A stretch of DNA of 64,000 nt from assembly GCF_030408575.1 (NCBI RefSeq), contig NZ_CP047047.1, positions 1,971,991-2,035,990 of the forward strand, read 5' to 3'. A program made the translations under genes and the position numbers. The notes under the pieces are model-generated. The model was not told where the DNA came from and did no database searches. It saw nothing but the letters and a program-made list of their open reading frames with translations. The stretch is from Corynebacterium auris. GTDB taxonomy: Bacteria > Actinomycetota > Actinomycetes > Mycobacteriales > Mycobacteriaceae. This document shows, piece after piece, positions 1 through 64,000 of the stretch. How positions within the stretch are numbered: position 1 is the stretch's first letter; each line of letters starts with the position of its first letter.

Positions 1-257
1 CGCACGTTGATGACTGAGCGGGCCTACGCCCGGCCGTATTTAAGTCTCAGAGCGCCCGGCAAAAGGCGTATGTGGAGTCCAGCCACGACTACAATTTCCA
101 CTGGTCTCATACCGCTATCGGCGGGTTAACCCCCATGCAACGCGTTCACAACGTCGCGGAGAAGTACGCGCCCGAACCATCGATAGGCTCGAGACGAATG
201 CTAGTAGAGCACGGCAGTCATCGGGGAGTTGTTAATTTTGGCTGTCTTGGCTTCTAA
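1..257 (+). pseudogene. IS481-family transposase, C-terminal remnant
   Basis: The gene runs in from the left edge. Frame 1 encodes LMTERAYARPYLS and then the reading jumps to frame 3 (from about base 45), which gives HDYNFHWSHTAIGGLTP followed by MQRVHNVAEKY. Together these match the C-terminal end of IS481-type DDE integrases (the RAYARPY and HTAIGG blocks). The frame change and the missing N-terminus show it is dead unless the left part lies outside the window and a sequencing error caused the shift. The tail after about base 170 is probably read-through. It overlaps the end of the hypothetical gene on the opposite strand. Confidence 0.6.
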
Positions 258-590
258 CTCAGCGTGTGAAGGGGAAACCTCGATAGGGGAGCTCTTACAT
301 CTAATTTTCGTATCATGGAAAATACGATAACTAAATCCAACCATAACCGCCCCACCATCCCTCACTAACGCTTTGTCTCTTCCCCAGTGACAATTGCTTA
401 CGATCCCATCGCACTCAACGCGCGGGAACGTAAAAATCTTGTGGAACCACCAGTTCACCCAAGTTGGTTTGAAAACCGTGCGGATTTCACGGCAGTCCAC
501 GAAGTTCTCTACGTTTTTATCGTCTTCCAACTCTAGGTACCCTTTCTCAGCAGGAATGGTCGAAGCAGCAAGAACAGCCGCGATCATCAC
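201..590 (-). CDS. Hypothetical protein with possible signal peptide
   Basis: I do not recognise this 129-residue protein. Its start (MMIAAVLAASTIPAE) looks like the hydrophobic core of a signal peptide, and upstream codons in the same frame (LFSFSLV) would lengthen that core, so the true N-terminus may have been cut by the neighbouring IS3 remnant. It contains two Trp (NWWFHK) and three Cys and is mainly polar after the leader. Base composition is clearly more AT-rich than the core genome, which suggests acquired DNA. It is probably a small secreted or membrane-attached protein, or a truncated remnant. Confidence 0.4.
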   Translation of the reverse strand: MMIAAVLAASTIPAEKGYLELEDDKNVENFVDCREIRTVFKPTWVNWWFHKIFTFPRVECDGIVSNCHWGRDKALVRDGGAVMVGFSYRIFHDTKIRCKSSPIEVSPSHAELEAKTAKINNSPMTAVLY

Positions 591-648
591 CAGCGAAAAA
601 CTAAATAAACGGGCCCGACCCCTGGAAAGTGGACGCAGGGAATTGAAC

Positions 649-897
649 TTATGCGGGCAGGGTGAGTTTACCGCAGGTGCGGTTTTCGAACTCGATGGGT
701 GAGAGATAATCGCACCATGAGTGTCTGCGCTTCTGGTTGTAGCTCACACACCACGCGAAGACGTCCCGTCTGGCGTGCAGCATCGAGTCGAAGCAAGTCC
801 GGTTGTGCAGCACCTCACGTTTCAATGTCGCGTTGAACGACTCCGCCAGCGCGTTGTCTGCGCTGGTTTGCCCCGGGTGCAGCATCGCGGAGATCAC
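649..897 (-). pseudogene. IS3-family transposase (OrfB), C-terminal fragment
   Basis: The 82 residues contain the end of an IS3-type DDE integrase: DNALAESFNATLKREVLH supplies the last catalytic-region Glu, followed by RRDVFAWCVSYNQKRRHS and a typical YLSPIEFE end. The upstream two thirds of OrfB and all of OrfA are absent, so the element cannot move. The sequence right after its stop (about 612-648) presumably holds one end of the element and abuts the start of the hypothetical gene at 201-590. Confidence 0.75.
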
Positions 898-1198
898 CGT
901 CGCACCCGAAGTCGAGTGTAGAGCGGGCTTTGATTGGGTTTCGACTGCTAATTCACCCAGCTTCCGGCCCTGTTTTCCTCCGCCTCACACTGATACTCGG
1001 TAATGTGCGCTCCGAGGTAGCCGGGGAGCTTGTTTGTTCGCCTCATTGGTCAGTCGATCCGCAGCCAGCACATAGTTTTTCAGCACGCGCACCTCTTCCA
1101 GCAGGATGTGACGATGAGGAGCCCGGCCGGTGGTTCGTCGAGAAGCGGTGCGACCCCCGGCGCCGGGAACGGCTCGGCCGCCTGCCGCGGGGGCAAGG
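898..1198. other. Gene-free stretch with possible decayed coding fragments
   Basis: No intact gene is visible here. On the minus strand, about 963-1115, two frames give LLEEVRVLKNYVLAADRLTN and then LPGYLGAHITEYQCEAEEN with a frame change at an A-rich spot. This may be the relic of a gene I cannot name. Near 1176-1203 a GC-rich inverted repeat (CCGCGGG/CCCGCGG) lies just after the stop of the histidine kinase and may act as its terminator. Confidence 0.35.
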
Positions 1199-2602
1199 TC
1201 AAGCCCGCGGGGAGTTATCGTGGAGCATCGGCAAAGAGATGGTGAACGTCGAACCCTGCCCCGGCGCGGTGCTCACGGAGATCGCGCCGCCGTGCTGCTC
1301 CACGAGCGACTTCGTAATGGCAAGCCCCAACCCGGAGCCGCCGCCACTGGCGCGGTTGCGGGAGGTGTCCGCGCGGTAGAAGCGCTCGAAGATGTGCTCC
1401 GCGTCCTCCGGCGCCATGCCGGCGCCGTCGTCGGCGATGTCGATGAACACCTTGTCCAGGTTTTCGCGCAGCGTGATGGCCACTTTCGCCTCGGGGCCAG
1501 CATGCTTGAAGGCGTTGGTGATCAGGTTGAGCATCACCTGGTGCAGGCGGTCCGGGTCGCCCTCCGCCTCGGGCACCTTCAGGCTGTCGTTGGTCACCGT
1601 GACTGTGCGCTCCGGGAAGGCGGCGCGCGCGGAATCGGCGGCGGAGGTGCACAGTTCCAGCATGTCCACGCGGCGCTTCTCCAGCCGGGTTCCCTCCGCC
1701 CGGGTCAGTGCAAGGAGGTCCTCGACGAGCAGCTTCATGCGCCCAGACTCCTGGTCGATCTTGCTCAGCACCATGTCGGGGTCCGTGACCATGCCGCTGT
1801 GATAGAGCTCGGCGTAGCCGCGGATGCTGGTCAGCGGGGTGCGCAGCTCGTGGGAGGCGTCGCCGACGAAGCGGCGCATCTGCTCCTCCTTCGCGCGGGA
1901 CTTCTCCAGGGATTCCTGCAGCTGGCCCACCATCGTGTTGACGGCGTAGGACAGCTTGCCCACCTCCGTCTCGCGCGGCCACGGGGGAACGCGGCGGGAG
2001 ATGTCGCCGTCGGCGATGGCCAGGGCGGTGTTTTCGACGTCGCGAAGCGGCGCGAGTGCCCTGCGGACGGAGTAGTTGCCCGCGAAGGCGGCGAAGACGA
2101 GCGCGATGCCGCCGATGCTCAGCTCCACGACGGCGAGTGAGGCCAGCAGGCGGCGTTCGGAGTCGAGGGACTTAGCCACGAACTGCACCGTGCCGTCGCC
2201 GTTGTGCTTGGCCAGCGCGCGGTAGTAGCGCTCCGGCTCCCGGCCGGACCTGACGGAGGTGATCGTCTGCGGCTCCTCGCCTTCGACCTGGGAGTAGTCC
2301 GGCGGGGCGGAGCTGGTGGAGTAGCTGATCGTGGCGTCTAAGTCCGGCAGGTAGAGCGCCTGGGTGAACTCGCTCGGCGCACCGACGTTCGGCCACGGCG
2401 GCGCCTGCCCAACCCAGGTGTCCATGCCGGTCAGCAGCGCGTCGTCCGCGCGCTGGTAGAGCAGCCCCCGCATGAGGAAGTACACGGCGGTGAAGCTGAG
2501 CGTCATGCTCAGCACCGACACGAGCAGGACTACGCCGACGAGGCTTTTTTGCAGGGGGACCCGGCTTGCTCCCTTGCCCAGGTAAAAGCGCCGCGAAACC
2601 AT
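1199..2602 (-). CDS. phoS: Sensor histidine kinase of a PhoP/PhoR-type system
   Basis: A membrane histidine kinase of 467 aa that senses a signal outside the cell and phosphorylates the response regulator encoded just upstream. A first membrane segment lies near residues 20-42, followed by an extracytoplasmic loop of about 115 aa, a second segment near 157-175 and a HAMP linker. The H-box SHELRTPLTSIRGY puts the phospho-acceptor His near residue 251. Next come the N-box NLITNAFKHAG and the G-boxes DDGAGM and GSGLGLAITK. The start ATG overlaps the regulator stop (TAATG), so translation is coupled. The regulator's close match to M. tuberculosis PhoP, plus the locus context, points to phosphate starvation control. 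The C. glutamicum name is PhoS, and the mycobacterial name is PhoR. Confidence 0.85.
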   Translation of the reverse strand: MVSRRFYLGKGASRVPLQKSLVGVVLLVSVLSMTLSFTAVYFLMRGLLYQRADDALLTGMDTWVGQAPPWPNVGAPSEFTQALYLPDLDATISYSTSSAPPDYSQVEGEEPQTITSVRSGREPERYYRALAKHNGDGTVQFVAKSLDSERRLLASLAVVELSIGGIALVFAAFAGNYSVRRALAPLRDVENTALAIADGDISRRVPPWPRETEVGKLSYAVNTMVGQLQESLEKSRAKEEQMRRFVGDASHELRTPLTSIRGYAELYHSGMVTDPDMVLSKIDQESGRMKLLVEDLLALTRAEGTRLEKRRVDMLELCTSAADSARAAFPERTVTVTNDSLKVPEAEGDPDRLHQVMLNLITNAFKHAGPEAKVAITLRENLDKVFIDIADDGAGMAPEDAEHIFERFYRADTSRNRASGGGSGLGLAITKSLVEQHGGAISVSTAPGQGSTFTISLPMLHDNSPRA

Positions 2603-3309
2603 TACTGGCGCGGGGTGCGCAGCACGTAGCCCACGCCGCGGACCGTGTGGATCAGGGGCACGTCGCCGGTGTCGATCTTGCGGCGCAGGTAGGAGATGTA
2701 GGACTCCACCACGTTGCCGTCGCCGCCGAAGTCGTAGTGCCACACGTTGTCCAGGATCTTCGCCTTGGACAGCACCACCTCGGAGTTGAGCATGAGGTAG
2801 CGCAGGAGGTTGAACTCCGTCGGGGACAGGTCGATGATCTCGCCGCCCTTGGTCACCTCGTGGGTCTCGTCGTTGAGAGTGAGGTCGGCGTAGCGCAGCG
2901 TGGCGTCGTCGTCCTCGCCGCCGGTGATGTTGCCGCGGCGCAGGATGACGCGCAGGCGGGTGATCACTTCCTCGAGGGAGAAGGGTTTGGTCACGTAGTC
3001 ATCCGCGCCGATGGTCAGGCCGTGGATACGGTCTTCCACCGCGTCCTTCGCGGTGAGGAAGAGGATGGGGCCGTCCAACCCTTCCGCGCGCAGTTTGCCC
3101 AGCAGTTCGAAGCCGTCCATGCCCGGCATCATCACGTCGAGGATGTAGGCGTCCGGGCGAAACTCGTGCGCCAGCTTGAGCGCCTCCTGGCCGGACTCCG
3201 CGCTTTCCACCTCGAATCCCTGGAACTTGAGGGACACAGTGAGAAGTTCGACGATGTTCGGCTCGTCGTCGACGACGAGGACCTTCACGCCCTGGTTGTT
3301 GTCTGCCAT
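2602..3309 (-). CDS. phoR: OmpR-family response regulator, PhoP-type
   Basis: A DNA-binding response regulator of 235 aa. The receiver domain has the acidic pair VVDDEPN, the phospho-acceptor Asp near residue 58 (YILDVMMPGMDGFE) and the Lys in DDYVTKPF. A winged-helix output domain follows, ending VRGVGYVLRTPRQ. Sequence blocks such as NIVELLTVSLKFQGFEV and DNVWHYDFGGDGNVVESY closely match M. tuberculosis PhoP. The ATG at 3309 is preferred over an upstream TTG because a purine-rich GGAAAGGGAG lies before it. In C. glutamicum the gene is named phoR and controls phosphate starvation genes. It is the first gene of the phoRS operon. Confidence 0.88.
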   Translation of the reverse strand: MADNNQGVKVLVVDDEPNIVELLTVSLKFQGFEVESAESGQEALKLAHEFRPDAYILDVMMPGMDGFELLGKLRAEGLDGPILFLTAKDAVEDRIHGLTIGADDYVTKPFSLEEVITRLRVILRRGNITGGEDDDATLRYADLTLNDETHEVTKGGEIIDLSPTEFNLLRYLMLNSEVVLSKAKILDNVWHYDFGGDGNVVESYISYLRRKIDTGDVPLIHTVRGVGYVLRTPRQ

Positions 3310-3341
3310 ATGGGGCTCCCTTTCCAAAAAGTGTCTCGCGC

Positions 3342-3376
3342 AGAGTAAACACCCCGAAGCTGAACACTTCCTGAAC
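3342..3376 (-). promoter_or_regulatory. phoRS promoter with PhoR-type direct repeat
   Basis: On the minus strand GTTCAGG-AAGT-GTTCAGC (3376-3359) forms a 7-N4-7 direct repeat, the architecture known for PhoP sites in mycobacteria. Eleven bases downstream is a -10-like TACTCT (3347-3342). The repeat would overlap the -35 region, which fits autoregulation. A related repeat lies upstream of the Na/Pi operon at 43633-43650. Confidence 0.5.
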
Positions 3377-3405
3377 GCCTGCTGGATAGGGGGTTCGTCT
3401 TTTCG

Positions 3406-4794
3406 GGGTTAAGGGTCAAAATGTGTGTCCGGAATTGGTGATTTCCGGTATCTGACCTCGGCGATTTCCGGAAGTATATGCCCCAAGAGCGTATATCCGC
3501 TGTGGTGGTCGTATATCCCCGGTGTGGCGTGGTTGATGTGGTAGGGGCCGGTGGTGTGGTGGCTCAATGCCGGAGAACCGACCCCGCTGCGCTGTGTGCG
3601 GCGGCGAAATGAAGCGTAATGGGAAAACCTCCGCGAACCGCACTCGGTGGCGATGCAAGATCTGCGGGGCCTCCGTCACGAAACGACGGCCGGATATCAC
3701 CAACGCCGCCGCCTTCAACGCCTTTATCACTCACGTCACCACGGGTGACAGTCTGAAAATCACCGCTGCCAAAACAGGCTGCAACCCACGCACCTTGCAA
3801 CGCCGGTTTGAGCACTTCTGGCTAGTTGATGTTCCCGATCCCACCATCGGGCACGAAGGCCGAGTCTATGACCAGGTCTTTCTTGACGGCACCTACACCG
3901 CTGGCGGATGTCTCATAGTTGCCGCCACCTTGGATCACGTCATCGCCTGGCACTGGTGCACACACGAAACCACCCGCGACTACCAGCAACTGTGTGAACG
4001 CATCCCCGCGCCCCTGATCGCCGTGATCGACGGTGGACAAGGCGCAGCCAGCGCGATCAAAAAGTGCTGGCCTAACACCAAGATCCAACGCTGCCTTGTC
4101 CACGCCCAACGTGTGGTGCGCCGCTACACCACCTCCCGCCCGCGCACGGATGCTGGACGAGCGATCTACCAACTCGCGCTTAACCTCACGAAGATCACCG
4201 ATCTTGATGAGGCAGCCGCGTGGGGCGCCAAGCTCCACGAATACGGCAACGTCTACCGCGACTGGATGAACCAGAAAACGTGGACAACCGACCCATTGAC
4301 GAAACAACGCACCTGGTCGTGGACGCATGAACGCACCCGCAAGGCCTACAACAGCCTCAACCACCTGTGGCGCAACAACTTGTTGTTTGTCTACCTCGAC
4401 CCACCCGACGGTGTGATCAACCCCGGGCGGATCAAACCGACGACTAACAGTCTTGAAGGCGGGATCAACGCCCAGCTCAAAATGCTTGCCCGCACCCATC
4501 GCGGCAGATCCGGTGAGCATCAACGCCGGATGCTCGACTGGTGGCTCTACCTGAAAACAGAACTGCCTGACGACCCAGTCGAGATCGCCAGACAGTCCAA
4601 CTGGGGTCAGGACCAACTCGCCAAAGCTTCAACCCTGCCCCACAACGAGAACCAAGCCAACCACGAAACAGGACGACCAGCCCTCTACGACAACGCTATC
4701 GACACCCACTACACCCACTCAATCGGGATCCAAAAAGGCCAGATCTAACCCCCGCGACACGCCGACACCAGACACACATTTTGTCGTTTAACCC
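3406..4794 (+). mobile_element. IS1249-like insertion sequence (IS256 family), complete
   Basis: A 1389-bp element bounded by imperfect 27-bp inverted repeats (3406-3432 and 4768-4794; 23 of 27 bases match, both beginning GGGTTAA and sharing CAAAATGTGTGTC). It carries one uninterrupted transposase gene and is flanked by a perfect 8-bp duplication. It sits about 97 bp upstream of the phoR start codon and about 30 bp beyond the PhoR-type direct repeat, so it replaces whatever lay upstream of the promoter. It appears complete and potentially active. Confidence 0.92.
3567..4748 (+). CDS. IS1249-family transposase
   Basis: A transposase of 393 aa, transcribed away from phoRS. The N-terminus has a zinc ribbon (CAVCGG at residues 8-13 and CKICG near 30), followed by a helix-turn-helix-like stretch (KITAAKTGCNPRTLQRRF). 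A MULE/IS256-type DDE domain follows: FLDGT near residue 110, the second Asp in AVIDGG near 172, then CLVHAQRVV, and the late Glu in TTNSLEGGINAQLK. The frame is intact over the full expected length. It lies between good inverted repeats, so it should be functional. Confidence 0.92.
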   Translation: MPENRPRCAVCGGEMKRNGKTSANRTRWRCKICGASVTKRRPDITNAAAFNAFITHVTTGDSLKITAAKTGCNPRTLQRRFEHFWLVDVPDPTIGHEGRVYDQVFLDGTYTAGGCLIVAATLDHVIAWHWCTHETTRDYQQLCERIPAPLIAVIDGGQGAASAIKKCWPNTKIQRCLVHAQRVVRRYTTSRPRTDAGRAIYQLALNLTKITDLDEAAAWGAKLHEYGNVYRDWMNQKTWTTDPLTKQRTWSWTHERTRKAYNSLNHLWRNNLLFVYLDPPDGVINPGRIKPTTNSLEGGINAQLKMLARTHRGRSGEHQRRMLDWWLYLKTELPDDPVEIARQSNWGQDQLAKASTLPHNENQANHETGRPALYDNAIDTHYTHSIGIQKGQI

Positions 4795-4826
4795 TCTTTT
4801 CGTGCGACGGGGCGGACAGGTGACGA

Positions 4827-4854
4827 GCCCCCGCCTGCACGGGCAGGCGGGGGC
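4827..4854. terminator. Strong hairpin downstream of tRNA-Thr
   Basis: A perfect 12-bp stem (GCCCCCGCCTGC and its complement) with a 4-base loop lies 5 bases beyond the 3' end of the minus-strand tRNA gene. No clear T run follows, so its strength as an intrinsic terminator is uncertain, but its placement fits tRNA transcript termination. Confidence 0.6.
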
Positions 4855-4859
4855 CGGGG

Positions 4860-4932
4860 AGCTGGAGACGAGACTTGAACTCGCAACCTACGCATTACAA
4901 GTGCGTTGCGCTACCGATTGCGCCACTCCAGC
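4860..4932 (-). tRNA. tRNA-Thr (anticodon TGT)
   Basis: The minus strand folds as a tRNA of 73 nt. The acceptor stem GCTGGAG pairs with CTCCAGC. The D-loop is GCGCAATCGGTAGCGC. The anticodon stem and loop contain ACTTGTAAT, giving anticodon TGT. The T-arm contains GGTTCGAG-like GAGTTCAAGTCTC. The discriminator base is T, and no CCA is encoded. It is divergent from thrE, whose leaderless start lies about 70 bp away. Confidence 0.93.
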
Positions 4933-5000
4933 AGTGAGCAAAAGTGTACACGGGCACCCCGGCCGTGCGGGAAACCGCCTATGGGGTTAGTGTGTCCCGT

Positions 5001-6557
5001 GTGGAACCAAGGGTGAGCAGCGGATCTGGTGCTGGATTCGGACGGTTGTTGGACGCTTTCCGCTCGAAGTCGCGCGCGGTGGCGACAATCGACGATGCCC
5101 GCACCTCGCCCCCGCCCTCCGTCCTCGCTCCGGTCGACCTGACTGACCCGACCCAGGTCGCCGCGGTCATGCACATCGCTGCGCGGATCGGGTCCATCCT
5201 GATCACCAACGGCACGACGAGCTCGGACGTCAAGGCGCACATCCACACCGTGACCTCCTCCTACGGCCTGCACTACTGCCACGTGGACATCACGGTGAAC
5301 ATCATGAACATCCACACCATCATCGGTGTGGAGCGCCGCCAGCCCGTCAACGTCTTCCGCGTGGTCAACGACTCGTCGTACAACTACCACAAGCTGCAGG
5401 AAGTGGACCGGCTGATCCGCTCGATCCGCTCCGGCGCGACCCCGCCGGAGATGGCGGAGAAGATCCTCGACGACATCGAGCGCGAGTACATCCCGCACCG
5501 CAACGCGCGCTTCCTCGTCGGGTGGGCCTTCATGGGCGGGGCGATTTCGATCCTGCTCGGCGGCGACCTGCTCATGGCGCTATTCGGCGGGCTGACCGCC
5601 TTCCTCATCATGGGCATCGGCAAAGTGCTCTCCCGCAACGACCTGCCGTACTTCTTCCACTGCGCCATCGGCGGCTTTTTGGCCACCGTCCCGGCCGTGA
5701 TCCTCTACCAGTTCTCCGCGACGTTCGGCTACACGGTGGTGCCCACGCAGGTCATCGCGACCGGCATCGTCGTCCTGCTCGCCGGCCTCACGCTGGTGCA
5801 ATCCCTTCTCGACGGCATCACCGGCTCCCCGGTCACAGCCAGCGCCCGCTTCTTCCAGACGATGCTGTTCACCGGCGGCATCGTCGCCGGTGTGGCCACG
5901 GGCATCGCCGTCTCCGACATGCTCGGGGTGGGCCTCCCACCCCTGGAGACAATGCTGGGCACCCCGACGTTCGGCTCCGCCGTCGCGCGCATCATCGGCG
6001 GCACAGTCGCCGCGGCCTCCTTCGCGGTGACCTGCTTCGCCGAGCGCCCGGCCGTGGCGGTGTCCGCCGTCGCGGCCTTCGCCGGGTCCGTGATGTACTA
6101 CGTCTTCCTCCTCCCGCTCGGCGCGGGCAGCTTGCTGGCCACCTTCGCCTGCGCCGTCATGATCGGCCTCGGCGGCGGTCTCATCGCCCGCCGCCTGATG
6201 ATCAACCCCGTGATCACCGCCGTCGCCGGCGTCACCCCCTTCCTGCCCGGCGCCGGCATCTACCGAGGCATGTACGCGATGCTCAACGAGCAGATGGTCA
6301 TCGGCGTGACCAGCCTGGCTTTGGCGGTGGGCACCTGCGTGGCGCTCGCCAGCGGCGTGGTCCTCGGCGAGTGGGGCGCGCGCCGCATCCGCCGCCCCCG
6401 CATCTTCAACCCTTACACCGCCTTCCGGCGCGCGGGCCGCGTCACCTTCCAGCAGATCCGCCGCGCCGAGCAGGCGGCACGCAACCGCAGGCGCCGCCGG
6501 CCCGCCACGCGCACCGGCGCCGCGGGGCCCGGGGCGAGCGGTGGCCCCGTGGCGTAG
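5001..6557 (+). CDS. thrE: Threonine/serine exporter ThrE
   Basis: An inner-membrane secondary exporter that expels threonine and serine using the membrane potential. The cytoplasmic N-terminal domain (ThrE/DUF1212) covers roughly residues 40-190, with HVDITVN and EVDRLIRSIRSGATPPEMAEKI. About ten hydrophobic segments follow, with VVLLAGLTLVQSLLDGITG, AGVTPFLPGAGIYRGMY and GVVLGEWGARR, all hallmarks of C. glutamicum ThrE. GTG at 5001 is chosen because TAGTGT lies exactly 7 nt before it, a leaderless arrangement. An ATG at 4944 in the same frame would put the promoter inside the tRNA gene. The protein is 518 aa, slightly longer than ThrE of C. glutamicum. Confidence 0.9.
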   Translation: MEPRVSSGSGAGFGRLLDAFRSKSRAVATIDDARTSPPPSVLAPVDLTDPTQVAAVMHIAARIGSILITNGTTSSDVKAHIHTVTSSYGLHYCHVDITVNIMNIHTIIGVERRQPVNVFRVVNDSSYNYHKLQEVDRLIRSIRSGATPPEMAEKILDDIEREYIPHRNARFLVGWAFMGGAISILLGGDLLMALFGGLTAFLIMGIGKVLSRNDLPYFFHCAIGGFLATVPAVILYQFSATFGYTVVPTQVIATGIVVLLAGLTLVQSLLDGITGSPVTASARFFQTMLFTGGIVAGVATGIAVSDMLGVGLPPLETMLGTPTFGSAVARIIGGTVAAASFAVTCFAERPAVAVSAVAAFAGSVMYYVFLLPLGAGSLLATFACAVMIGLGGGLIARRLMINPVITAVAGVTPFLPGAGIYRGMYAMLNEQMVIGVTSLALAVGTCVALASGVVLGEWGARRIRRPRIFNPYTAFRRAGRVTFQQIRRAEQAARNRRRRRPATRTGAAGPGASGGPVA

Positions 6558-6605
6558 AATTGACAAGCCCGCGTTAATCACGGCTGTGTAGAAGGAGACG
6601 CTTTA

Positions 6606-6971
6606 GTGCCACCCAAGATCACCGATTCTCGCCCCTCCCCCGAAGCTGCCCACGCTGTTGAGGAGCAGACCGCCTCAGGCGCGCGACGGATCGTGGCCAC
6701 CTACGCCGAGGACTTCTTCGACGGCGTCACCCTGATGTCCATGCTCGGCGTTGAGCCGCGCGGCTTCGTCTACAGCAAGTACGCCGAGGAGCAGGAGGCC
6801 GCAGCGGAGGCCGCCACCAAGAAGAGCACCACCAAAAAGGCCACCTCCAAGAAGGCCACCAAGAAGAAGGCGACCAAGAAGAAAGCGACGAAGAAGAAGG
6901 CCACCAAGAAGGCGACGAAGAAGACCACCGCGAAAAAGAAGGCCGCCAAGAAAACCACCGGCGAGGCTTAG
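6606..6971 (+). CDS. Small protein with histone H1-like lysine/alanine tail
   Basis: A protein of 121 aa from a GTG start with a good ribosome site (AAGGAG, 7 nt upstream). The first 70 residues form a folded-looking acidic part (RRIVATYAEDFFDGVTLMSM). From about residue 73 on there are repeated TKKATKKK and KKATKKATKK units, resembling the C-terminal tails of eukaryotic H1 and of mycobacterial HupB/Lsr2-associated proteins. It probably binds nucleic acid or polyphosphate through the tail, but the function is unknown. It is 5 bp upstream of otsA, so it is likely co-transcribed with the trehalose genes. Confidence 0.8.
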   Translation: MPPKITDSRPSPEAAHAVEEQTASGARRIVATYAEDFFDGVTLMSMLGVEPRGFVYSKYAEEQEAAAEAATKKSTTKKATSKKATKKKATKKKATKKKATKKATKKTTAKKKAAKKTTGEA

Positions 6972-6976
6972 GCGCT

Positions 6977-8269
6977 ATGACCGGGGCAAATCGCTTCGTC
7001 GTTGTTGCCAACCGCCTGCCCGTCGACCGCGCAGAGACCGCCTCCGGGTGGGAGGCCTCCCCCGGCGGGCTCGTCGCCGCGCTCGCCCCTGTTTTGCGCC
7101 GGCACAAAGGGTGCTGGGTCGGCTGGCCGGGCGAGGCCGACACGCAGGTGGAGCCCTTCGAGTTCGAGGGCATTCAGCTGCAGCCGGTCACGCTCACGCG
7201 CCACGACTACGAGGACTTCTACGAGGGCTTTTCCAACTCCTCGCTGTGGCCCCTCTACCACGACCTGATTGTCGCGCCGCGCTACGAGGCCGAGTGGTGG
7301 GAGTCCTACCGCGACGTCAACCGGCGCTTCGCCGAGGCCACGGCGGCCGCCGCCGCCCCCGGTGCCGTGGTGTGGGTGCAGGACTACCAGCTGCAACTGG
7401 TGCCGGGGCTGCTGCGCGCGATGCGCCCCGACCTGACCATCGGCTTCTTCTTGCACATCCCCTTCCCCCCGCCCGACATTTTCCGCCAGCTGCCGTGGCG
7501 CGAGGAGGTCATCCGGGGCCTTGAGGGCTGCGACCTGATCGGCTTCCAGCGCGCCGAGGACGAGGAGAACTTCCGCACCCTCGTCGGTGCCAGCGCGCCG
7601 CGCACCGGCACGTTCCCGATCTCCATCGACCCCGGTGCGATTGCCCGGGGCGGCGAGGGGGACGTCGCTACGCTGCGCGAAAGCGTGGGCAGCCCGCGGA
7701 CCCTTCTCCTCGGAGTGGACCGGCTCGATTACACGAAGGGCATTCTGCAGCGCCTCCTCGCCTTCGAGAGCCTGCTCGAGCAGGGCATGCTTGACGACGC
7801 CATCCTGGTGCAACTGGCCACCCCCTCGCGCGAGAGGATCGACCACTACCGGCAGACCCGCCGCGAGGTCGAGGAAGCCGTGGGACGGATCAACGGGCGC
7901 TTCGGCGAGGTCGGGCGCCCGGTGGTGCACTACATCCACCGCTCGGTGCCGAAAAGCCGGCTCGGGGTGTTCTACGCCGCCGCGGACGTCATGCTGGTCA
8001 CCCCGTTTAAGGACGGGATGAACCTGGTGGCCAAGGAGTACGTCGCCTGCCACTCGGACGGCACGGGCGCGCTGGTGCTCTCGGAGTTCGCCGGCGCCGC
8101 CGTCGAGCTGCGCCAGGCGTTTTTGTGCAACCCCTTCGACCTGCCGTCGGTGGAGGAGGCGATCCGCGCCGCCGTCGCGGGCGACCCAGGGGCGATGCGC
8201 GCCATGCACGCCTGGGTGACGGAGCACGACGTGCAGCGTTGGGCCACGGACTTTTTGGAGGCCCTGTGA
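6977..8269 (+). CDS. otsA: Trehalose-6-phosphate synthase OtsA
   Basis: A retaining GT20 glycosyltransferase that makes trehalose 6-phosphate from UDP- or ADP-glucose and glucose 6-phosphate. Characteristic blocks are VVVANRLPV near the start, WVQDYQLQLVP, GFFLHIPFPP, LLGVDRLDYTKGI (phosphate-contacting region) and DGMNLVAKEYVACH with LSEFAGAA near the end. Its length is 430 aa, a little short for OtsA (about 470) but with all motifs present. The stop overlaps the start of the following lipoprotein gene by 4 bp, and otsB follows, so synthase and phosphatase form one operon. Trehalose is a compatible solute and the precursor of mycolate glycolipids in this group. Confidence 0.93.
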   Translation: MTGANRFVVVANRLPVDRAETASGWEASPGGLVAALAPVLRRHKGCWVGWPGEADTQVEPFEFEGIQLQPVTLTRHDYEDFYEGFSNSSLWPLYHDLIVAPRYEAEWWESYRDVNRRFAEATAAAAAPGAVVWVQDYQLQLVPGLLRAMRPDLTIGFFLHIPFPPPDIFRQLPWREEVIRGLEGCDLIGFQRAEDEENFRTLVGASAPRTGTFPISIDPGAIARGGEGDVATLRESVGSPRTLLLGVDRLDYTKGILQRLLAFESLLEQGMLDDAILVQLATPSRERIDHYRQTRREVEEAVGRINGRFGEVGRPVVHYIHRSVPKSRLGVFYAAADVMLVTPFKDGMNLVAKEYVACHSDGTGALVLSEFAGAAVELRQAFLCNPFDLPSVEEAIRAAVAGDPGAMRAMHAWVTEHDVQRWATDFLEAL

Positions 8270-8730
8270 CGCGGCGTGCCCGCGCCGCCTGCGCTTTCGC
8301 CCTCGTCGGCGCGCTGGCGGGCTGCGCCGGCGGCGCGGACGAGGCCGCCGCTTTGGGACTCACCGGACAAAGCTGGCAGATCGTCGCGCTGCACACCGAC
8401 CCCGCCGCCCCCGGCGCTCTGCCACCCGACGCGGCCGGAAAGGCCACCCTGGAGTTCGGAGCGGCCTCCATGAGGGGCCTGACCGGCTGCGCGCCGCTGC
8501 GCGCGACCACGACGGCGGAGGGCGCATTGCTGCGCCTCGACGAGGTGGAGGTCGCCGATCCCGGCGACTGCGTCGGCGGCTCGCGCTACGTCCACGACCA
8601 GCTGGTGGGCCTTTTCGCCGCGGGCACGACCTTCCGGGTGCGCCACCTCGGGCAGCGCGAGGCGCTGCTGCGGAAGGAGGGCGCGGCGCCCGGTGCCGAA
8701 GCGCCCTCGCTGAGGATGATGGCGCTGTGA
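8266..8730 (+). CDS. Small lipoprotein inside the trehalose operon
   Basis: A protein of 154 aa with an RR-containing signal sequence and lipobox VGALAGC, so it is likely lipid-anchored to the outer face of the membrane. The mature part (SWQIVALHTD, LTGCAPLRATTT, DPGDCVGGSRYVHDQL) resembles META/HslJ-type beta proteins, though I rate this weakly. The two remaining Cys could form a disulphide. It begins with GTG overlapping the otsA stop and ends overlapping the otsB start, both by 4 bp, so all three genes are translationally coupled. Why a surface lipoprotein is produced with cytoplasmic trehalose enzymes is not known. Confidence 0.8.
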   Translation: MTRRARAACAFALVGALAGCAGGADEAAALGLTGQSWQIVALHTDPAAPGALPPDAAGKATLEFGAASMRGLTGCAPLRATTTAEGALLRLDEVEVADPGDCVGGSRYVHDQLVGLFAAGTTFRVRHLGQREALLRKEGAAPGAEAPSLRMMAL

Positions 8731-9467
8731 GCGGGATCGACACGGCCCTGCGGCGCTTGGCGGGCGCGCCTACTCTGCTGGTCTGCCTCGACTTCGACGG
8801 CACCATCGCCGAGATCGTCCCCGACGCGGCCGCGGCGCGCGCCCACCCCGAGGCCCTGCAGGCCATCGAGGCCCTCAGCCAGCTGCCGAAGACCACGGTG
8901 GCCGTGCTCAGCGGCCGCCACCTCGACGGGCTGCGCAGCGTTTTCCCGCTGGGCGACCCGGTGGTGCTGGTCGGCTCCCACGGCGCCGAAACCACCGCGG
9001 GCGGGCCGCAGCTGACGGCCGCGGACCGGCAGTACCTGCAGCGCGTGGAGGAGCGGCTCGCGGCCCTCGCCGAGCCCCCCGCCTTCGTGGAGGTCAAGCC
9101 CTACCAGCGCGTCCTCCACGTCGCCGCGCTCGCCGCCACCGAACCCGACAAGGCCGCCGCGCTGCTTGCCCGGGCCCTTGAGATCGACGCGGAGGGCAGG
9201 CCGGTGACGCCGGGCAAAAACGTCGTGGAGTTCTCCGCCTTAGACATCACCAAGGGCACGTGGCTCGGGCGCGCCAAGCGCAGCTTTAGCGCCACGCTCT
9301 TCGCCGGCGACGACACGACGGACGAGGCCGCGCTGGCGGTGCTCGACAGCGGCGACGTGGGCATCAAGGTCGGCGACAAGCCCTCCATCGCGGGGCTGCG
9401 GCTGCGCACCGTGCCCGAACTGGCGGCCTTCCTCACCTGCCTCGCACGCGCCCGCGGGGCGCGCTGA
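8727..9467 (+). CDS. otsB: Trehalose-6-phosphate phosphatase OtsB
   Basis: A HAD-superfamily phosphatase of 246 aa that releases trehalose from trehalose 6-phosphate. HAD motif I is LDFDGTIAEI (nucleophile Asp near residue 22), motif II lies in AVLSGRHLDGL, and the metal-binding motif IV is AGDDTTDEAAL near 192-202. The substrate-side blocks GSHGAE and GKNVVEF are also typical of OtsB. GTG start overlaps the stop of the upstream lipoprotein gene. Its 3' end overlaps the convergent LacI-type regulator gene by 35 bp. Confidence 0.93.
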   Translation: MSGIDTALRRLAGAPTLLVCLDFDGTIAEIVPDAAAARAHPEALQAIEALSQLPKTTVAVLSGRHLDGLRSVFPLGDPVVLVGSHGAETTAGGPQLTAADRQYLQRVEERLAALAEPPAFVEVKPYQRVLHVAALAATEPDKAAALLARALEIDAEGRPVTPGKNVVEFSALDITKGTWLGRAKRSFSATLFAGDDTTDEAALAVLDSGDVGIKVGDKPSIAGLRLRTVPELAAFLTCLARARGAR

Positions 9468-10515
9468 CCGTGCGGCCGGGCACGAACGTCGTAGGCAGGA
9501 TGGTGCGCGGTGGGCTGGGCGGGGCGGGGGCGCCAATAAGCGAGCTCAGCACGCGACCCACCTCGCGGCCCTTGCGCGTGTTGGGCTGCTCCACCGTGGT
9601 CAGGCCGAGGTAGCGAGCGGCGGCGATGCCGTCGAAGCCGGTGACCGACAGCTCGTGCGGGACACGCTCGCCGAACGCGTCGAGGACGCCGAGGGCCATC
9701 GAGTCCGTGGTACACAGCACGGCGGTGAGCTCGGGGTGCGAGCCGATGAGCTCGCGGGCGCCGTCGGCCGCAGCGGCGAGGTCGTTGAAGTGCCTGTTAA
9801 CGATGGGCACGTCAACGATTCCGGCGGCGCGGAAGACCTCCAGCGCCCCGCGGACGCGGTCGCGCTGCACGTGCATGTCTGAGGTGTTCAGATCGGCGTC
9901 CGTGACGGCGCCGTCGCGCGGGCGGCTGAAGAGGCGCTTGGTGAGGATGCCGATGTGGCGGTGGCCGGCGTCGACAAGCGTGCGGGCCGCGGGCTGGATG
10001 GCGGCGAAGTCGTCGATGCCCACGTAGGCAACGCCCGGGAGGTTCGCGGGCTGGTCGCACACCACCACCGGCAGCCCCCGGGCCCGAGCCGCCTTCAGGT
10101 GCGGGTCCCCGGCGGGGACGGAGTAGACGACGAAGCCGTCGACGATCGCGTCCGCGACGGCGTCCCTGTTCAGCGTCGGCCCCTCCCCCGGTCCGACGGG
10201 GATGAGCGTCAGGGAGACATCGTTCGTGGCGGCCAGGCCGGCCAAAAAGGCGACGGAGGCCTGGTCCTCGAAAGCGTAGGCGAGGCGCTCGGTGAGGATC
10301 ACTCCGAGCGCGCCGGACCGGGCGGTGCGCAGCGAGCGCGCCGTGGGGTTCGGGCCCGGGTACCCGAGGGTGCGCGCCGTGCCGAGGATGCGTTCGCGCA
10401 GCTGCGGCGACAGCTGGTCCGGGCGGTTGTACGCGTTGGACACGGTCGTGCGCGAGACGCCGAGCTCGGCGGCGATGGAGGCCAGGGTTGCCCGGGGGGC
10501 GGGGCGGCGGGGCAT
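9433..10515 (-). CDS. ipsA: LacI-family regulator, IpsA-like
   Basis: A transcription factor of 360 aa. The N-terminal LacI helix-turn-helix is clear (ATLASIAAELGVSRTTVSNA then YNRPDQLSPQLRERIL), followed by a periplasmic-binding-protein-like effector domain with PVVVCDQPANLPGVAYVGID and AVLCTTDSMALGVLDAF. In C. glutamicum the LacI regulator between otsB and the zinc transporter is IpsA (Cg2910), which activates myo-inositol phosphate synthase. The same neighbourhood supports this identity. The ATG at 10515 has TACGAT 7 nt upstream, indicating a leaderless mRNA. Target and ligand are inferred from the family only. Confidence 0.8.
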   Translation of the reverse strand: MPRRPAPRATLASIAAELGVSRTTVSNAYNRPDQLSPQLRERILGTARTLGYPGPNPTARSLRTARSGALGVILTERLAYAFEDQASVAFLAGLAATNDVSLTLIPVGPGEGPTLNRDAVADAIVDGFVVYSVPAGDPHLKAARARGLPVVVCDQPANLPGVAYVGIDDFAAIQPAARTLVDAGHRHIGILTKRLFSRPRDGAVTDADLNTSDMHVQRDRVRGALEVFRAAGIVDVPIVNRHFNDLAAAADGARELIGSHPELTAVLCTTDSMALGVLDAFGERVPHELSVTGFDGIAAARYLGLTTVEQPNTRKGREVGRVLSSLIGAPAPPSPPRTILPTTFVPGRTVSAPRGRVRGR

Positions 10516-10576
10516 GGGCCCAATCGTATTGTGCCGGGGGCGGACGCCCCGGATGAGGGGCCTGGCCACCAATTAT

Positions 10577-10591
10577 TGAAACATGTTTTCA
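10577..10591. promoter_or_regulatory. Putative Zur operator of the zinc ABC transporter
   Basis: TGAAACATGTTTTCA is a near-perfect palindrome located about 20 bp upstream of the binding-protein start, in the gap between ipsA and the transporter. It resembles the TGAAAAT-type boxes of corynebacterial Zur, which is known to control the orthologous cg2911-cg2913 operon in C. glutamicum. Confidence 0.65.
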
Positions 10592-10611
10592 CTAGTGGTT
10601 TGATGGTACGC

Positions 10612-11520
10612 ATGAGAAAGTTTAGCCCCACGCGCCCCTTCGCGGGTGTCATCGCAGCAGCAACGGCAGCAGCCACCCTCATGGCCTGCTCCCCCGAGAA
10701 CGAGCAGGACAGCGCCGCGCCCGCCGAGGAACAGACGGAGGACACCGTCGCCACCACGCAGGTGTGGGCTGACGTTGCCACCTCCGTCCTCGACCGCGAG
10801 ATCGGCGCCGTGATCTCCAACCCCTCCATCGACCCGCACGACTACGAGCCGACCGCGGAAGACCACGCCCGCATCCAGTCGGCCGACCTCGTCATCGCCA
10901 ACGGCGGCTCCTACGACGTCGGGCTCTACACCGCCGCCGAGCCCGGGAACATCATCTCGGCCCTGCCGCTCGCGGAGGACGACGAGCACGACCACGACCA
11001 CGACCACGAGCATGACCATGACCATGACCATGACCACGCTCACGATGAGAACGAGCACATCTGGTACTCCACCGAGGCCGTGCGCGAGGTAGGCCACCAG
11101 ATCGCCGAGACCGCCGGCGGCGACACCGCCGAGCTCGACGCCCAGCTCGACGCCATCGCCGCCGACATCGACGACCTGCCCGCGGCCCGGATCGCACAGG
11201 TTCACCCGATCGCCGACGCGCTCATCGAGGAATCCGACCTCGAGCTGGTCACCCCCGAGTCCTACCGCAGCGCCACGCTGAACCACACCGAGCCCCCGGC
11301 CGCCGCCATCGCTGAGTTCCTCGACGCCATCGAGGCCGGCGAGATCGACGTGCTCGTCCACAGCCCGCAAAGCGTCAACGCCTCCGCCCGCCGCATCATC
11401 GAGGCGGCCCAGGAGCACAACGTGCCCATCGTCGAGGTCTACGAGACCCCGCCGAACGGCGAGGAGTTCCTCGACTACTTCGCCCGCGTGGTCGACGAAA
11501 TCGGCCAGGCACTTCAGTGA
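10612..11520 (+). CDS. Zinc ABC transporter, substrate-binding lipoprotein
   Basis: A cluster A-I (ZnuA/AdcA-type) binding protein of 302 aa. It has a signal sequence ending in lipobox ATLMAC, so it is anchored outside the membrane. Motifs are SNPSIDPHDYEPTAEDHARI, a long His/Asp loop (EHDHDHDHEHDHDHDH, near residues 124-145) that is typical of zinc-specific members, and the late ligand region HSPQSVNASARRI. A second ATG lies 9 bp upstream at 10603. It overlaps the ATPase gene by 4 bp, and the whole operon follows a Zur-like palindrome. It corresponds to Cg2911 of C. glutamicum. Confidence 0.92.
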   Translation: MRKFSPTRPFAGVIAAATAAATLMACSPENEQDSAAPAEEQTEDTVATTQVWADVATSVLDREIGAVISNPSIDPHDYEPTAEDHARIQSADLVIANGGSYDVGLYTAAEPGNIISALPLAEDDEHDHDHDHEHDHDHDHDHAHDENEHIWYSTEAVREVGHQIAETAGGDTAELDAQLDAIAADIDDLPAARIAQVHPIADALIEESDLELVTPESYRSATLNHTEPPAAAIAEFLDAIEAGEIDVLVHSPQSVNASARRIIEAAQEHNVPIVEVYETPPNGEEFLDYFARVVDEIGQALQ

Positions 11521-12206
11521 TCGCACGGCTTATCGACGCCACCGTCGAGCCGCTCTGGAGCAACGTCAACCTCGACATCGCCGAGGGCGAGATGATCGCC
11601 GTCCTCGGCCCCAACGGCTCGGGGAAGTCGACGCTGCTCAACTGCCTGGCCGGCATCCGCCGCCTGCAGTCCGGCCGCGCTGAGGTCAACGGCCGGCTGG
11701 GCTTCATCCCGCAGCAGCGCATGTTCGACCAGGACCTGCCCCTGCGCGCCCGCGACCTCGTCTCCCTCTCGCTCGGCCACGGTATCCTGCGCAACCGGCG
11801 CGCCAACCGCGCGAGGGTGGACGAGCTGCTCGCCTCCGTGGGGGCGAGCCACCTCGCCGACGCCCGCGTGGGCGCCCTTTCCGGCGGGCAGCAGCAGCTC
11901 GTGCGCCAGGCGCAGGCCCTGGCCAAGCGACCCGAGATCCTGCTCGCCGACGAGCCCTTCCTCTCCCTCGACGTCGCCCACCAGCGCGAGACGGTCCAGC
12001 GCTTCCGCTCCCTCGGCGCGGCGGTGCTCATGGTCACCCACTCGATCGACCCAGTCGTCGACGTGGTGGACCGCATCCTCTACATCGGCCCGCAGGGACA
12101 CGTCTTGGGCCCTGTGAGCGAGGTGCTCGACTCGGACGTGCTCAGCGACCTCTACGGCGCGCCCGTCGACGTGGTCACCGTGCGCGGTAAGACGGTGATC
12201 GTGTGA
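11517..12206 (+). CDS. Zinc ABC transporter, ATP-binding protein
   Basis: A 229-aa ABC ATPase of the ZnuC/AdcC type. It shows Walker A GPNGSGKS near residue 31, the signature LSGGQQQLVRQAQAL, Walker B ILLADEPFLSLD and the switch His in MVTHSID. The start is GTG overlapping the stop of the binding-protein gene (GTGA), and its own stop overlaps the permease start by 4 bp. It energises zinc import through the permease encoded next. Confidence 0.92.
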   Translation: MIARLIDATVEPLWSNVNLDIAEGEMIAVLGPNGSGKSTLLNCLAGIRRLQSGRAEVNGRLGFIPQQRMFDQDLPLRARDLVSLSLGHGILRNRRANRARVDELLASVGASHLADARVGALSGGQQQLVRQAQALAKRPEILLADEPFLSLDVAHQRETVQRFRSLGAAVLMVTHSIDPVVDVVDRILYIGPQGHVLGPVSEVLDSDVLSDLYGAPVDVVTVRGKTVIV

Positions 12207-13054
12207 TCGATTTCCTCTCCGGGGCGATCGAGCAGACGCGCTACCTGCTCGGATTCGACTTCGTCCGCGCCTCACTTCTCGCCTCCGCCTTCCTCGGCGT
12301 TCTCTCCGGCGTCATCGCCCCGCTGGTGATCCTGCGCAAGATGTCCTTCGGCGTTCACGCCACCTCCGAGCTGGCGCTCATGGGCGCTGCCATCGCCCTG
12401 TTCTTCGGCCTGAGCCTGCCGCTGGGCGCCGTTGCCGGCTCCGTCGCGGCAGCGCTTCTGCTCGTAGCCTTCGGCCTGCGCGGCGGCAACGACGCCGCCG
12501 TCGGCGTGGTCATGAGCTTCGGCATGGGCGTGTCCGTCCTCTTCCTCTACCTCTACCCCGGCAACTCCACGATCGCGATGTCCCTGCTCACCGGACAGAT
12601 CGTCGGCGTGACCGGCTCCGGGGTGCGCTCGCTTGCGATCGCCACCGTCCTCGTGGTGGTGGCCGTCGCGCTGCTGTGGCGCCCCCTTTTGTTCGCCTCC
12701 GCCGACCCGGCCGTCGCCGCCGCCTCGGGCGTGCGCGTGCGCCTCATCGCCACGGCCTTCGCCGTCCTGCTCGGCATCGCCGCGGCGCAGACCGTGCAGA
12801 TCGTCGGGGCGCTGCTGGTGATGTCGCTGCTCATCGCCCCCGGGGCAAGCGCCGTGGCCATCACCTCGAACCCGCTGACCGCGGTGGCGTGGTCGGTGCT
12901 GTTCGCGGAGGTCGCCGCCGTCGGCGGGATCCTCCTCTCGCTCGCCCCGGGCCTGCCCGTGAGCGTCATGGTCTCCTTCATCTCCTTCGCCATCTACCTC
13001 GTGTGCCGACTGGTCGGCGGGCGCAGGGCACGACGCATCCAGGCAACGGGCTAA
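12203..13054 (+). CDS. Zinc ABC transporter, permease
   Basis: A membrane permease of the ABC-3 family (ZnuB type), 283 aa, with about eight hydrophobic segments. Family marks are LRKMSFGVHATSELALMGAA near residues 46-65, GMGVSVLFLYLYPGN, and QIVGALLVMSLLIAPGASA near 198-215. It is the last gene of the Zur-linked zinc operon and overlaps the ATPase gene by 4 bp. Confidence 0.92.
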   Translation: MIDFLSGAIEQTRYLLGFDFVRASLLASAFLGVLSGVIAPLVILRKMSFGVHATSELALMGAAIALFFGLSLPLGAVAGSVAAALLLVAFGLRGGNDAAVGVVMSFGMGVSVLFLYLYPGNSTIAMSLLTGQIVGVTGSGVRSLAIATVLVVVAVALLWRPLLFASADPAVAAASGVRVRLIATAFAVLLGIAAAQTVQIVGALLVMSLLIAPGASAVAITSNPLTAVAWSVLFAEVAAVGGILLSLAPGLPVSVMVSFISFAIYLVCRLVGGRRARRIQATG

Positions 13055-13185
13055 GCGGAAACGAAGAGGCACCTGCTGGCCGTTTTTGCAGCTACAACAC
13101 TGCGCTGCGTGAGACGCTAGTGTCCGCTTCTTCCGGCGCGAAATGAGACGCACACGACCTCGCATCCACTCTTATTTACAACGCT

Positions 13186-13210
13186 GGGGCCAGCATGCTA
13201 GGCTGGCCCC
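13186..13210. terminator. Hairpin downstream of the zinc operon
   Basis: GGGGCCAGC, a 7-base loop and GCTGGCCCC form a perfect 9-bp stem. It lies between the zinc operon and the low-GC NYN gene, about 130 bp past the permease stop. No T run follows on either strand, so terminator function is tentative, and it could also be part of the NYN gene leader. Confidence 0.4.
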
Positions 13211-13289
13211 CATTGGGCCCAGCCGTTGACCCTCCGCCAATATGGAGAAGGCCGATGACTGGGCCCCACGTTCATTTTCAGGGGGTCCT

Positions 13290-14068
13290 ATGGGGAGACA
13301 CTTTTCACCGAAATCTAGCCCAGATTACCCGCGGCGACCGCTCGTAACTGCAATTTTGGTGGACGGGGGGTTTTACCGGAAACGGGCGAATGCTCTGTTC
13401 GGCAAAGAAAAGTCTCCCCGGGAAAGAGCAGATGAGCTGCTAGAGTATTGCCGTCGCCATATTCGCCAGTCCCAGAGCAGTCTGTATCGCATCTACTATT
13501 ACGACTGCCAACCCTCCGATAGGGTCGTATACCATCCGTTGACGCAGAAGCACGTGAACCTCGGCAAGTCAGATGAGTCAGATGAGTTCGTGTGGATGAC
13601 GGAATTTCTGCAAGAAATAGTGAAGAAAAGAAAAGTAGCTCTACGACGGGGGAAGAACTCGAGACCCAAAACGGTTTTAGCCTCAAACCTCAGCCGCTGA
13701 AAGATCTGTGCCGAGGTAAAATTTCTGTGGGCGAGCTTACCGAAGCCGACTTTTCCCTAGACATTACCCAAAAGGGCGTGGATATGCGGATTGGCCTGGA
13801 TATCGCTTCTCTTGCAGAACGCGGCTTGGTCAACCAAATCATCATAATCTCGGGCGACAGCGACTTTGTTCCCGCTGCGAAGCACGCCCGGCGCTCTGGC
13901 ATAGACTTCATTCTTGATCCACTTTGGGCCCGAGTCTCCGCAAGCCTCAACGAGCACGTTGATGGAGTGCGTCAGTGTGTTAGCAAACCGCCCAAGAATA
14001 AAGCTGACCCCCTGCACCAGGACTATGAACCCGCCGTTCACGACGATAATGACGAGGACGAGCTTTAG
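13290..14068 (+). pseudogene. NYN-domain (PIN-like) protein, frameshifted
   Basis: Two overlapping frames make one NYN-domain protein of about 260 aa. The first frame holds TAILVDGGFYRKRA (first metal-binding Asp) and ends VALRRG. The second frame resumes at EELETQNGFSL and contains the DMRIGLDIASLA and IIISGDSDFVPAAKHARR motifs with the remaining acidic residues. The frames join at a run of five G (13648-13652), and a sixth G would restore a single frame. NYN domains resemble PIN/FLAP nucleases and are often encoded on islands or near defence genes. The GC content is below that of its neighbours, suggesting transfer. It is a pseudogene unless a -1 slip or a sequencing error applies. Confidence 0.75.
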
Positions 14069-14436
14069 GATCAGCATCTCGGCTGGCGGCCTTCCCAGCG
14101 ACGTACTGGCCTATTTGTCTATAGCCCGCCAATGCGGCTACGACTGATCTGAAAAACCTACCCGAGCTCAGCCGCAGCCAGCATTTTCAGGACCCAACTT
14201 TTCCGTTTTGTTCCACGCTGTGCAAGGCACGAACTTTTCAGATGGCGACAACGAGTCGATGGTCCCAAATGGTCTTTGGAGCGAGCCCCACTTTTCTCGA
14301 CGGCCCCGCCACCAGTTTTTGCGTCGGTCATAGCGCTACATCGCAACTCACGGAAAGCACGCACGAGCTCATGGACCGTGGCTTCGCTTGACGGAGCCTT
14401 CCCACTCGCCCGCGGACGGCAGCTAGAGTGGGCCGG
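14069..14436. other. Gene-free low-GC spacer
   Basis: No convincing gene is present in this 368-bp stretch. Just after the NYN gene one frame reads GLPSDVLAYLSIARQCGYD before a stop at 14147, which may be a leftover of another island gene. The end (14424-14429) holds TAGAGT, the -10 box of the following hydrolase. Confidence 0.4.
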
Positions 14437-15243
14437 GTGACTCTCAACCGCACCCGACGAAGCCTGCACCACGACGGCCGGGACAGGACCTGGCTGGAGG
14501 TCACCGCGGGCGACGGCCCCGCCGACACCCTCGTTCTGTTTTTGCACGGCTCACTGCAGTCAGGCAGCGTCGCGCGAAACTTCACGGGCCGCACCTTCGA
14601 CACCCTCGCCTCGCCGAGCTGCCGCGTAGTGTACCCCGACGGCATCGGCCGCCACTTCAACGACCTGCGCCGCAGCTTCACGGAAAGCGCCCGCACCCTC
14701 GGCGTCGACGACGTCGGCTTCCTCCGCGAGCTCATCGCGCTGTACGGCGCGACCCGAGTCATCGGCTGCGGCTTTTCCAACGGCGGGCAAATGCTCCTTC
14801 GCATGCTTTTCGACGCCCCCGGCGCCCTCCACGGCGCCGCCCTGTTCGGCGCCCCCGCCCCCACCGAGGACAACATGCTGAGCGCACCGTCCGGCTGGGT
14901 TCCCACCCCGATCCTCGCGGTGCAGGGTGCCGCCGACCCGATCGTCCCCTACCACGGCGGCGAGGCGGGCCTGGGACCCGCCAACCGCGGCACTGCCCGC
15001 TCCGCCCTCGACTCCGCGCGCTACCTGGCCTCGCTGAACGGGGCGGGCCGCCACGAGCGCTCGCACCCGAAGCCCACGGTGACGGTGGACACCTGGTCCG
15101 GCGGCGGCGCCCCGGTGGAGCTGTGGTCACTCGAGGGCGTCGGCCACCTCGTGCCCTCCCCCGCGCGCCTGGACGAGCGCCTCGGCCCCGGCACCGACGC
15201 GGTTGTGGGAGCGGACCTGGTCAGGGACTATTTTTCCCTCTAG
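14437..15243 (+). CDS. Alpha/beta hydrolase, PHB depolymerase/LpqC-like esterase
   Basis: A hydrolase of 268 aa. It has the oxyanion motif LFLHGSLQSG, a nucleophile elbow GFSNGG (Ser near residue 112), the acid region AADPIVPYHGG and the final catalytic His in EGVGHLVPS. The pattern matches the poly(3-hydroxybutyrate) depolymerase/feruloyl esterase-like family. No signal peptide is visible, so it is probably cytoplasmic. GTG at 14437 lies 7 nt after TAGAGT, so the mRNA is probably leaderless, and another GTG is at 14428. Substrate unknown. The next gene has its own promoter-like box. Confidence 0.75.
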   Translation: MTLNRTRRSLHHDGRDRTWLEVTAGDGPADTLVLFLHGSLQSGSVARNFTGRTFDTLASPSCRVVYPDGIGRHFNDLRRSFTESARTLGVDDVGFLRELIALYGATRVIGCGFSNGGQMLLRMLFDAPGALHGAALFGAPAPTEDNMLSAPSGWVPTPILAVQGAADPIVPYHGGEAGLGPANRGTARSALDSARYLASLNGAGRHERSHPKPTVTVDTWSGGGAPVELWSLEGVGHLVPSPARLDERLGPGTDAVVGADLVRDYFSL

Positions 15244-15253
15244 CCTGGGGGCC

Positions 15254-16126
15254 ATGAGTACAGCACTGATTATTGGAAGCGGTCTGATCGGCAAATCCTT
15301 CATCACGCGATTCACGCAAGCGGGGTGGGAGGTGAACGTCCACGACATCGACTCCGACGTCGCCGACGAGGTGGAACAGCTCGGCGCCACCTTCTTCAGC
15401 GACCTCGAAGAGGCGGCCGAGGGCGTGGACTTTGTGCAGGAGGCCGGGCCGGAGGACCCGGAGTTCAAGCAGGAGATGTTCGCCCGGCTCGCGGAGGTGA
15501 CGGGGGACGGCGTGGTTTTGGCGTCGTCAAGCTCGGCTCTGCTGCCCTCGCTCATTGCGCGCGATAACCCCGCCGCCGAGCGCGTCATCGTCGGCCACCC
15601 GTTTACGCCCGTGCACCTCATGCCCGTGCTCGAGATCGTGCCGGGGCCCGACACCAGCTCCGAGACGACGCAGCGGGCGGAAAAGGTCTACTCTGAGCTC
15701 GGGTTTGAGCCGACGACGCTGCGCAAGGAGATCACGGGCTTTGTGGGCAACCGGATCCAAAAGGCGATCATGTGGGAGGCCATCTACCTCGTGCAGGAGG
15801 GCGTGGTCACCCCGGAGGAGCTGGACACCATCGTGCGCAACTCGCTCGGGCTGCGCTACGCGGCGGTCGGGCCCTTCGAGGCCAACCGGCTCGGCGGCGG
15901 GGCAGAGGGGATCTCCGCGATTTTCGAGGGCATCGCCTCGGCGTGGGCCGACAACATGCCGGCCGGGGAACCGGACCTGGATAACCTCGACGAGCTATTC
16001 TCGCAGGTCGACGACGCCTACGGCGCCGACGAGGAGTCCTTCGAGCGACGCGAAACCGCCCGCGACGAGAAGCTGCGCGGCTTCAACGCGGTTATTTCTG
16101 GCGACGCTGACGAGCAAACTCGCTAA
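15254..16126 (+). CDS. 3-hydroxyacyl-CoA dehydrogenase-family NAD-binding protein
   Basis: A 290-aa oxidoreductase. The Rossmann fingerprint [11 protein letters not shown] is at residues 5-15, with the NAD-selecting acid in VHDID. The family blocks [31 protein letters not shown] (catalytic His) and [13 protein letters not shown] follow, matching 3-hydroxyacyl-CoA dehydrogenases and the related L-carnitine/gulonate dehydrogenases. The single-domain C-terminal part is short, so a carnitine- or hydroxy acid-type substrate is possible. TAGCCT lies 7 nt before the ATG, suggesting a leaderless start. The 3' end overlaps rlmB on the opposite strand by 35 bp. Confidence 0.8.
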
Positions 16127-17030
16127 GCACCACGCCCGCCGCCACTGAGGCGTTGAGGGATTCCACCCACGCCTCGGTGGGGATGGACATGATGACGTCG
16201 CAGTTCTCGCGCACCAGGCGCGAGATGCCCTTGCCCTCGGAGCCGACGACGATGACGACCGGGTCGGCCGCGCCGTTGAAGGTGTCCAGGGTGTGCTCCC
16301 CGCCCGCGTCGAGGCCCACGACCATGTAGCCGTTGTCCTTGAACTCCTTGACGGTGCGGGTGATGTTGGTGGCCTTCGCCACCGGCAGCCGCGCCGCGGT
16401 GCCCGCGGAGGTGCGCCAGGCCACGCCGGTGACCTGCGCCGAGCGGCGCTCCGGGATGATAACGCCGTGGCCGCCGAACGCCGCGGTGGAGCGGATCACC
16501 GCGCCGAGGTTGCGGGGGTCGGTGATGTTGTCGAGGATGACGAACATGCCGGTCTCCCCGCGCTCTTTCACACCCGCGATCAGGTCGAAGACGTCCGCGT
16601 ACTTGTAGGGCTGGATGCGCAGGCCCACGCCCTGGTGCAGCCCGTTTCCCGTCATGTTGTCCAGGTCCCGGCGCGGCACCTCGTGGACCGGCAGGCCCCG
16701 GGAATTAGCCAGGGTGACGGCCTCGCTGAGCCGGTCGTCGTGGCCGGTGCCCTGGGCGACGTAGAGCGCCTCGGCGGGCACCTTCGCGTGCAGGCACTCC
16801 ACGACGGGGTTGCGCCCCACCACGAGGTCGACGCTCTCGCGCTCGTGGCGCCCCGAAGCGCGGCGCTCGCGCTCGAGCTTGCGCTTGTGGGCGGAGTGGT
16901 AGACGCGGTCCTCCGCCTTCGGGGTGGCCCCCTTGCCCTTCAGACCCCGGCGGCGCTGCCCGCCTGAGCCCTTCGAGGCCCCCTTCTTCGGCGTCTTCTG
17001 CTTGTCCGGGCGCTGGTACGGTTTAGCCAT
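16092..17030 (-). CDS. rlmB: 23S rRNA 2'-O-methyltransferase, TrmH/RlmB family
   Basis: A SpoU-class RNA methyltransferase of 312 aa. The first 60 residues are rich in Lys, Arg and Gly and probably contact RNA. A substrate-binding domain follows ([21 protein letters not shown]), then the knotted catalytic domain with [32 protein letters not shown] and [20 protein letters not shown]. These match RlmB, which methylates the G2251 loop of 23S rRNA. It is 5 bp downstream of cysS and so in the ispD-ispF-cysS-rlmB transcription unit, as in mycobacteria. Confidence 0.88.
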
Positions 17031-17035
17031 AACTG

Positions 17036-18466
17036 TTAAACGTCTTCCTCACGTTGGGTGTTCAGTGCCCACTGGGGCCCGTCGGGGGTGTCGGTGACCT
17101 CGATGCCGGCGGCGGCGAGGCGGTCGCGCACCCCGTCCGCCACGGCCCAGTCCTTCGCGGCGCGCGCCTCCGCGCGGCGCTCGAGCTCGGCGCGCACCAG
17201 CACGTCGAGGGCGGCTGCGGCGGCGTCGCCGGCGTGTGCCTGCTCGCCCGCGGCCCACTGCCCCGGGTCAATCCCGAGCACGGCCGCCATGGCGCGCACG
17301 CTCGCGGCCAGCCTTTCGGCGCCCGCGGCGTCGCCGGCGGCCAGGGCTTTGTTGCCCTCCCGCACGGCGCCGTGGATTTCGGCGAGGGCCCGGGGCACCC
17401 CGAAGTCGTCGAAAAGCGCGGCGGCGAAGCCCTCCGTCCACGTCGACGGCTCGGGCGTCCCGGCGCGCGCGACGAAGTCCTCGATGCGGCGGTACCCGGC
17501 CGCCGCCTCGCTCAACGCCGCCGGGGAGTACTCGAGCACGCTGCGGTAGTGGGCGGAGCCCAGGTAGTAGCGCAGCTCCACCGGGCGCACGGACTCCAGC
17601 ATGTTGTCGATGGAGAGCACGTTGCCCAGGGACTTCGACATCTTCTCGCCGGCCATGGTGACCCAGTGGTTGTGCATCCAGAAGCGGGCGAAGCCGTCGC
17701 CGGCGGCGTGCGACTGCGCCTGCTCGTTCTCGTGGTGGGGAAACTGCAGGTCGAGCCCTCCGCCGTGGATGTCGAACTCCCCACCCAGGTACCAGGTGGA
17801 CATGGCAGAGCACTCGAGGTGCCAGCCGGGCCGGCCCGCGCCCCAGGGGGTGGGCCAGCTCGGCTCGCCGGGCTTCGCCGCCTTCCACAGGGCGAAGTCG
17901 TGGGCGCCGCGCTTGCCCGCCGCGCCGCCCTCGCCCTGCTCCATCTCCTCCACGCGGTTGCCGGAAAGGGCGCCGTAGTCGGAGCCGGGGGCGCTCACCC
18001 ACGCGTCGACGTCGAAGTAGACCGAGCCCTCCGCCGCGTAGGCGAAGCCGCGGTCGATGAGGCGCTGCATGTAGTCCACCATCTGGGTCACGTGCCCCGT
18101 GGCGCGCGGCTCCACCGAAGGCGGGAGGACGCCCAGGGTGTCGTAGGCGCGGGTGAAGGCGCGCTCGTGGGTGGAAACCCACTCCCACCAGGGCCGGCCA
18201 TTATCGGCGGCCTTGGTGAGGATCTTGTCGTCGATGTCGGTGACGTTGCGCACGAAGGCGACGTCGTAGCCCTGGGCCGAAAACCAGCGGCGCACGATGT
18301 CGAAGGCGACGCCGGAGCGCAGGTGCCCGATGTGCGGCGCCGACTGCGGGGTCGCCCCGCACAGGTAGATCGAGACGTGCCCGTCGCGCAGCGGCTCGAA
18401 GGGGCGCAGCGAGCGGGTGGCGGTGTCAAAGATCAGCTGTCGAGGGGTACCGGAAGTCACGGGCAT
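17036..18466 (-). CDS. cysS: Cysteinyl-tRNA synthetase
   Basis: A class I aminoacyl-tRNA synthetase of 476 aa that charges tRNA-Cys. The HIGH motif appears as PHIGHLRSG near residue 41 and the KMSKS loop as EKMSKSLGN near 272. Zinc-site residues lie in [14 protein letters not shown] and HHENEQAQS. The C-terminal anticodon-binding domain is present. MshC, the mycothiol ligase paralogue, is a possible confusion, but length and position next to ispF and rlmB favour CysS. Its ATG overlaps the ispF stop by one base. Confidence 0.92.
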
Positions 18467-18939
18467 CAGCTTAGTTCAACCAGCGCCGTGGCTATCGCCG
18501 CCCTACCCTCACCCGCGCCGGTGAATCCCATGTGGTCGGTGGTGGTGGCGCCCACAGAGACGGGGGCGCCGAGCGCCTGCGACAGGACGCGCTCCGCCTC
18601 CTCCCGCACCGGCCCCATCTTCGGCGTCTGGGCCACCAGCTGGGCGGAGACGTTGATGACGGTGACCTCGTGGGCGCGCAGAAGCTCCTTGAGCTCTGCG
18701 AGCAGGCGCACCCCTGTCACCCCCTCGTATTCTGGGCGGCCCACGCCGACGAAGGAGCCGAGGTCGCCGAGGCCGGCGGCGGATAAGACCGCGTCGACGA
18801 TGGCGTGGCTGACCACGTCGCCGTCGGAGTGCCCCTCGCAGCCGTCGGCGCCCTCGTGGAGGATGCCGGCGATCCAGCACTCTTTGCCCGCCTGAATCCG
18901 GTGCGCGTCGAAGGCGCTACCCACGCGAATGTTGCTCAT
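18466..18939 (-). CDS. ispF: 2-C-methyl-D-erythritol 2,4-cyclodiphosphate synthase
   Basis: An enzyme of 157 aa from the MEP isoprenoid pathway. The metal-binding DxH is in GSAFDAHRI at residues 6-14, and the substrate-site [16 protein letters not shown] comes near residue 34. The C-terminal [21 protein letters not shown] is also family-typical, though the usual TEGMGFTGRGEGI is slightly altered. TACGGT 7 nt before the ATG indicates an extra leaderless start between ispD and ispF. Confidence 0.93.
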
Positions 18940-18944
18940 GGCCT

Positions 18945-19655
18945 TTACCGTACGTGGATCAGGGCCTGCGCCAGGCGCATGTCCAGCGGGGTGGTGATCT
19001 TGAAGGCGAGCGGGTCGCCCTCCACCGTGGCCACGCGGGCGCCGAACCACTCCATCAGGCTGGCGTCGTCCGTGGCGGCGAAGTCGGGGCGGGAGTCAAA
19101 GTACGCCTCGTTGGCACGGCGCAGCGCGCGCAGGTCAAAGGCCTGCGGGGTCTGCACGGCGCGAAGCCGCGCGCGCGAGGGGGTGGACACGACGGCCCCC
19201 TCCTCGACCTCCTTGATCGTGTCGGCGACCGCGACGACGGGCACCGCGGCGACCTCGCCGCCCATAACGGCGCCCGCGACCCGCGCGATCATCTCCGGGG
19301 GCGTGAGGCACCGCGCGGCGTCGTGGATGAGCACCACGCCGTCGTCCGCGGGGATGGCGCGCAGCCCGTTGTAGATGGAATCCGCGCGCTCGGCGCCACC
19401 GTGCACGAAGCGCACGTCTGCGCCTGAGACGACGGACCTGGCCAGGCTCTCCATATCGGCGCTGACCATGACGATGATCTCGTCGACCACCCCGGAGGCT
19501 TCGAGTGTGGCGACGGAGCGGGCGAGCAGCGTCGACCCGCCCAGATCCACGAAGGCCTTGGGCAGCGGGGCGCCGAGCCGCGTGCCGCGCCCGGCCGCAG
19601 CGACGATCGCGGTGACGCGGGGGGCTGGCTGCGCGCCAGCCGGCTGCGCGTTAAT
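18945..19655 (-). CDS. ispD: 2-C-methyl-D-erythritol 4-phosphate cytidylyltransferase, unusual start
   Basis: Transfers CMP from CTP to methylerythritol phosphate in the MEP pathway. The CTP loop [17 protein letters not shown], then [35 protein letters not shown] and [11 protein letters not shown] identify IspD. No ATG, GTG, TTG or CTG codon exists in frame between an upstream TGA and the CTP loop. The first canonical start (GTG at 19550) would delete that loop. I place the start at the ATT (19655-19653), which overlaps the carD stop (GATTAA) and gives 236 aa, a normal length. A sequencing error is the alternative. It lies between carD and ispF in one transcription unit. Confidence 0.8.
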
Positions 19656-20241
19656 CGTCTTCGCTCTGGTCGTCGAAGCTCAGGTCGTCGAGGTCGACAT
19701 CGTCGTCCTCTTCCTCGGGGCGCGGGGCGACGGAGATCCCGGCGGCGACCTGCGCGTCGATGATCTTGGCGATCTCCGCCTCCATCTCGTCGGCCTTCTT
19801 CTCGTCCACCGGCTCCGCCAGCGCCAGCTCGCCCACGAGCACCTGGCGCGCCTTGCCCAGCATGCGCTTCTCGCCCGCGGACAGGCCCTTACCCTGGTCC
19901 CGGCGCCACAGGTCGCGCACCACCTCGGCGACCTTGTTGATGTCGCCCGAGGCCAGGCGCTCCTGGTTGGCCTTGTAGCGCCGCGACCAGTTACCCGCCT
20001 CCTCGACGTCCGTTTCGCGCAGCACCGAAAAGACCTTCTGCAGCCCCTCCTCGTTGACCACGTCGCGCACGCCGACGAGCTCGGTGTTCTTCACCGGCAC
20101 CCGCACCTCGAGGTCGGATTGGAGAATCTTCAGCACGAGGAAGTCGAGCGTCTCCCCGCCCATCTCGCGCTGCTCGATGTCGGCGATACGTGCCGCGCCG
20201 TGATGGGGGTAGACGACAACTTCTCCGACGTTAAACTCCAT
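19651..20241 (-). CDS. carD: CarD-family RNA polymerase-binding regulator
   Basis: A global transcription factor that stabilises open promoter complexes. The N-terminal RNAP-interaction domain has the CarD/TRCF pattern [17 protein letters not shown] and LEVRVPVKN. The helical C-terminal DNA-binding part contains the conserved [17 protein letters not shown] and [15 protein letters not shown] with the key Trp. An acidic tail ([18 protein letters not shown]) gives 196 aa, longer than mycobacterial CarD (about 162). It is the first gene of the carD-ispD-ispF-cysS-rlmB order and is divergent from lpqE. Confidence 0.95.
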
Positions 20242-20458
20242 GGATTCTCCAGACTCTTTCCGGCCGTTAACACCTTTACAACCCGGCTAGTTTACCACCC
20301 GCGCGCGGGCGCGGCCGGGCCGGAAGGTTTACCCCCGAATGACCCCTCGCGGCCGCCGCCGTGCGCACTAGCGGGGCCGGAAACTGGGAAAAGGTCGCGG
20401 CGAAGGGCTAAGGTGAACGGAGAGAAAAAGGGAAGAACTAAGTATGGAGGACACTCAC

Positions 20459-20995
20459 GTGAAGTCCCTGAAGTCGGCCGCCGCCGTCTCCGCCATCGCC
20501 GCGTCCGCACTGCTCATCGCCGGTTGCTCCGCGGGCCAGATTACCCAGACGTCCAACCAGGTCGCGGCCGTGGATGGGGCGAGCGTGACCAGCGAGAACC
20601 AGGAGATCGCCGTCCAGGACGTCACCGTCGTGCTGGAGGACAACAGCGTGGCCGCCCTGAAGTTCACCGCCATCAACCAGAACGACTCGCGCGAGCCGCA
20701 CACCCTGCTCTCCGCCACCGTCGACGGCAACGACGTCGAGTTCGACGCCCCGGTCGAGATCCCCGCCCAGTGTGTCCTGGTCGCTGACTCCGAAGCCGCC
20801 ATCGGTTCCATCCCGCGCTCGGACAGTGACTGCATCCAGTACGTCACCACCTCCGTCTTCAACGACAACTTCGCCTACGGCGGCAACGTCGAGGTCTCCT
20901 TCCGCTTCGACAACGCCACCGTCGACGTCACCGCGACGGTCTCCGCCCCCACGCTGCCGTCCGGCGCGTCCAGCCGCGACGAGGCCGGGCACTAG
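20459..20995 (+). CDS. lpqE: LpqE-like lipoprotein
   Basis: A putative exported lipoprotein of 178 aa. The signal sequence ends in lipobox ALLIAGC, and the mature part is a beta-rich domain (VQDVTVVLEDNSVAALKFTA) with a possible disulphide (two Cys near residues 107 and 122). Position between carD and radA matches lpqE of M. tuberculosis (Rv3584). GTG at 20459 is chosen because GGAGG lies 8 nt before it. An in-frame ATG at 20444 precedes that site. Function is unknown. A -10-like TAAGGT occurs at 20410-20415. Confidence 0.85.
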   Translation: MKSLKSAAAVSAIAASALLIAGCSAGQITQTSNQVAAVDGASVTSENQEIAVQDVTVVLEDNSVAALKFTAINQNDSREPHTLLSATVDGNDVEFDAPVEIPAQCVLVADSEAAIGSIPRSDSDCIQYVTTSVFNDNFAYGGNVEVSFRFDNATVDVTATVSAPTLPSGASSRDEAGH

Positions 20996-21044
20996 CTTTT
21001 CGCTTATCGACGCCCCCTTCAGCGCCATACCTTAAAGTGTGCGC

Positions 21045-22412
21045 ATGGCGAAGAAACAGCGCACGCTGCACACCTGCACCGTCTGCGGCTACTCCTCCCC
21101 AAAGTGGCTGGGCCGCTGCCCCGAATGCGGTTCCTGGGGCACTCTGCAGGAGCAGGCGCCGGCTCCCTCCGCCGCCGTCGGCCCGGCGCCCGTTCAGGCG
21201 CTGACGCCGACCTCCCCGGCCGCGCCGATCACGGCCGTGGACACCACCGCGACCACCACCCTCGCCTCCGGCATCGGTGAGCTCGACCGCGTGCTCGGCT
21301 CCGGCGTCGTCCCCGGCTCGGTGGTCCTCATGGCCGGCGAGCCGGGCGTCGGTAAGTCCACGCTCCTGCTTGAGGTGGCCTCGCGCTGGTCGCAGGCCGA
21401 GGGACGGCGTGCCCTGTATGTCACGGCGGAGGAATCGGCGGGCCAGGTGCGCGCCCGCGCGGAGCGCACCGGGGCACTGCGCGAGACGCTCTTCCTCGCC
21501 GCCGAATCCAACCTCGACGTGGTGTTTGGCCACGTGGAGCAGATCAAGCCCTCGCTGCTCATCGTCGACTCAGTGCAAACCATGCACGCCCCCGGCGTGG
21601 AGGGCGTGGCCGGCGGGGTGGCGCAATCGCGCGCCGTGACGGCGGCGCTGACCACCCTGGCCAAGACGACGAACCTACCGATCCTGCTCGTCGGGCACGT
21701 GACCAAGGACGGCAACGTCGCCGGCCCGCGCGTGCTCGAGCACCTCGTCGACGTCGTGCTCAACTTCGAGGGCGACCGCCAGTCCAGCCTGCGCATGCTG
21801 CGCGGCATCAAGAACCGCTTCGGCGCCACCGACGAGGTCGGCTGCTTCGAGCAAACCGCCGACGGGATCCGCGAGGTCCCCGACCCCTCCGGGCTGTTTC
21901 TCTCCCACCGCGGCCAAACCCCTGACGGCTCCGCCGTCACCGTCGCCATGGACGGGGTGCGCCCCATCCTCGCCGAGGTGCAGGCCCTCACCGTCGACCC
22001 AGTGAACAAGAGCCCGAAGCGCGTGGTCACGGGCCTGGATTCCAACCGGGTGCCCATGGTGCTGGCGGTGCTGCAGGCCCGCTGCGGCGAGCGCACCAAC
22101 GACAAGGACGCCTACGTGGCCACCGTGGGCGGGATGCGCATCACCGAAACAGCGACCGACCTCGCCGTCGCGCTGGCCACCTGGTCCAGCCTGCACGAGC
22201 GGCCCCTGCCGCCGAAGACCGTGGCGGTGGGCGAGGTCGGCCTGGCCGGCGAGCTGCGGCGCGTGCCTAACCTGGGCAGGCGCCTCCAGGAGGCCGCCCG
22301 CCTGGGCTACACCGGCGCCGTTGTCCCCGCCGGGGACAAGGTCACCGTTGCCGGGATGAAGATCGTGTCCGCCGCCACGCTGCGCGACGCCATCGCCGCC
22401 GTGAACCGCTGA
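21045..22412 (+). CDS. radA: DNA repair protein RadA
   Basis: A RecA-like ATPase that promotes branch migration in recombination repair. The N-terminal C4 zinc finger is CTVCGYSSPKWLGRC followed by PECG, the Walker A is GEPGVGKST near residue 105, the RadA-specific motif is KNRFGATDE, and a C-terminal Lon-protease-like domain carries VGEVGLAGELRRV. The ATG at 21045 has TAAAGT 6 nt upstream, so the mRNA is probably leaderless. A GTG 6 bp earlier is less likely. disA follows after 25 bp, as is usual in actinobacteria. Confidence 0.95.
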   Translation: MAKKQRTLHTCTVCGYSSPKWLGRCPECGSWGTLQEQAPAPSAAVGPAPVQALTPTSPAAPITAVDTTATTTLASGIGELDRVLGSGVVPGSVVLMAGEPGVGKSTLLLEVASRWSQAEGRRALYVTAEESAGQVRARAERTGALRETLFLAAESNLDVVFGHVEQIKPSLLIVDSVQTMHAPGVEGVAGGVAQSRAVTAALTTLAKTTNLPILLVGHVTKDGNVAGPRVLEHLVDVVLNFEGDRQSSLRMLRGIKNRFGATDEVGCFEQTADGIREVPDPSGLFLSHRGQTPDGSAVTVAMDGVRPILAEVQALTVDPVNKSPKRVVTGLDSNRVPMVLAVLQARCGERTNDKDAYVATVGGMRITETATDLAVALATWSSLHERPLPPKTVAVGEVGLAGELRRVPNLGRRLQEAARLGYTGAVVPAGDKVTVAGMKIVSAATLRDAIAAVNR

Positions 22413-22437
22413 ACCCCGGCCACTAAGATGGCTCCCT

Positions 22438-23505
22438 ATGACCGAGACTGTGCCTGTGCCCGCTTCCAGGAATAAGCTCCGCGACACCCTGAAACGCCTG
22501 GCCCCCGGCACCCCGCTGCGTGAGGGTCTCGAGCGCGTCCAGCGCGGTCACACCGGCGGCCTCATCGTCATCGGTGACGGCCCCGAGGTAGTCGAGCTTT
22601 GCGACGGCGGCATCACCTTCGACGTCCCCTTCCAGCCCACCCTGCTACGCGAGCTGTGCAAGATGGACGGCGCCGTCATCCTCTCCGCCGACGCCACGCG
22701 CCTCTTACGCGCCAACGTCCAGCTGGTGCCCTCCCCCACCTACCCCACCGCCGAATCGGGCACCCGCCACCGCGCCGCCGAACGAACCGCCCTGCAATCC
22801 GGGGTCCCCGTCGTGAGTGTCTCCGCCTCCATGAACACCCTCACCCTCTACGCCGACGGCCAGCGCCACCTCATGGAGGAGCCCACCGTGCTCATGCAGC
22901 GCGCCAACCAGGCCCTGTCCACGGTGGAGCGCTACCGCACCCGCCTCGACCTGGCCAACCAGCGACTCTTCGTCGCCGAAATGAACAACTACGCCACCGT
23001 CAGCGACGTGCTCAACGTCCTGCAGCGCCAAATCATGCTCGAACGCGCCGCCAACGACATGGACGAATACATCGTCGAGCTCGGCGTCGACGCCCGCCAG
23101 CTCACCCTCCAGCTGAGCGAACTGCGCGGGTCCGTCAACGAGATCGGGATGCTGGTACGCGACTACGTCGCCGCCCCCACCATCCCCGACGCCGAACACG
23201 TGGACCAGGTGCTGCGCTCGCTGGCAGAGCTGCCCGACTCGCAACTACTCAACTCCGCCACCCTCGCCCGCGCACTCGGACTTCCCGCCACGGAGGAAAA
23301 CCTGATGCAGGACGTCACCCCGCGCGGCTACCGCGCCCTGTCGCGCATACCCCGGGTACCCACCTTCCTCATGGACCGCCTCGTGGGCACCTTCGGAGAG
23401 CTACCCGCCCTTATCGCCGCCAGCCTCGACGACATCGTCGCAGCCGACAACGTCTCCCCCCTCTGGGCGCGCCACATCTACGACGGGCTGCGGCGCTTCA
23501 CCTGA
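22438..23505 (+). CDS. disA: DNA integrity scanning diadenylate cyclase
   Basis: Produces cyclic di-AMP while scanning DNA. The DAC domain includes MDGAVILS (catalytic DGA) near residue 80 and GTRHRAAERTALQSGVP with the RHR motif near 106. A helical linker and a C-terminal helix-hairpin-helix DNA-binding domain (RGYRALSRIPRVPTFLMDRLV) follow. The 355-aa length is typical. TAAGAT lies 8 nt before the ATG, giving it a separate leaderless start in addition to possible read-through from radA. Confidence 0.95.
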   Translation: MTETVPVPASRNKLRDTLKRLAPGTPLREGLERVQRGHTGGLIVIGDGPEVVELCDGGITFDVPFQPTLLRELCKMDGAVILSADATRLLRANVQLVPSPTYPTAESGTRHRAAERTALQSGVPVVSVSASMNTLTLYADGQRHLMEEPTVLMQRANQALSTVERYRTRLDLANQRLFVAEMNNYATVSDVLNVLQRQIMLERAANDMDEYIVELGVDARQLTLQLSELRGSVNEIGMLVRDYVAAPTIPDAEHVDQVLRSLAELPDSQLLNSATLARALGLPATEENLMQDVTPRGYRALSRIPRVPTFLMDRLVGTFGELPALIAASLDDIVAADNVSPLWARHIYDGLRRFT

Positions 23506-23540
23506 TCGTCGGCCGGTGGGTTTCGCTGGCGTGCAGCGTT

Positions 23541-23602
23541 CTGGGGTTCTGGTTTTCGCTGCGGTCGACCAAGACCCGGGGTTTAGCGCCCCCTAGTCGA
23601 CC
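23541..23602. repeat. Single copy of the GGTCGACC hairpin repeat
   Basis: This stretch after disA reads CTGGGGTTCTGG, TTTTCGCTGCGGTCGACC, a short spacer containing GGGGTTTAGCGCCCCCT, and then AGTCGACC. It matches the unit that is tandemly repeated at 43713-44150. The ends GGTCGAC and GTCGACC can pair. It sits between the convergent disA and the following minus-strand gene, so it could act as a bidirectional stop. Confidence 0.75.
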
Positions 23603-23610
23603 CCAAAAAA

Positions 23611-24312
23611 CTACGACCGCAGGGTGAAGTCCACCGGGTCGGAGGCGTGGTCGCCGATGACGGCGTGCAGGAAGTAGGAGCCGTCCGGCGCCTCCTGGCG
23701 GTCGGCGCACTCGCCGGGCTGCGAGTCCATGCGCGACCAGATGGCCTCGAAGTCGCGGGGCTCGTTCGGGGCGAAGGTCTCCTGTCCGGTGACGACCGGC
23801 GGGTGGCAGTCCGTGTCAGACCAGACGCGCTGGTTGGTGGCCATGTCGTAGACCTCGAAGCGCAGCTGCTGCTCGTTGAGGTCGATGACGCAGTCGACGT
23901 TGGTGGGGTTGTCCACCGTCATGTAGAAGGCGGGCTGTTCGCCGGGGCCGTAGCTCGGGGCGTCGGTGCGCGCAGTGATCCGCAGGTCCGTCAGCTCGCA
24001 GGTGGCTTGGGTGGCGGGCGCGGTTTCCGCGGGTTCGGGCGTTTCCGCGGGCTCGGGCGTTTCCGCGCTGGTTGTTTCCGTCTCACCGGGGGCCTGCACT
24101 GTGGGCTCGGTGGTGATGTTCTCCGTCGCGGGCGCGCTGGCTTCCTCGGAGGAGGCGGGCCCAGACCCGGAGCGGGCGAAGGCGGTCAGGCCCCAGATGA
24201 CCAGGCCAATGAGGACCAGCAGGATCACCAGCGCGGCGACGCGGCGGCGCTGGTAGATCTCCGGCGGGAGGGGCCTGTGGTCTTTCCTCGGGTCTGAAGG
24301 GCGGTACGTCAC
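23611..24312 (-). CDS. Membrane-anchored protein of unknown function
   Basis: A protein of 233 aa. A short basic N-terminus leads to one membrane helix (VAALVILLVLIGLVIWGLTA, near residues 26-46). A Thr/Pro/Glu-rich spacer with ETPEPAETPEPAETAP repeats follows, then an extracytoplasmic beta domain with two Cys pairs candidates (TCELTDLRIT, NVDCVIDL, DTDCHPPV, GECADRQ). The position between disA and carbonic anhydrase matches Rv3587c of M. tuberculosis. GTG at 24312 is used because TAAGGT lies 7 nt before it. Confidence 0.8.
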   Translation of the reverse strand: MTYRPSDPRKDHRPLPPEIYQRRRVAALVILLVLIGLVIWGLTAFARSGSGPASSEEASAPATENITTEPTVQAPGETETTSAETPEPAETPEPAETAPATQATCELTDLRITARTDAPSYGPGEQPAFYMTVDNPTNVDCVIDLNEQQLRFEVYDMATNQRVWSDTDCHPPVVTGQETFAPNEPRDFEAIWSRMDSQPGECADRQEAPDGSYFLHAVIGDHASDPVDFTLRS

Positions 24313-24329
24313 GCACACAACCTTAGACG

Positions 24330-24938
24330 CTAGAGGCGCTGGGATACTGTCTCGACGCGGCCGTCTTCGAGACGGTAGCGCGCCGCGACGACACCCAGGG
24401 TGCCCTCGGCGACTCCCGCCTGGATGGCGGGGATGCGGTCGATGAGGTGCTCGGCGGTGATCCCGGCGTGTTCCTTTTCCACCTCGGCGCGCGCGTCGCG
24501 GCCGCGGGCCTTCGCGGCGATCACGCTCGGGGCGATCTTCTCCACGAAGACGCGCTGCAGCCCGATGGGAATTTCTGCCTTATCGACGGCATTAATGGCC
24601 GCGCCGATGGCACCGCACGCCTCATGGCTGAGCACGATGACCAGCTTGACGCCAAGGGTTTCGACGGCGAAGTCGAGCGAGCCGGAGACCGCCGCGTCGA
24701 CGCAGCCTCCGGCGGTGCGGATGACGAAGATGTCGCCGAGTCCGGCGTCGAAAAGCATCTCGACGGGCACCCGTGAATCCGAGCAGGACAACACGGCCGC
24801 CACGGGCGCTTGGCCGCCGCGCAGCTCCTCGCGGCGGTCACGGCCGGAGTGGGGGCGTTCCACGGAGTCGTCGGCGAAGCGGGCGTTGCCCTCGAGGAGC
24901 TGGTGCCACACGGTGGCGGGTGAGGTTGCTGCTGTCAT
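24330..24938 (-). CDS. Beta-class carbonic anhydrase
   Basis: Converts CO2 and water to bicarbonate. The zinc ligands and catalytic dyad are visible: CSDSRVP (Cys, Asp, Arg) and HEACGA (His, Cys), plus RTAGG and GSLDFAVETLGVKLVIVLSH. The protein is 202 aa and has no leader, so it is cytoplasmic. It is divergent from mutY across 22 bp, as with canB and mutY in mycobacteria. An alternative ATG lies 21 bp upstream. Confidence 0.93.
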   Translation of the reverse strand: MTAATSPATVWHQLLEGNARFADDSVERPHSGRDRREELRGGQAPVAAVLSCSDSRVPVEMLFDAGLGDIFVIRTAGGCVDAAVSGSLDFAVETLGVKLVIVLSHEACGAIGAAINAVDKAEIPIGLQRVFVEKIAPSVIAAKARGRDARAEVEKEHAGITAEHLIDRIPAIQAGVAEGTLGVVAARYRLEDGRVETVSQRL

Positions 24939-24960
24939 GGGCACTATTGTTGCACCCATC

Positions 24961-25824
24961 GTGATTGAACAGGAACAAGTGATCCGCTACTACCGGGACA
25001 ACGCGCGGGCGCTGCCGTGGCGCGCGCCGGGGACCACCCCGTGGGGGGTGCTGTTGTCCGAGGTCATGAGCCACCAGACCCCCGTGGCGCGGGTCGCGCC
25101 GGTGTGGCAAGAGTGGATCGCGCGCTGGCCCACCCCGCGGGATTTCGCGGCGGCCGGCACCGACGAGGTGCTGCGGGCCTGGGGGACGCTGGGGTACCCG
25201 CGCAGGGCGCTGAGGCTTCTGGAGTGCGCCCGGGTGATCGTCGATAAGCATGCTGGCGCCGTGCCCGACAGCGTCGAGGAGCTGCTCGCCCTGCCCGGGG
25301 TTGGCGATTACACGGCGCGGGCCGTGGCGTGCTTCGCCTACGGCAAGAACGTGGCGGTGGTGGACACGAACGTGCGGCGCATCTACGCGCGGGCGCAGGA
25401 AGGGGCGTTTCTGGCCGCGCCGAGGAAAGGCGAGATTGCGGACGTCGCCGCACTGCTCCCCGAGGTGGATGGACCGGTTTTTTCCGCTGGGCTGATGGAG
25501 CTCGGCGCGCTCGTGTGCACCGCCACGAACCCGCGCTGCGGGCAGTGCCCCCTCGAGGCCGGGTGCGCCTGGGTGGCCGCCGGTAGGCCGTCGCCGACCG
25601 AGGAAGAGCTGAAGAAAAAGAAGGTGCAGAAGTTCGCGGGCACGGACCGCCAGGTGCGCGGCAAGATCATGAAGCTTCTGCGCGAGGCGGACTCGCCTGT
25701 CGCCGCCGCCGCGATCGACGTGCTCTGGCCCGACAAGGTGCAGCTTTCACGCGCGCTGTACTCCCTCCTGGCCGACCACCTCGCCGAGCAGGACGAGCGG
25801 GGCTATTTCCACCTGCCCCGGTAG
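24961..25824 (+). CDS. mutY: Adenine DNA glycosylase MutY
   Basis: Removes adenine mispaired with 8-oxoguanine. The catalytic Glu is in LLSEVMSHQTPV, the helix-hairpin-helix is LPGVGDYTARAV, the catalytic Asp is in VVDTNVRRIYAR, and four Cys form the 4Fe-4S site (CTATNPRCGQCPLEAGC, spacing C-6-C-2-C-5-C). The protein has 287 aa. The C-terminal NUDIX-like domain is reduced to a winged-helix-like tail, as in other actinobacteria. Start is GTG. TATTGT 10 nt upstream may be the -10 box. Its end overlaps the DUF4236 gene. Confidence 0.93.
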   Translation: MIEQEQVIRYYRDNARALPWRAPGTTPWGVLLSEVMSHQTPVARVAPVWQEWIARWPTPRDFAAAGTDEVLRAWGTLGYPRRALRLLECARVIVDKHAGAVPDSVEELLALPGVGDYTARAVACFAYGKNVAVVDTNVRRIYARAQEGAFLAAPRKGEIADVAALLPEVDGPVFSAGLMELGALVCTATNPRCGQCPLEAGCAWVAAGRPSPTEEELKKKKVQKFAGTDRQVRGKIMKLLREADSPVAAAAIDVLWPDKVQLSRALYSLLADHLAEQDERGYFHLPR

Positions 25825-25973
25825 GACAGCCCGCCCGGTAGGTTCACCCACACGCCGCCGCGCGAATTGAGGGTGACGGGGCCGATCTTCGTCGAGGCCG
25901 ACGCGCCCGAACCCGATAGGTTCAGCCACGATTTTTTGCCCAGCTTCTTTCTCTTCCGGTACTGGATTCCCAT
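25803..25973 (-). CDS. DUF4236-type small protein
   Basis: A basic protein of 56 aa: MGIQYRKRKKLGKKSWLNLS, followed by GSGASASTKIGPVTLNSRGG. This is the typical DUF4236 pattern (short beta-strands with Gly turns), function unknown. It overlaps the 3' end of mutY by 22 bp on the opposite strand and lies head-to-head with the ZIP transporter. Confidence 0.7.
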   Translation of the reverse strand: MGIQYRKRKKLGKKSWLNLSGSGASASTKIGPVTLNSRGGVWVNLPGGLSYRGRWK

Positions 25974-26016
25974 GGGGATTGAGTGTAGCGTCGGGCGCCG
26001 ACTATCATCTGAGGCT

Positions 26017-26799
26017 ATGGACACGTTGGCGGGTTACGACTGGGGCGCGGTGGCGCTGGCACTTTCCATCTCCATGCTCGCCGGTTTGTCAACGGGCGTC
26101 GGCGGGGTGTTCGTTGCCCTGAAGTCCGCGCCCTCGAACCGGTTTCTGGCCGGGGCGCTGGGGTTTTCTTCCGGCGTGATGGTCTACATCTCTCTGGTGG
26201 AGATGCTGCCCGAGGCCGCCGAGCAGGTCGGCGAATGGCCTGCCGTTGCAGCGTTTTTCGGCGGGGTGGGGGTTATCGCGCTCATCGATTGGTTGGTACC
26301 CGAGGAGGTCAACCCCCACGAGGAACACGACTCCACCAACGCCCCCAACCTGGCCAGGGCGGGGGCGCTGACCGCGGTGGCGATCGCGCTGCACAACTTC
26401 CCGGAAGGCTTTGCCAGCTTCATGTCCGCGCTGGCGGACCCCGTCCTGGCCGCGCCGATCGCGCTTGCCATCGCCATCCACAACATCCCCGAGGGCATCG
26501 CCGTGGCCGCCCCGCTGCGCGAGGCCACCGGCCGACGGTGGCGCGCCGCCGGATGGGCCACGCTTTCGGGCCTTGCCGAGCCCGCCGGCGCCCTCGTCGG
26601 GTTCCTCCTGCTTCTTCCTTTCCTCGGCCCGTCGACCTTGGGGCTGTCCTTCGCCGCCGTCGCCGGAATCATGGTGTTCATCAGCTTTGACAAGCTTTTG
26701 CCCAGTGCCATTCACACCGGGCACCACCACCATTCCGTCTACGGCGTCGTGGCGGGCATGGCGGTCATGGCGCTGAGCCTGGCACTTTTGCCCGGGTAA
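26017..26799 (+). CDS. ZIP-family divalent metal transporter
   Basis: An inner-membrane metal importer, probably for zinc or other divalent ions (ZupT-like), 260 aa and about eight membrane helices. The two signature helices contain ALHNFPEGFASFMSA and AIHNIPEGIAVAAPL, supplying the His/Asn/Glu metal ligands. A cytosolic loop EEVNPHEEHD may bind metal. TATCAT lies 8 nt before the ATG. A strong bidirectional terminator follows. Confidence 0.9.
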   Translation: MDTLAGYDWGAVALALSISMLAGLSTGVGGVFVALKSAPSNRFLAGALGFSSGVMVYISLVEMLPEAAEQVGEWPAVAAFFGGVGVIALIDWLVPEEVNPHEEHDSTNAPNLARAGALTAVAIALHNFPEGFASFMSALADPVLAAPIALAIAIHNIPEGIAVAAPLREATGRRWRAAGWATLSGLAEPAGALVGFLLLLPFLGPSTLGLSFAAVAGIMVFISFDKLLPSAIHTGHHHHSVYGVVAGMAVMALSLALLPG

Positions 26800-26816
26800 C
26801 GCGCTTCCAGCGCACG

Positions 26817-26845
26817 AAAAAACCACCCGGTGTCCGGGTGGTTTT
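26817..26845. terminator. Bidirectional intrinsic terminator
   Basis: AAAACCACCCGG and CCGGGTGGTTTT pair perfectly around a TGT loop, with A and T runs on both sides. It separates the convergent ZIP transporter and S-layer genes. Confidence 0.9.
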
Positions 26846-26876
26846 AACTCGCGCTTAGCGCTTCGCGGTTACCGCC

Positions 26877-28277
26877 TTAGAACTTGGGCAGGAACTGCTG
26901 GATGTGCGGGAAGGCAGCCGCGGCGATACCGCCGAGGATCGCCAGCACGACCGCGACGATGCCCACGGTGGCACCAGGGGCGGGGATCCCTGCGCCCGAG
27001 GAGCCCAGGGCCAGGTTGGAGGAGCCGCTGCCCGTGCCGGGGTTGTTACCGGGGGGCGGGGTCTGGTTGTTGCCGCCCTCACGGAGCTTTGCAACCTCGT
27101 CGGCGAGGCGTTTGACCTCGTCCTGGAGACGGGCCGTCTCAGCTTCCTTGGCCTTGTCGGCACCGCCCGTGGTCGGCGCGTCCGTGCGGTACTTCCTGTC
27201 AAGCAGGCGGATCCGCTGCGCCTGGTTTTCCCAGGCCTTGGAGTTGGCGTCCACGTTCGCGTGCGCCGCGACGGCGAGGTCCTCCAGAGTCGGGAACAGG
27301 AAGTTCTGGTACTCGGTGCGGATGGTGGTGTTTTCGGCCTCGACGATCGTGTCGTTCTCGTACAGGTCGAGCCAGCGAACGCCGAAGCCGTAGTACGCCT
27401 GGATCACGCGCAGGGCGCGCACGTTCTTGGCGGCGCGGTCGAACGCCTCCTGAAGAACGATGATGTTGCGGCTCGTCGCGGTCTCGGTCTTCTGGATGGC
27501 GTCGCGCTTCAGGTTGTTGCGGTTGTCCCAGCCCTCGAGGTAGCCGAAGAGGCGGTTGTTGATGGCCGACGCCTTGTTGGAGTTGTCGATGTCCTCCTCG
27601 TCCTCCTTCTCGGTCTCGATGTAGCTGGCCAGTACGGCGCGCAGAGCCTCGAACTTCGCCACGGACTCTTCGCTGTTTGCAATGCGGTTGACCTCGGCGA
27701 CGTAGCCCTTATCCACCGCCGACAGGGACACGGCGTCGAGGTTCTCGATGGCCGCGATGATGTCGGCCGGAGCATTGATGCTCCGCGCGTAGGCGGCCAG
27801 CGCGTCCCTCTCCGAGACGGTGAGGGTGACGGCGGTGGCGTACTTGGCCCACGCCTCGTTGGCGGCCTGGGTTTCCTTCTTGACGGCCGTGAGGGTGGCG
27901 TTGATGTCGTTGAGGGTCTTGACTGCCTTGTTCAGCAGTGCGGTCACCTCGGCTTCCTTCGCCTTCGCCTGCGCCTCGAGCTCGGCCTCAATGGGCACCA
28001 ACTCGTACGGGCTCAGCTTGAGGAACTCGTGCGCGCGGACGGCGGCCGCATCGGCGTTGGCCTCATTGCGCAGCACGTCGGCGGCCTTGACCTCGCCCAC
28101 AGCGGGGGCGTTGTTGTGCTCGTTGCCGCCGCCCGGGAGGGAGCCGTCGGCGACGTTCTGACCGTTGCCGGTCTGGGGGGTGGTCTGAGCGTTGGCCGGG
28201 ACAGCGAGGCCAGAAACACCGGTTGCTACTGCGATTGCACCAGCCAGCGCGGCGGTGCGGACACGGTTCTTGAACAT
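26877..28277 (-). CDS. cspB: S-layer protein, PS2/CspB-like
   Basis: A secreted surface protein of 466 aa. The signal peptide MFKNRVRTAALAGAIAVATG ending near ANA-Q is nearly the same as that of PS2 (CspB), the S-layer protein of C. glutamicum. The mature part is long, helical and charged (EAELEAQAKAKEAEVTALLN, ETARLQDEVKRLADEVAKL), with no cysteines visible. A Pro/Gly-rich linker (NQTPPPGNNPGTGSG) and a hydrophobic C-terminus (VGIVAVVLAILGGIAAAAF) would anchor it in the mycolate layer, as in PS2. GC content is lower than in flanking genes, and a 580-bp AT-rich region precedes it. cspB is variably present among strains in C. glutamicum. Confidence 0.78.
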   Translation of the reverse strand: MFKNRVRTAALAGAIAVATGVSGLAVPANAQTTPQTGNGQNVADGSLPGGGNEHNNAPAVGEVKAADVLRNEANADAAAVRAHEFLKLSPYELVPIEAELEAQAKAKEAEVTALLNKAVKTLNDINATLTAVKKETQAANEAWAKYATAVTLTVSERDALAAYARSINAPADIIAAIENLDAVSLSAVDKGYVAEVNRIANSEESVAKFEALRAVLASYIETEKEDEEDIDNSNKASAINNRLFGYLEGWDNRNNLKRDAIQKTETATSRNIIVLQEAFDRAAKNVRALRVIQAYYGFGVRWLDLYENDTIVEAENTTIRTEYQNFLFPTLEDLAVAAHANVDANSKAWENQAQRIRLLDRKYRTDAPTTGGADKAKEAETARLQDEVKRLADEVAKLREGGNNQTPPPGNNPGTGSGSSNLALGSSGAGIPAPGATVGIVAVVLAILGGIAAAAFPHIQQFLPKF

Positions 28278-28859
28278 GTGAGTACTCCCAGAGAGTAGTA
28301 GGTGAATGTAACCCAGACGTACCGTCTCGGCTCGAACTTAACCGGAACTTATCCGGAAACAACGGGACTAGAGGATTGGTTCCTGTGAAGGCCTCATCCA
28401 CAAATCGGCTCCGTTGCCGGAGACGTTACGAGTGCTTTTATCTTTCCGCAAGCGTAGGCGTATCATACGCCAAGGGTTTAACGATGTGTTTACCGCCTCG
28501 ACACAAAAGAGTTTCGCTTACCTGCCGTTTTGGGCCACCGTTCCTAACCTGAGTGAATAATCATACTTTCGCCTCTGTTTTATTCTTTTTAACGAATAGT
28601 TAAGTGCTTATACGTGAACGTACGTTCCCCTATTGATATTATTTTCACACTATTTAGGCCGTTTAATTATTGGAAAACAGCCGTACTCCCTCGTCATCGC
28701 ACCGCGCCGCGCCCCCTCGAACTCCCGCCAATCCCCGCCCCGCGCGCGAGACGAAGGCGCGTGCGAACCACAATGGCGCTACTGACCAACCCAGCGCGCC
28801 CGCCCCAACGATCCACAAAACACCGCCCGCCGCCAGCTTCTACCCAGTAAGCTTCGGGC
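28278..28859. other. AT-rich regulatory region upstream of the S-layer gene
   Basis: This 582-bp region has no convincing gene. It is markedly AT-rich, especially 28430-28680. It should hold the promoter and a long leader for the minus-strand S-layer gene and, at its right end, the TAAGCT box of the lipase. A perfect 12-bp palindrome GAACGTACGTTC (28616-28627) may be an operator. Highly expressed S-layer genes commonly have long 5' leaders. Confidence 0.55.
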
Positions 28860-30176
28860 ATGCTGACACGAACCTGCCTCGCTGTCCTCACCGGGGCCGC
28901 CGCGATCGCCCTGAGTCTCGCCCCAGCGCACGCGCAGCCGCTTATCGACGGCCTGCGCCACGCCCAGTCCACCCCCGCCGGAAACCCGCTGGCCGGCTAC
29001 GACCCCTTTTACGACGACCCGGTCACCAACCTCGGCGCCCCCGGCACCCTGCTACGCACCCAGCCCGCGCCGCACCTGCTCAACATCCTCGGCCCCGACT
29101 TCCCGGGCTACGCGGAAAAGATCCTCTACACCTCCACCACCGTCCACGGCGAGCCGGTAGCCACCTCAGGCTTTGTTATCCAGCCCGCGACCCCGTGGCA
29201 GGGTCCCGGCCCGACCCCCACGGTCGTCTTCGCCCCCGGCACCCGCGGCTCCGGCGACGCCTGCGCCCCCTCCCGCGGACCGTGGCTGACAGGCCAGATC
29301 GACGTCGCCGGGCCGTCGGTGGGCGTCAACTACGAGCTGGCCAGCTACCACGCGGCCGCCCTCATGGGCGCGCGGGTCGTCGTCGTAGACTACATCGGGC
29401 TGGGCACCCCCGGCGCCCACACCTACGTGCTCCACGACGAGGAGGGCCACGCCGTCCTCGACGCCGCCCGCGCCGTCGTCCCCGCCGGCGACCCCGTCGC
29501 TTTCTACGGCTACTCGCAGGGCGGCGGGGCCGCCGCGGCCGCCGCCGAGCTGCACCCCATCTACGCCCCCGAGCTCAACCTGCGCGGCACCTTCGCCGGC
29601 GCCCCACCCGCCGACCTCTTCGCCACCATGGAGGGCGTGGACAATTCCGCCATCGTCGCCGTCCTCGGCTACGCCCTGGCCGGCTGGCAGGAGCGCTACC
29701 CCGAACTGCGCGACATCGTCGAGCCCTACCTGAACCAGCGCGGCCGCGCCTTCCTCGCCGACACCGCAGACTCCTGCATCGTCGACGGCGCGCTGCGCTG
29801 GGGCATGACGGACACGCGCGCCTTGAGCTCCACCGGGGAGTCGCTCGGAGAGATCGCCGCCCGCGAGCCGGAGGTGAAAGAGATCTTCGCAGCACAGAAC
29901 CTGGGCAGACGCTCCCCCACCACCCCGATCCTCGTGAGCACGGGCGGCAGCGATGACCTCGTCCCCAGCCCACAGGCCATCCAGCTGGCCCGGGACTACT
30001 GCGCCGCCGGGGCCCCCGCCGCCCTGCTCAACGAAAATATCCCCGCCCTAACCCCCGGCCTCAAGATCGGCCTCAACCACGCCGTGGGCATCTTCACCCA
30101 GGCGCTGCCCTCCTTCCAGTGGATCAACGACCGCTTCCACGGCGCCCCGGCAGCCTCCAACTGCGGCCAGTTTTAA
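28860..30176 (+). CDS. Secreted lipase (LIP family)
   Basis: A secreted alpha/beta hydrolase of 438 aa. The signal peptide ends AHA-Q near residue 23. The nucleophile elbow is FYGYSQGGGAA (Ser near residue 225), the acid is probably in GGSDDLVPSP, and the His lies in IGLNHAVGIF. The arrangement matches secretory triacylglycerol lipases found in corynebacteria and mycobacteria. Cys pairs (DACAP, DSCIVDG, DYCAAG, SNCGQF) suggest disulphides outside the cell. TAAGCT lies 6 nt before the ATG. A terminator follows the gene. Confidence 0.87.
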   Translation: MLTRTCLAVLTGAAAIALSLAPAHAQPLIDGLRHAQSTPAGNPLAGYDPFYDDPVTNLGAPGTLLRTQPAPHLLNILGPDFPGYAEKILYTSTTVHGEPVATSGFVIQPATPWQGPGPTPTVVFAPGTRGSGDACAPSRGPWLTGQIDVAGPSVGVNYELASYHAAALMGARVVVVDYIGLGTPGAHTYVLHDEEGHAVLDAARAVVPAGDPVAFYGYSQGGGAAAAAAELHPIYAPELNLRGTFAGAPPADLFATMEGVDNSAIVAVLGYALAGWQERYPELRDIVEPYLNQRGRAFLADTADSCIVDGALRWGMTDTRALSSTGESLGEIAAREPEVKEIFAAQNLGRRSPTTPILVSTGGSDDLVPSPQAIQLARDYCAAGAPAALLNENIPALTPGLKIGLNHAVGIFTQALPSFQWINDRFHGAPAASNCGQF

Positions 30177-30198
30177 ACCACTTTCCCCGCACACACCA

Positions 30199-30225
30199 AA
30201 GCCCCAGCCGGTTGAGCTGGGGCTT
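30199..30225. terminator. Bidirectional intrinsic terminator
   Basis: AAGCCCCAGC pairs with GCTGGGGCTT around a 7-base loop between the convergent lipase and clpC genes. T-rich sequence follows on the plus strand (TGGTTCTT). Confidence 0.8.
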
Positions 30226-30240
30226 GGTTCTTCGGGGGCC

Positions 30241-32991
<2,751 letters not shown>

Positions 32992-33045
32992 GTGGCTGCC
33001 CTCTCTCCAGAAATGACGTTCGCAAAAAGTTGCCATCCACCATAA

Positions 33046-33056
33046 CGCCCACGGCG
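33046..33056 (-). promoter_or_regulatory. ClgR-like operator upstream of clpC
   Basis: On the minus strand CGCCGTGGGCG lies about 55 bp before the clpC start. It fits the CGC-N5-GCG core of the ClgR site of C. glutamicum, with the central A replaced by T. Flanking bases agree only in part, so the call is tentative. Confidence 0.4.
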
Positions 33057-33131
33057 GACATCCCTTCCCGCCTTGCCGCGGCGCTGCCCGCACCCCAGCA
33101 CGTCAGCGCAGGTCAGAGCGCATGTTCACCG

Positions 33132-34391
33132 CTAGCGAACAGTATTCATCCGCCGGCGCAGCTGGGACACGGCCCACACAAGACCGACAATGACAACGAG
33201 CACCCAGCCCAGCGTGGGGGCGAAGCTGTCGGGCCAGTCACCCAGCGGGCCGTCGAGGAACAACCCGGCCAGGCCGCCGTGCGCCAGCAGAAGCGCCACC
33301 CACATTCCCACCCAGTGCATGGGGGTGGCGCGGCGCAGCACCGTCATGGCGAGGGGGATGAGCCAGATTGTGTAGTAGCCCTGCAGCAAGCCCCCGGCGA
33401 GGAACACCCCGGAAAAGAGCACGGCGAGCATGGTGAAAGACCACACCACCGGGTCCGCCCTCCGCTGTGGGAGCAGCGCCACGACGGCCGCGGCCACCAG
33501 CGCGAGCAGGGCGGCGATCACGGCCGTCTGCCCCGCGCCGCCCACGCCGAGCTCGCCGAGCACCGCCCCGAGCGCCCCGTTGTCGTAGCTGCGGGGCTCG
33601 GCGAGGTACGGCACAAGGCGTTCCACGTACCACTGGGCGTTGACTGTCGTCGCCCAGCCGATGCCGAAGAACGCGGCGTAGGCCGCGACCCCTACGATGA
33701 GCACCGGCCACTGCCAGAGCAGGAAGGGCACCGCGAACAGCACCACGAACTGCGGTTTCAGCGTCACCGCGTAGGCCGCCAGCAGCCCGGCGAGGTAGGT
33801 CTCGGGGCGCGCAAACTGGCGGTGGTGCCTGCTCCCGCTTGTCTCGAGCACCAGGCACGCCCAGACGAAAACCACCATGACCAGCAAGAGCAGGCCATTG
33901 ATGTTGGTGTAGGTCAGCGTCGAGGCGACCGGCTCCGCCGAATTGAAAAACACCCCCACCGTCGCCAGCGTCAGCGGCAGCACCCACGGCCCGGCGGTCA
34001 GGCGGGCCACGATCCACAGCGCCGCGACGATGGCCAGGGCGTTCGCGGCGATCATGGCCACGCGGGCGATGTCGAAGGTCCCCAGCAGCGCCAGCGGGGC
34101 CAGCACGACGTTGCCCCCCGGCGAGTACAGGTAGTGCGGGTCGCGCGTGCTGTAGTCCTCGTTGTATACCGGCACCCCGCTGACGTAGCGCTGCACGGCG
34201 TCCCAGATGGGGCGAAAGTCGGTGCCGTCGTTCGACAGCGGGGCGATCACGCACGCCCGCAGAACGCCGACGGCGGCGACGAACCAGAGGGCGCACATCG
34301 CTAATCGACGCACCCGCGCCCCCGTCAGGGGAAGAGAACCGCCCACCGCCGCGGCGGTGGCAGAAAGAAGGCGAGCGCGTGCGTTGTGCAT
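33132..34391 (-). CDS. GT87 arabinofuranosyltransferase-like membrane protein (AftC-like)
   Basis: A polytopic GT-C glycosyltransferase of 419 aa with about ten membrane helices. The first extracytoplasmic loop has the acidic motif NDGTDFRPIWDA near residue 55, followed by YLYSPGGNVVLAP, a DUF2029/GT87 pattern. It would use decaprenyl-phospho-arabinose to extend cell-wall arabinan or lipoglycans, as AftC does in mycobacteria and C. glutamicum. Which linkage it makes cannot be read from sequence. TAACCT lies 7 nt before the ATG. A paralogue with a mannosyl donor is an alternative. Confidence 0.75.
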   Translation of the reverse strand: MHNARARLLSATAAAVGGSLPLTGARVRRLAMCALWFVAAVGVLRACVIAPLSNDGTDFRPIWDAVQRYVSGVPVYNEDYSTRDPHYLYSPGGNVVLAPLALLGTFDIARVAMIAANALAIVAALWIVARLTAGPWVLPLTLATVGVFFNSAEPVASTLTYTNINGLLLLVMVVFVWACLVLETSGSRHHRQFARPETYLAGLLAAYAVTLKPQFVVLFAVPFLLWQWPVLIVGVAAYAAFFGIGWATTVNAQWYVERLVPYLAEPRSYDNGALGAVLGELGVGGAGQTAVIAALLALVAAAVVALLPQRRADPVVWSFTMLAVLFSGVFLAGGLLQGYYTIWLIPLAMTVLRRATPMHWVGMWVALLLAHGGLAGLFLDGPLGDWPDSFAPTLGWVLVVIVGLVWAVSQLRRRMNTVR

Positions 34392-34401
34392 GCGCGCTAG
34401 G

Positions 34402-35163
34402 TTATCGGACCAGCCCGATGACATCGACAAGCTGCTCCGCGCACTCGAGCATGGCCGGGGCAAGCGCGCTGCGTTTGGCGTCGTCAAGCAAGCTCTCGAC
34501 CCCCGAGATGGTGACCGCGAAGCGGGGCTCCGGGCCCGGTACGACGCACGCCATGCCGGCGACCCCGTGGACCCAGCCGCTGCCCCCGCACCAGCCGGCG
34601 GAGTCCATCTGGCCGAGCAGGTCGCGGATGCTCGCCGTGTGCTGCTCGGGGGTGGCGTCGAGGAAGGGCGGCGGGCTGGCGTAGATGGTGGCGATCTCAT
34701 TGTCCTGGCGCGTGCGCGACAGCGTAGACAGCAGGGCGACGCCGGCGAAGGACTCGCCGAAGCGCTTGTACTCGCCGACCTCGACGTTGAAGATGCGGAT
34801 CGGGGTGTCCCCGTCGGCGCGCAGCAGGTAGTAGCAGCGGCCGAAGCTCATCACGGTGACGTAGACGGAAAAGCTCGACACGTCCGCCAGCTGCTGGGCC
34901 GGGCGGCGCAGGCGGGAGACGTCGGGAAACTCCATGGGCGCATGCGCCGCCAACGTGCGCGCACCGGGGCCGAGCACCCACACTTTCCCGGAGCGGGCGA
35001 GGATGCCCACGGACTCGAGGTCGGTGACCAGCCTGTGCACCGTGGTGCGGGGCAGGCCCGTCGCCGCGGCGCAGCCCGCAACGCTCATCCCGGTGGGCAG
35101 AGAGGCGAGGACCTCCTGCACGATCATGCGGCTGCGCTCCAGCACTCCCACTGCTTTGTCCAT
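34402..35163 (-). CDS. IclR-family transcriptional regulator
   Basis: A regulator of 253 aa. The N-terminal winged helix (SVAGCAAATGLPRTTVHRLV near residue 27-46) and the C-terminal effector domain (FGESFAGVALLSTLS, DSAGWCGGSGWVHGVAGMA) are typical of IclR proteins that control catabolic operons. It is divergent from the esterase/monooxygenase operon across a 215-bp gap with a TGGAA-N4-TTCCA palindrome, and it most likely controls that operon. The GT87 gene follows 10 bp downstream and may be co-transcribed. Effector unknown. Confidence 0.88.
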   Translation of the reverse strand: MDKAVGVLERSRMIVQEVLASLPTGMSVAGCAAATGLPRTTVHRLVTDLESVGILARSGKVWVLGPGARTLAAHAPMEFPDVSRLRRPAQQLADVSSFSVYVTVMSFGRCYYLLRADGDTPIRIFNVEVGEYKRFGESFAGVALLSTLSRTRQDNEIATIYASPPPFLDATPEQHTASIRDLLGQMDSAGWCGGSGWVHGVAGMACVVPGPEPRFAVTISGVESLLDDAKRSALAPAMLECAEQLVDVIGLVR

Positions 35164-35267
35164 TCTTCGGTCAGCCCCGTTTCACACAATTCTGGCCCTA
35201 TCGGCCCACATTGACTAGATTCAACCCGCGAGGGAGATGTGAGTCACATCCAGCCCCCTCTATGCGA

Positions 35268-35358
35268 TGGAACGTATTCCACTATTCGGACATTATTGCA
35301 CTCTTGCCGTACCGCGCACGGCAATGCCGCGCAGTTCAGCATTGCCGCGCAGTTCAGC
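35268..35358. promoter_or_regulatory. Complex operator region of the esterase/monooxygenase operon
   Basis: Three elements lie between the IclR gene and its likely target. A palindrome TGGAA-CGTA-TTCCA (35268-35281) resembles the IclR box of E. coli. An inverted repeat TTGCCGT/ACGGCAA spans 35304-35324. A direct repeat of TGCCGCGCAGTTCAGC occurs at 35325-35340 and 35343-35358 (18-bp period). A strong AAGGAGG ribosome site follows. Confidence 0.55.
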
Positions 35359-35378
35359 TGAGACGCCAAGGAGGCATC

Positions 35379-36227
35379 ATGGCACTTCCCGAGACAACTT
35401 CAACGAGCACCGTGGACGTCGACGGCGTCCAGGTGACGCTCCACGACACGGTGGACCCCCGCGACGGCGAGCGCCCCCTGGTTCTCGTCCACGGCACCGG
35501 TGGCACCGCCGCCAGCCACTTCGGGCAGATCATCCCCCACCTGTCCAGGCAGCGCCGCGTCATCGCCGCAGACTGGGCCGACACCCCCGGCGAGAAGCTC
35601 GAGCTCGACGAGCTGGTGCGCCAGGTCGTGGCCACGACCAACGAGGCCATCGGCCCGGACGCCGAGTTCGACATCGCCGGCTTCTCCCTCGGCGCCGTGG
35701 TGGCCGTCGCCGTCGCCGCCGCCGAGAAGGGCCGCGTGAAAAACCTCATCCCGGTGGCGGGCTGGGCCGCCACCGACAACCAGCAGCGACTGCGCAACGG
35801 CGTGTGGCGGACCCTCTACGAGGAAAACCCCGCCACCGTGCGCCGCTTCATGGGCCTGTGCGCCTTTTCCCCCGTCTACGTGGCCAAGACCGACGCCGAG
35901 GAGTTCTCCGCCGGGGTCGAAGCGCTGACTGTCGACGCCTTCGTGGCCAAGCAGATGGACCTCAACGCGCGCGTGGACATCCGCGAGGCGGCGGAGACGG
36001 TCACCGCAACCACGCTCATCATCGCCAACCACGACGACTTCATGGTCCCGCGCCACCACTCCCAGCAACTCTTCGGCCTCATCGAGGACTCGCGCTACAC
36101 CGAGGTCACCTCCGGGCACATGGTCGTGCTCGAGCGCCCGGCCGAGGTCGTCCAGCTCATCGACCTGTTCCTCCGCGAGCCGCAGCGCTACCCCGCCGGC
36201 ACCGTCGTTCCCGAAACGGAAGGCTAA
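35379..36227 (+). CDS. Alpha/beta hydrolase (esterase) paired with BVMO
   Basis: A cytoplasmic hydrolase of 282 aa. It has the oxyanion motif LVHGTGG near residue 35, the nucleophile elbow AGFSLGAV (Ser near 106), the acid in IANHDDFMVP and the His in SGHMVVLE. The start has AAGGAGG 6 nt upstream. Eight bp downstream begins a Baeyer-Villiger monooxygenase. Such pairs degrade ketones: the monooxygenase inserts oxygen to form an ester and the hydrolase cleaves it. The divergent IclR gene probably regulates both. The actual ketone is unknown. Confidence 0.83.
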   Translation: MALPETTSTSTVDVDGVQVTLHDTVDPRDGERPLVLVHGTGGTAASHFGQIIPHLSRQRRVIAADWADTPGEKLELDELVRQVVATTNEAIGPDAEFDIAGFSLGAVVAVAVAAAEKGRVKNLIPVAGWAATDNQQRLRNGVWRTLYEENPATVRRFMGLCAFSPVYVAKTDAEEFSAGVEALTVDAFVAKQMDLNARVDIREAAETVTATTLIIANHDDFMVPRHHSQQLFGLIEDSRYTEVTSGHMVVLERPAEVVQLIDLFLREPQRYPAGTVVPETEG

Positions 36228-36234
36228 ACCCACC

Positions 36235-37770
36235 ATGACTACTGCAACCGACACCTTTACCCCGAACCCCTACCTGGTCCGCGAGACCGTCCGCGAGGAG
36301 CAGACCCCGCCCACCGGCAACGAGGCGCGCGTCCTCGTCGTCGGCGCCGGCTTCTCGGGCGTCGCCATGTCCGCGATGCTCAAGGCCCGCGGCTTCCACG
36401 ACTTCCTCATCATCGACCGCGAGGCCGGTTTCGGCGGCTGCTGGCTGACCAACCTCTACCCCGGCGTCGCCTGCGACCTGCCCAGCCACATCTACTCTCT
36501 GGGCTTCCGCCCCAACCCGGACTGGTCCCACGCCTACAGCCCCGGCGCCGAGATCCTGGAATACCTGCAGGACACCGCCAACCAGGAGGGCCTAAAACAG
36601 CACTTCCGCGGGAACACGGACATGGAGTCCGCGCGTTTCGACGGCTCCCAGTGGATCGTGGAGACCAACAACGGCACCTACCGCTGCACCTTCCTGGTCA
36701 CCGCCACAGGCCACCTCGTCGATCCCCAGGTGCCCAGCATCGAGGGCGTGGACACCTTCACCGGCGAGATCCTCCACTCCGCGAAGTGGGACGACTCCGT
36801 CGACCTTGCCGGCAAGCGCGTCGCCGTCATCGGCACCGGCGCCTCCGCCATCCAGGTCGCCCCCGAGGTGGCCAAGGTGGCCTCCGAGGTGACCGTCTTC
36901 CAGCGCACCCCGGCCTGGATCATGCCGAAGAACAACCGCGAGTTCACCGAGGCCGAAAAGCGCACGTTGCGCCGCTCCCCCGAGGCGCTGCGCCGCGAGC
37001 GCGACTCCCTGTTCTGGGACGCCGAGGCCGGCTACGCCATCATGCGCCAGGACCCCGACATGATTAAGGCCGCCACCGCCGAGATGGACAAGCACCGCAG
37101 CACCGTCACCGACCCCGAGACCCGCGAGGCACTGACCCCCGACTACAACGTCGGCTGCAAGCGCATCCTCTTCAGCGACGACTTCTACCCCGCGATGAAC
37201 CTGGAGCACGTCACGCTCGAGCCCTCCGCGCTCGCCTCCGTCGACGGTAACACGCTCACCAGCGCGGACGGGCGCAGCTACGAGGTCGACGTCATCGTCT
37301 TCTGCACCGGGTTCGACGTCTCCGAGCCGCTGTACGCCCGCCGCGTCACCGGCACCGACGGGCGCACCCTCTCCGAGGTGTGGGGCGACGGCGGGGTGCC
37401 CACCCTGACCATGCACGAGCAGGGCTTTCCCAACCTTATCGCGCTCAACGCGCGCAACACCGGGCTGGGGCACAACACGATTATCTACGTCATCGAGTCG
37501 CAAAGCGCCAACGCCGCCGACCTGCTCACCTGGGCCGTCAACAACAACGTGGCCACTATCGACGTCACCGACGCCGCCCAGGAAGAGTGGAACCGGCAGC
37601 TCAAGGAGATCACCGAGGGCACCGTCTGGGTCGATGGCGGCGGCTGCGGGGCCTGGTACCTCGACCGCCGCACCGGCACGCTCACGGCGCTGTGGCCCGG
37701 GCTGTCCTACGACTTCCGCTCGCGCGTGGAGCCGTTTAACCCGGAGCGCTTCGCGGTCACCTACGCCTAA
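36235..37770 (+). CDS. Flavin-dependent Baeyer-Villiger-type monooxygenase
   Basis: An FAD- and NADPH-dependent monooxygenase of 511 aa. The first Rossmann motif is VVGAGFSGVAMS near residue 34, followed by EAGFGGCWLTNLYPGVACD and the BVMO fingerprint FTGEILHSAKW near residue 176 (FxGxxxHxxxW). The NADPH Rossmann motif is VIGTGASAIQVAPE near 199, and FCTGFD comes later. The set matches cyclohexanone/phenylacetone-type enzymes. It forms an operon with the esterase upstream and is convergent with lysS. Substrate unknown. Confidence 0.87.
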   Translation: MTTATDTFTPNPYLVRETVREEQTPPTGNEARVLVVGAGFSGVAMSAMLKARGFHDFLIIDREAGFGGCWLTNLYPGVACDLPSHIYSLGFRPNPDWSHAYSPGAEILEYLQDTANQEGLKQHFRGNTDMESARFDGSQWIVETNNGTYRCTFLVTATGHLVDPQVPSIEGVDTFTGEILHSAKWDDSVDLAGKRVAVIGTGASAIQVAPEVAKVASEVTVFQRTPAWIMPKNNREFTEAEKRTLRRSPEALRRERDSLFWDAEAGYAIMRQDPDMIKAATAEMDKHRSTVTDPETREALTPDYNVGCKRILFSDDFYPAMNLEHVTLEPSALASVDGNTLTSADGRSYEVDVIVFCTGFDVSEPLYARRVTGTDGRTLSEVWGDGGVPTLTMHEQGFPNLIALNARNTGLGHNTIIYVIESQSANAADLLTWAVNNNVATIDVTDAAQEEWNRQLKEITEGTVWVDGGGCGAWYLDRRTGTLTALWPGLSYDFRSRVEPFNPERFAVTYA

Positions 37771-37789
37771 ACGCGTTACACCGGCCTGC

Positions 37790-39337
37790 TCAGGCCTCCG
37801 GGCGAACCATCGGGAACAGCACCGTCTCCCGGATGCCCAGGCCGGTCAGGGCCATGAGCAGGCGGTCGATGCCCATGCCCGTGCCCGCCGTCGGGGGCAT
37901 GCCCTGCTCCATCGCGGCGAGGAAGTCCTCGTCGAGCACCATCGCCTCGTCGTCGCCGTGCGCGGCCAGGCGGGCCTGGTCCTCGAAGCGGGCGCGCTGG
38001 ATCACCGGGTCGACCAGCTCCGAATAGCCGGTGGCCAGCTCGAAACCGCGCACGTAGAGGTCCCACTTCTCGGTCACACCCGGCTTGTCGCGGTGGTCGC
38101 GCGTGAGCGGGGACGTCTCGACCGGGAAGTTGGTGACGAAGGTCGGGGCGTAGAGCTGGTCGGAGCAGAGGTGCTCCCAGATCTCCTCCACCAGCTTGCC
38201 GTGCAGCCAGCCCGCGTTGACCGGCACCTTCAGGCCAATCACCTCGGCGATCGCCGTGAGCTCCTCCACGGAGGACTCGACAGTCACCTCCGGCTGGCCC
38301 GGATACTTGCGCTGCAGTGCCTCGTTGAGGGAGGGGTACATCTCCAACACCTGCCACTCGCCGCCGAGGTCGTAGGGGGTGCCGTCGGCAAGCGTGACCT
38401 GCGTGGAGCCGAAGACCTCGCGGGCGGTGAACTGGACCAGACCCTTGATCATCTCGGCGCAGTCCTTGTAGGTGCCCCACGCCTGGTAGGTCTCCAGCAT
38501 CGTGAACTCCGGCGAGTGCGAGGAGTCGACGCCCTCGTTGCGAAAGTTGCGGTTGATCTCGAAAACGCGCTCGATGCCGCCGACCACGCAGCGCTTCAGG
38601 TAGAGCTCGGGGGCGATGCGCAGGTAAAGGTCGATGTCAAGCGCGTTGGAGTGGGTGACGAAGGGCCGCGCCGCCGCGCCGCCGTGCAGGGTCTGGAGCA
38701 TGGGCGTTTCCACCTCGACGAAGTCAAGGCCGGTCAGGTACTTGCGCACCGCCGCGATGACCTTAATGCGGGTCATGGCGTTCTCGCGGGCCTCCTGGCG
38801 CATGATGAGGTCCGTGTAGCGGTGGCGCACCCGCTGCTCCTCGTTCATGTCCGCGAACGCCACCGGCAGCGGGCGCAGCGCCTTGGCCGCCATGTGCCAG
38901 GACTGCGCCATGACCGACAGCTCGCCGCGGCGCGACGCGATGACGCGGCCGCGCACGGAGACGATGTCGCCCAGATCGACATCCTCCTTCCAGCTCGCCA
39001 GCGCCTCCTCTCCCACCTCGGCGAGGGAGAGCATGACCTGCAGCTGCGCACCGGCGCCCTCCTGCAGCGTGGCGAAGCAGAGCTTGCCCGTGTCGCGCTT
39101 GAACATCACGCGCCCGGCCACCGCCACGGTGTCCTGCGTCTCCTCCCCCGCCGCGAGCGCAACCGTGCCGTCGGGCGCCGTCTCGCCCTCGGCGACAACG
39201 GCGTAGCGGGCGCGGATCTCGCTCAGCGAGTCCGTCCGGTCGACGACGACCGGGTAGGCCTCACGGCCCGAGTCGATGAGCTTCTGGCGCTTCGCGCGGC
39301 GGAACTGTTGCTGCTCTGAAAGGTCCTGGGTAGTCAC
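37790..39337 (-). CDS. lysS: Lysyl-tRNA synthetase, class II
   Basis: Charges tRNA-Lys; 515 aa. The N-terminal OB-fold anticodon domain ([20 protein letters not shown]) precedes the class II core with motif 1 near [21 protein letters not shown], motif 2 [18 protein letters not shown] and motif 3 [18 protein letters not shown] at 39337 is favoured because TACTCT lies 8 nt upstream, and another GTG is at 39343. The gene is followed by the convergent monooxygenase. Confidence 0.95.
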
Positions 39338-39403
39338 GCCCACTTAGAGTAGTCGCTGCGCGCGGGGAGCAGGAACCGGGCGCGGGTAGGGCGCTAGAAT
39401 GTG

Positions 39404-39617
39404 AGGCGCCTGTGCCCACGCTGCCGCGTACCCCGGCCCCGACGCCCTCGCGCTTCTTACCGGGCTCGTCGGCACGCCCGCGGGCAGCTCTACTTTCCCG
39501 CTTCCCGCACTCCCGGCCGCGCACAGCGCCGTCGGGCAGAGCCAGCTTGTCGACGCCATCAATCGCGCCCGCGCCGCCCACGGCCTCGCCGCCGTGGCCA
39601 GCTTCGCCCGCTTCTAG
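39404..39617 (+). other. Coding-like stretch without a start codon
   Basis: One frame reads AAAYPGPDALALLTGLVGTP and later SQLVDAINRARAAHGLAAVA before TAG at 39615, with third positions almost all G or C. A stop immediately precedes it and no start codon follows early enough. A TAGAAT box lies at about 39395-39400. It may be a degraded small exported protein (the INRARAAHGL block recalls CAP-domain proteins) or chance in GC-rich DNA. Confidence 0.3.
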
Positions 39618-39621
39618 CCCG

Positions 39622-40773
39622 CTACCCGCACAGGGGCAGGTTGAGCCGCTCTTCCTCGGCGTTCTCGCCGTTGATGAGGACCCAGTACTCGGGCATATCG
39701 ACGGGCGCCATCACGAAAGCCGGCGGATCGGCCTCCGGCACCCGGAAGGAATCGATCAGGCAGGTGCCGTCGCCAAGGGTGACCGCTTGCTCCGGGCCGG
39801 GCAGCTGCGCGTCGCGCTCGACACCGGAGGGGAAGGCCGCCACGCTCACGCCGAGCTCCGCGTCAGCGCAGCGGATCTTCGCGGTCTGCCCAGGGTCCGG
39901 CTCGGCCGACTCGCACGGCAGGCCGTTCCACCCCCGGCCGCCCTCGCGCTCCGAGACGAGCGCCGGGTAGGCCTGCTGGATGTCGGCCTCCGTGCCCTCC
40001 CACTGCTCGCCGCGGCCGTTGTAGTACCACCACACGGCCGCCCCGGCCACCACCGCGAGGACCACGGCGGCCGCAATCCAGGGCCACGCCGAACCGCCGC
40101 GCCGCGCGCGGTGGCGCGCCCGCTTCTCCTCCTCAGCCGGCTCCCCGGCAAGCGCCCGCAGGTAGCCCACGCAGGTGCGGGAGGCGTTGACCACGGTGGC
40201 GTCGATAGGCGAGCCCGTGAGATCTGCCACGATGTCAACGAACGCGGCGCGGTTGCGCTGCGGGGACACCCCCGCGGAGTTGGGGGTGGGCCCCACCAAC
40301 GACAGCTTCACCGGCGCCTGCGCCGCACCCGGCTGCGCGAGCAGATTCTCGAGCGTGATCGAGCGGGCGATAAACCCCGCCCAGCCCTTCTCGCCGTAGC
40401 TATCGATCGCCTCCGCGACCGGCCCGAGGAGCGTACGCACCTCGGCCGGGCTGAAATGCCCCTCCGCCGCGAAGTGCTCCCGTGCCATCGTGCGAAGCGG
40501 CACCCCCTCCGCGACGTCGCGGGCCACGTAGAGGCGCCCCTGGTCCGTCACCCCGCTCGCGCGCGGGGCGAACACTCCGGGCAGGTCCGCGCGCTTGAGG
40601 TCCTTCGCCGTGTAAGTGGCTTCCTTCGCCGCCGCGGGCGAGAGCGGGATGTTGAACACCTCGATTTCTGCCGGCCCGCTCGCCGTCCGCGCGGTGTACA
40701 GCGTAGACGTCTCCGTGCGGCCGGCTTCCTCGAGGCCGGTGTAGCCAGCGGCGGTCAGCGATTTGTCATCCAC
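39622..40773 (-). CDS. Membrane-anchored pseudokinase-like protein
   Basis: A protein of 383 aa. The N-terminal 210 residues look like a degenerate Ser/Thr kinase fold: LYVARDVAEGVPLRTM resembles the hinge, and GFIARSITLENLLAQ stands where HRDxKPxN should be, but the catalytic His-Arg-Asp is replaced by Ala-Arg-Ser and no DFG is seen. A basic stretch (EEEKRARHRARRGG) and one membrane helix (WPWIAAAVVLAVVAGAAVWWYY, near 237-258) follow. The extracytoplasmic domain has Cys in LPCESAE, KIRCADAE, GTCLID and LPLCG. The layout mimics PknB/PknH-type receptors. It probably binds a ligand or scaffolds cell-wall proteins, without phosphotransfer. Confidence 0.65.
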   Translation of the reverse strand: MDDKSLTAAGYTGLEEAGRTETSTLYTARTASGPAEIEVFNIPLSPAAAKEATYTAKDLKRADLPGVFAPRASGVTDQGRLYVARDVAEGVPLRTMAREHFAAEGHFSPAEVRTLLGPVAEAIDSYGEKGWAGFIARSITLENLLAQPGAAQAPVKLSLVGPTPNSAGVSPQRNRAAFVDIVADLTGSPIDATVVNASRTCVGYLRALAGEPAEEEKRARHRARRGGSAWPWIAAAVVLAVVAGAAVWWYYNGRGEQWEGTEADIQQAYPALVSEREGGRGWNGLPCESAEPDPGQTAKIRCADAELGVSVAAFPSGVERDAQLPGPEQAVTLGDGTCLIDSFRVPEADPPAFVMAPVDMPEYWVLINGENAEEERLNLPLCG

Positions 40774-40896
40774 GGGTGTACCTCTATTTCGGGGTCAGGC
40801 GGTTGGCACAGGTGCAGTAAATCCTATCGGAATGGCCGACGGGCCCGACCCCGATCTGCGACCGGAATCAGGCCCGTGGGCCGTTGCCGTTGTGGG

Positions 40897-41844
40897 CTAG
40901 TTCTGCCACTGGTCGTCCGGCCCGGTGGTGCGCTCGGCGTAGCGCTCCTGGACCCGGCCGTACTCGTCCTCGGGAAGCTGGTAGAAGTACACGCGCGGCA
41001 TGACTGCCTCGGCGTTTTCCAGGTAGGTGGTGACGAACTCGTCGACGTCCTCGCGGTTGGCCGACTCCTCGTTGACGTAGATGAACAGCGGGCGCGACAG
41101 CGGGTAGTTGCCGTTGCGCGTCTCCGCCGCGGTGGGGGCAATGCCGTCGACCATCACATTGTCGATGACGTTGCGGCTTTCCTCCTCCGTGGCGAGGTAG
41201 CTGCCGATGCCCATGAAGGACAGGGCGTTGACGTCCTCGGCCACCCAGCCAGACAGCTCCTGGATATCGTCGGTGGCCTGGTAATCGTCGCGGATCTCGT
41301 CGCCGTCAAGCACCAGGTCCTTGAACACGTCGAGGGTGCCGGAGCCTTCCGGGCGCCCGTACAGGGCGATCTCCTCGTCCGGCCACGATGGGTCAATGTC
41401 GGACCACCTCGACACCGGGGAGTCCTTCGACCAGATGTCGTGAATCTGCTGAATGCTCAGGTCGGTGGCGAAATCGTTGTCGCGGTGCTTGACGATGGTG
41501 ATGGCGTCCAGGCCGATCGGCAGCTCGAGGTACTCGACGTTGTTGTCGGCGCACTGCTGCTGGAAATCCACCTCGGCGTCCGGGCCCGGGATCGCAATCG
41601 ACGCATTGTTGATGTCGGCCTCGCCGCTGCAGAACTTCTCGAAGCCGTCGGTGGTACCAATCGCCTCGACCTGAACGTCGAAGTCGTAGCGGTTTGCCAT
41701 GTAGGAGGTGATCGGCTCCACCGTCGCGGAACCCGTCGCCTGGATGGCGCCCTCGCTCGGGGCTTCCTCGGCGGAGCAACCGGCGGCGACGATCGCGACG
41801 GCTGCGAGACCGGCGGCGGCAAGACAGGTGTGGATCTTAGTCAT
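40897..41844 (-). CDS. PstS-like phosphate-binding lipoprotein (no ABC partner)
   Basis: A binding protein of 315 aa with a lipobox (IVAAGCSAEE), so it is anchored outside the membrane. The mature part has the PstS pattern: ATGSATVEPI near the start, GEADINNASIAI, TIVKHRDNDFA, LYGRPEGSGTLDVFKD and SFMGIGSYLA, ending NYPLSRPLFIYVN. Such proteins normally serve PstCAB, but no ABC genes lie here. Instead its gene overlaps an uncharacterised small gene by 8 bp and follows a Na/Pi symporter gene. It may present phosphate to that symporter or sense phosphate. Confidence 0.82.
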   Translation of the reverse strand: MTKIHTCLAAAGLAAVAIVAAGCSAEEAPSEGAIQATGSATVEPITSYMANRYDFDVQVEAIGTTDGFEKFCSGEADINNASIAIPGPDAEVDFQQQCADNNVEYLELPIGLDAITIVKHRDNDFATDLSIQQIHDIWSKDSPVSRWSDIDPSWPDEEIALYGRPEGSGTLDVFKDLVLDGDEIRDDYQATDDIQELSGWVAEDVNALSFMGIGSYLATEEESRNVIDNVMVDGIAPTAAETRNGNYPLSRPLFIYVNEESANREDVDEFVTTYLENAEAVMPRVYFYQLPEDEYGRVQERYAERTTGPDDQWQN

Positions 41845-42220
41845 CGCTCTTACCATCCTTCATCTCGGCGCGGAACTCGCGCAGCAGGCGGAAGAGGTTC
41901 TTCCAGGAGCCCTGCGAGTTGGACCAGTACCGGGCAAAGTTCTCGTCGAGCTCCGCCTGCTGCTCCGGCGTGACGTGCGGGTTAGTCTTCTTCGGCTTGC
42001 GGTGGCCGTCCGCTGTTGCGGCGGTGGCACCATCCTCGCCCGCCTGGGCAGAGGCCAGGTGCTCCGCGCTGTGGCCGCGGGCGAGAAGCTCCTGGCGCAG
42101 CTCCTCGGCGGTCTCCTCCAGCTCTTCCAGCAGGGCCTCCAGGGCCTCATCGGGCGCCTCGCTGCGGATCAGGTCTTCCGCCATGGGAGCGAGGTCGGGA
42201 GTCTCGTTCGGGTTCGTCAT
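41837..42220 (-). CDS. Small acidic coiled-coil protein in the Na/Pi operon
   Basis: I do not recognise this 127-aa protein. Residues 20-48 (RSEAPDEALEALLEELEETA then EELRQELLA) form a strongly acidic heptad-like helix. The C-terminal part has ELDENFARYWSNSQGSWKN and FRLLREFRAEMKD. No signal peptide or membrane helix is seen, so it is cytoplasmic. It lies between the symporter (10 bp upstream) and the PstS-like lipoprotein (8-bp overlap), so it is co-translated and probably acts on the transporter, possibly like PhoU, although it is not detectably PhoU. Confidence 0.7.
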   Translation of the reverse strand: MTNPNETPDLAPMAEDLIRSEAPDEALEALLEELEETAEELRQELLARGHSAEHLASAQAGEDGATAATADGHRKPKKTNPHVTPEQQAELDENFARYWSNSQGSWKNLFRLLREFRAEMKDGKSDD

Positions 42221-42230
42221 CGGGGGCTCC

Positions 42231-43553
42231 TTACATCAGGGCGTTGGAAATGAACACTGCCAGCAACGGGATGGCGAAGAACACACCACCAACATAAATG
42301 AAAACGTATATCTTGTTCTTCTCAGCCAGGCCCGCCAGCCAGTCGGAGCAGCGCGGCGGCACGCCGCGCAGGAACGGCAGGCCCAGGATGAGGATCGCGG
42401 AGAAGACGTTGAACAGCGTGTGCACCAGGGCGCCGGCCATCGCGGCCTCCGCCTCAGCGCCCGACGCGGAGAACGCGGCGATCAGGCCGGTCACAGTGGT
42501 ACCGATGTTCGCACCCACCACGAAGGGGAACAGGGTGCGCACCGAGAACTTGCCGGACGCGGCCAGCGGAACCGTCAGCGCCGTGGTGGTGGAGGAGGAC
42601 TGCACCAGCGCGGTGATGAGAGCACCGGAGAGAACGCCGATGAAAGAGTTGCGGCCCAGGGCGGCGTAGAGAATGTCCTGCGCCTTGCCCACCAGCAGGG
42701 AGTTGAGGATCTTGCCGATGAAGCTGATGGAGAGCAGGATCAGGGCGATACCGATGATGGAAAGGAGGATGCCGGCCCAGACGTCGTCAAGCGGATCAAC
42801 CAGCGTTGTGGCCAAGCCCACGAGGGGCTCGGTGATGAGGTCAATGAAGTCGCCGAGGGCCTCGAAGGCGCGCGAGAAGATGCTGTCGCCCTGGCCCGCC
42901 AGGGAGGGTGCGAGCGACGTCGCGACGTTTCCGAGGAAGCCGGTAAGCAGCTCCAGCGGGAAGAAGACCAAGATGGCGATCAGGTTGAAGAAGTCGTGAA
43001 CGGTAGCCATGGAGAAACCGTTCTTGAACTGCTTCTTGTTACCCGCCAGGCCGAGGGCCACCAGCGTCGACGTCACCGAGGTGCCCATGTTGGCACCGAA
43101 GAGCATCGGGATGGCAATGTTCAGCGGCAGGCCACCGGCCACCATGCCGACCACAATCGCAGTCGTCGACGAGGACGACTGGATAACCGCCGTGGTGACG
43201 ATACCGATGGCCAGGCCCACGAACGGGTTCTCCGCGAAGGAGAACAGCTCCTGGGCCTGATCGCCGACTGCCAGCTGGAAGCCGTCGCCGATCATGCCGA
43301 CACCATTGAGCAGCAGCCAAATGCCGAGGACCACGGCAATCCAGTTGGCTACCTGCTTCGCGGTGCCTTCGAAGGGGAGGAAACTCAGCGGATCCTTGCC
43401 ACCGTCATCGTCATCGTCGCCGGGCAGCGTGCCGGGGGCGTCCTCGCCGTCCTTCAGATTCTCTGTCATCGACCGGGAGACAACACGGGTGTCTGCGTCC
43501 TGGGGCAGCTCGTTGTCGTCGGCGGGATCGGAGGGAAGTCCCTTATTAGTCAT
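42231..43553 (-). CDS. Na/Pi cotransporter family protein
   Basis: A sodium-phosphate symporter of the NptA/PNaS family, 440 aa. An acidic N-terminal tail (DDNELPQDADTR and GDDDDDGGKDP) precedes two inverted repeats, each with a QSSS signature: TTAVIQSSSSTTAIVVG near residue 119 and ITALVQSSSTTTALTVP near 303. About nine membrane helices are visible. It is first in the operon with the acidic small protein and the PstS-like lipoprotein. A PhoR-like direct repeat lies 80 bp upstream. Confidence 0.87.
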   Translation of the reverse strand: MTNKGLPSDPADDNELPQDADTRVVSRSMTENLKDGEDAPGTLPGDDDDDGGKDPLSFLPFEGTAKQVANWIAVVLGIWLLLNGVGMIGDGFQLAVGDQAQELFSFAENPFVGLAIGIVTTAVIQSSSSTTAIVVGMVAGGLPLNIAIPMLFGANMGTSVTSTLVALGLAGNKKQFKNGFSMATVHDFFNLIAILVFFPLELLTGFLGNVATSLAPSLAGQGDSIFSRAFEALGDFIDLITEPLVGLATTLVDPLDDVWAGILLSIIGIALILLSISFIGKILNSLLVGKAQDILYAALGRNSFIGVLSGALITALVQSSSTTTALTVPLAASGKFSVRTLFPFVVGANIGTTVTGLIAAFSASGAEAEAAMAGALVHTLFNVFSAILILGLPFLRGVPPRCSDWLAGLAEKNKIYVFIYVGGVFFAIPLLAVFISNALM

Positions 43554-43632
43554 AAGCGCTCACTTACATCCTGGGGCAAACATTGGGCGCATGTCAGCGT
43601 AATGAGAGGATCTGGACAGGCGCATAACAGGA

Positions 43633-43650
43633 GGTGAACGTCTGTTGAAC
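43633..43650 (-). promoter_or_regulatory. PhoR-type direct repeat upstream of the Na/Pi operon
   Basis: On the minus strand GTTCAAC-AGAC-GTTCACC is a 7-N4-7 direct repeat 80 bp before the symporter ATG. It has the same form as the repeat in the phoRS promoter (GTTCAGG-AAGT-GTTCAGC). A TACGCT further downstream could be the -10 box, but the spacing is not ideal. Confidence 0.45.
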
Positions 43651-43712
43651 TTGGGGACGCGTCCCTTTCGTCCGGGGTATGGGGGTGGTTTTTGCTGGGG
43701 CTTGTTTTGCGG

Positions 43713-44150
43713 TTCTCGCTGGGGTCGACCGGGGCTATGCGAAGTCGGGGTTTGGCGCGCCCCCTGGTCGACCGTAACGCGAAGTCGGTGTTTGCGACCT
43801 GGGGTTTTGCGTGCTGGTTTTCGTTGCGGTCGACCAGGGCCCGCGCAAAGTCGGGGTTTAGCAGCTCCTGGTCGACCTCAACGCGGAGTCGGGGTTTGCC
43901 ACCTGGGGTTTTGCGTGCTGGTTTTCGTTGCGGTCGACCAGGGCCCGCGCAAAGTCGGGGTTTAGCAGCTCCTGGTCGACCCCAACGCACAGTCCGGGTT
44001 TACGACCTGGGGATTTACACCCCAGTTTTCGTTGCGGTCGACCAGGACCCACGCACAGTCGGGGTTTAGCGCCCCCTGGTCGACCCCAACGCACAGTCCG
44101 GGTTTACGACCTGGGGATTTACACCCCAGTTTTCGCTGCGGTCGACCAGG
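43713..44150. repeat. 104-bp tandem repeat array with hairpin-forming units
   Basis: Units start at 43713, 43818, 43922, 44026 and 44130 (the last is cut short after about 21 bp), with a period of 104 bp (105 for the first). Each full unit begins TTTTCGYTGSGGTCGACC and contains an 11-bp inverted pair GGTCGACCAGG/CCTGGTCGACC about 28 bp apart (imperfect in the first). Later units also contain CTGGGG/CCCCAG around ATTTACA. A related single copy is at 23541-23602. Open frames through the array (repeating VDRNENQHAKPQ) look spurious. It lies between the Na/Pi operon and the panC-like gene. Confidence 0.9.
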
Positions 44151-44196
44151 CCCCCCCCACGCCAACACCACCAGGAGGTTCGCAGAGCTGCCGACG

Positions 44197-44991
44197 CTAC
44201 TCCACCGGGAGGTTCGTGAACCCGATGCCAACCGGCACCCCGACGTTGTCGCTGAGACGCACGCCGCCAAGGTCGACGGCGCCGAGGAGGCGGGCGTCGC
44301 CCTCTGCGGGGGCGGGCCCGAAGGAGAGGCTGCGCAGCTGAAGATATGCGGGCTCAACGCTCGCCGCCGCGAGGACGGAGCGCGCTGCGTCGAGCACTGC
44401 TTCGGCGCCGCGCTCGGCGGCGTGCGCCCCGGCGGTGAGTGCGGCGGGCAGGGCGAGGGCGGTCTCGCGCAGGTGCTCGGGCACGTGGGCGTTGCGCAGG
44501 GACATCGCCAGGCCGTCCGCGGTGCGCACGGTGGGCACGCTGTGCAGTTTGACCTCCATGCGCAGCGCGCTGACGGCGCGTTGGACGGCGACGAGCAGCT
44601 CGAAGTCCTTTTCGCCGAGCACCAGGTCGGTGGCGTGCGCGGCGTTTGCCGCGGCCAGGATGGTTGCCACCTGGCGGGCGACGGAGTCGGGGTCGTCGAG
44701 GTGGTCCATGCCGGTCGACACGGCGGCGCCGGCGGTGAGGTGGCCGTGGAAAATGACGTCGACAAGCTCGCGGGCGAAGACCTCCGGCAACTCCTCGCCG
44801 GTGTAGGTCACCACGACCATCGAGCCGAGCAGCGAGCGCGCGGCGCGGATGAGCTGCACGTGCCCGGCGTGCAGGCCCGCCCCGAGCGGGACAAGCACGA
44901 CCGATTTGCCCACCTTGCGGAACGCGCGGCCGTAGGTGGCCAGGCTCGCGGGGTCGGTAACCTCCACGGCCTTGCCGGGTTCGAACGCCAT
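44197..44991 (-). CDS. panC: Pantoate-beta-alanine ligase family protein (PanC-like)
   Basis: A nucleotidyltransferase-fold protein of 264 aa at the position of panC in the mycobacterial folate-ftsH locus. The HIGH-type motif is VPLGAGLHAGHVQLI near residue 33, GEKDFELLVAVQRAV follows near 125, and DGLAMSLRNAHVP stands where PanC has DGLAxSSRN, so one Ser of the ATP-binding SSRN is Leu. It should join pantoate and beta-alanine using ATP, but the changes leave open a diverged role. It overlaps the upstream Rossmann gene by one base. Confidence 0.75.
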   Translation of the reverse strand: MAFEPGKAVEVTDPASLATYGRAFRKVGKSVVLVPLGAGLHAGHVQLIRAARSLLGSMVVVTYTGEELPEVFARELVDVIFHGHLTAGAAVSTGMDHLDDPDSVARQVATILAAANAAHATDLVLGEKDFELLVAVQRAVSALRMEVKLHSVPTVRTADGLAMSLRNAHVPEHLRETALALPAALTAGAHAAERGAEAVLDAARSVLAAASVEPAYLQLRSLSFGPAPAEGDARLLGAVDLGGVRLSDNVGVPVGIGFTNLPVE

Positions 44992-45656
44992 CAGTTGTCC
45001 CCTTCCATCTTTTCGGCCGCGTCCGAGCGGCGCTGTGCTTGTCGACGTTCCAACTGCGCGTACAGGCCGGCAGCGGCCTCCCCGTCTAGCGCGGCGCGCA
45101 GCTCGTCGACGCGCTGAGGGCTCAGCGGCTCGGGCTCGCTCACGTCCGCCACGATGCCGGGCAGCTCGCGGCTGAGCAGCTCGAGGGCGTCGAGCTGTGC
45201 CACGGCGGCGAGTTCGCTGAGCCGGGCGGCGGCGGCCAGGCGGGGGCGCTGGGCGTCGTTGACCGGCACGTTCACCCCGCCGGCCTGGGTGACCAGGAGG
45301 GACACGACGGCCTCTCCGACGTCGTCGGCGGCGGAGGTGACCCAGTAGCCGGGCTGGATCTCGTGGGCCGCCATGGTCACGGCGCCGCGCAGCTCGACCA
45401 CGTCGAGGACCTGCACTCCCTCGGACAGGCAGGTGTGCACGAACATCTGCCGGCGCCTGGCATAGGGCTCGAGGCGCGGCGCGGAAAAGCGCAGCCAGGC
45501 AGGGTCCGAGGTGGCGAGCACGACAAGGTCATGCTGGGCGGCGTGGTCGGGCGCGGTGCAGGGGGCGACGGTGTGCCCGGCTCGCTCGAGGGCCGCGCCG
45601 AGTGAGGGTGTGTCCCCGGGGCCGCTGTAAACGCCGACGCGAAGGAGGGGACCCAT
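44991..45656 (-). CDS. Rossmann-fold DUF2520-like protein
   Basis: A protein of 221 aa. The N-terminus GVYSGPGDTPSLGAALERAG is a degenerate dinucleotide-binding loop, and VFVHTCLSEGVQVLD-like FVHTCLSEGVQVLDVVE and GGVNVPVNDAQRPRLAAAA follow the pattern of DUF2520/ProC-like proteins. It matches Rv3603c of M. tuberculosis by position upstream of panC. The function is unknown, and a ketopantoate-linked role has been suggested only from linkage. Confidence 0.7.
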   Translation of the reverse strand: MGPLLRVGVYSGPGDTPSLGAALERAGHTVAPCTAPDHAAQHDLVVLATSDPAWLRFSAPRLEPYARRRQMFVHTCLSEGVQVLDVVELRGAVTMAAHEIQPGYWVTSAADDVGEAVVSLLVTQAGGVNVPVNDAQRPRLAAAARLSELAAVAQLDALELLSRELPGIVADVSEPEPLSPQRVDELRAALDGEAAAGLYAQLERRQAQRRSDAAEKMEGDN

Positions 45657-46565
45657 CTACTCGTTGTCCTTGCCGCGACGCGCCAGAAGCTCCGCGACGG
45701 AGACGCTCCCGCTGCCGCGCTCGTCGCGGCGGCGGCGCCCTCCGCGGCGCTCCTCGGTGGGCGCGGGCGGGGTCGGCTCGGCGGGTTCGGCGGGCTCGGC
45801 GGGGGTTTCCTGCCAGGAGTCCCACAGCGAGGAGCCCGACTGGCGCTCGCTGATCAGCTGGGACAGCGGGTTGCGCTGCGCCGCGCGCGAGCCCGGCTGG
45901 GTGCCGATGCGCCCGGAGATCGCCTCGGAGGTCGGAGCGCCGGCGGGGCGGCCGGAGGCAGCGTCGTCGGGCACCGCGCGCAGCTTCGCAGTGTCCTCCT
46001 CCGACGGGCCGGCGGGCGCGTCCTCGTTGGCTTCTTCCTCCGGGACCACCGTGACTGGATCTTCCGGATCGGCCTTCTGTTCCTGCTCGGCGGGCGCGGC
46101 GGTGCTGTCGAGCTCCGCGATGCGGCGGGCCTCGGCGCGCAGGGCGGCCGGCTCGTAGTCGAACTGGCGCCCGGACATCTCCTCCAGCTGGGAGCGCAGG
46201 GCCTTGAGTTCCTCCTGGATCTCGCGCAGCACCTCGAGGTCCACGCCGACGGGGACGTCCTCGTCGTTTCGGGCCAGCGCGAGCGCCGCGCGGTCTGCCT
46301 CGCCGCGGGCGCGAAGGGCGTCGATCTCCGCCTCGTGGCGCTTATCGCTTTCTTCCAGGGCGAGGCGCGCCTCGTCGCGGTCGCGGCGCGCGCGAGAGAT
46401 CAGGATGATTCCGGCGACGGCCGCCCACAGGGCGAGGATGAGCGAGACTTTGAGTACGTTCGCCGAGTTCGTGAACAGCATGATGACGGTCCCCACGACC
46501 GCAAGCACGAAGGGGACCACAACCCACAGGTTTCCGCTGTCACGCCAGGTGTTCTCGGCACTCAT
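45657..46565 (-). CDS. Membrane protein with coiled coil (DUF6779-like)
   Basis: A protein of 302 aa. Two membrane helices at the N-terminus (VVVPFVLAVVGTVIMLF and LKVSLILALWAAVAGIILI) are followed by a charged coiled coil (RARRDRDEARLALEESDKRH) and a long low-complexity Pro/Glu/Ala region (TPAEPAEPAEPTPPAP) ending in a basic RRGGRRRRDERG patch. It resembles the DUF6779 proteins found in this folate-ftsH cluster of corynebacteria. TAAGGT lies 7 nt before the ATG, so it has its own leaderless promoter. Function unknown. Confidence 0.75.
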   Translation of the reverse strand: MSAENTWRDSGNLWVVVPFVLAVVGTVIMLFTNSANVLKVSLILALWAAVAGIILISRARRDRDEARLALEESDKRHEAEIDALRARGEADRAALALARNDEDVPVGVDLEVLREIQEELKALRSQLEEMSGRQFDYEPAALRAEARRIAELDSTAAPAEQEQKADPEDPVTVVPEEEANEDAPAGPSEEDTAKLRAVPDDAASGRPAGAPTSEAISGRIGTQPGSRAAQRNPLSQLISERQSGSSLWDSWQETPAEPAEPAEPTPPAPTEERRGGRRRRDERGSGSVSVAELLARRGKDNE

Positions 46566-46575
46566 GTCCCACACC

Positions 46576-47043
46576 TTACTTAACCGCCTCGCCATCCCCG
46601 GGTGGCGACACCTCACAGCTGCGCTCCAGCACCACCCCCGCGATACTCAAGGCGAGGCCGCCGAGCACGCCGGAGACCACCCCGGGCAGGTCGGCCTCCG
46701 CGGCGACGAGGTTGCCCGCCCGCGGCAGGACGTAGACCGCCAGGCCGAGGAACACCCCGCCGCAGATCGCCCCAGCCCACGCCGACGCCTTACCCAGCAG
46801 CATGAAGTTCGCCGCCATCATGGGGTTGAGCTGGGAGCGGTCCAGGCCCACCTTGCCCTCCTCGCGGCGCTTGCGCACCATGAACGCGGCAAACAGGCAC
46901 ACCGCCGCCACGATCCACAGCGGCATGGACCACAGCAGGTCCACGCCCGCCAGCGCGCCGTAGAAGCGGCGCGCCAGGATGAGCGCGGCCGCCGCGGCAA
47001 AGCCCGCCAGGGCGACCAGGCCCGCGATTGGGGTGCGGCTCAC
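46576..47043 (-). CDS. DUF3180 membrane protein
   Basis: A membrane protein of 155 aa with four hydrophobic segments (ALAGFAAAAALILA, MPLWIVAAVCLFAAFMV, ASAWAGAICGGVFLGLAVYV and VVSGVLGGLALSIAGVVL). The central loop RKRREEGKVGLDRSQLNPMM and the motif AANFMLLGKASAWAGA are DUF3180 hallmarks. It overlaps the end of folK by 4 bp and matches Rv3605c in the mycobacterial folate operon. Function unknown. Confidence 0.87.
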   Translation of the reverse strand: MSRTPIAGLVALAGFAAAAALILARRFYGALAGVDLLWSMPLWIVAAVCLFAAFMVRKRREEGKVGLDRSQLNPMMAANFMLLGKASAWAGAICGGVFLGLAVYVLPRAGNLVAAEADLPGVVSGVLGGLALSIAGVVLERSCEVSPPGDGEAVK

Positions 47044-47498
47044 AGCTTCGTCACCCCCTGCCGGTCCAGCCCCGCCACCAGGTCGGAGACCGCCTCGCCG
47101 CCGAGCCGGGCGTGCGGGTCCACCTCCAGCCAGGGCACCAGCACGAAGGCGCGCTCGGCGGCGCGCGGGTGCGGCACGGTCAGCTCCGGGTCGGCGGAGG
47201 TGTAGCCCTCGATGTCGACGATGTCGACGTCGAGGGTGCGCGGGCCCCAGCGCACGTCGCGCACGCGGTGGGCGGCGCGCTCGAGTTCCTGGCAGCGGTG
47301 CAATAGCTGGTGGGGGGTCAGGGGGGCGTCGATAAGCAAAGTCTGATTGAGGAAGTCGGGCTGCTCAACCCCTCCCCACGGGGCGGTGGCGTAGAGGGAG
47401 CTGGCGGCGACGAGGTAGGGGGCGAAGTCCCGGACGACGGCGGCGAGGTGGGCGCGCGAATCCTCCATATTGGAGCCGACGGACAGCACGGCCCTCAT
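47040..47498 (-). CDS. folK: 6-hydroxymethyl-7,8-dihydropterin pyrophosphokinase
   Basis: A folate enzyme of 152 aa that moves pyrophosphate from ATP to hydroxymethyl-dihydropterin. Motifs are LSVGSNMEDSRAHL at the start, PDFLNQTLLID and RWGPRTLDVDIVDI, the latter holding the Mg-binding Asp pair. Start overlaps the stop of folB by 4 bp. Confidence 0.92.
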   Translation of the reverse strand: MRAVLSVGSNMEDSRAHLAAVVRDFAPYLVAASSLYATAPWGGVEQPDFLNQTLLIDAPLTPHQLLHRCQELERAAHRVRDVRWGPRTLDVDIVDIEGYTSADPELTVPHPRAAERAFVLVPWLEVDPHARLGGEAVSDLVAGLDRQGVTKL

Positions 47499-47872
47499 CG
47501 GCGCACCTTCGGGGCGCTGCGCCGGGCCACCACGGCGACGCCGTCGAAGACGAGCGGGATCGGGGCATGCGGCTTGTGCAGCGTGACCTCCACCGCGTGC
47601 AGCCGGGGGTAGCGGGCGATCGCGGCGTCGGCGATGTGCGCCGTAACCGTCTCGATCAGCTTGCGCGGCGTGCCCGCCGCGATGTCGTAGGCCAGCTGCG
47701 CCAGCTCGGCGTAGTTGATCGTCGCGTCGAGGTCGTCCTCTGCGGCCGCCGCCGACAGGTCGAGCCAGCACGTGATGTCCAGGCTAAAGGCCTGGCCGTG
47801 CTCGGTTTCGTGCGGCAACACGCCGTGGTGGGCGAAAACGCGCAGCCCCTTCAGTTCGATCCGGTCCGCCAC
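47495..47872 (-). CDS. folB: Dihydroneopterin aldolase
   Basis: A folate enzyme of 125 aa, converting dihydroneopterin to hydroxymethyl-dihydropterin. Typical blocks are RIELKGLRVFAHHGVLPHET, DATINYAELAQLAYDIAAG and LIETVTAHIAD (catalytic region). It abuts folP with no gap and overlaps folK by 4 bp, within the folE-folP-folB-folK operon. Confidence 0.92.
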   Translation of the reverse strand: MADRIELKGLRVFAHHGVLPHETEHGQAFSLDITCWLDLSAAAAEDDLDATINYAELAQLAYDIAAGTPRKLIETVTAHIADAAIARYPRLHAVEVTLHKPHAPIPLVFDGVAVVARRSAPKVRR

Positions 47873-48733
47873 TTACCTACCCCCCGCGCGCCAGGCGGCG
47901 ACGACGTCGACCGCGTCGCGGGAGACGGCGACCTCGTGCACGCGCACACACCACGCCCCGGCCTGGGCCGACAGGGCGGTGACGGCGGCGGTGGCCGGGT
48001 CCGCGTCGGCGGGCGTGTGCGCCAGGCCGCGCTCTTTGCGGATCCCGGTGAGGAAGCGCTTGCGCGAGGCCCCCACCAGCACCGGGAAGGGCCCGGCGAC
48101 GAAGGAGTCGAGCGCTGCGAGCAGCGCCCAGTTGTCCGCCGCCGTTTTGGCGAAGCCGAGGCCCGGGTCGACGGTGATCTGGTCCGGGTCGACGCCGGCG
48201 GCGATGGCGTTATCGGCCAGCTCGCGCAGCACGGCGTGCACGTCGCGCACCACGTCGCCGCCGTGGTCGGCCGCGCCGGAGGCGTTGACGAAGGAGTCGG
48301 CGCGCCAGTGCATCAGGCACACCGGCAGGCCGGATTCCGCCATCACGCGGTACATGTCCGGGTCCGCGAGACCGCCGGAGACGTCGTTGATCAGGTCCAC
48401 CCCGGCCTCTGCGGCGGCCGCGGCGGTGGAAGCGCGCATGGTGTCCACCGAGGTCCGGATGCCCTCGGCGTGCAGCGCCTCGATGACGGGGCGCACGCGG
48501 GCGACCTCGACCTCGGCGGGCACGCGGCTTGCGCCGGGGCGGGTGGATTCCCCGCCGACGTCGATGATGTCGGCGCCGAGGCGCACCAGCTCGCGGGCGT
48601 GGGCGAGGGCGTCGTCGGTGCGCAGCCAGCGCCCGCCGTCGGAGAAGGAGTCCTCGGTGACGTTGAGGATGCCCATCACGGTGGTGCGCCCGGGCGCGGA
48701 CAGATCCTGCACTGTGGTCACGGCTCGGGTCAC
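47873..48733 (-). CDS. folP: Dihydropteroate synthase
   Basis: Joins p-aminobenzoate to the pterin; the target of sulfonamides. The 286-aa TIM barrel has MGILNVTEDSFSDGGRWL, ADIIDVGGESTRPGA, LINDVSGG, DPGLGFAKTAADNW, and GASRKRFLTGI. The start is GTG, placed directly after the folE stop (3 bp upstream). A second GTG 12 bp later is possible. Confidence 0.93.
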   Translation of the reverse strand: MTRAVTTVQDLSAPGRTTVMGILNVTEDSFSDGGRWLRTDDALAHARELVRLGADIIDVGGESTRPGASRVPAEVEVARVRPVIEALHAEGIRTSVDTMRASTAAAAAEAGVDLINDVSGGLADPDMYRVMAESGLPVCLMHWRADSFVNASGAADHGGDVVRDVHAVLRELADNAIAAGVDPDQITVDPGLGFAKTAADNWALLAALDSFVAGPFPVLVGASRKRFLTGIRKERGLAHTPADADPATAAVTALSAQAGAWCVRVHEVAVSRDAVDVVAAWRAGGR

Positions 48734-48735
48734 GG

Positions 48736-49311
48736 CTAGCTCCTGATCAGGCTGAGGACCTCGGCGCGGGAGGCGGCGTTCGTCTTGAAGCCGCCGCGCA
48801 CCGCCGAGGTCGTCGTGGTGGAGCCGGGCTTGCGGATCCCGCGCATGGCCATGCACAGGTGCTCGCACTCGATGACCACAATGACGGCCTGGGCGCCGAG
48901 CTTATCCACCAGCGCGTCCGCGATCTGGCTGGTCAGGCGCTCCTGCACCTGCGGGCGCTTCGCGTAGAGGTCCGCCAGCCGCGCCAGCTTGGACAGGCCG
49001 GTCACCTTGCCCTCCGCGCCCGGGATGTAGCCGATGTGCGCCTTGCCGTAGAAGGGCACCAGGTGGTGCTCGCACGTGGAGTAAATCGGGATGTCGCGCA
49101 CGAGCACCAGCTCGTTGTGGTCCTCGGCGAAGCTCTTGTTCAGCACGTCGGTCGGGTCGGTGTGCAGCCCGGCGAAGACCTCCTCGCAGGCGCGCGCCAC
49201 CCGCGCCGGCGTTTCCTGCAGGCCGGGCCTATCCGGGTCCTCCCCCATCGCCAGCAGCAGCTCGCGCACGGCGGCCTCCGCCCGCGCCCTGTCCACTCCA
49301 GAGCTAGTCAT
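48736..49311 (-). CDS. folE: GTP cyclohydrolase I
   Basis: First enzyme of folate synthesis, turning GTP into dihydroneopterin triphosphate; 191 aa. The zinc-site residues are in [20 protein letters not shown] and in [16 protein letters not shown]. Its start overlaps the end of ftsH by 8 bp, so the folate operon probably shares the ftsH transcript. Confidence 0.95.
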
Positions 49312-51694
49312 TCCTGTCCTCCTTCGGCGGGGTCGCTTCCTCGGCATCAGGCTTGACGACGTCCCCAGCATCCACCCGGGGAATCTCCGACGTCGGCGAG
49401 TCCGACGGGCCCTCCTGCTTCGCCGGGCGCTCGTTCTCCGGCAGCTGGAAGCCGATGAGCGGCTCCTCGCGCCGCTTCTCCTGCTCCGGCTCGCCGTAGT
49501 TGCGCATGCCCGGGTGCTCGCCGGTGCGCGGGATGGTCTGCGTCTGCCCCGGCGCGCCGGTGTAGTGCCAGCCGGGCGGCGGCTTCGGCCCGCCGTACTC
49601 GCTGGTCCCGCCGCGCCACGCGGTGGACCCCGCCGGCTGGGGCTGCGCTTCCGGCCGAGACTGGGGCCGAGTCTGGGGCCGGGGCTGCTGCGCCTCGCGC
49701 CGCGCCAGGCGGCGCTCGCGCGCCCGGCGCGACATGTCCAGAAGCGTCTCCTTCTTCGGCGGCTCCACGCCGAGCGCCTTCGCCTCCTCGGCGGGGGTGA
49801 GCACGGGCTGGCGGCCGGGCTGGGCAATAAAGCGCTCATCCACGGCGGGCAGCCCGGAGCCCTCCGGCTCGATGCCGGTGAAGATGTCCTCCAGGTCGGG
49901 CCGGCGCAGGGTCTCTTTCTCCAGCAGGCGCGAGGCGAGCGTGTCCAGGTAGTCGCGGTTGCGGGCGAGGATGGAGTAGGCGCGCTCGTGTGCGGCGTCG
50001 ATAAGCTCGTGCACCTCGCGGTCGATGGTCTCGGCGACCGCGGGCGAGTAGTCCAGGCTGCCCCCGCCGCCGCGGCCGGAGAAGGGGTCTCCGTCCTCGG
50101 AGCCGTACTTGACGGTACCGAGCACGCTGGACATGCCGTACTCGGTGACCATCGCGCGGGCGATCTTGGTGGCCTGCTCGATGTCGTTGCTGGCGCCCGT
50201 GGTGGGCTCGCCGAAGACGAGCTCCTCGGCGGCGCGCCCGCCCATGGCGAAGACGAGGCGGGCGAAGAGCTCGTCGCGGTTGTACATGCCCTTGTCGTCT
50301 TCCTGCGCCGTCATGGCGTGGCCGCCGGTGCGGCCGCGGGCGAGGATGGTGACCTTGTACACGCGCTCGATGTCCTTCAGCGCCCACGCCGACAGGGTGT
50401 GCCCGCCCTCGTGGTAGGCGGTGACCTTCTTCTCCTTCTCGGAGATGATCTTGGAGCTGCGGCGCGGGCCGCCGATGACGCGGTCGGTGGCCTCCTCCAG
50501 CGCGTCGGCGGTGATGACGTTGCCGCCGATGCGGGCGGTGAGCAGCGCGGCCTCGTTGAGCACGTTGGCCAGGTCGGCGCCCGACATTCCGGCGGTGCGC
50601 TTGGCCAAAGAGTCGAGGTCGGCGTCGGGGCCGAGCGGTTTGTCCTTCGCGTGGACCTTGAGGATTTGCTGGCGCCCGGCCAGGTCCGGGTTGGTCACCG
50701 GGATCTGGCGGTCGAAGCGGCCGGGGCGCAAAAGCGCCGGGTCAAGGATGTCGGGGCGGTTGGTGGCCGCGATGAGGATGACGCCCTCGCGGTCGCCGAA
50801 GCCGTCCATTTCCACGAGCAGCTGGTTGAGCGTCTGCTCGCGCTCGTCGTGGCCGCCGCCCGTGCCGGAGCCGCGCTGGCGGCCCACCGCGTCGATCTCG
50901 TCGACGAAGATGATGCAGGGGGCGTTCTCGCGGGCCTGCTTGAACAGGTCGCGCACGCGGGAGGCACCCACACCGACGAACATTTCCACGAAGTCGGAGC
51001 CGGAGATGGTGAAGAAGGCCACGCCCGCCTCGCCGGCGACGGCACGGGCGATGAGCGTCTTACCCGTGCCGGGCGGGCCGTAGAGCAGCACGCCGCGCGG
51101 GATCTTCGCGCCGAGCTCCTCGTAGATCTGGGGGTCCTGCAGAAAGTCCACAACCTCCTGCAGCTCGTCGACGGCCTCGTCGGCGCCTGCGACGTCGGCA
51201 AACGTGTTCGTCGGGTGATCCTTGGTCAGCTGCTTGGCCTTCGAGCCGCCGAGGCCGAACATGCCGCCGCCGGCCTGCATGCGGTAGAGGAAGAAGGACA
51301 ACAGGCCGAAGATGAGCAGCATCGGCAGCATGAAGCCGAGCATGGACAGCAGGAAGGAGTCCTGCGTGACATTCGTCTTGTAGGCGTCCGCGCCCGATTC
51401 GCGGACCGCGTTGAAGATGTCCGGCGCCGTGCGGGCCGGGTACTGGGCCATGACGGCCTCGATGCCCTCGCGCTCGTCTACCGTGATCGGCTCGCGCAGG
51501 TCAATGCGGATGCGCTGCTCGCGGTCGTCGATCTGCACCTCTTCGGCGTTGTTGTCCTGCAGCTGCTGCAGCGCCACGGAGGTGTCCACGTTCTGGTAGG
51601 CGCGCGTCTCGTCCCCGATCAGCGTGAACAGGTAGAGAACGATGAGAACGACGGCGCCGATGAGGCCCCAGCGCAAAACTTTCTTGTTGTCCAT
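49304..51694 (-). CDS. ftsH: ATP-dependent membrane zinc metalloprotease FtsH
   Basis: A membrane-bound AAA protease of 796 aa that degrades faulty membrane proteins and regulators. Helix 1 is [18 protein letters not shown] near residue 10 and helix 2 near 113-135. The AAA domain has Walker [15 protein letters not shown] near 203 and Walker [12 protein letters not shown]. The zinc protease motif is YHEGGHTL near 426. The C-terminal 160 residues form a Gln/Pro/Arg-rich tail that is longer than in E. coli. hpt lies 48 bp upstream. Confidence 0.95.
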
Positions 51695-51742
51695 GTGGTC
51701 CAGGTAGTCCAGTGCTTAGGTTGTTGTTGTCAGGTACCGGGT

Positions 51743-52387
51743 CTAGATTTCGGTGGCCCGCGCGTTCGCCTCGATGGCGTCCTCGACCACCCCGCCGTAG
51801 ACGCGGGGGTGCAAAGTGCCCACGTAGGGCAGGTCGCGGTAGCGCTCCGCGTAATCGAGGCCGTAGCCGACGACGAACTCGTTGGGGATGTCGAAGCCGA
51901 TGTCCAGCAGGTCAATCTTGGCGGTCTGCACCTCCGGCTTGCGCAGGAGGGTAATCACGTTGAGGGAGCGCGGCTGGCGCCCGCGCAGGTTCTTCATCAA
52001 CCAGGACAGCGTCAGCCCGGAGTCGATGATGTCCTCGACGATGAGCACGTCGCGGCCCTGGATGTCGCGGTCCAGGTCCTTGAGGATGCGCACGACGCCC
52101 GAGCTGGTGGTGGAGTTGCCGTAGGACGACACAGCCATGAACTCCAGCTGGCAGGGGATGTCGAGGCTGCGGGCAAAGTCGGTGAGGAAGAACACGGCCC
52201 CCTTGAGCACGCACACGAGGATGAGCTCCTCCTCGGCGTCGCGGTACTTCTCGGAAACCATCTCCGCCAGCTGCCTGATCCGCCCCTGCAACTCCTCCTC
52301 GCTGATGAGGATCGCCTCGACGTCCTCGCCATAGGGGTTGGCGGGGACGTCGAAGTTCTTCGTGGCGTGAAGCTCGTGGTGTGTCAT
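51743..52387 (-). CDS. hpt: Hypoxanthine-guanine phosphoribosyltransferase
   Basis: A purine salvage enzyme of 214 aa that makes IMP and GMP from free bases and PRPP. The PRPP loop is [14 protein letters not shown], and the family start [16 protein letters not shown] and [17 protein letters not shown] are present. It sits between tilS and ftsH, the conserved actinobacterial order. ATG at 52387 is used, while the reading frame stays open for 30 bp more. Confidence 0.93.
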
Positions 52388-52525
52388 CGGTGCCCTTTCT
52401 TGCAAGCCCTGGCGCATCGCGTAACTCCCTCATCTTGCCACTTCCCCTGCGTGGGGAACAACCACCAGCGCGTTTGCAGTCCGCTGCGGTGGGGTTCACA
52501 GGGCGCGGGTGGGGCGTTGTGACCC

Positions 52526-53410
52526 CTACCCCACCACGAGCCGCCCGCCGACGCGCCGCACGCTGTGCCCGCCGGCCAGGGTCACCGGCCCCTGCCCCCT
52601 CCACCGAGTCACCAACGCGTCGATGTCATCGAGCTGGGCGCCCTGTGCGGCCACGTCGTGCTGGGCAAGCCACGCGACGAGGCGCCGGCGCCGCACGGGC
52701 GCGGGGTCGCAGGCGAGCTCGCCGCAGTCGTTGGTGGGGGCGAGGTTGCTTATCGACGCCACCAGCTCCCGCCCCTGCGCAATCCTTCCCGCCGTCCTCG
52801 CCAGAGCGGGCACCGCATCGCCGCCGATGAGCTCTCCAAGCCGCGGAATCACCTCGCGGCGCACGCGGACGCGGCGGTAGGTGGTATCGAAGTTCATGGG
52901 GTCCTGCCACGGCTCGACGCCGAGCTCCGCGCAGGCGCCCTCGGTGTCGGCGCGGCGCAGGCCGAGGAAGGGCCGCGCGATGCCGTCCTCCCGCGCAGCC
53001 ATGCCGGAGGGGTTGCCGCGCAGCGCCCCGAGGATGAGCGTTTCGGCCTGGTCCTCGGCTGTGTGGGCGACCCACACCTCGCGCCCGGCAGCGCGCAGCG
53101 CCGCGTAGCGCGCCCGGCGAGCCTGCGCCTCGACGTTGCCCGGGGCGACGTTGACGCTCACCACGCGCGCCTGAAGCCCCCAGCCGCGGGCTGTGGCGGC
53201 GGCGCGCTGGGCCACCTCAAAGGAGCCGGGCTGCAGGCCGTGGTCGACGACGAGGGCGATGGCGTCCTTGCCCTCGGCGGCGGCGGCCGCCGCGAGCGCC
53301 AGCGAGTCCGCGCCGCCGGACAGGCCGATCACGGCGGGCCCGGCGAAGGGGCGCAGCGCGTGGCGGCAGGCCGCGAAGTGGGGCGAGCGCCGCGGCCAGA
53401 ACGGGGGCAC
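52526..53410 (-). CDS. tilS: tRNA(Ile)-lysidine synthase
   Basis: Modifies cytidine 34 of tRNA-Ile(CAU) with lysine so that it reads AUA. The PP-loop ATPase motif is GLSGGADSLALA near residue 29, and AHTAEDQAETLILGALRG holds the second conserved block. The protein has 294 aa. Its GTG start directly follows the dacB stop codon, so the genes are coupled. Confidence 0.9.
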   Translation of the reverse strand: MPPFWPRRSPHFAACRHALRPFAGPAVIGLSGGADSLALAAAAAAEGKDAIALVVDHGLQPGSFEVAQRAAATARGWGLQARVVSVNVAPGNVEAQARRARYAALRAAGREVWVAHTAEDQAETLILGALRGNPSGMAAREDGIARPFLGLRRADTEGACAELGVEPWQDPMNFDTTYRRVRVRREVIPRLGELIGGDAVPALARTAGRIAQGRELVASISNLAPTNDCGELACDPAPVRRRRLVAWLAQHDVAAQGAQLDDIDALVTRWRGQGPVTLAGGHSVRRVGGRLVVG

Positions 53411-54661
53411 CTAGAACTCCCGGAGCGCGGAGGCCAGCTCGTCTAGGGCGCGGCGCGCCTCCAGGATGTCGCTGCCGTTGGAGATGAAGGCGAAGGTGTA
53501 GACGTTGCCCTGCCTGCTGGTTACGGTGCCGGCGAGGGCGGAGGTTTCGTCGAGGGTGCCGGTTTTGGCGCGCACCCAGCCGCGCCCGGCGAGGGTGGCG
53601 TAGCGCTCGGCGAGGGTGCCCTCGCCGTTGGCGACGGGCAGCGTGGACAGCAGCGGGCGCAGGGGAGCGTCACGGGCGGCGTCGAGAAGCAGCTGGTCCA
53701 AAAGCCGGGGCGGGATGAGGTTGAGGGTGGACAGGCCTGAGGCGTCGGCAAGCGTGGCCGCGTGGGCGTCGTAGCCGCGCTCGGCGAGGACGTCGAGGAG
53801 GGCCTGCGGGCTGGACCCGCCGCGGTGGGCGGCGACCTCGCGGCCGATCGCCTCGGCCATGACGTTGTCGGAGTCCTTCATCATGGCCGTGAGCCTGGTG
53901 GCCAGGTCGGGCGATTCGGCGCTGGCCAGCACCTGCGCCCCCGCCGGGGCGGTGCCGTAGTCGGCGGTGCCGGCACCGAGGCGCTCGGCGAGCGCCCACG
54001 CGACGTCGAGGGCCGGGGTGTGCGAGCGCGGCACGTCGCCCTCGGTGGCGCCGATGCGCCCGCCGTGGAGCATGATCGGCTCGAGGGGGGCGACGAAGCC
54101 GGCGTCGATGTCGATGGGGTCCCACCCTGGCAGGAGCGTTTCCGCGGGCCAGGCGGAGGTGTCCACGTACACGGCGGAGGCCGTTCCGATCTCGGCGGCG
54201 AGGCGGTCGAGCGTGTCCTCGTCGAACCAGACATCGCCGGAGGCCTTGATGACCACCTCGCCGGGGTTGGCTCCCTCCGCTACCTCGGTGGTGATGGTGT
54301 CGGCGGGGCCCAGTTCGAGCAGTGCCGCGGCGGCGGTGAGCACCTTCGTTGTGGAGGCCGGGCGCAGCGGCTCGGCGGAGAGTTCGTCGAAGATCACCTC
54401 GCCGCTGTCCGCCGAGGAGATCCGGGCGTGGAAGGTGCCCAGGGCGGGGTCGGCGGCGAGGCGGGCAATCTCCGCGGCGCGCCGGGTGGCGTCGATAGGC
54501 GCGGGGCTCGCGGGCTCGACGAACGGCGCGGGGGCTGTGAGCTCGAACGCGGGGGCGTGCGTGAGTGCGGCGCGCTGCTGCTGCGCGGTGACCCCAATCC
54601 CTGCGACCGCGCCGACGCTGATCACGGCGGCGGCGCCGACTGCCCATCTCCATACCTTCAT
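53411..54661 (-). CDS. dacB: D-alanyl-D-alanine carboxypeptidase, PBP4 family
   Basis: A secreted or membrane-tethered peptidoglycan carboxypeptidase/endopeptidase of 416 aa. The N-terminal hydrophobic helix (WAVGAAAVISVGAVAGIGV) serves as signal or anchor. Active-site motifs are PASTTK (Ser near residue 103), DSDN and AKTGTL. TACCCT lies 8 nt before the ATG. It heads the dacB-tilS-hpt order and is divergent from ppa. Confidence 0.92.
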   Translation of the reverse strand: MKVWRWAVGAAAVISVGAVAGIGVTAQQQRAALTHAPAFELTAPAPFVEPASPAPIDATRRAAEIARLAADPALGTFHARISSADSGEVIFDELSAEPLRPASTTKVLTAAAALLELGPADTITTEVAEGANPGEVVIKASGDVWFDEDTLDRLAAEIGTASAVYVDTSAWPAETLLPGWDPIDIDAGFVAPLEPIMLHGGRIGATEGDVPRSHTPALDVAWALAERLGAGTADYGTAPAGAQVLASAESPDLATRLTAMMKDSDNVMAEAIGREVAAHRGGSSPQALLDVLAERGYDAHAATLADASGLSTLNLIPPRLLDQLLLDAARDAPLRPLLSTLPVANGEGTLAERYATLAGRGWVRAKTGTLDETSALAGTVTSRQGNVYTFAFISNGSDILEARRALDELASALREF

Positions 54662-54732
54662 CGGGCTAAAGGGTAGCCCACGTATGATATTTGGCGTACT
54701 TTCCACCCACCAGACGGCATGAAGGAGCGCAC

Positions 54733-55275
54733 ATGAGCGACAAGGCCATCGAAGTCATCATCGAGATCCCGAAGGGCTCCCGCAACAAGTACGAGGTCGA
54801 CCACGAAACGGGCCGCGTTTACCTCGACCGTTACCTGTTCACCCCGATGGCCTACCCGGCCGACTACGGCTTCATCGAGCACACGCTCGCCGACGACGGC
54901 GACCCGCTCGACGCCCTCGTAATCACGCCCGAGCCCGTCTTCCCGGGCGTGACCGTGGTCGCCCGCCCCGTCGGCGTGTTCAAGATGACCGACGAGGCCG
55001 GCGGCGACGACAAGCTCCTCTGCGTCCTCGACGACGTGCGCTACGACTCCTTCCAGGACATCGACGACGTCGACGACTTCACCAAGGACGAGATCGAGCA
55101 CTTCTTCGTCCACTACAAGGACCTCGAGCCGAACAAGGAGGTCTCCGGCTCCGGTTGGGGCGGCCGCGAGGAGGCCGAGCGGATCCTGCGCGAGTCCCTG
55201 GAGAACTACTCCAAGGTGGGCGACAACTCCCGCGAGGGCCTCGAGGAGGACAAGGAAGAGTCCACCGAGAACTAA
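54733..55275 (+). CDS. ppa: Inorganic pyrophosphatase
   Basis: A family I soluble pyrophosphatase that hydrolyses PPi to phosphate. The core [37 protein letters not shown] (metal-binding Asp residues) and KDLEPNKEV are present. The 180-aa protein has an acidic tail ([14 protein letters not shown]). GAAGGAG lies 7 nt before the ATG. A strong terminator follows. Confidence 0.95.
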
Positions 55276-55290
55276 GCTTTTCGACGCCAC

Positions 55291-55326
55291 AAAGGGCGCG
55301 CCCCCGGATTGCCGGGGCGCGCCCTT
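55291..55326. terminator. Terminator between ppa and the surface-protein gene
   Basis: AAGGGCGCGCCCC pairs with GGGGCGCGCCCTT (13 bp) around a short loop between the convergent ppa and the minus-strand surface protein gene. Only short T-rich stretches flank it. Confidence 0.8.
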
Positions 55327-55345
55327 CGCGTTTCGCCTGGTTGTC

Positions 55346-56470
55346 CTAGACGAGCTGCTTGCGGCCGAAGTGGAAGGCCGCCGCGCCGAGCACCACGGCG
55401 ATGAGCAGGCCGATCAGCCCCTTGGCCACGCCGTTGACGCCGGTTTCGGCGCTGATCCCGCGCGCCTGCTCGGCGGTCGGGGTGACCTCGAGCGCCTGGC
55501 GCTGCACCTCGTTGCGGTTGCTGCTCAGCAGGTTCTCGGAGGAGGCGCGCTCCTCCGCGGTCGGCGTGGAACTAGTGCGCGCCGAGCTGGTGACGTAGGT
55601 GCGCCCGTCGTTGTTGAGGTAGTAGTAGATCCCGCCGAGGAGCAGGACGGCGGGCAAGGCGATGAGCGCGAGGCGCTCGATTTCAACGCTGGCCTCGACG
55701 CCGCCGCCGTTGGAGGAGCCGCCGACAACGTCGGAGGCGGCGCCGCCCAAGGTCTCGAAGCTGGAGCCGCCGCTGGCGGGCTGGCCCGTCCTGGCCTCGC
55801 GCTCGACGGAGTTTTCCACGTTGATGGAGGAGCCCGGCAGGCTGGAGCCCTGGGCGAGCACGACGTTGATGGGCAGGGAGCGGCCCAGCTGGCGCGCGAA
55901 GTCAAGGGTGAGCATGACGCCGGCCTGGCCCTCCGCGACGGTCTGGTTGATCAGGTCGCGCGAGTTGACCACGAAGTTGATGTCGCGGTTGTAGAACCAC
56001 TGCTGGCCCTCGAGCTCTCCGGCGAGCCCGCCAACCGAGGCGAAGGGCAGCAGCTCGCGCGCGGCGTCGGCGGCGGCGCTGCTCCCGGCGCTGCTGCCCA
56101 CCTGCTGGGAGCCGCTGTCCGGTGCCGCGTAGCCGGCCGCCTGAGCGAAGGCCTCGATGGTCATGACACCCTCGGTCAGCTCGGCCACGTCAGCGTTGAC
56201 GTTCTCGCGGTTGTCCACGACGTGCTCGCCGTCCGCGTGGTAGTACCACTCCGCCCCCTCCAATGTGCCGGCCACCGCGCCGACCTCCCACTGGTTCAGC
56301 GGGGGCAGGTTTTCGGCTTCCCCTGACCCGCCGGCGGCGCCGCTGCTGCCGGCGGCGGCGCTGCTTCCACTGCTGCCCACCGCGGATTCTGCGTGGGCGG
56401 CGGGGGCGACGTTGAGGGCCAGGGCGCCAGCGAGCGCCAGGGCGGGGACTGTCACGGCAATCTTCTTCAT
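55346..56470 (-). CDS. Secreted repeat protein A with AETG C-terminal sorting-like signal
   Basis: A surface protein of 374 aa, unknown in name. The signal peptide ends AAHA-E near residue 26, followed by a Ser/Gly/Ala-rich spacer. Three copies of an aromatic repeat are seen: EWYYHADGEHVVDNR, QQWFYNRDINFVVNSRD and GIYYYLNNDGRTYV. The third is preceded by a hydrophobic LIALPAVLLLGG. The C-terminus (from residue 337) reads RGISAETGVN, then a membrane helix and GRKQLV, a layout like a sortase signal with AETG at 341-344. The C-terminal third is paralogous to the protein at 57491-58192, and a class F-like sortase gene lies between them. I infer covalent anchoring or surface display. Confidence 0.75.
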   Translation of the reverse strand: MKKIAVTVPALALAGALALNVAPAAHAESAVGSSGSSAAAGSSGAAGGSGEAENLPPLNQWEVGAVAGTLEGAEWYYHADGEHVVDNRENVNADVAELTEGVMTIEAFAQAAGYAAPDSGSQQVGSSAGSSAAADAARELLPFASVGGLAGELEGQQWFYNRDINFVVNSRDLINQTVAEGQAGVMLTLDFARQLGRSLPINVVLAQGSSLPGSSINVENSVEREARTGQPASGGSSFETLGGAASDVVGGSSNGGGVEASVEIERLALIALPAVLLLGGIYYYLNNDGRTYVTSSARTSSTPTAEERASSENLLSSNRNEVQRQALEVTPTAEQARGISAETGVNGVAKGLIGLLIAVVLGAAAFHFGRKQLV

Positions 56471-56630
56471 GGGAACCTCCAGGGCTGGTGTGGGCGCCCC
56501 CACCATGCATCAAGTCTCAAGTGAGGGTTTAGAGTCTACTTCACTGTAGCTTAGCGCCACATAAATCACACACGACACACGAGTCACATGCGTAACGCCC
56601 CCTTTTTGGGGGTGACAGGCATAGCAAAAC

Positions 56631-56665
56631 GCCCCTCGCCCCCGTGCTGCACGGGGGCGAGGGGC
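56631..56665 (-). terminator. Intrinsic terminator of the sortase gene
   Basis: A perfect 16-bp stem (GCCCCTCGCCCCCGTG with its complement) and a 3-base loop, followed by GTTTTG on the minus strand, 23 bp past the sortase stop. It separates the sortase from repeat protein A. Confidence 0.9.
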
Positions 56666-56688
56666 GGAAAAAGCGCCGGTAGCGGGGA

Positions 56689-57459
56689 CTAATCGCCCAT
56701 GTTCGCGGCGACCTGCTCGTCGCTGACAACGCGCTCGAAGCGCCAGCCCACCACGGCGTTGTGCACCGACTGCGCGAGGGGGTTGGCCGGCTGGACGCAG
56801 CTGATGGTCAGCAGGCGGCCGGGCGTTGCGCCCTCGCCCCAGATGGCGGAGTCCTCGGCCAGACCCTCCTTTTGCGGGGCGTGGAGGTCGGTGGCCACGT
56901 AGGTGAGCCAGTCGCCGCCGGAGGCTTCGGTGCGCACGTATAGGACATCGCCGACGGAGACGTTGTGGCGGTCCTTCTTGCCGTCGTAAAGCGAGTCGAA
57001 GACCGCGGAGATACCGGTGCCCGTATGCCCCGCGGTGACCACCACGTCCGGGGCGTTCGTGCCGGGTAGCGAGTAGGGGCGATCGGGCGCGGTGTAGGCG
57101 CAGGCCTCTTTCAGGGTTGCGGGGTCGATCACGCCGTCGACGACGCGGCAGTCCTCCTCCTCGAAGGGGGCGCGCAGGCCGATGGCGGGGATCGCGAGCT
57201 CGACGGGGCGACTCGGCGGGATGTCCGTCTTTGCGGGGGGCGCGATGGGGGCCGGGCGCGTCGGCGTGGGCGGCGGCGCGGGTGCGGGCTCTGCGGCTGA
57301 GGTAGCGGCCGCGGGCGCGGCCTCCTGCGGCGCCGAGCCCCCTCCCCCGCCGCAGGCGCGCGCGAGGAGCAACACGGCAAGCAGCACGAGGGCGAGGGCG
57401 CCGGCCCGGCGCGCCCAGAACACCCAGGGGGCGGGGCGCTGCGAATCAGACACGGGCAT
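56689..57459 (-). CDS. Class F-like sortase
   Basis: A transpeptidase of 256 aa anchored by an N-terminal helix (AGALALVLLAVLLLARAC, near 19-36), followed by an Ala/Pro-rich spacer. The catalytic His is in TAGHTGTG (His145), the Cys in LLTISCVQP (Cys221), and the Arg in GWRFERV (Arg240 or 243). The short core and LTISC motif suit class E/F sortases of actinobacteria, which attach proteins to the wall or act as housekeeping enzymes. It lies 31 bp downstream of repeat protein B and upstream of repeat protein A, both on the same strand. Those two proteins are its likely substrates. Confidence 0.85.
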   Translation of the reverse strand: MPVSDSQRPAPWVFWARRAGALALVLLAVLLLARACGGGGGSAPQEAAPAAATSAAEPAPAPPPTPTRPAPIAPPAKTDIPPSRPVELAIPAIGLRAPFEEEDCRVVDGVIDPATLKEACAYTAPDRPYSLPGTNAPDVVVTAGHTGTGISAVFDSLYDGKKDRHNVSVGDVLYVRTEASGGDWLTYVATDLHAPQKEGLAEDSAIWGEGATPGRLLTISCVQPANPLAQSVHNAVVGWRFERVVSDEQVAANMGD

Positions 57460-57490
57460 AAACAGTACCGGGCCCCGGGGCCGCGAGGGG

Positions 57491-58192
57491 CTAAATCAGG
57501 CGGCGTCGCCCGTAGGCGAACACCGCGGCGCCGAGGGCGGAGGCGACGAGCAGGGCGGCGAGGCCCTGGGCCACGGCGTTGGAGCCGGTCTCGGCGCCGA
57601 TGCCGCGGGGGGCGGGGTCGGCGGCGGCGTTGTGCGTCACCTGCACGTTGGGCGCTTCGGTGGCGGGGTCCTCCGCGCCGGCCTCTGCCTCGGCGATGCC
57701 CTGGCGCCCGGCCTCGGCGCCGTGCTGCGCGAGCAGCGCGTTCGAGGCCTCGATCTCCTCGGCGGTGGGTTCGGCGTCGATGCGCTCCATGTCCGCGACG
57801 TAGGTCTTGCCGTCCTTGTTCAGGTAGTACGTCGTGCCCTCGACTCTAAACACGGAGGGCAGGGCGATCAGGCCGTTGGCCACCTGGTGCGGGGACTCGG
57901 GGTCGACGTCCCCCTTCGACAGCGGGGCCTCGGCCGGCTCCGACGGCTCCACCAGACCCGCCTCGGCCGCATCCTCGACGGCCACGGACTTCTCGCGGGT
58001 GTCGCGGTCGAGCTGCTCGAAGGGGGTGCCCACGGAGTCCGGGTCAGGCACGTAGTGCGTGCCTTCCTCGTTGAGGTAGTAGGTCTCGCCGGTTTCGGCG
58101 GTCGCCTGGGCGGGCTGGGCGTGCGCGGCGGGGGCGGTGGCGATCGCCCCGACCAGGGTCGCTGCCGCGATGAACGTGCGGGTGCGCTTCAT
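57491..58192 (-). CDS. Secreted repeat protein B with AETG C-terminal sorting-like signal
   Basis: A surface protein of 233 aa. The signal peptide ends AAHA-Q near residue 25. Two repeats are seen: ETYYLNEEGTHYVPDPD and TTYYLNKDGKTYVADME. After the second repeat PTAEEIEASNALL runs parallel to PTAEERASSENLL in protein A. The C-terminus from residue 196 is RGIGAETGSN, a membrane helix, and the basic end GRRRLI, with AETG at 200-203. A good ribosome site (AAGGAG) precedes the ATG. The sortase gene follows within 31 bp, implying one transcript. Confidence 0.78.
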   Translation of the reverse strand: MKRTRTFIAAATLVGAIATAPAAHAQPAQATAETGETYYLNEEGTHYVPDPDSVGTPFEQLDRDTREKSVAVEDAAEAGLVEPSEPAEAPLSKGDVDPESPHQVANGLIALPSVFRVEGTTYYLNKDGKTYVADMERIDAEPTAEEIEASNALLAQHGAEAGRQGIAEAEAGAEDPATEAPNVQVTHNAAADPAPRGIGAETGSNAVAQGLAALLVASALGAAVFAYGRRRLI

Positions 58193-58293
58193 TGTCTCGT
58201 CTCCTTGCGCGTACGTCGAACTGTAAAGTCTCAATCGCAACTTTAGCCTTATTCTGCCACGTTGACGAGCGCCACGCCTGTAACATTTCCCTC

Positions 58294-58587
58294 ATGCGAA
58301 CCGTGACAGTGAAAGAAGTGCCCGCTAACGCCCAGCTCATCGACGTCCGCGAGCCCGAGGAGTACACCGAAGTTCACGCCGCGAACGCGGTGAATATCCC
58401 GCTGAGCGAGCTGACCGCCCGGTACGGGGAGATCGACCCGGACCGCGAGATCTACGTCATCTGCCGCTCCGGCGGGCGCTCGGCCCAGGCCTGCGAGTAC
58501 TTCGAACGCGCCCTCGGCTGGGACAGCGCGATCAACGTCGAGGGCGGCACCATCGCCTGGGAGGAAGCGGGATTGCCGACGAGGTAA
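58294..58587 (+). CDS. Rhodanese-like domain protein
   Basis: A single-domain sulfurtransferase-like protein of 97 aa. The opening LIDVREPEEYTEVHAANAVN and the active-site loop VICRSGGRS (Cys near residue 58) are classic. It is cytoplasmic and may carry persulfide or act in redox control. TAACAT lies 7 nt before the ATG. It is followed by a MarR gene and shares the operator-like repeat at its stop codon. Confidence 0.88.
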   Translation: MRTVTVKEVPANAQLIDVREPEEYTEVHAANAVNIPLSELTARYGEIDPDREIYVICRSGGRSAQACEYFERALGWDSAINVEGGTIAWEEAGLPTR

Positions 58588-58613
58588 AACATTGGTATTA
58601 GCCAAATGTTTTA
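58585..58613. promoter_or_regulatory. Inverted repeat, probable MarR operator
   Basis: TAAAACATTGG and CCAAATGTTTTA form an imperfect inverted repeat centred on TATTAG, 32 bp before the MarR start. A related half (ACCAATCATTTTGAA) lies at about 59104-59116 in front of the synthetase gene. Both could be bound by the regulator. Confidence 0.55.
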
Positions 58614-58644
58614 CTCCTCCACGGCCGCACGCTAAGTTATTTTT

Positions 58645-59085
58645 ATGGCCTCTTTCGTCGAGCTCCCCTCCGCGCTAACCAAGTCCCCCTCCTTCCAAAT
58701 CGAGCGGGTCCGCCGCCACACGAAGGACGAGGTGGAACGCGCGCTGGCGGCGCACGACTCCACCATGCGCGAGTTCTGGATCCTCACCTGCGTCACCGAG
58801 CAGCCGTACTCGCAGACCCAGCTGTCGGAGCTGCTCGCCATCGACGCCTCCGACATGGTGCGGCTCATCGACTCGCTGGAGCGCCACGGCTGGGTCTCGC
58901 GCGACCGGGACCCGAAGGACCGGCGGCGGCAGATCGTCACCCCCACCAAGAAGGGCACCAAGGCCCAGGCCGAGCTCGCCGACCACGTCGCCGAGGCCGA
59001 GGACCGCGCGCTCGACGCCAGCTCGCGCAAGCAGCTCAAGAGCCTGAAGAAGCTGTCGAAGGCGGTCTTGCAGGACGCCGAGTAG
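58645..59085 (+). CDS. MarR-family transcriptional regulator
   Basis: A winged-helix regulator of 146 aa. The DNA-recognition helix lies in AIDASDMVRLIDSLERHGWV, with the wing in RDRDPKDRRRQIVTPTKKG. N- and C-terminal helices would form the dimer, as is usual for MarR proteins. TAAGTT lies 6 nt before the ATG. It is 61 bp upstream of the Pls-type synthetase gene and preceded by an inverted repeat, so autoregulation and control of the synthetase are likely. Its ligand is unknown. Confidence 0.88.
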   Translation: MASFVELPSALTKSPSFQIERVRRHTKDEVERALAAHDSTMREFWILTCVTEQPYSQTQLSELLAIDASDMVRLIDSLERHGWVSRDRDPKDRRRQIVTPTKKGTKAQAELADHVAEAEDRALDASSRKQLKSLKKLSKAVLQDAE

Positions 59086-59146
59086 GCATTACTGGATATT
59101 TACCAATCATTTTGAACATCCATTAAGCCTCACTATCCTGAGGGGC

Positions 59147-62100
59147 ATGTCTGACGTCGATAAGCTCCTTCGAAGCCACCTCGCACCGCCCCCGCGCACG
59201 CTTATCGACGTCCTCCAGGCCACCGCACAGGCCCACCCCGACGCGGCGGCCATCGACGACGGCGAGGTAATCACCTACGCCGAGCTCATCGAACGCGTCC
59301 GGGAGGTCGCGGCGGGGCTGCACCGCGCGGGCATGCGCCGCGGCGACCGCATCGGGGTGCGCATGACCTCGGGGACGCGCGATCTCTACCTCGCCATCCT
59401 GGGCACGATGTGGGCCGGCTGCGCCTACGTGCCCGTCGACGCCGACGACCCCGACGAGCGCGCCGAGATCGTCTTCGGGCAGGCCGGAATCAACGGTATC
59501 TTCACCGACGAGGGCTTCCGCGCCCTCACCCCGCCCCACGCGGGCGACACCGAGCTGCCCGGCGTGGGCGACGACTGCTGGATCATCTTCACCTCCGGCT
59601 CCACCGGCACCCCGAAGGGCGTGGCCGTCACCCACCGCAGCGCCGCCGCCTTCGTCGACGCCGAGGCCCGCCTGTTCTGCCGGGATGAGCCGCTCGGCCC
59701 CGAGGACCGGGTGCTCGCCGGCCTTTCCGTCGCCTTCGACGCCTCCTGCGAGGAGATGTGGCTGGCCTGGGGCCACGGCGCCTGCCTCGTGCCCGCGCCG
59801 CGCTCGCTGGTGCGCTCCGGGCAGGACCTGGGGCCGTGGCTGATCCGGCGCGACATCTCCGTGGTGTCCACGGTGCCCACGCTCGCCGGGCTGTGGCCGG
59901 CGGAGGCGCTGGACAACGTGCGCCTGCTCATCGTCGGCGGCGAGGCCTGCTCGCAGGAGCTCGTGGACCGCCTGGCCACCCCGGAGCGCGAGATGTGGAA
60001 CACCTACGGGCCCACCGAGGCCACCGTGGTCGCCTCCGCCGCGCGGCTCTACCCCGGCGAGCCCGTCACCATCGGCTGGGCGCTCGACGGCTGGGACCTG
60101 GCAGTCGACGGCAGCGAGCTGGTCATCGGCGGTGTCGGCCTGGCCCGCTACCTCGACCCCGCCAAGGACGCCGAGAAGTACGCCCCGCTGGGCGACTGGG
60201 AGCGCGCCTACCGCACCGGCGACAATGTCCGCGTCACCGACACCGGCCTCGCCTTCATCGGCCGCGCCGACGACCAGGTGAAGATCGGCGGGCGGCGCAT
60301 CGAGCTCGGCGAAGTGGAGGCCAACGTGGCCTCGCTGCCCAGGGTGTACAACTCGGCCGTGGCCGTGCAGACCACCGGCGCCGGCGACAAGGTGCTCGTC
60401 GGCTACGTCAGCCTGGAGGACCCGGAGCGCGAATGGGACATCGCCGCCGCCCGCGAGCGCCTCGGCGAGCTCATGCCCGCCGCCCTCGTGCCGCGCCTGC
60501 ACGTCATGGACGAGCTGCCGGTGCGCACCTCCGGCAAGGTGGACAAGAAGGCGCTGCCGTGGCCACTGCCCGCCGCAGCCGAGATCGCCGGCATGACGCA
60601 GACGGAGGCCTGGCTGGCCGGGGTGTGGCTCGACGTGCTCGGCGCGCCGGTGGAATCGCGCGACGCGGACTTCTTCGCCCTCGGCGGCTCCTCGCTGGCC
60701 GCCGCCACCCTGGTGGCCCGGCTGCGCGAGCGCGTGCCCACCATCGCGGTGCGCGACCTCTACGACCACCCCCGCCTCGAGGCGCTGGCCGAATACATCG
60801 ACTCCGTGGACACACAACCGGCGGCCCCGGCGCGCGAGCGCACCGTCGCCCCCGTCGGCGCGGGCACCCGCGCCGCGCAGACCCTCATCCAAGTGCCGGT
60901 GATGACCCTGCAGGCCGCCACCTACGTCACGTGGTGGGCGATCGCGGCCACGGCGCTCGGGCTGGTCCAGCTCGACTGGGTGGCGCTCGCCGTCGCCTTC
61001 GTGGTGCTGTGCACCCCGCTGGGGCGCCTGCACATCGGCGCGCTCGGCGCGCGGCTGATCCGCGGGCGCATCGCCCCGGGCGAGTACCCACGCGGCGGGC
61101 GCACCCACCTGCGGCTGTGGGCGGCGGAGCGGTGGATCCAGGCCTCCGGCGCGCTCAACATCTCCGGCTCGACGTGGGTGGCCTACATCGCGCGCCTGCT
61201 CGGCGCCACCGTCGGCCGGGGCGTGGACATGCACACGCTGCCGCCGACGACGGGCCTGCTCACCCTCGGCGCGGGCGCGGCGATCGAGCAGGAAGTGGAC
61301 CTCACCGGCTACTGGCTCGACGGCGACACCCTGCGGGTCGGCGAGGTCTCCATCGGCGCGGACGCGCGCGTCGGGGCGCGCTCGACGCTCATGCCGGGCA
61401 CGCGCATCCACGCCGGGGCGCACGTGGAGGCCGGCTCGACGGTCACCGGCGACAAGGCCGTGAAGAAGGGCGCGCGCTGGGCGGGCTCGCCGGCGCGCAA
61501 GGTGGGCCGCTCCAAGCACCGCTTCCCGGACCACCGCCCGGCGCGGCGGCCCTGGTGGGTATGGACCTACGCGCTGACGGCGCTGGGCCTGGCCCTCATG
61601 CCCGTGGCCGCGGGCGCCCTCGGCATTGCCGCGGTGCTCGCGCTGGTCGCCGCGACCGGCGGGCACCCGGCCGTCGGCGCGCTGCTCTTCGCGCCCGTTG
61701 GAGGGGTGGTCTACCTCGGGGCGTCGATAGTGATGACGTGGCTGGGCGTGCGCGTGCTCTCGCGCGGCATCCACCCGGGGGTCGCGCCGGTGCGCTCGGC
61801 CCAGGGGTGGAAGCTGTGGACGGTCACACGCCTGCTTGACGACGCCCGCACCCGCCTGTTCCCCCTCTACGCCGGCGCGTTGACCCCGGCGTGGCTGCGC
61901 TCGCTCGGCGCGCGGGTGGGCCGCGACGCCGAGATCTCCACCGCCGTCATGGTGCCTCGCCTGACCACCGTGAAGGACGGCGCCTTCCTCGCCGACGACA
62001 CCCTCGTGGGCACCTACGAGCTCGGCCACGGCTGGGTGCGCACCGCCGAGACCACCGTGGGCAAGCGCGCCTTCGTAGGCAACTCCGGCATCACCGGCCC

Positions 62101-62929
62101 GGGCCGCAAACTGGCCAAGAACTCCCTGGTGGCGGTGCTGTCGTCGACGCCGAAGAAGTCGAAGGCCGGCTCGAACTGGTGGGGCTCGCCGCCCGAGCGG
62201 ATGCGCCGCGTCGAGGTCGAAACCGACGGCGGCGAGGCGCTGACGTACCGGCCGAGCGCGAGCGTGAAACGCAAGCGCGGCGTCGTGGAGACGATGCGCC
62301 TGCTCGCCCCCATGGGCCACGCCATGATCGTCGCGGCCTTCCTCGTCGGCGTGCACTACGCGCTGGTCCACCTCGCTTTCTGGGCGTACGCGCTCGGCGG
62401 CCTCATCTTCATGGCGTGCGGCGCCGCCGCCGTCGCCATGGCGTGCGTGGCCAAGTGGGTGTGCGTGGGCGCGCACCGGCCCGGCGATCACCCGCTCTAC
62501 AGCTGGTTCGTCTGGCTCAACGAGCTCCAAGACCAGTTCATCGAGCTCGTCGCCGCCCCGTGGTTTTTCAACCACTCCTACGGCACCGGCGAGATGAACA
62601 TGGCCCTGCGCACCCTCGGCGTCCGCGTCGGCCGCGGCGCGTGGATCGAGTCCTACTGGTTCCCCGAAACAGACCTGTGCAGCGTCGGTGCCGGCGCCAG
62701 CGTTGGCCCCGGCACCGTGGTGCAGACGCACCTGTTCCAGGACCGCGTGATGAGCCTGGACACCGTCACCATCGAGGCCGGGGCGACCCTCGCCGCCCAC
62801 TCGGTCGCGCTGCCCGCCTCCACCATCGGCGAAGGCGCCAGCGTGCGCCCGGGCTCGCTGCTCATGCGCGGCGACCAGGTCCCCGCGGGCACGCAGTGGC
62901 AGGGCAACCCCATCGAGCCTGTGGGCTGA
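59147..62929 (+). CDS. Pls/PosA-type membrane nonribosomal peptide synthetase
   Basis: A protein of 1260 aa with single-module architecture. The adenylation domain covers residues about 10-470 (FTSGSTGTPKGVAVTH near 149, FDASCEEMWLAWGHG near 197, NTYGPTEATV near 286, and the final catalytic Lys in VRTSGKVDKKAL near 465). A carrier domain has LGGSSLAAATL near 514 (phosphopantetheine Ser). Then come six or so membrane helices that separate three left-handed beta-helix-like soluble domains (near 720-780, 930-1020 and 1165-1255). This is the A-T-TM layout of epsilon-poly-lysine synthetase (Pls) and its relatives. It probably links one amino acid into a short homopolymer. The substrate is unknown. 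TATCCT lies 7 nt before the ATG. Confidence 0.9.
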   Translation: MSDVDKLLRSHLAPPPRTLIDVLQATAQAHPDAAAIDDGEVITYAELIERVREVAAGLHRAGMRRGDRIGVRMTSGTRDLYLAILGTMWAGCAYVPVDADDPDERAEIVFGQAGINGIFTDEGFRALTPPHAGDTELPGVGDDCWIIFTSGSTGTPKGVAVTHRSAAAFVDAEARLFCRDEPLGPEDRVLAGLSVAFDASCEEMWLAWGHGACLVPAPRSLVRSGQDLGPWLIRRDISVVSTVPTLAGLWPAEALDNVRLLIVGGEACSQELVDRLATPEREMWNTYGPTEATVVASAARLYPGEPVTIGWALDGWDLAVDGSELVIGGVGLARYLDPAKDAEKYAPLGDWERAYRTGDNVRVTDTGLAFIGRADDQVKIGGRRIELGEVEANVASLPRVYNSAVAVQTTGAGDKVLVGYVSLEDPEREWDIAAARERLGELMPAALVPRLHVMDELPVRTSGKVDKKALPWPLPAAAEIAGMTQTEAWLAGVWLDVLGAPVESRDADFFALGGSSLAAATLVARLRERVPTIAVRDLYDHPRLEALAEYIDSVDTQPAAPARERTVAPVGAGTRAAQTLIQVPVMTLQAATYVTWWAIAATALGLVQLDWVALAVAFVVLCTPLGRLHIGALGARLIRGRIAPGEYPRGGRTHLRLWAAERWIQASGALNISGSTWVAYIARLLGATVGRGVDMHTLPPTTGLLTLGAGAAIEQEVDLTGYWLDGDTLRVGEVSIGADARVGARSTLMPGTRIHAGAHVEAGSTVTGDKAVKKGARWAGSPARKVGRSKHRFPDHRPARRPWWVWTYALTALGLALMPVAAGALGIAAVLALVAATGGHPAVGALLFAPVGGVVYLGASIVMTWLGVRVLSRGIHPGVAPVRSAQGWKLWTVTRLLDDARTRLFPLYAGALTPAWLRSLGARVGRDAEISTAVMVPRLTTVKDGAFLADDTLVGTYELGHGWVRTAETTVGKRAFVGNSGITGPGRKLAKNSLVAVLSSTPKKSKAGSNWWGSPPERMRRVEVETDGGEALTYRPSASVKRKRGVVETMRLLAPMGHAMIVAAFLVGVHYALVHLAFWAYALGGLIFMACGAAAVAMACVAKWVCVGAHRPGDHPLYSWFVWLNELQDQFIELVAAPWFFNHSYGTGEMNMALRTLGVRVGRGAWIESYWFPETDLCSVGAGASVGPGTVVQTHLFQDRVMSLDTVTIEAGATLAAHSVALPASTIGEGASVRPGSLLMRGDQVPAGTQWQGNPIEPVG

Positions 62930-62955
62930 GCCCGGCGTGCGCTAATATCCCGTCG

Positions 62956-64000
62956 GTGGAACAGATTTCCTCCCCGCGCAGGTTGGACCCGGCGCGGTTG
63001 ACAGCGGCGGGCTTCGCCGCCCTGATCCTTGCGGGCACCGGCCTGCTGTGCCTGCCGTTTTCCGCCGCAGACGGCGAGCCCGCCGCGCCGCTGGATGCGT
63101 TTTTTACCGCCACCTCCGCGGCCACGCTCACCGGCCTGGTGGTGGTGGACACGGGCAGTCACTGGAGCGTGTGGGGCCAGCTCATCATGCTGGGGCTGAT
63201 CCAGGTGGGCGGCTTCGGCATCATGAGCGCCGCGACGCTGACCGGCATGCTCATCACCGGCCGGGTGAGCCTGCGCTCGCGCTACTTCGCCGCCGCGGAG
63301 GGCCGGCCGATCACCGCCGCCGGGGTGCGCGCGACGCTGGTGGCCACGCTACTTCTCACCGCGGCGTGCGAGGCCGCCGTGGCGCTCCTCCTCGGGGTGC
63401 GCTTTGCCACCACGTACGATATGCCCGCCCCGCGCGCGGCGTGGGAGGGCGTTTTCCACGCCGTCTCCGCCTTCAACAACGCCGGCTTCGGCCTGCGCCC
63501 GGACAGCCTGATCTCCTACAACACCGACGCCTGGGTCCTTGTGCCCCTGGCGGCGGCGCTCATGATCGGCGGGCTGGGTTTCCCGGTGCTCGCCGAGCTG
63601 TTCGGGCGCCTGGTCGAGCGCGTGCGCGCCGCGCTGTCGGGCCGCCCCGCGAGCGCGCGGGGTTTGTCTGTGACCACCCGCATCACCCTCGCCGGCACGG
63701 CCGTGCTCGTGGCCTCGGCGACCGCGCTGATCGCGCTGAGCGAGTGGCGCGGCGTGTTTTCCGGCATGCCGGCGGGGGTGGCGGCGCTCAACGCCTTCTT
63801 CAGCGGGGTCACGCCGCGCACGGCGGGGTTCAACTCCATCGACTACGCGGACGCGCACCCGATCACGCTGCTGATCACGAACATCTACATGTTCATCGGC
63901 GGCGGCTCGGCGGGCACGGCCGGGGGAATCAAGCTGACCACCACCATCGTTTTGCTCGCGGCGATCTTCGCGGAGTTCCGGGGGCGGCGCGATACTGTCG
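62956..64000 (+). CDS. Trk/Ktr-type potassium uptake channel subunit (runs off the window)
   Basis: The first 348 residues of a K+ translocating subunit. Pore-loop motifs appear in order: ATSAATLTGL near residue 51, FNNAGFGLR near 174, and GVTPRTAGFNSI near 289, each with the Gly that lines the selectivity filter. GGGSAGTAGGIKLTT near 314 also fits the TrkH/KtrB family. A fourth pore segment would lie beyond the window. Start is GTG at 62956, with TAATAT 7 nt before it, a leaderless arrangement. The partner regulator (TrkA/KtrA) is expected to be downstream. Confidence 0.9.
   Translation, partial: MEQISSPRRLDPARLTAAGFAALILAGTGLLCLPFSAADGEPAAPLDAFFTATSAATLTGLVVVDTGSHWSVWGQLIMLGLIQVGGFGIMSAATLTGMLITGRVSLRSRYFAAAEGRPITAAGVRATLVATLLLTAACEAAVALLLGVRFATTYDMPAPRAAWEGVFHAVSAFNNAGFGLRPDSLISYNTDAWVLVPLAAALMIGGLGFPVLAELFGRLVERVRAALSGRPASARGLSVTTRITLAGTAVLVASATALIALSEWRGVFSGMPAGVAALNAFFSGVTPRTAGFNSIDYADAHPITLLITNIYMFIGGGSAGTAGGIKLTTTIVLLAAIFAEFRGRRDTV

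Follow-up and report, generated by a model that had tools for sequence, protein, structure and literature searches.

A divergent Corynebacterium sortase and the candidate sorting signal of its two neighbouring proteins

Which proteins does a sortase serve when both of its neighbours end in AETG tails? The question is raised by three adjacent genes in a 64,000-nucleotide stretch of DNA (the window), which lies on a 2.44 Mb Corynebacterium chromosome. Sortases generally use a cysteine to attack a Thr-Gly bond, and an amine then resolves the acyl enzyme. We consider it probable, at roughly 78%, that these genes code for a dedicated sortase together with two substrates of its own, which would be cut between Thr and Gly and fixed to the cell wall. 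Behind this best explanation stand the predicted fold, the conserved His and Cys, the genus-wide co-occurrence and neighbourhood, the absence of tails where catalytic residues are lost, and the matching divergence of sortases and tails.

Results

Layout of the locus and the shared tail

The preliminary description placed a sortase and two secreted proteins on one strand, and all three genes do lie on the minus strand in the order B, sortase, A; the right edge it gave, 58192, coincides with the likely start of B.

57491..58192, minus strand: protein B, 233 aa (likely start 58192; longest open reading frame 57491-58240)
57494..57607, minus strand: C-terminal 38 residues of B (RGIGAETGSN, helix, GRRRLI end)
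57584-57607, minus strand: motif RGIGAETG of B
56689..57459, minus strand: sortase, 256 aa
56630..56666, minus strand: terminator-like hairpin in the gap between sortase and A (17 pairs, then TTTT)
55346..56470, minus strand: protein A, 374 aa (likely start 56470; longest open reading frame 55346-56506)
55349..55462, minus strand: C-terminal 38 residues of A (RGISAETGVN, helix, GRKQLV end)
55439-55462, minus strand: motif RGISAETG of A

Terminator-like hairpins numbered two in the region, against 1.8 expected from shuffles. The closest named protein relatives belong to C. timonense. A rhodanese (Pfam match) adjoins B, and the genes flanking the locus appear to be of housekeeping type, judged from their open reading frames. 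Because the rhodanese and the next gene each recur in 41 of 110 fetched stretches, the genomic place is partly conserved. Beside the locus, on the plus strand at window positions 59147-62929, an open reading frame encodes a 1260-residue protein with what look like an adenylation-like start, membrane spans and acyltransferase-like repeats.

The claim of a shared tail holds: over their final 38 residues A and B can be aligned gap-free, a likeness that exceeds chance, as judged by a profile search of the genome and by the tie of the tail to the sortase across 242 genomes. Both tails have the order of a sorting signal (motif, hydrophobic helix and basic end at the C-terminus), and in the structure model of B the tail helix spans residues 206-232. 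The LPxTG pentapeptide is absent from both, which read SAETG and GAETG, and neither is among the 12 own-genome matches of Gram_pos_anchor (PF00746) at E ≤ 10. Searched against the same genome, a 14-row tail profile that has the A and B tails among its rows retrieved only these two at E ≤ 0.01 (5.4e-23 and 7.2e-22).

The earlier naming of AETG as the signal needs widening: it is better written RG-[MIVL]-x-A-[E/Q/S/A/N/R]-T-G-x-N on the basis of 114 unique tails from fetched stretches. These were selected by RGxxAxTG, which predetermines R, G, A, T and G and leaves the other positions free. Among these 114, the third position is M in 44, I in 39, V in 19 and L in 9; the fourth is A in 32, S in 27, E in 13, L in 12, N in 12 and G in 10; the sixth is E in 75, Q in 14, S in 8, A in 8, N in 5 and R in 4. 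The residue after TG is mostly S (75), and N follows it in 108. One clear tail, RGETFETG of genome G173, falls outside the pattern; the G191 tail and the second G058 tail fit it yet resemble ordinary signals.

Fold and catalytic residues of the sortase

The window protein is a divergent sortase whose predicted structure has the beta-barrel fold of these enzymes.

Residues 11-36: N-terminal helix of the sortase
About residues 84-256: sortase barrel in the predicted fold
57025..57027, minus strand: His145 codon, catalytic by conservation
56797..56799, minus strand: Cys221 codon, catalytic by conservation
56758..56763, minus strand: His233-Asn234, where other sortases have Arg (the Arg equivalent is either of the two)

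His145 and Cys221 are as first described and are invariant in 78 aligned relatives. Pfam Sortase (PF04203) gave no match to the protein at E ≤ 1 and, searched against its genome, matched three other sortases and missed this one; the class E model (NF033747) likewise gave no match at E ≤ 1. The label 'class F-like' is weak: the class F model NF033748 is the best-scoring sortase model for the protein, but its 18.5 bits fall far under the cut-off of 166. No sortase model in Pfam matched any of ten relatives; in NCBIfam three of the ten hit the class F model, at E 0.0046 to 0.046, and one hit the class E model, at E 0.061, all far under cut-off. Profile comparisons gave a weak match with class F (49 percent, E 1.7e-4) and weak ones with sortases of the same genome, at 15 percent probability for its class E enzyme and 40 percent for one of its class C enzymes. 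Source databases already label some relatives 'sortase' or 'class F sortase'. Using phmmer, we found no solved structure related by sequence; a TonB structure from the profile search was dismissed as a chance match (E 0.45).

A third catalytic residue, Arg, had also been claimed, and here the claim fails: the head of strand beta8 reads His233-Asn234, neither of which is Arg. Sortases of all classes are described as His-Cys-Arg enzymes in PMC13257024, where mutation of the Arg is reported to abolish activity in other sortases. On these grounds the window strain could carry a catalytically impaired copy, with A and B remaining anchored in the membrane. We consider this very unlikely, since 30 of the 118 copies with the other key residues intact also have no Arg at position 233 (it is Arg in 88) and their genomes, except G226, have tails. 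The adjacent Asn234 is near-invariant (122 of 130 copies). Class F proteins of the order to which the genus belongs likewise lack Arg at this site, in all 27 loci read out of a comparison set of 30. In a joint alignment of classes C, E and F with the window family, the class C and E rows aligned poorly around beta8.

Sortase and tail occur together across the genus

The preliminary description had suggested looking for co-occurrence of sortase and tail, and the association was evident across 242 Corynebacterium genomes. Sortase profile A1 matched 108 of them at E ≤ 0.001, and tail profile A2 matched 108, a different set, at E ≤ 0.01. Strong tails (E ≤ 1e-5) occurred in 94 genomes, all among the 108 with the sortase, and in 0 of the 134 without it; these counts share ancestry, and Fisher values, which ignore kinship, overstate their independence. 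Weak tails (E > 1e-5) were confined to 14 genomes. Four of these (G069, G070, G168 and G237) have RGVPARTG tails beside a sortase, and ten have no sortase. Three of the ten were read, namely G035 (LAETG), G191 (RGQLASTG, which reads as an ordinary LASTG signal) and G169 (a match away from the C-terminus); the others are G041, G056, G102, G112, G196, G205 and G214.

An RGxx(A/F)xTG tail was present in 101 of the 102 genomes whose sortase has both His and Cys intact, the sole exception being G226, which has two such copies and no tail found. Further points against the preferred reading are that one of the two copies in C. striatum (G211) had no tail in its own stretch (L074), and that five genomes (for example G001, G175, G151, G142 and G171) had their nearest tail at a distance of 3.5 kb or more, or on a different contig or stretch. 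Named records, including those of C. striatum, C. jeikeium and C. tuberculostearicum, gave 46 sortase loci, 38 of them with a tail in the DNA examined; the other eight comprise two dead copies and cases that include contig ends, second copies and fragments. Across 298 genomes of the order, three matches came from the genus itself and eleven others scored at most 52 bits.

Genomes with dead copies only, by contrast, had such a tail in 0 of 6 cases. The lesions are His to Asn with loss of Cys (G010), His to Gln with Cys to Ala (G186 and G223), His to Gln with an end before Cys (G101), and a frame broken before Cys (G143 and G144). None of the six had a tail match at E ≤ 0.01, and no RGxx(A/F)xTG tail was found among the neighbours checked. 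A LASTG neighbour is common to G101, G143 and G144, and LPQTG neighbours to G186 and G223, so the dead copies probably represent about three lineages. With such tail-less dead copies occurring in nature, the link between sortase and tail can be tested comparatively. Those of G186, G223 and G010 and the second copy of G229 (L167, L169, L173 and L119:9077-9844) lack His and Cys and retain long open frames; they are possibly pseudo-sortases kept for another role.

Class E sortase as an alternative partner

Alternatively, the tails might be degenerate LAxTG signals that the class E housekeeping sortase processes, with the adjoining sortase incidental or acting on something else. The genome has a class E sortase, Ala-x-Thr-Gly is common to the tails and LAxTG, Leu precedes Ala in 12 of the 114 unique tails, and 92 of the 94 strong-tail genomes also have class E, which (by NF033747) matched 212 of the 242 genomes, 203 of them at 1e-30. 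We nevertheless hold this alternative to be unlikely, because the distribution of tails tracks the new sortase and not class E. Of the 102 genomes that have class E but not the new sortase, none has a strong tail, and in six that have the tail together with the new sortase, class E gave no match at 1e-30. These class E lists and exceptions were compiled by hand, and a genome without a named match was counted as lacking, as with G240, which has four tail matches, the new sortase and no class E match at 1e-30. Tails are also gone in the six genomes in which only the new sortase is dead, not all of which are without class E. The signals themselves differ: in the LAxTG tails of other proteins Leu directly precedes Ala, whereas window-family tails have RG-[MIVL]-x before it, with mostly A, S, E, N or G adjoining the Ala.

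Matching divergence of sortases and tails

We paired 109 sortase copies, the dead second copy of G229 included, each with the tail closest to it, up to 2,500 bases away. Sortase and tail distances correlated at 0.756, compared with 0.119 for the highest of 2,000 shuffles, a figure in which the shared species tree remains. Multi-copy genomes allowed 15 comparisons, of which the true pairing won 7, tied 8 and lost none. In G079, G091, G095 and G187, the first sortase stands beside RGVEAETGSN and the second beside RGM(N/S)ASTGV; since these four of the seven better pairings look alike, they may be one event.

Proteins A and B and the proposed mechanism

Protein B consists of a signal peptide, two small YYLN..YV modules, a long helix, an unstructured linker and the sorting tail; A has a signal peptide, YY/FY..VV modules, one YYLNNDGRTYV module and the tail. 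Their likeness extends beyond the tail: the alignment also takes in a YYLNxDGxTYV stretch and what follows it. The YYLN motif occurs by pattern in 71 of 128 substrates and was rejected as a universal substrate rule. An inner hydrophobic stretch of A (LALIALPAVLLLGG) can be read as a second membrane span. Because its counterpart in B is milder, and the B structure model (mean pLDDT 76.1, pTM 0.40) has short strands there, we take the stretch of A, with modest confidence, to be a domain core and no membrane span. A fold search with the B model gave no match at E ≤ 0.001.

Under the preferred reading of a dedicated sortase with two substrates, signal peptides would export A and B, and the C-terminal helix with its basic end would keep them in the membrane. 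Immediately beyond the membrane, the membrane-bound sortase would recognise RG-[MIVL]-x-A-[E/Q]-T-G-x-N, and Cys221 would attack the Thr-Gly bond. An amine, most probably one on a cell-wall precursor, would then accept the new C-terminal Thr, so that A and B would end on the wall. We infer the cut site, acceptor and wall location from sortase biochemistry.

Polymerisation was also envisaged at the outset; by way of lysine it is unlikely for A. The mature part of A, from signal peptide to cut site, is free of lysine: the four in the 386-residue open reading frame lie at 14, 15, 362 and 383, with the proposed cut after 355; fibre growth through its side chains is therefore improbable, and wall linkage is the simplest reading. 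A pilus-like fibre in which the sortase joins substrates to each other, for example B onto B with A as end piece, would suit the arrangement here, a single sortase between two different substrates as pilus loci have it, and B retains four lysines before its cut site, two of them in YYLNKDGKTYV. We give this little credence: A could only end a chain, the genome has pilus-type loci elsewhere with class C sortases, and the number and place of lysines differ among the few A and B relatives listed (the C. timonense relative of A has eight, against none in mature A).

Relation to known sortase systems

Whether the family forms a class of its own is a more tentative matter. It may be a separate Arg-less sortase class, with His, Cys and Asn at an adjacent near-invariant site, strong only in Corynebacterium among the sampled genomes, with its own signal RG-[MIVL]-x-A-x-T-G-x-N and each copy matched to its neighbouring substrate; we find this conceivable without leaning towards it. 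Class F is nearest by model score and weak profile match and shares the Arg-less head of beta8. Class F differs in carrying LxLITCGG, whereas the window family has GRLLTISCxQP and two extra cysteines, C104 and C120, invariant in the 78 aligned relatives; the class F signature of the order, LxL(I/V)TCGG, is absent from the window sortase, which reads LLTISCVQP instead. The class F sortase of C. acnes is said to recognise LPXTG (PMC13257024), and deletion of all four class F sortases of Actinoplanes missouriensis is described as causing no visible change (PMC13251363). SrtB/AbpA of oral streptococci, as presented in PMC4974636, likewise pairs one sortase with an adjacent substrate whose signal is other than LPxTG; it involves another sortase class and genus, and anchoring there was demonstrated by experiment, whereas ours is inferred.

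Our literature search found no mention of the window sortase family or its partner signal; the enzyme has already been guessed at in database names, and for the signal we found no earlier mention. A family that keeps its substrates while its Arg site varies would test the His-Cys-Arg rule. It would also add a new private pair of tag and enzyme for protein ligation, and it uncovers surface proteins missed by LPxTG and LAxTG searches in skin and clinical corynebacteria.

Other sortase loci encountered

Two class C-type sortase loci of the same genome (L001 and L003) include pilin-like proteins, which end in LPATG in L001 and LASTG in both. At 13 of the 27 class F loci of the order that were read (from L199-L228), a count taken with no control, a same-strand neighbour ends in a helix and basic end. 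The signals of these 13 are Gly-rich (for example GGAETGAGST, GSASTGGGST and GGAQAGAGG..DTG), and true class F sortases may also have private signals. Another Corynebacterium sortase group (L193-L198) occurs in 8 of 61 genomes and reaches 61-80 bits with the class F model, under the cut-off; its L193 member stands after a repeat-rich protein. Over 5 kb, a record titled Micromonospora (L254) matches a Corynebacterium stretch at 97 percent identity; it was treated as likely contamination. In another family of the order, a distant sortase relative of 52 bits (L186:246-2076) follows a secreted-looking protein that ends in LRSETGGDTG, a helix and RSRR.
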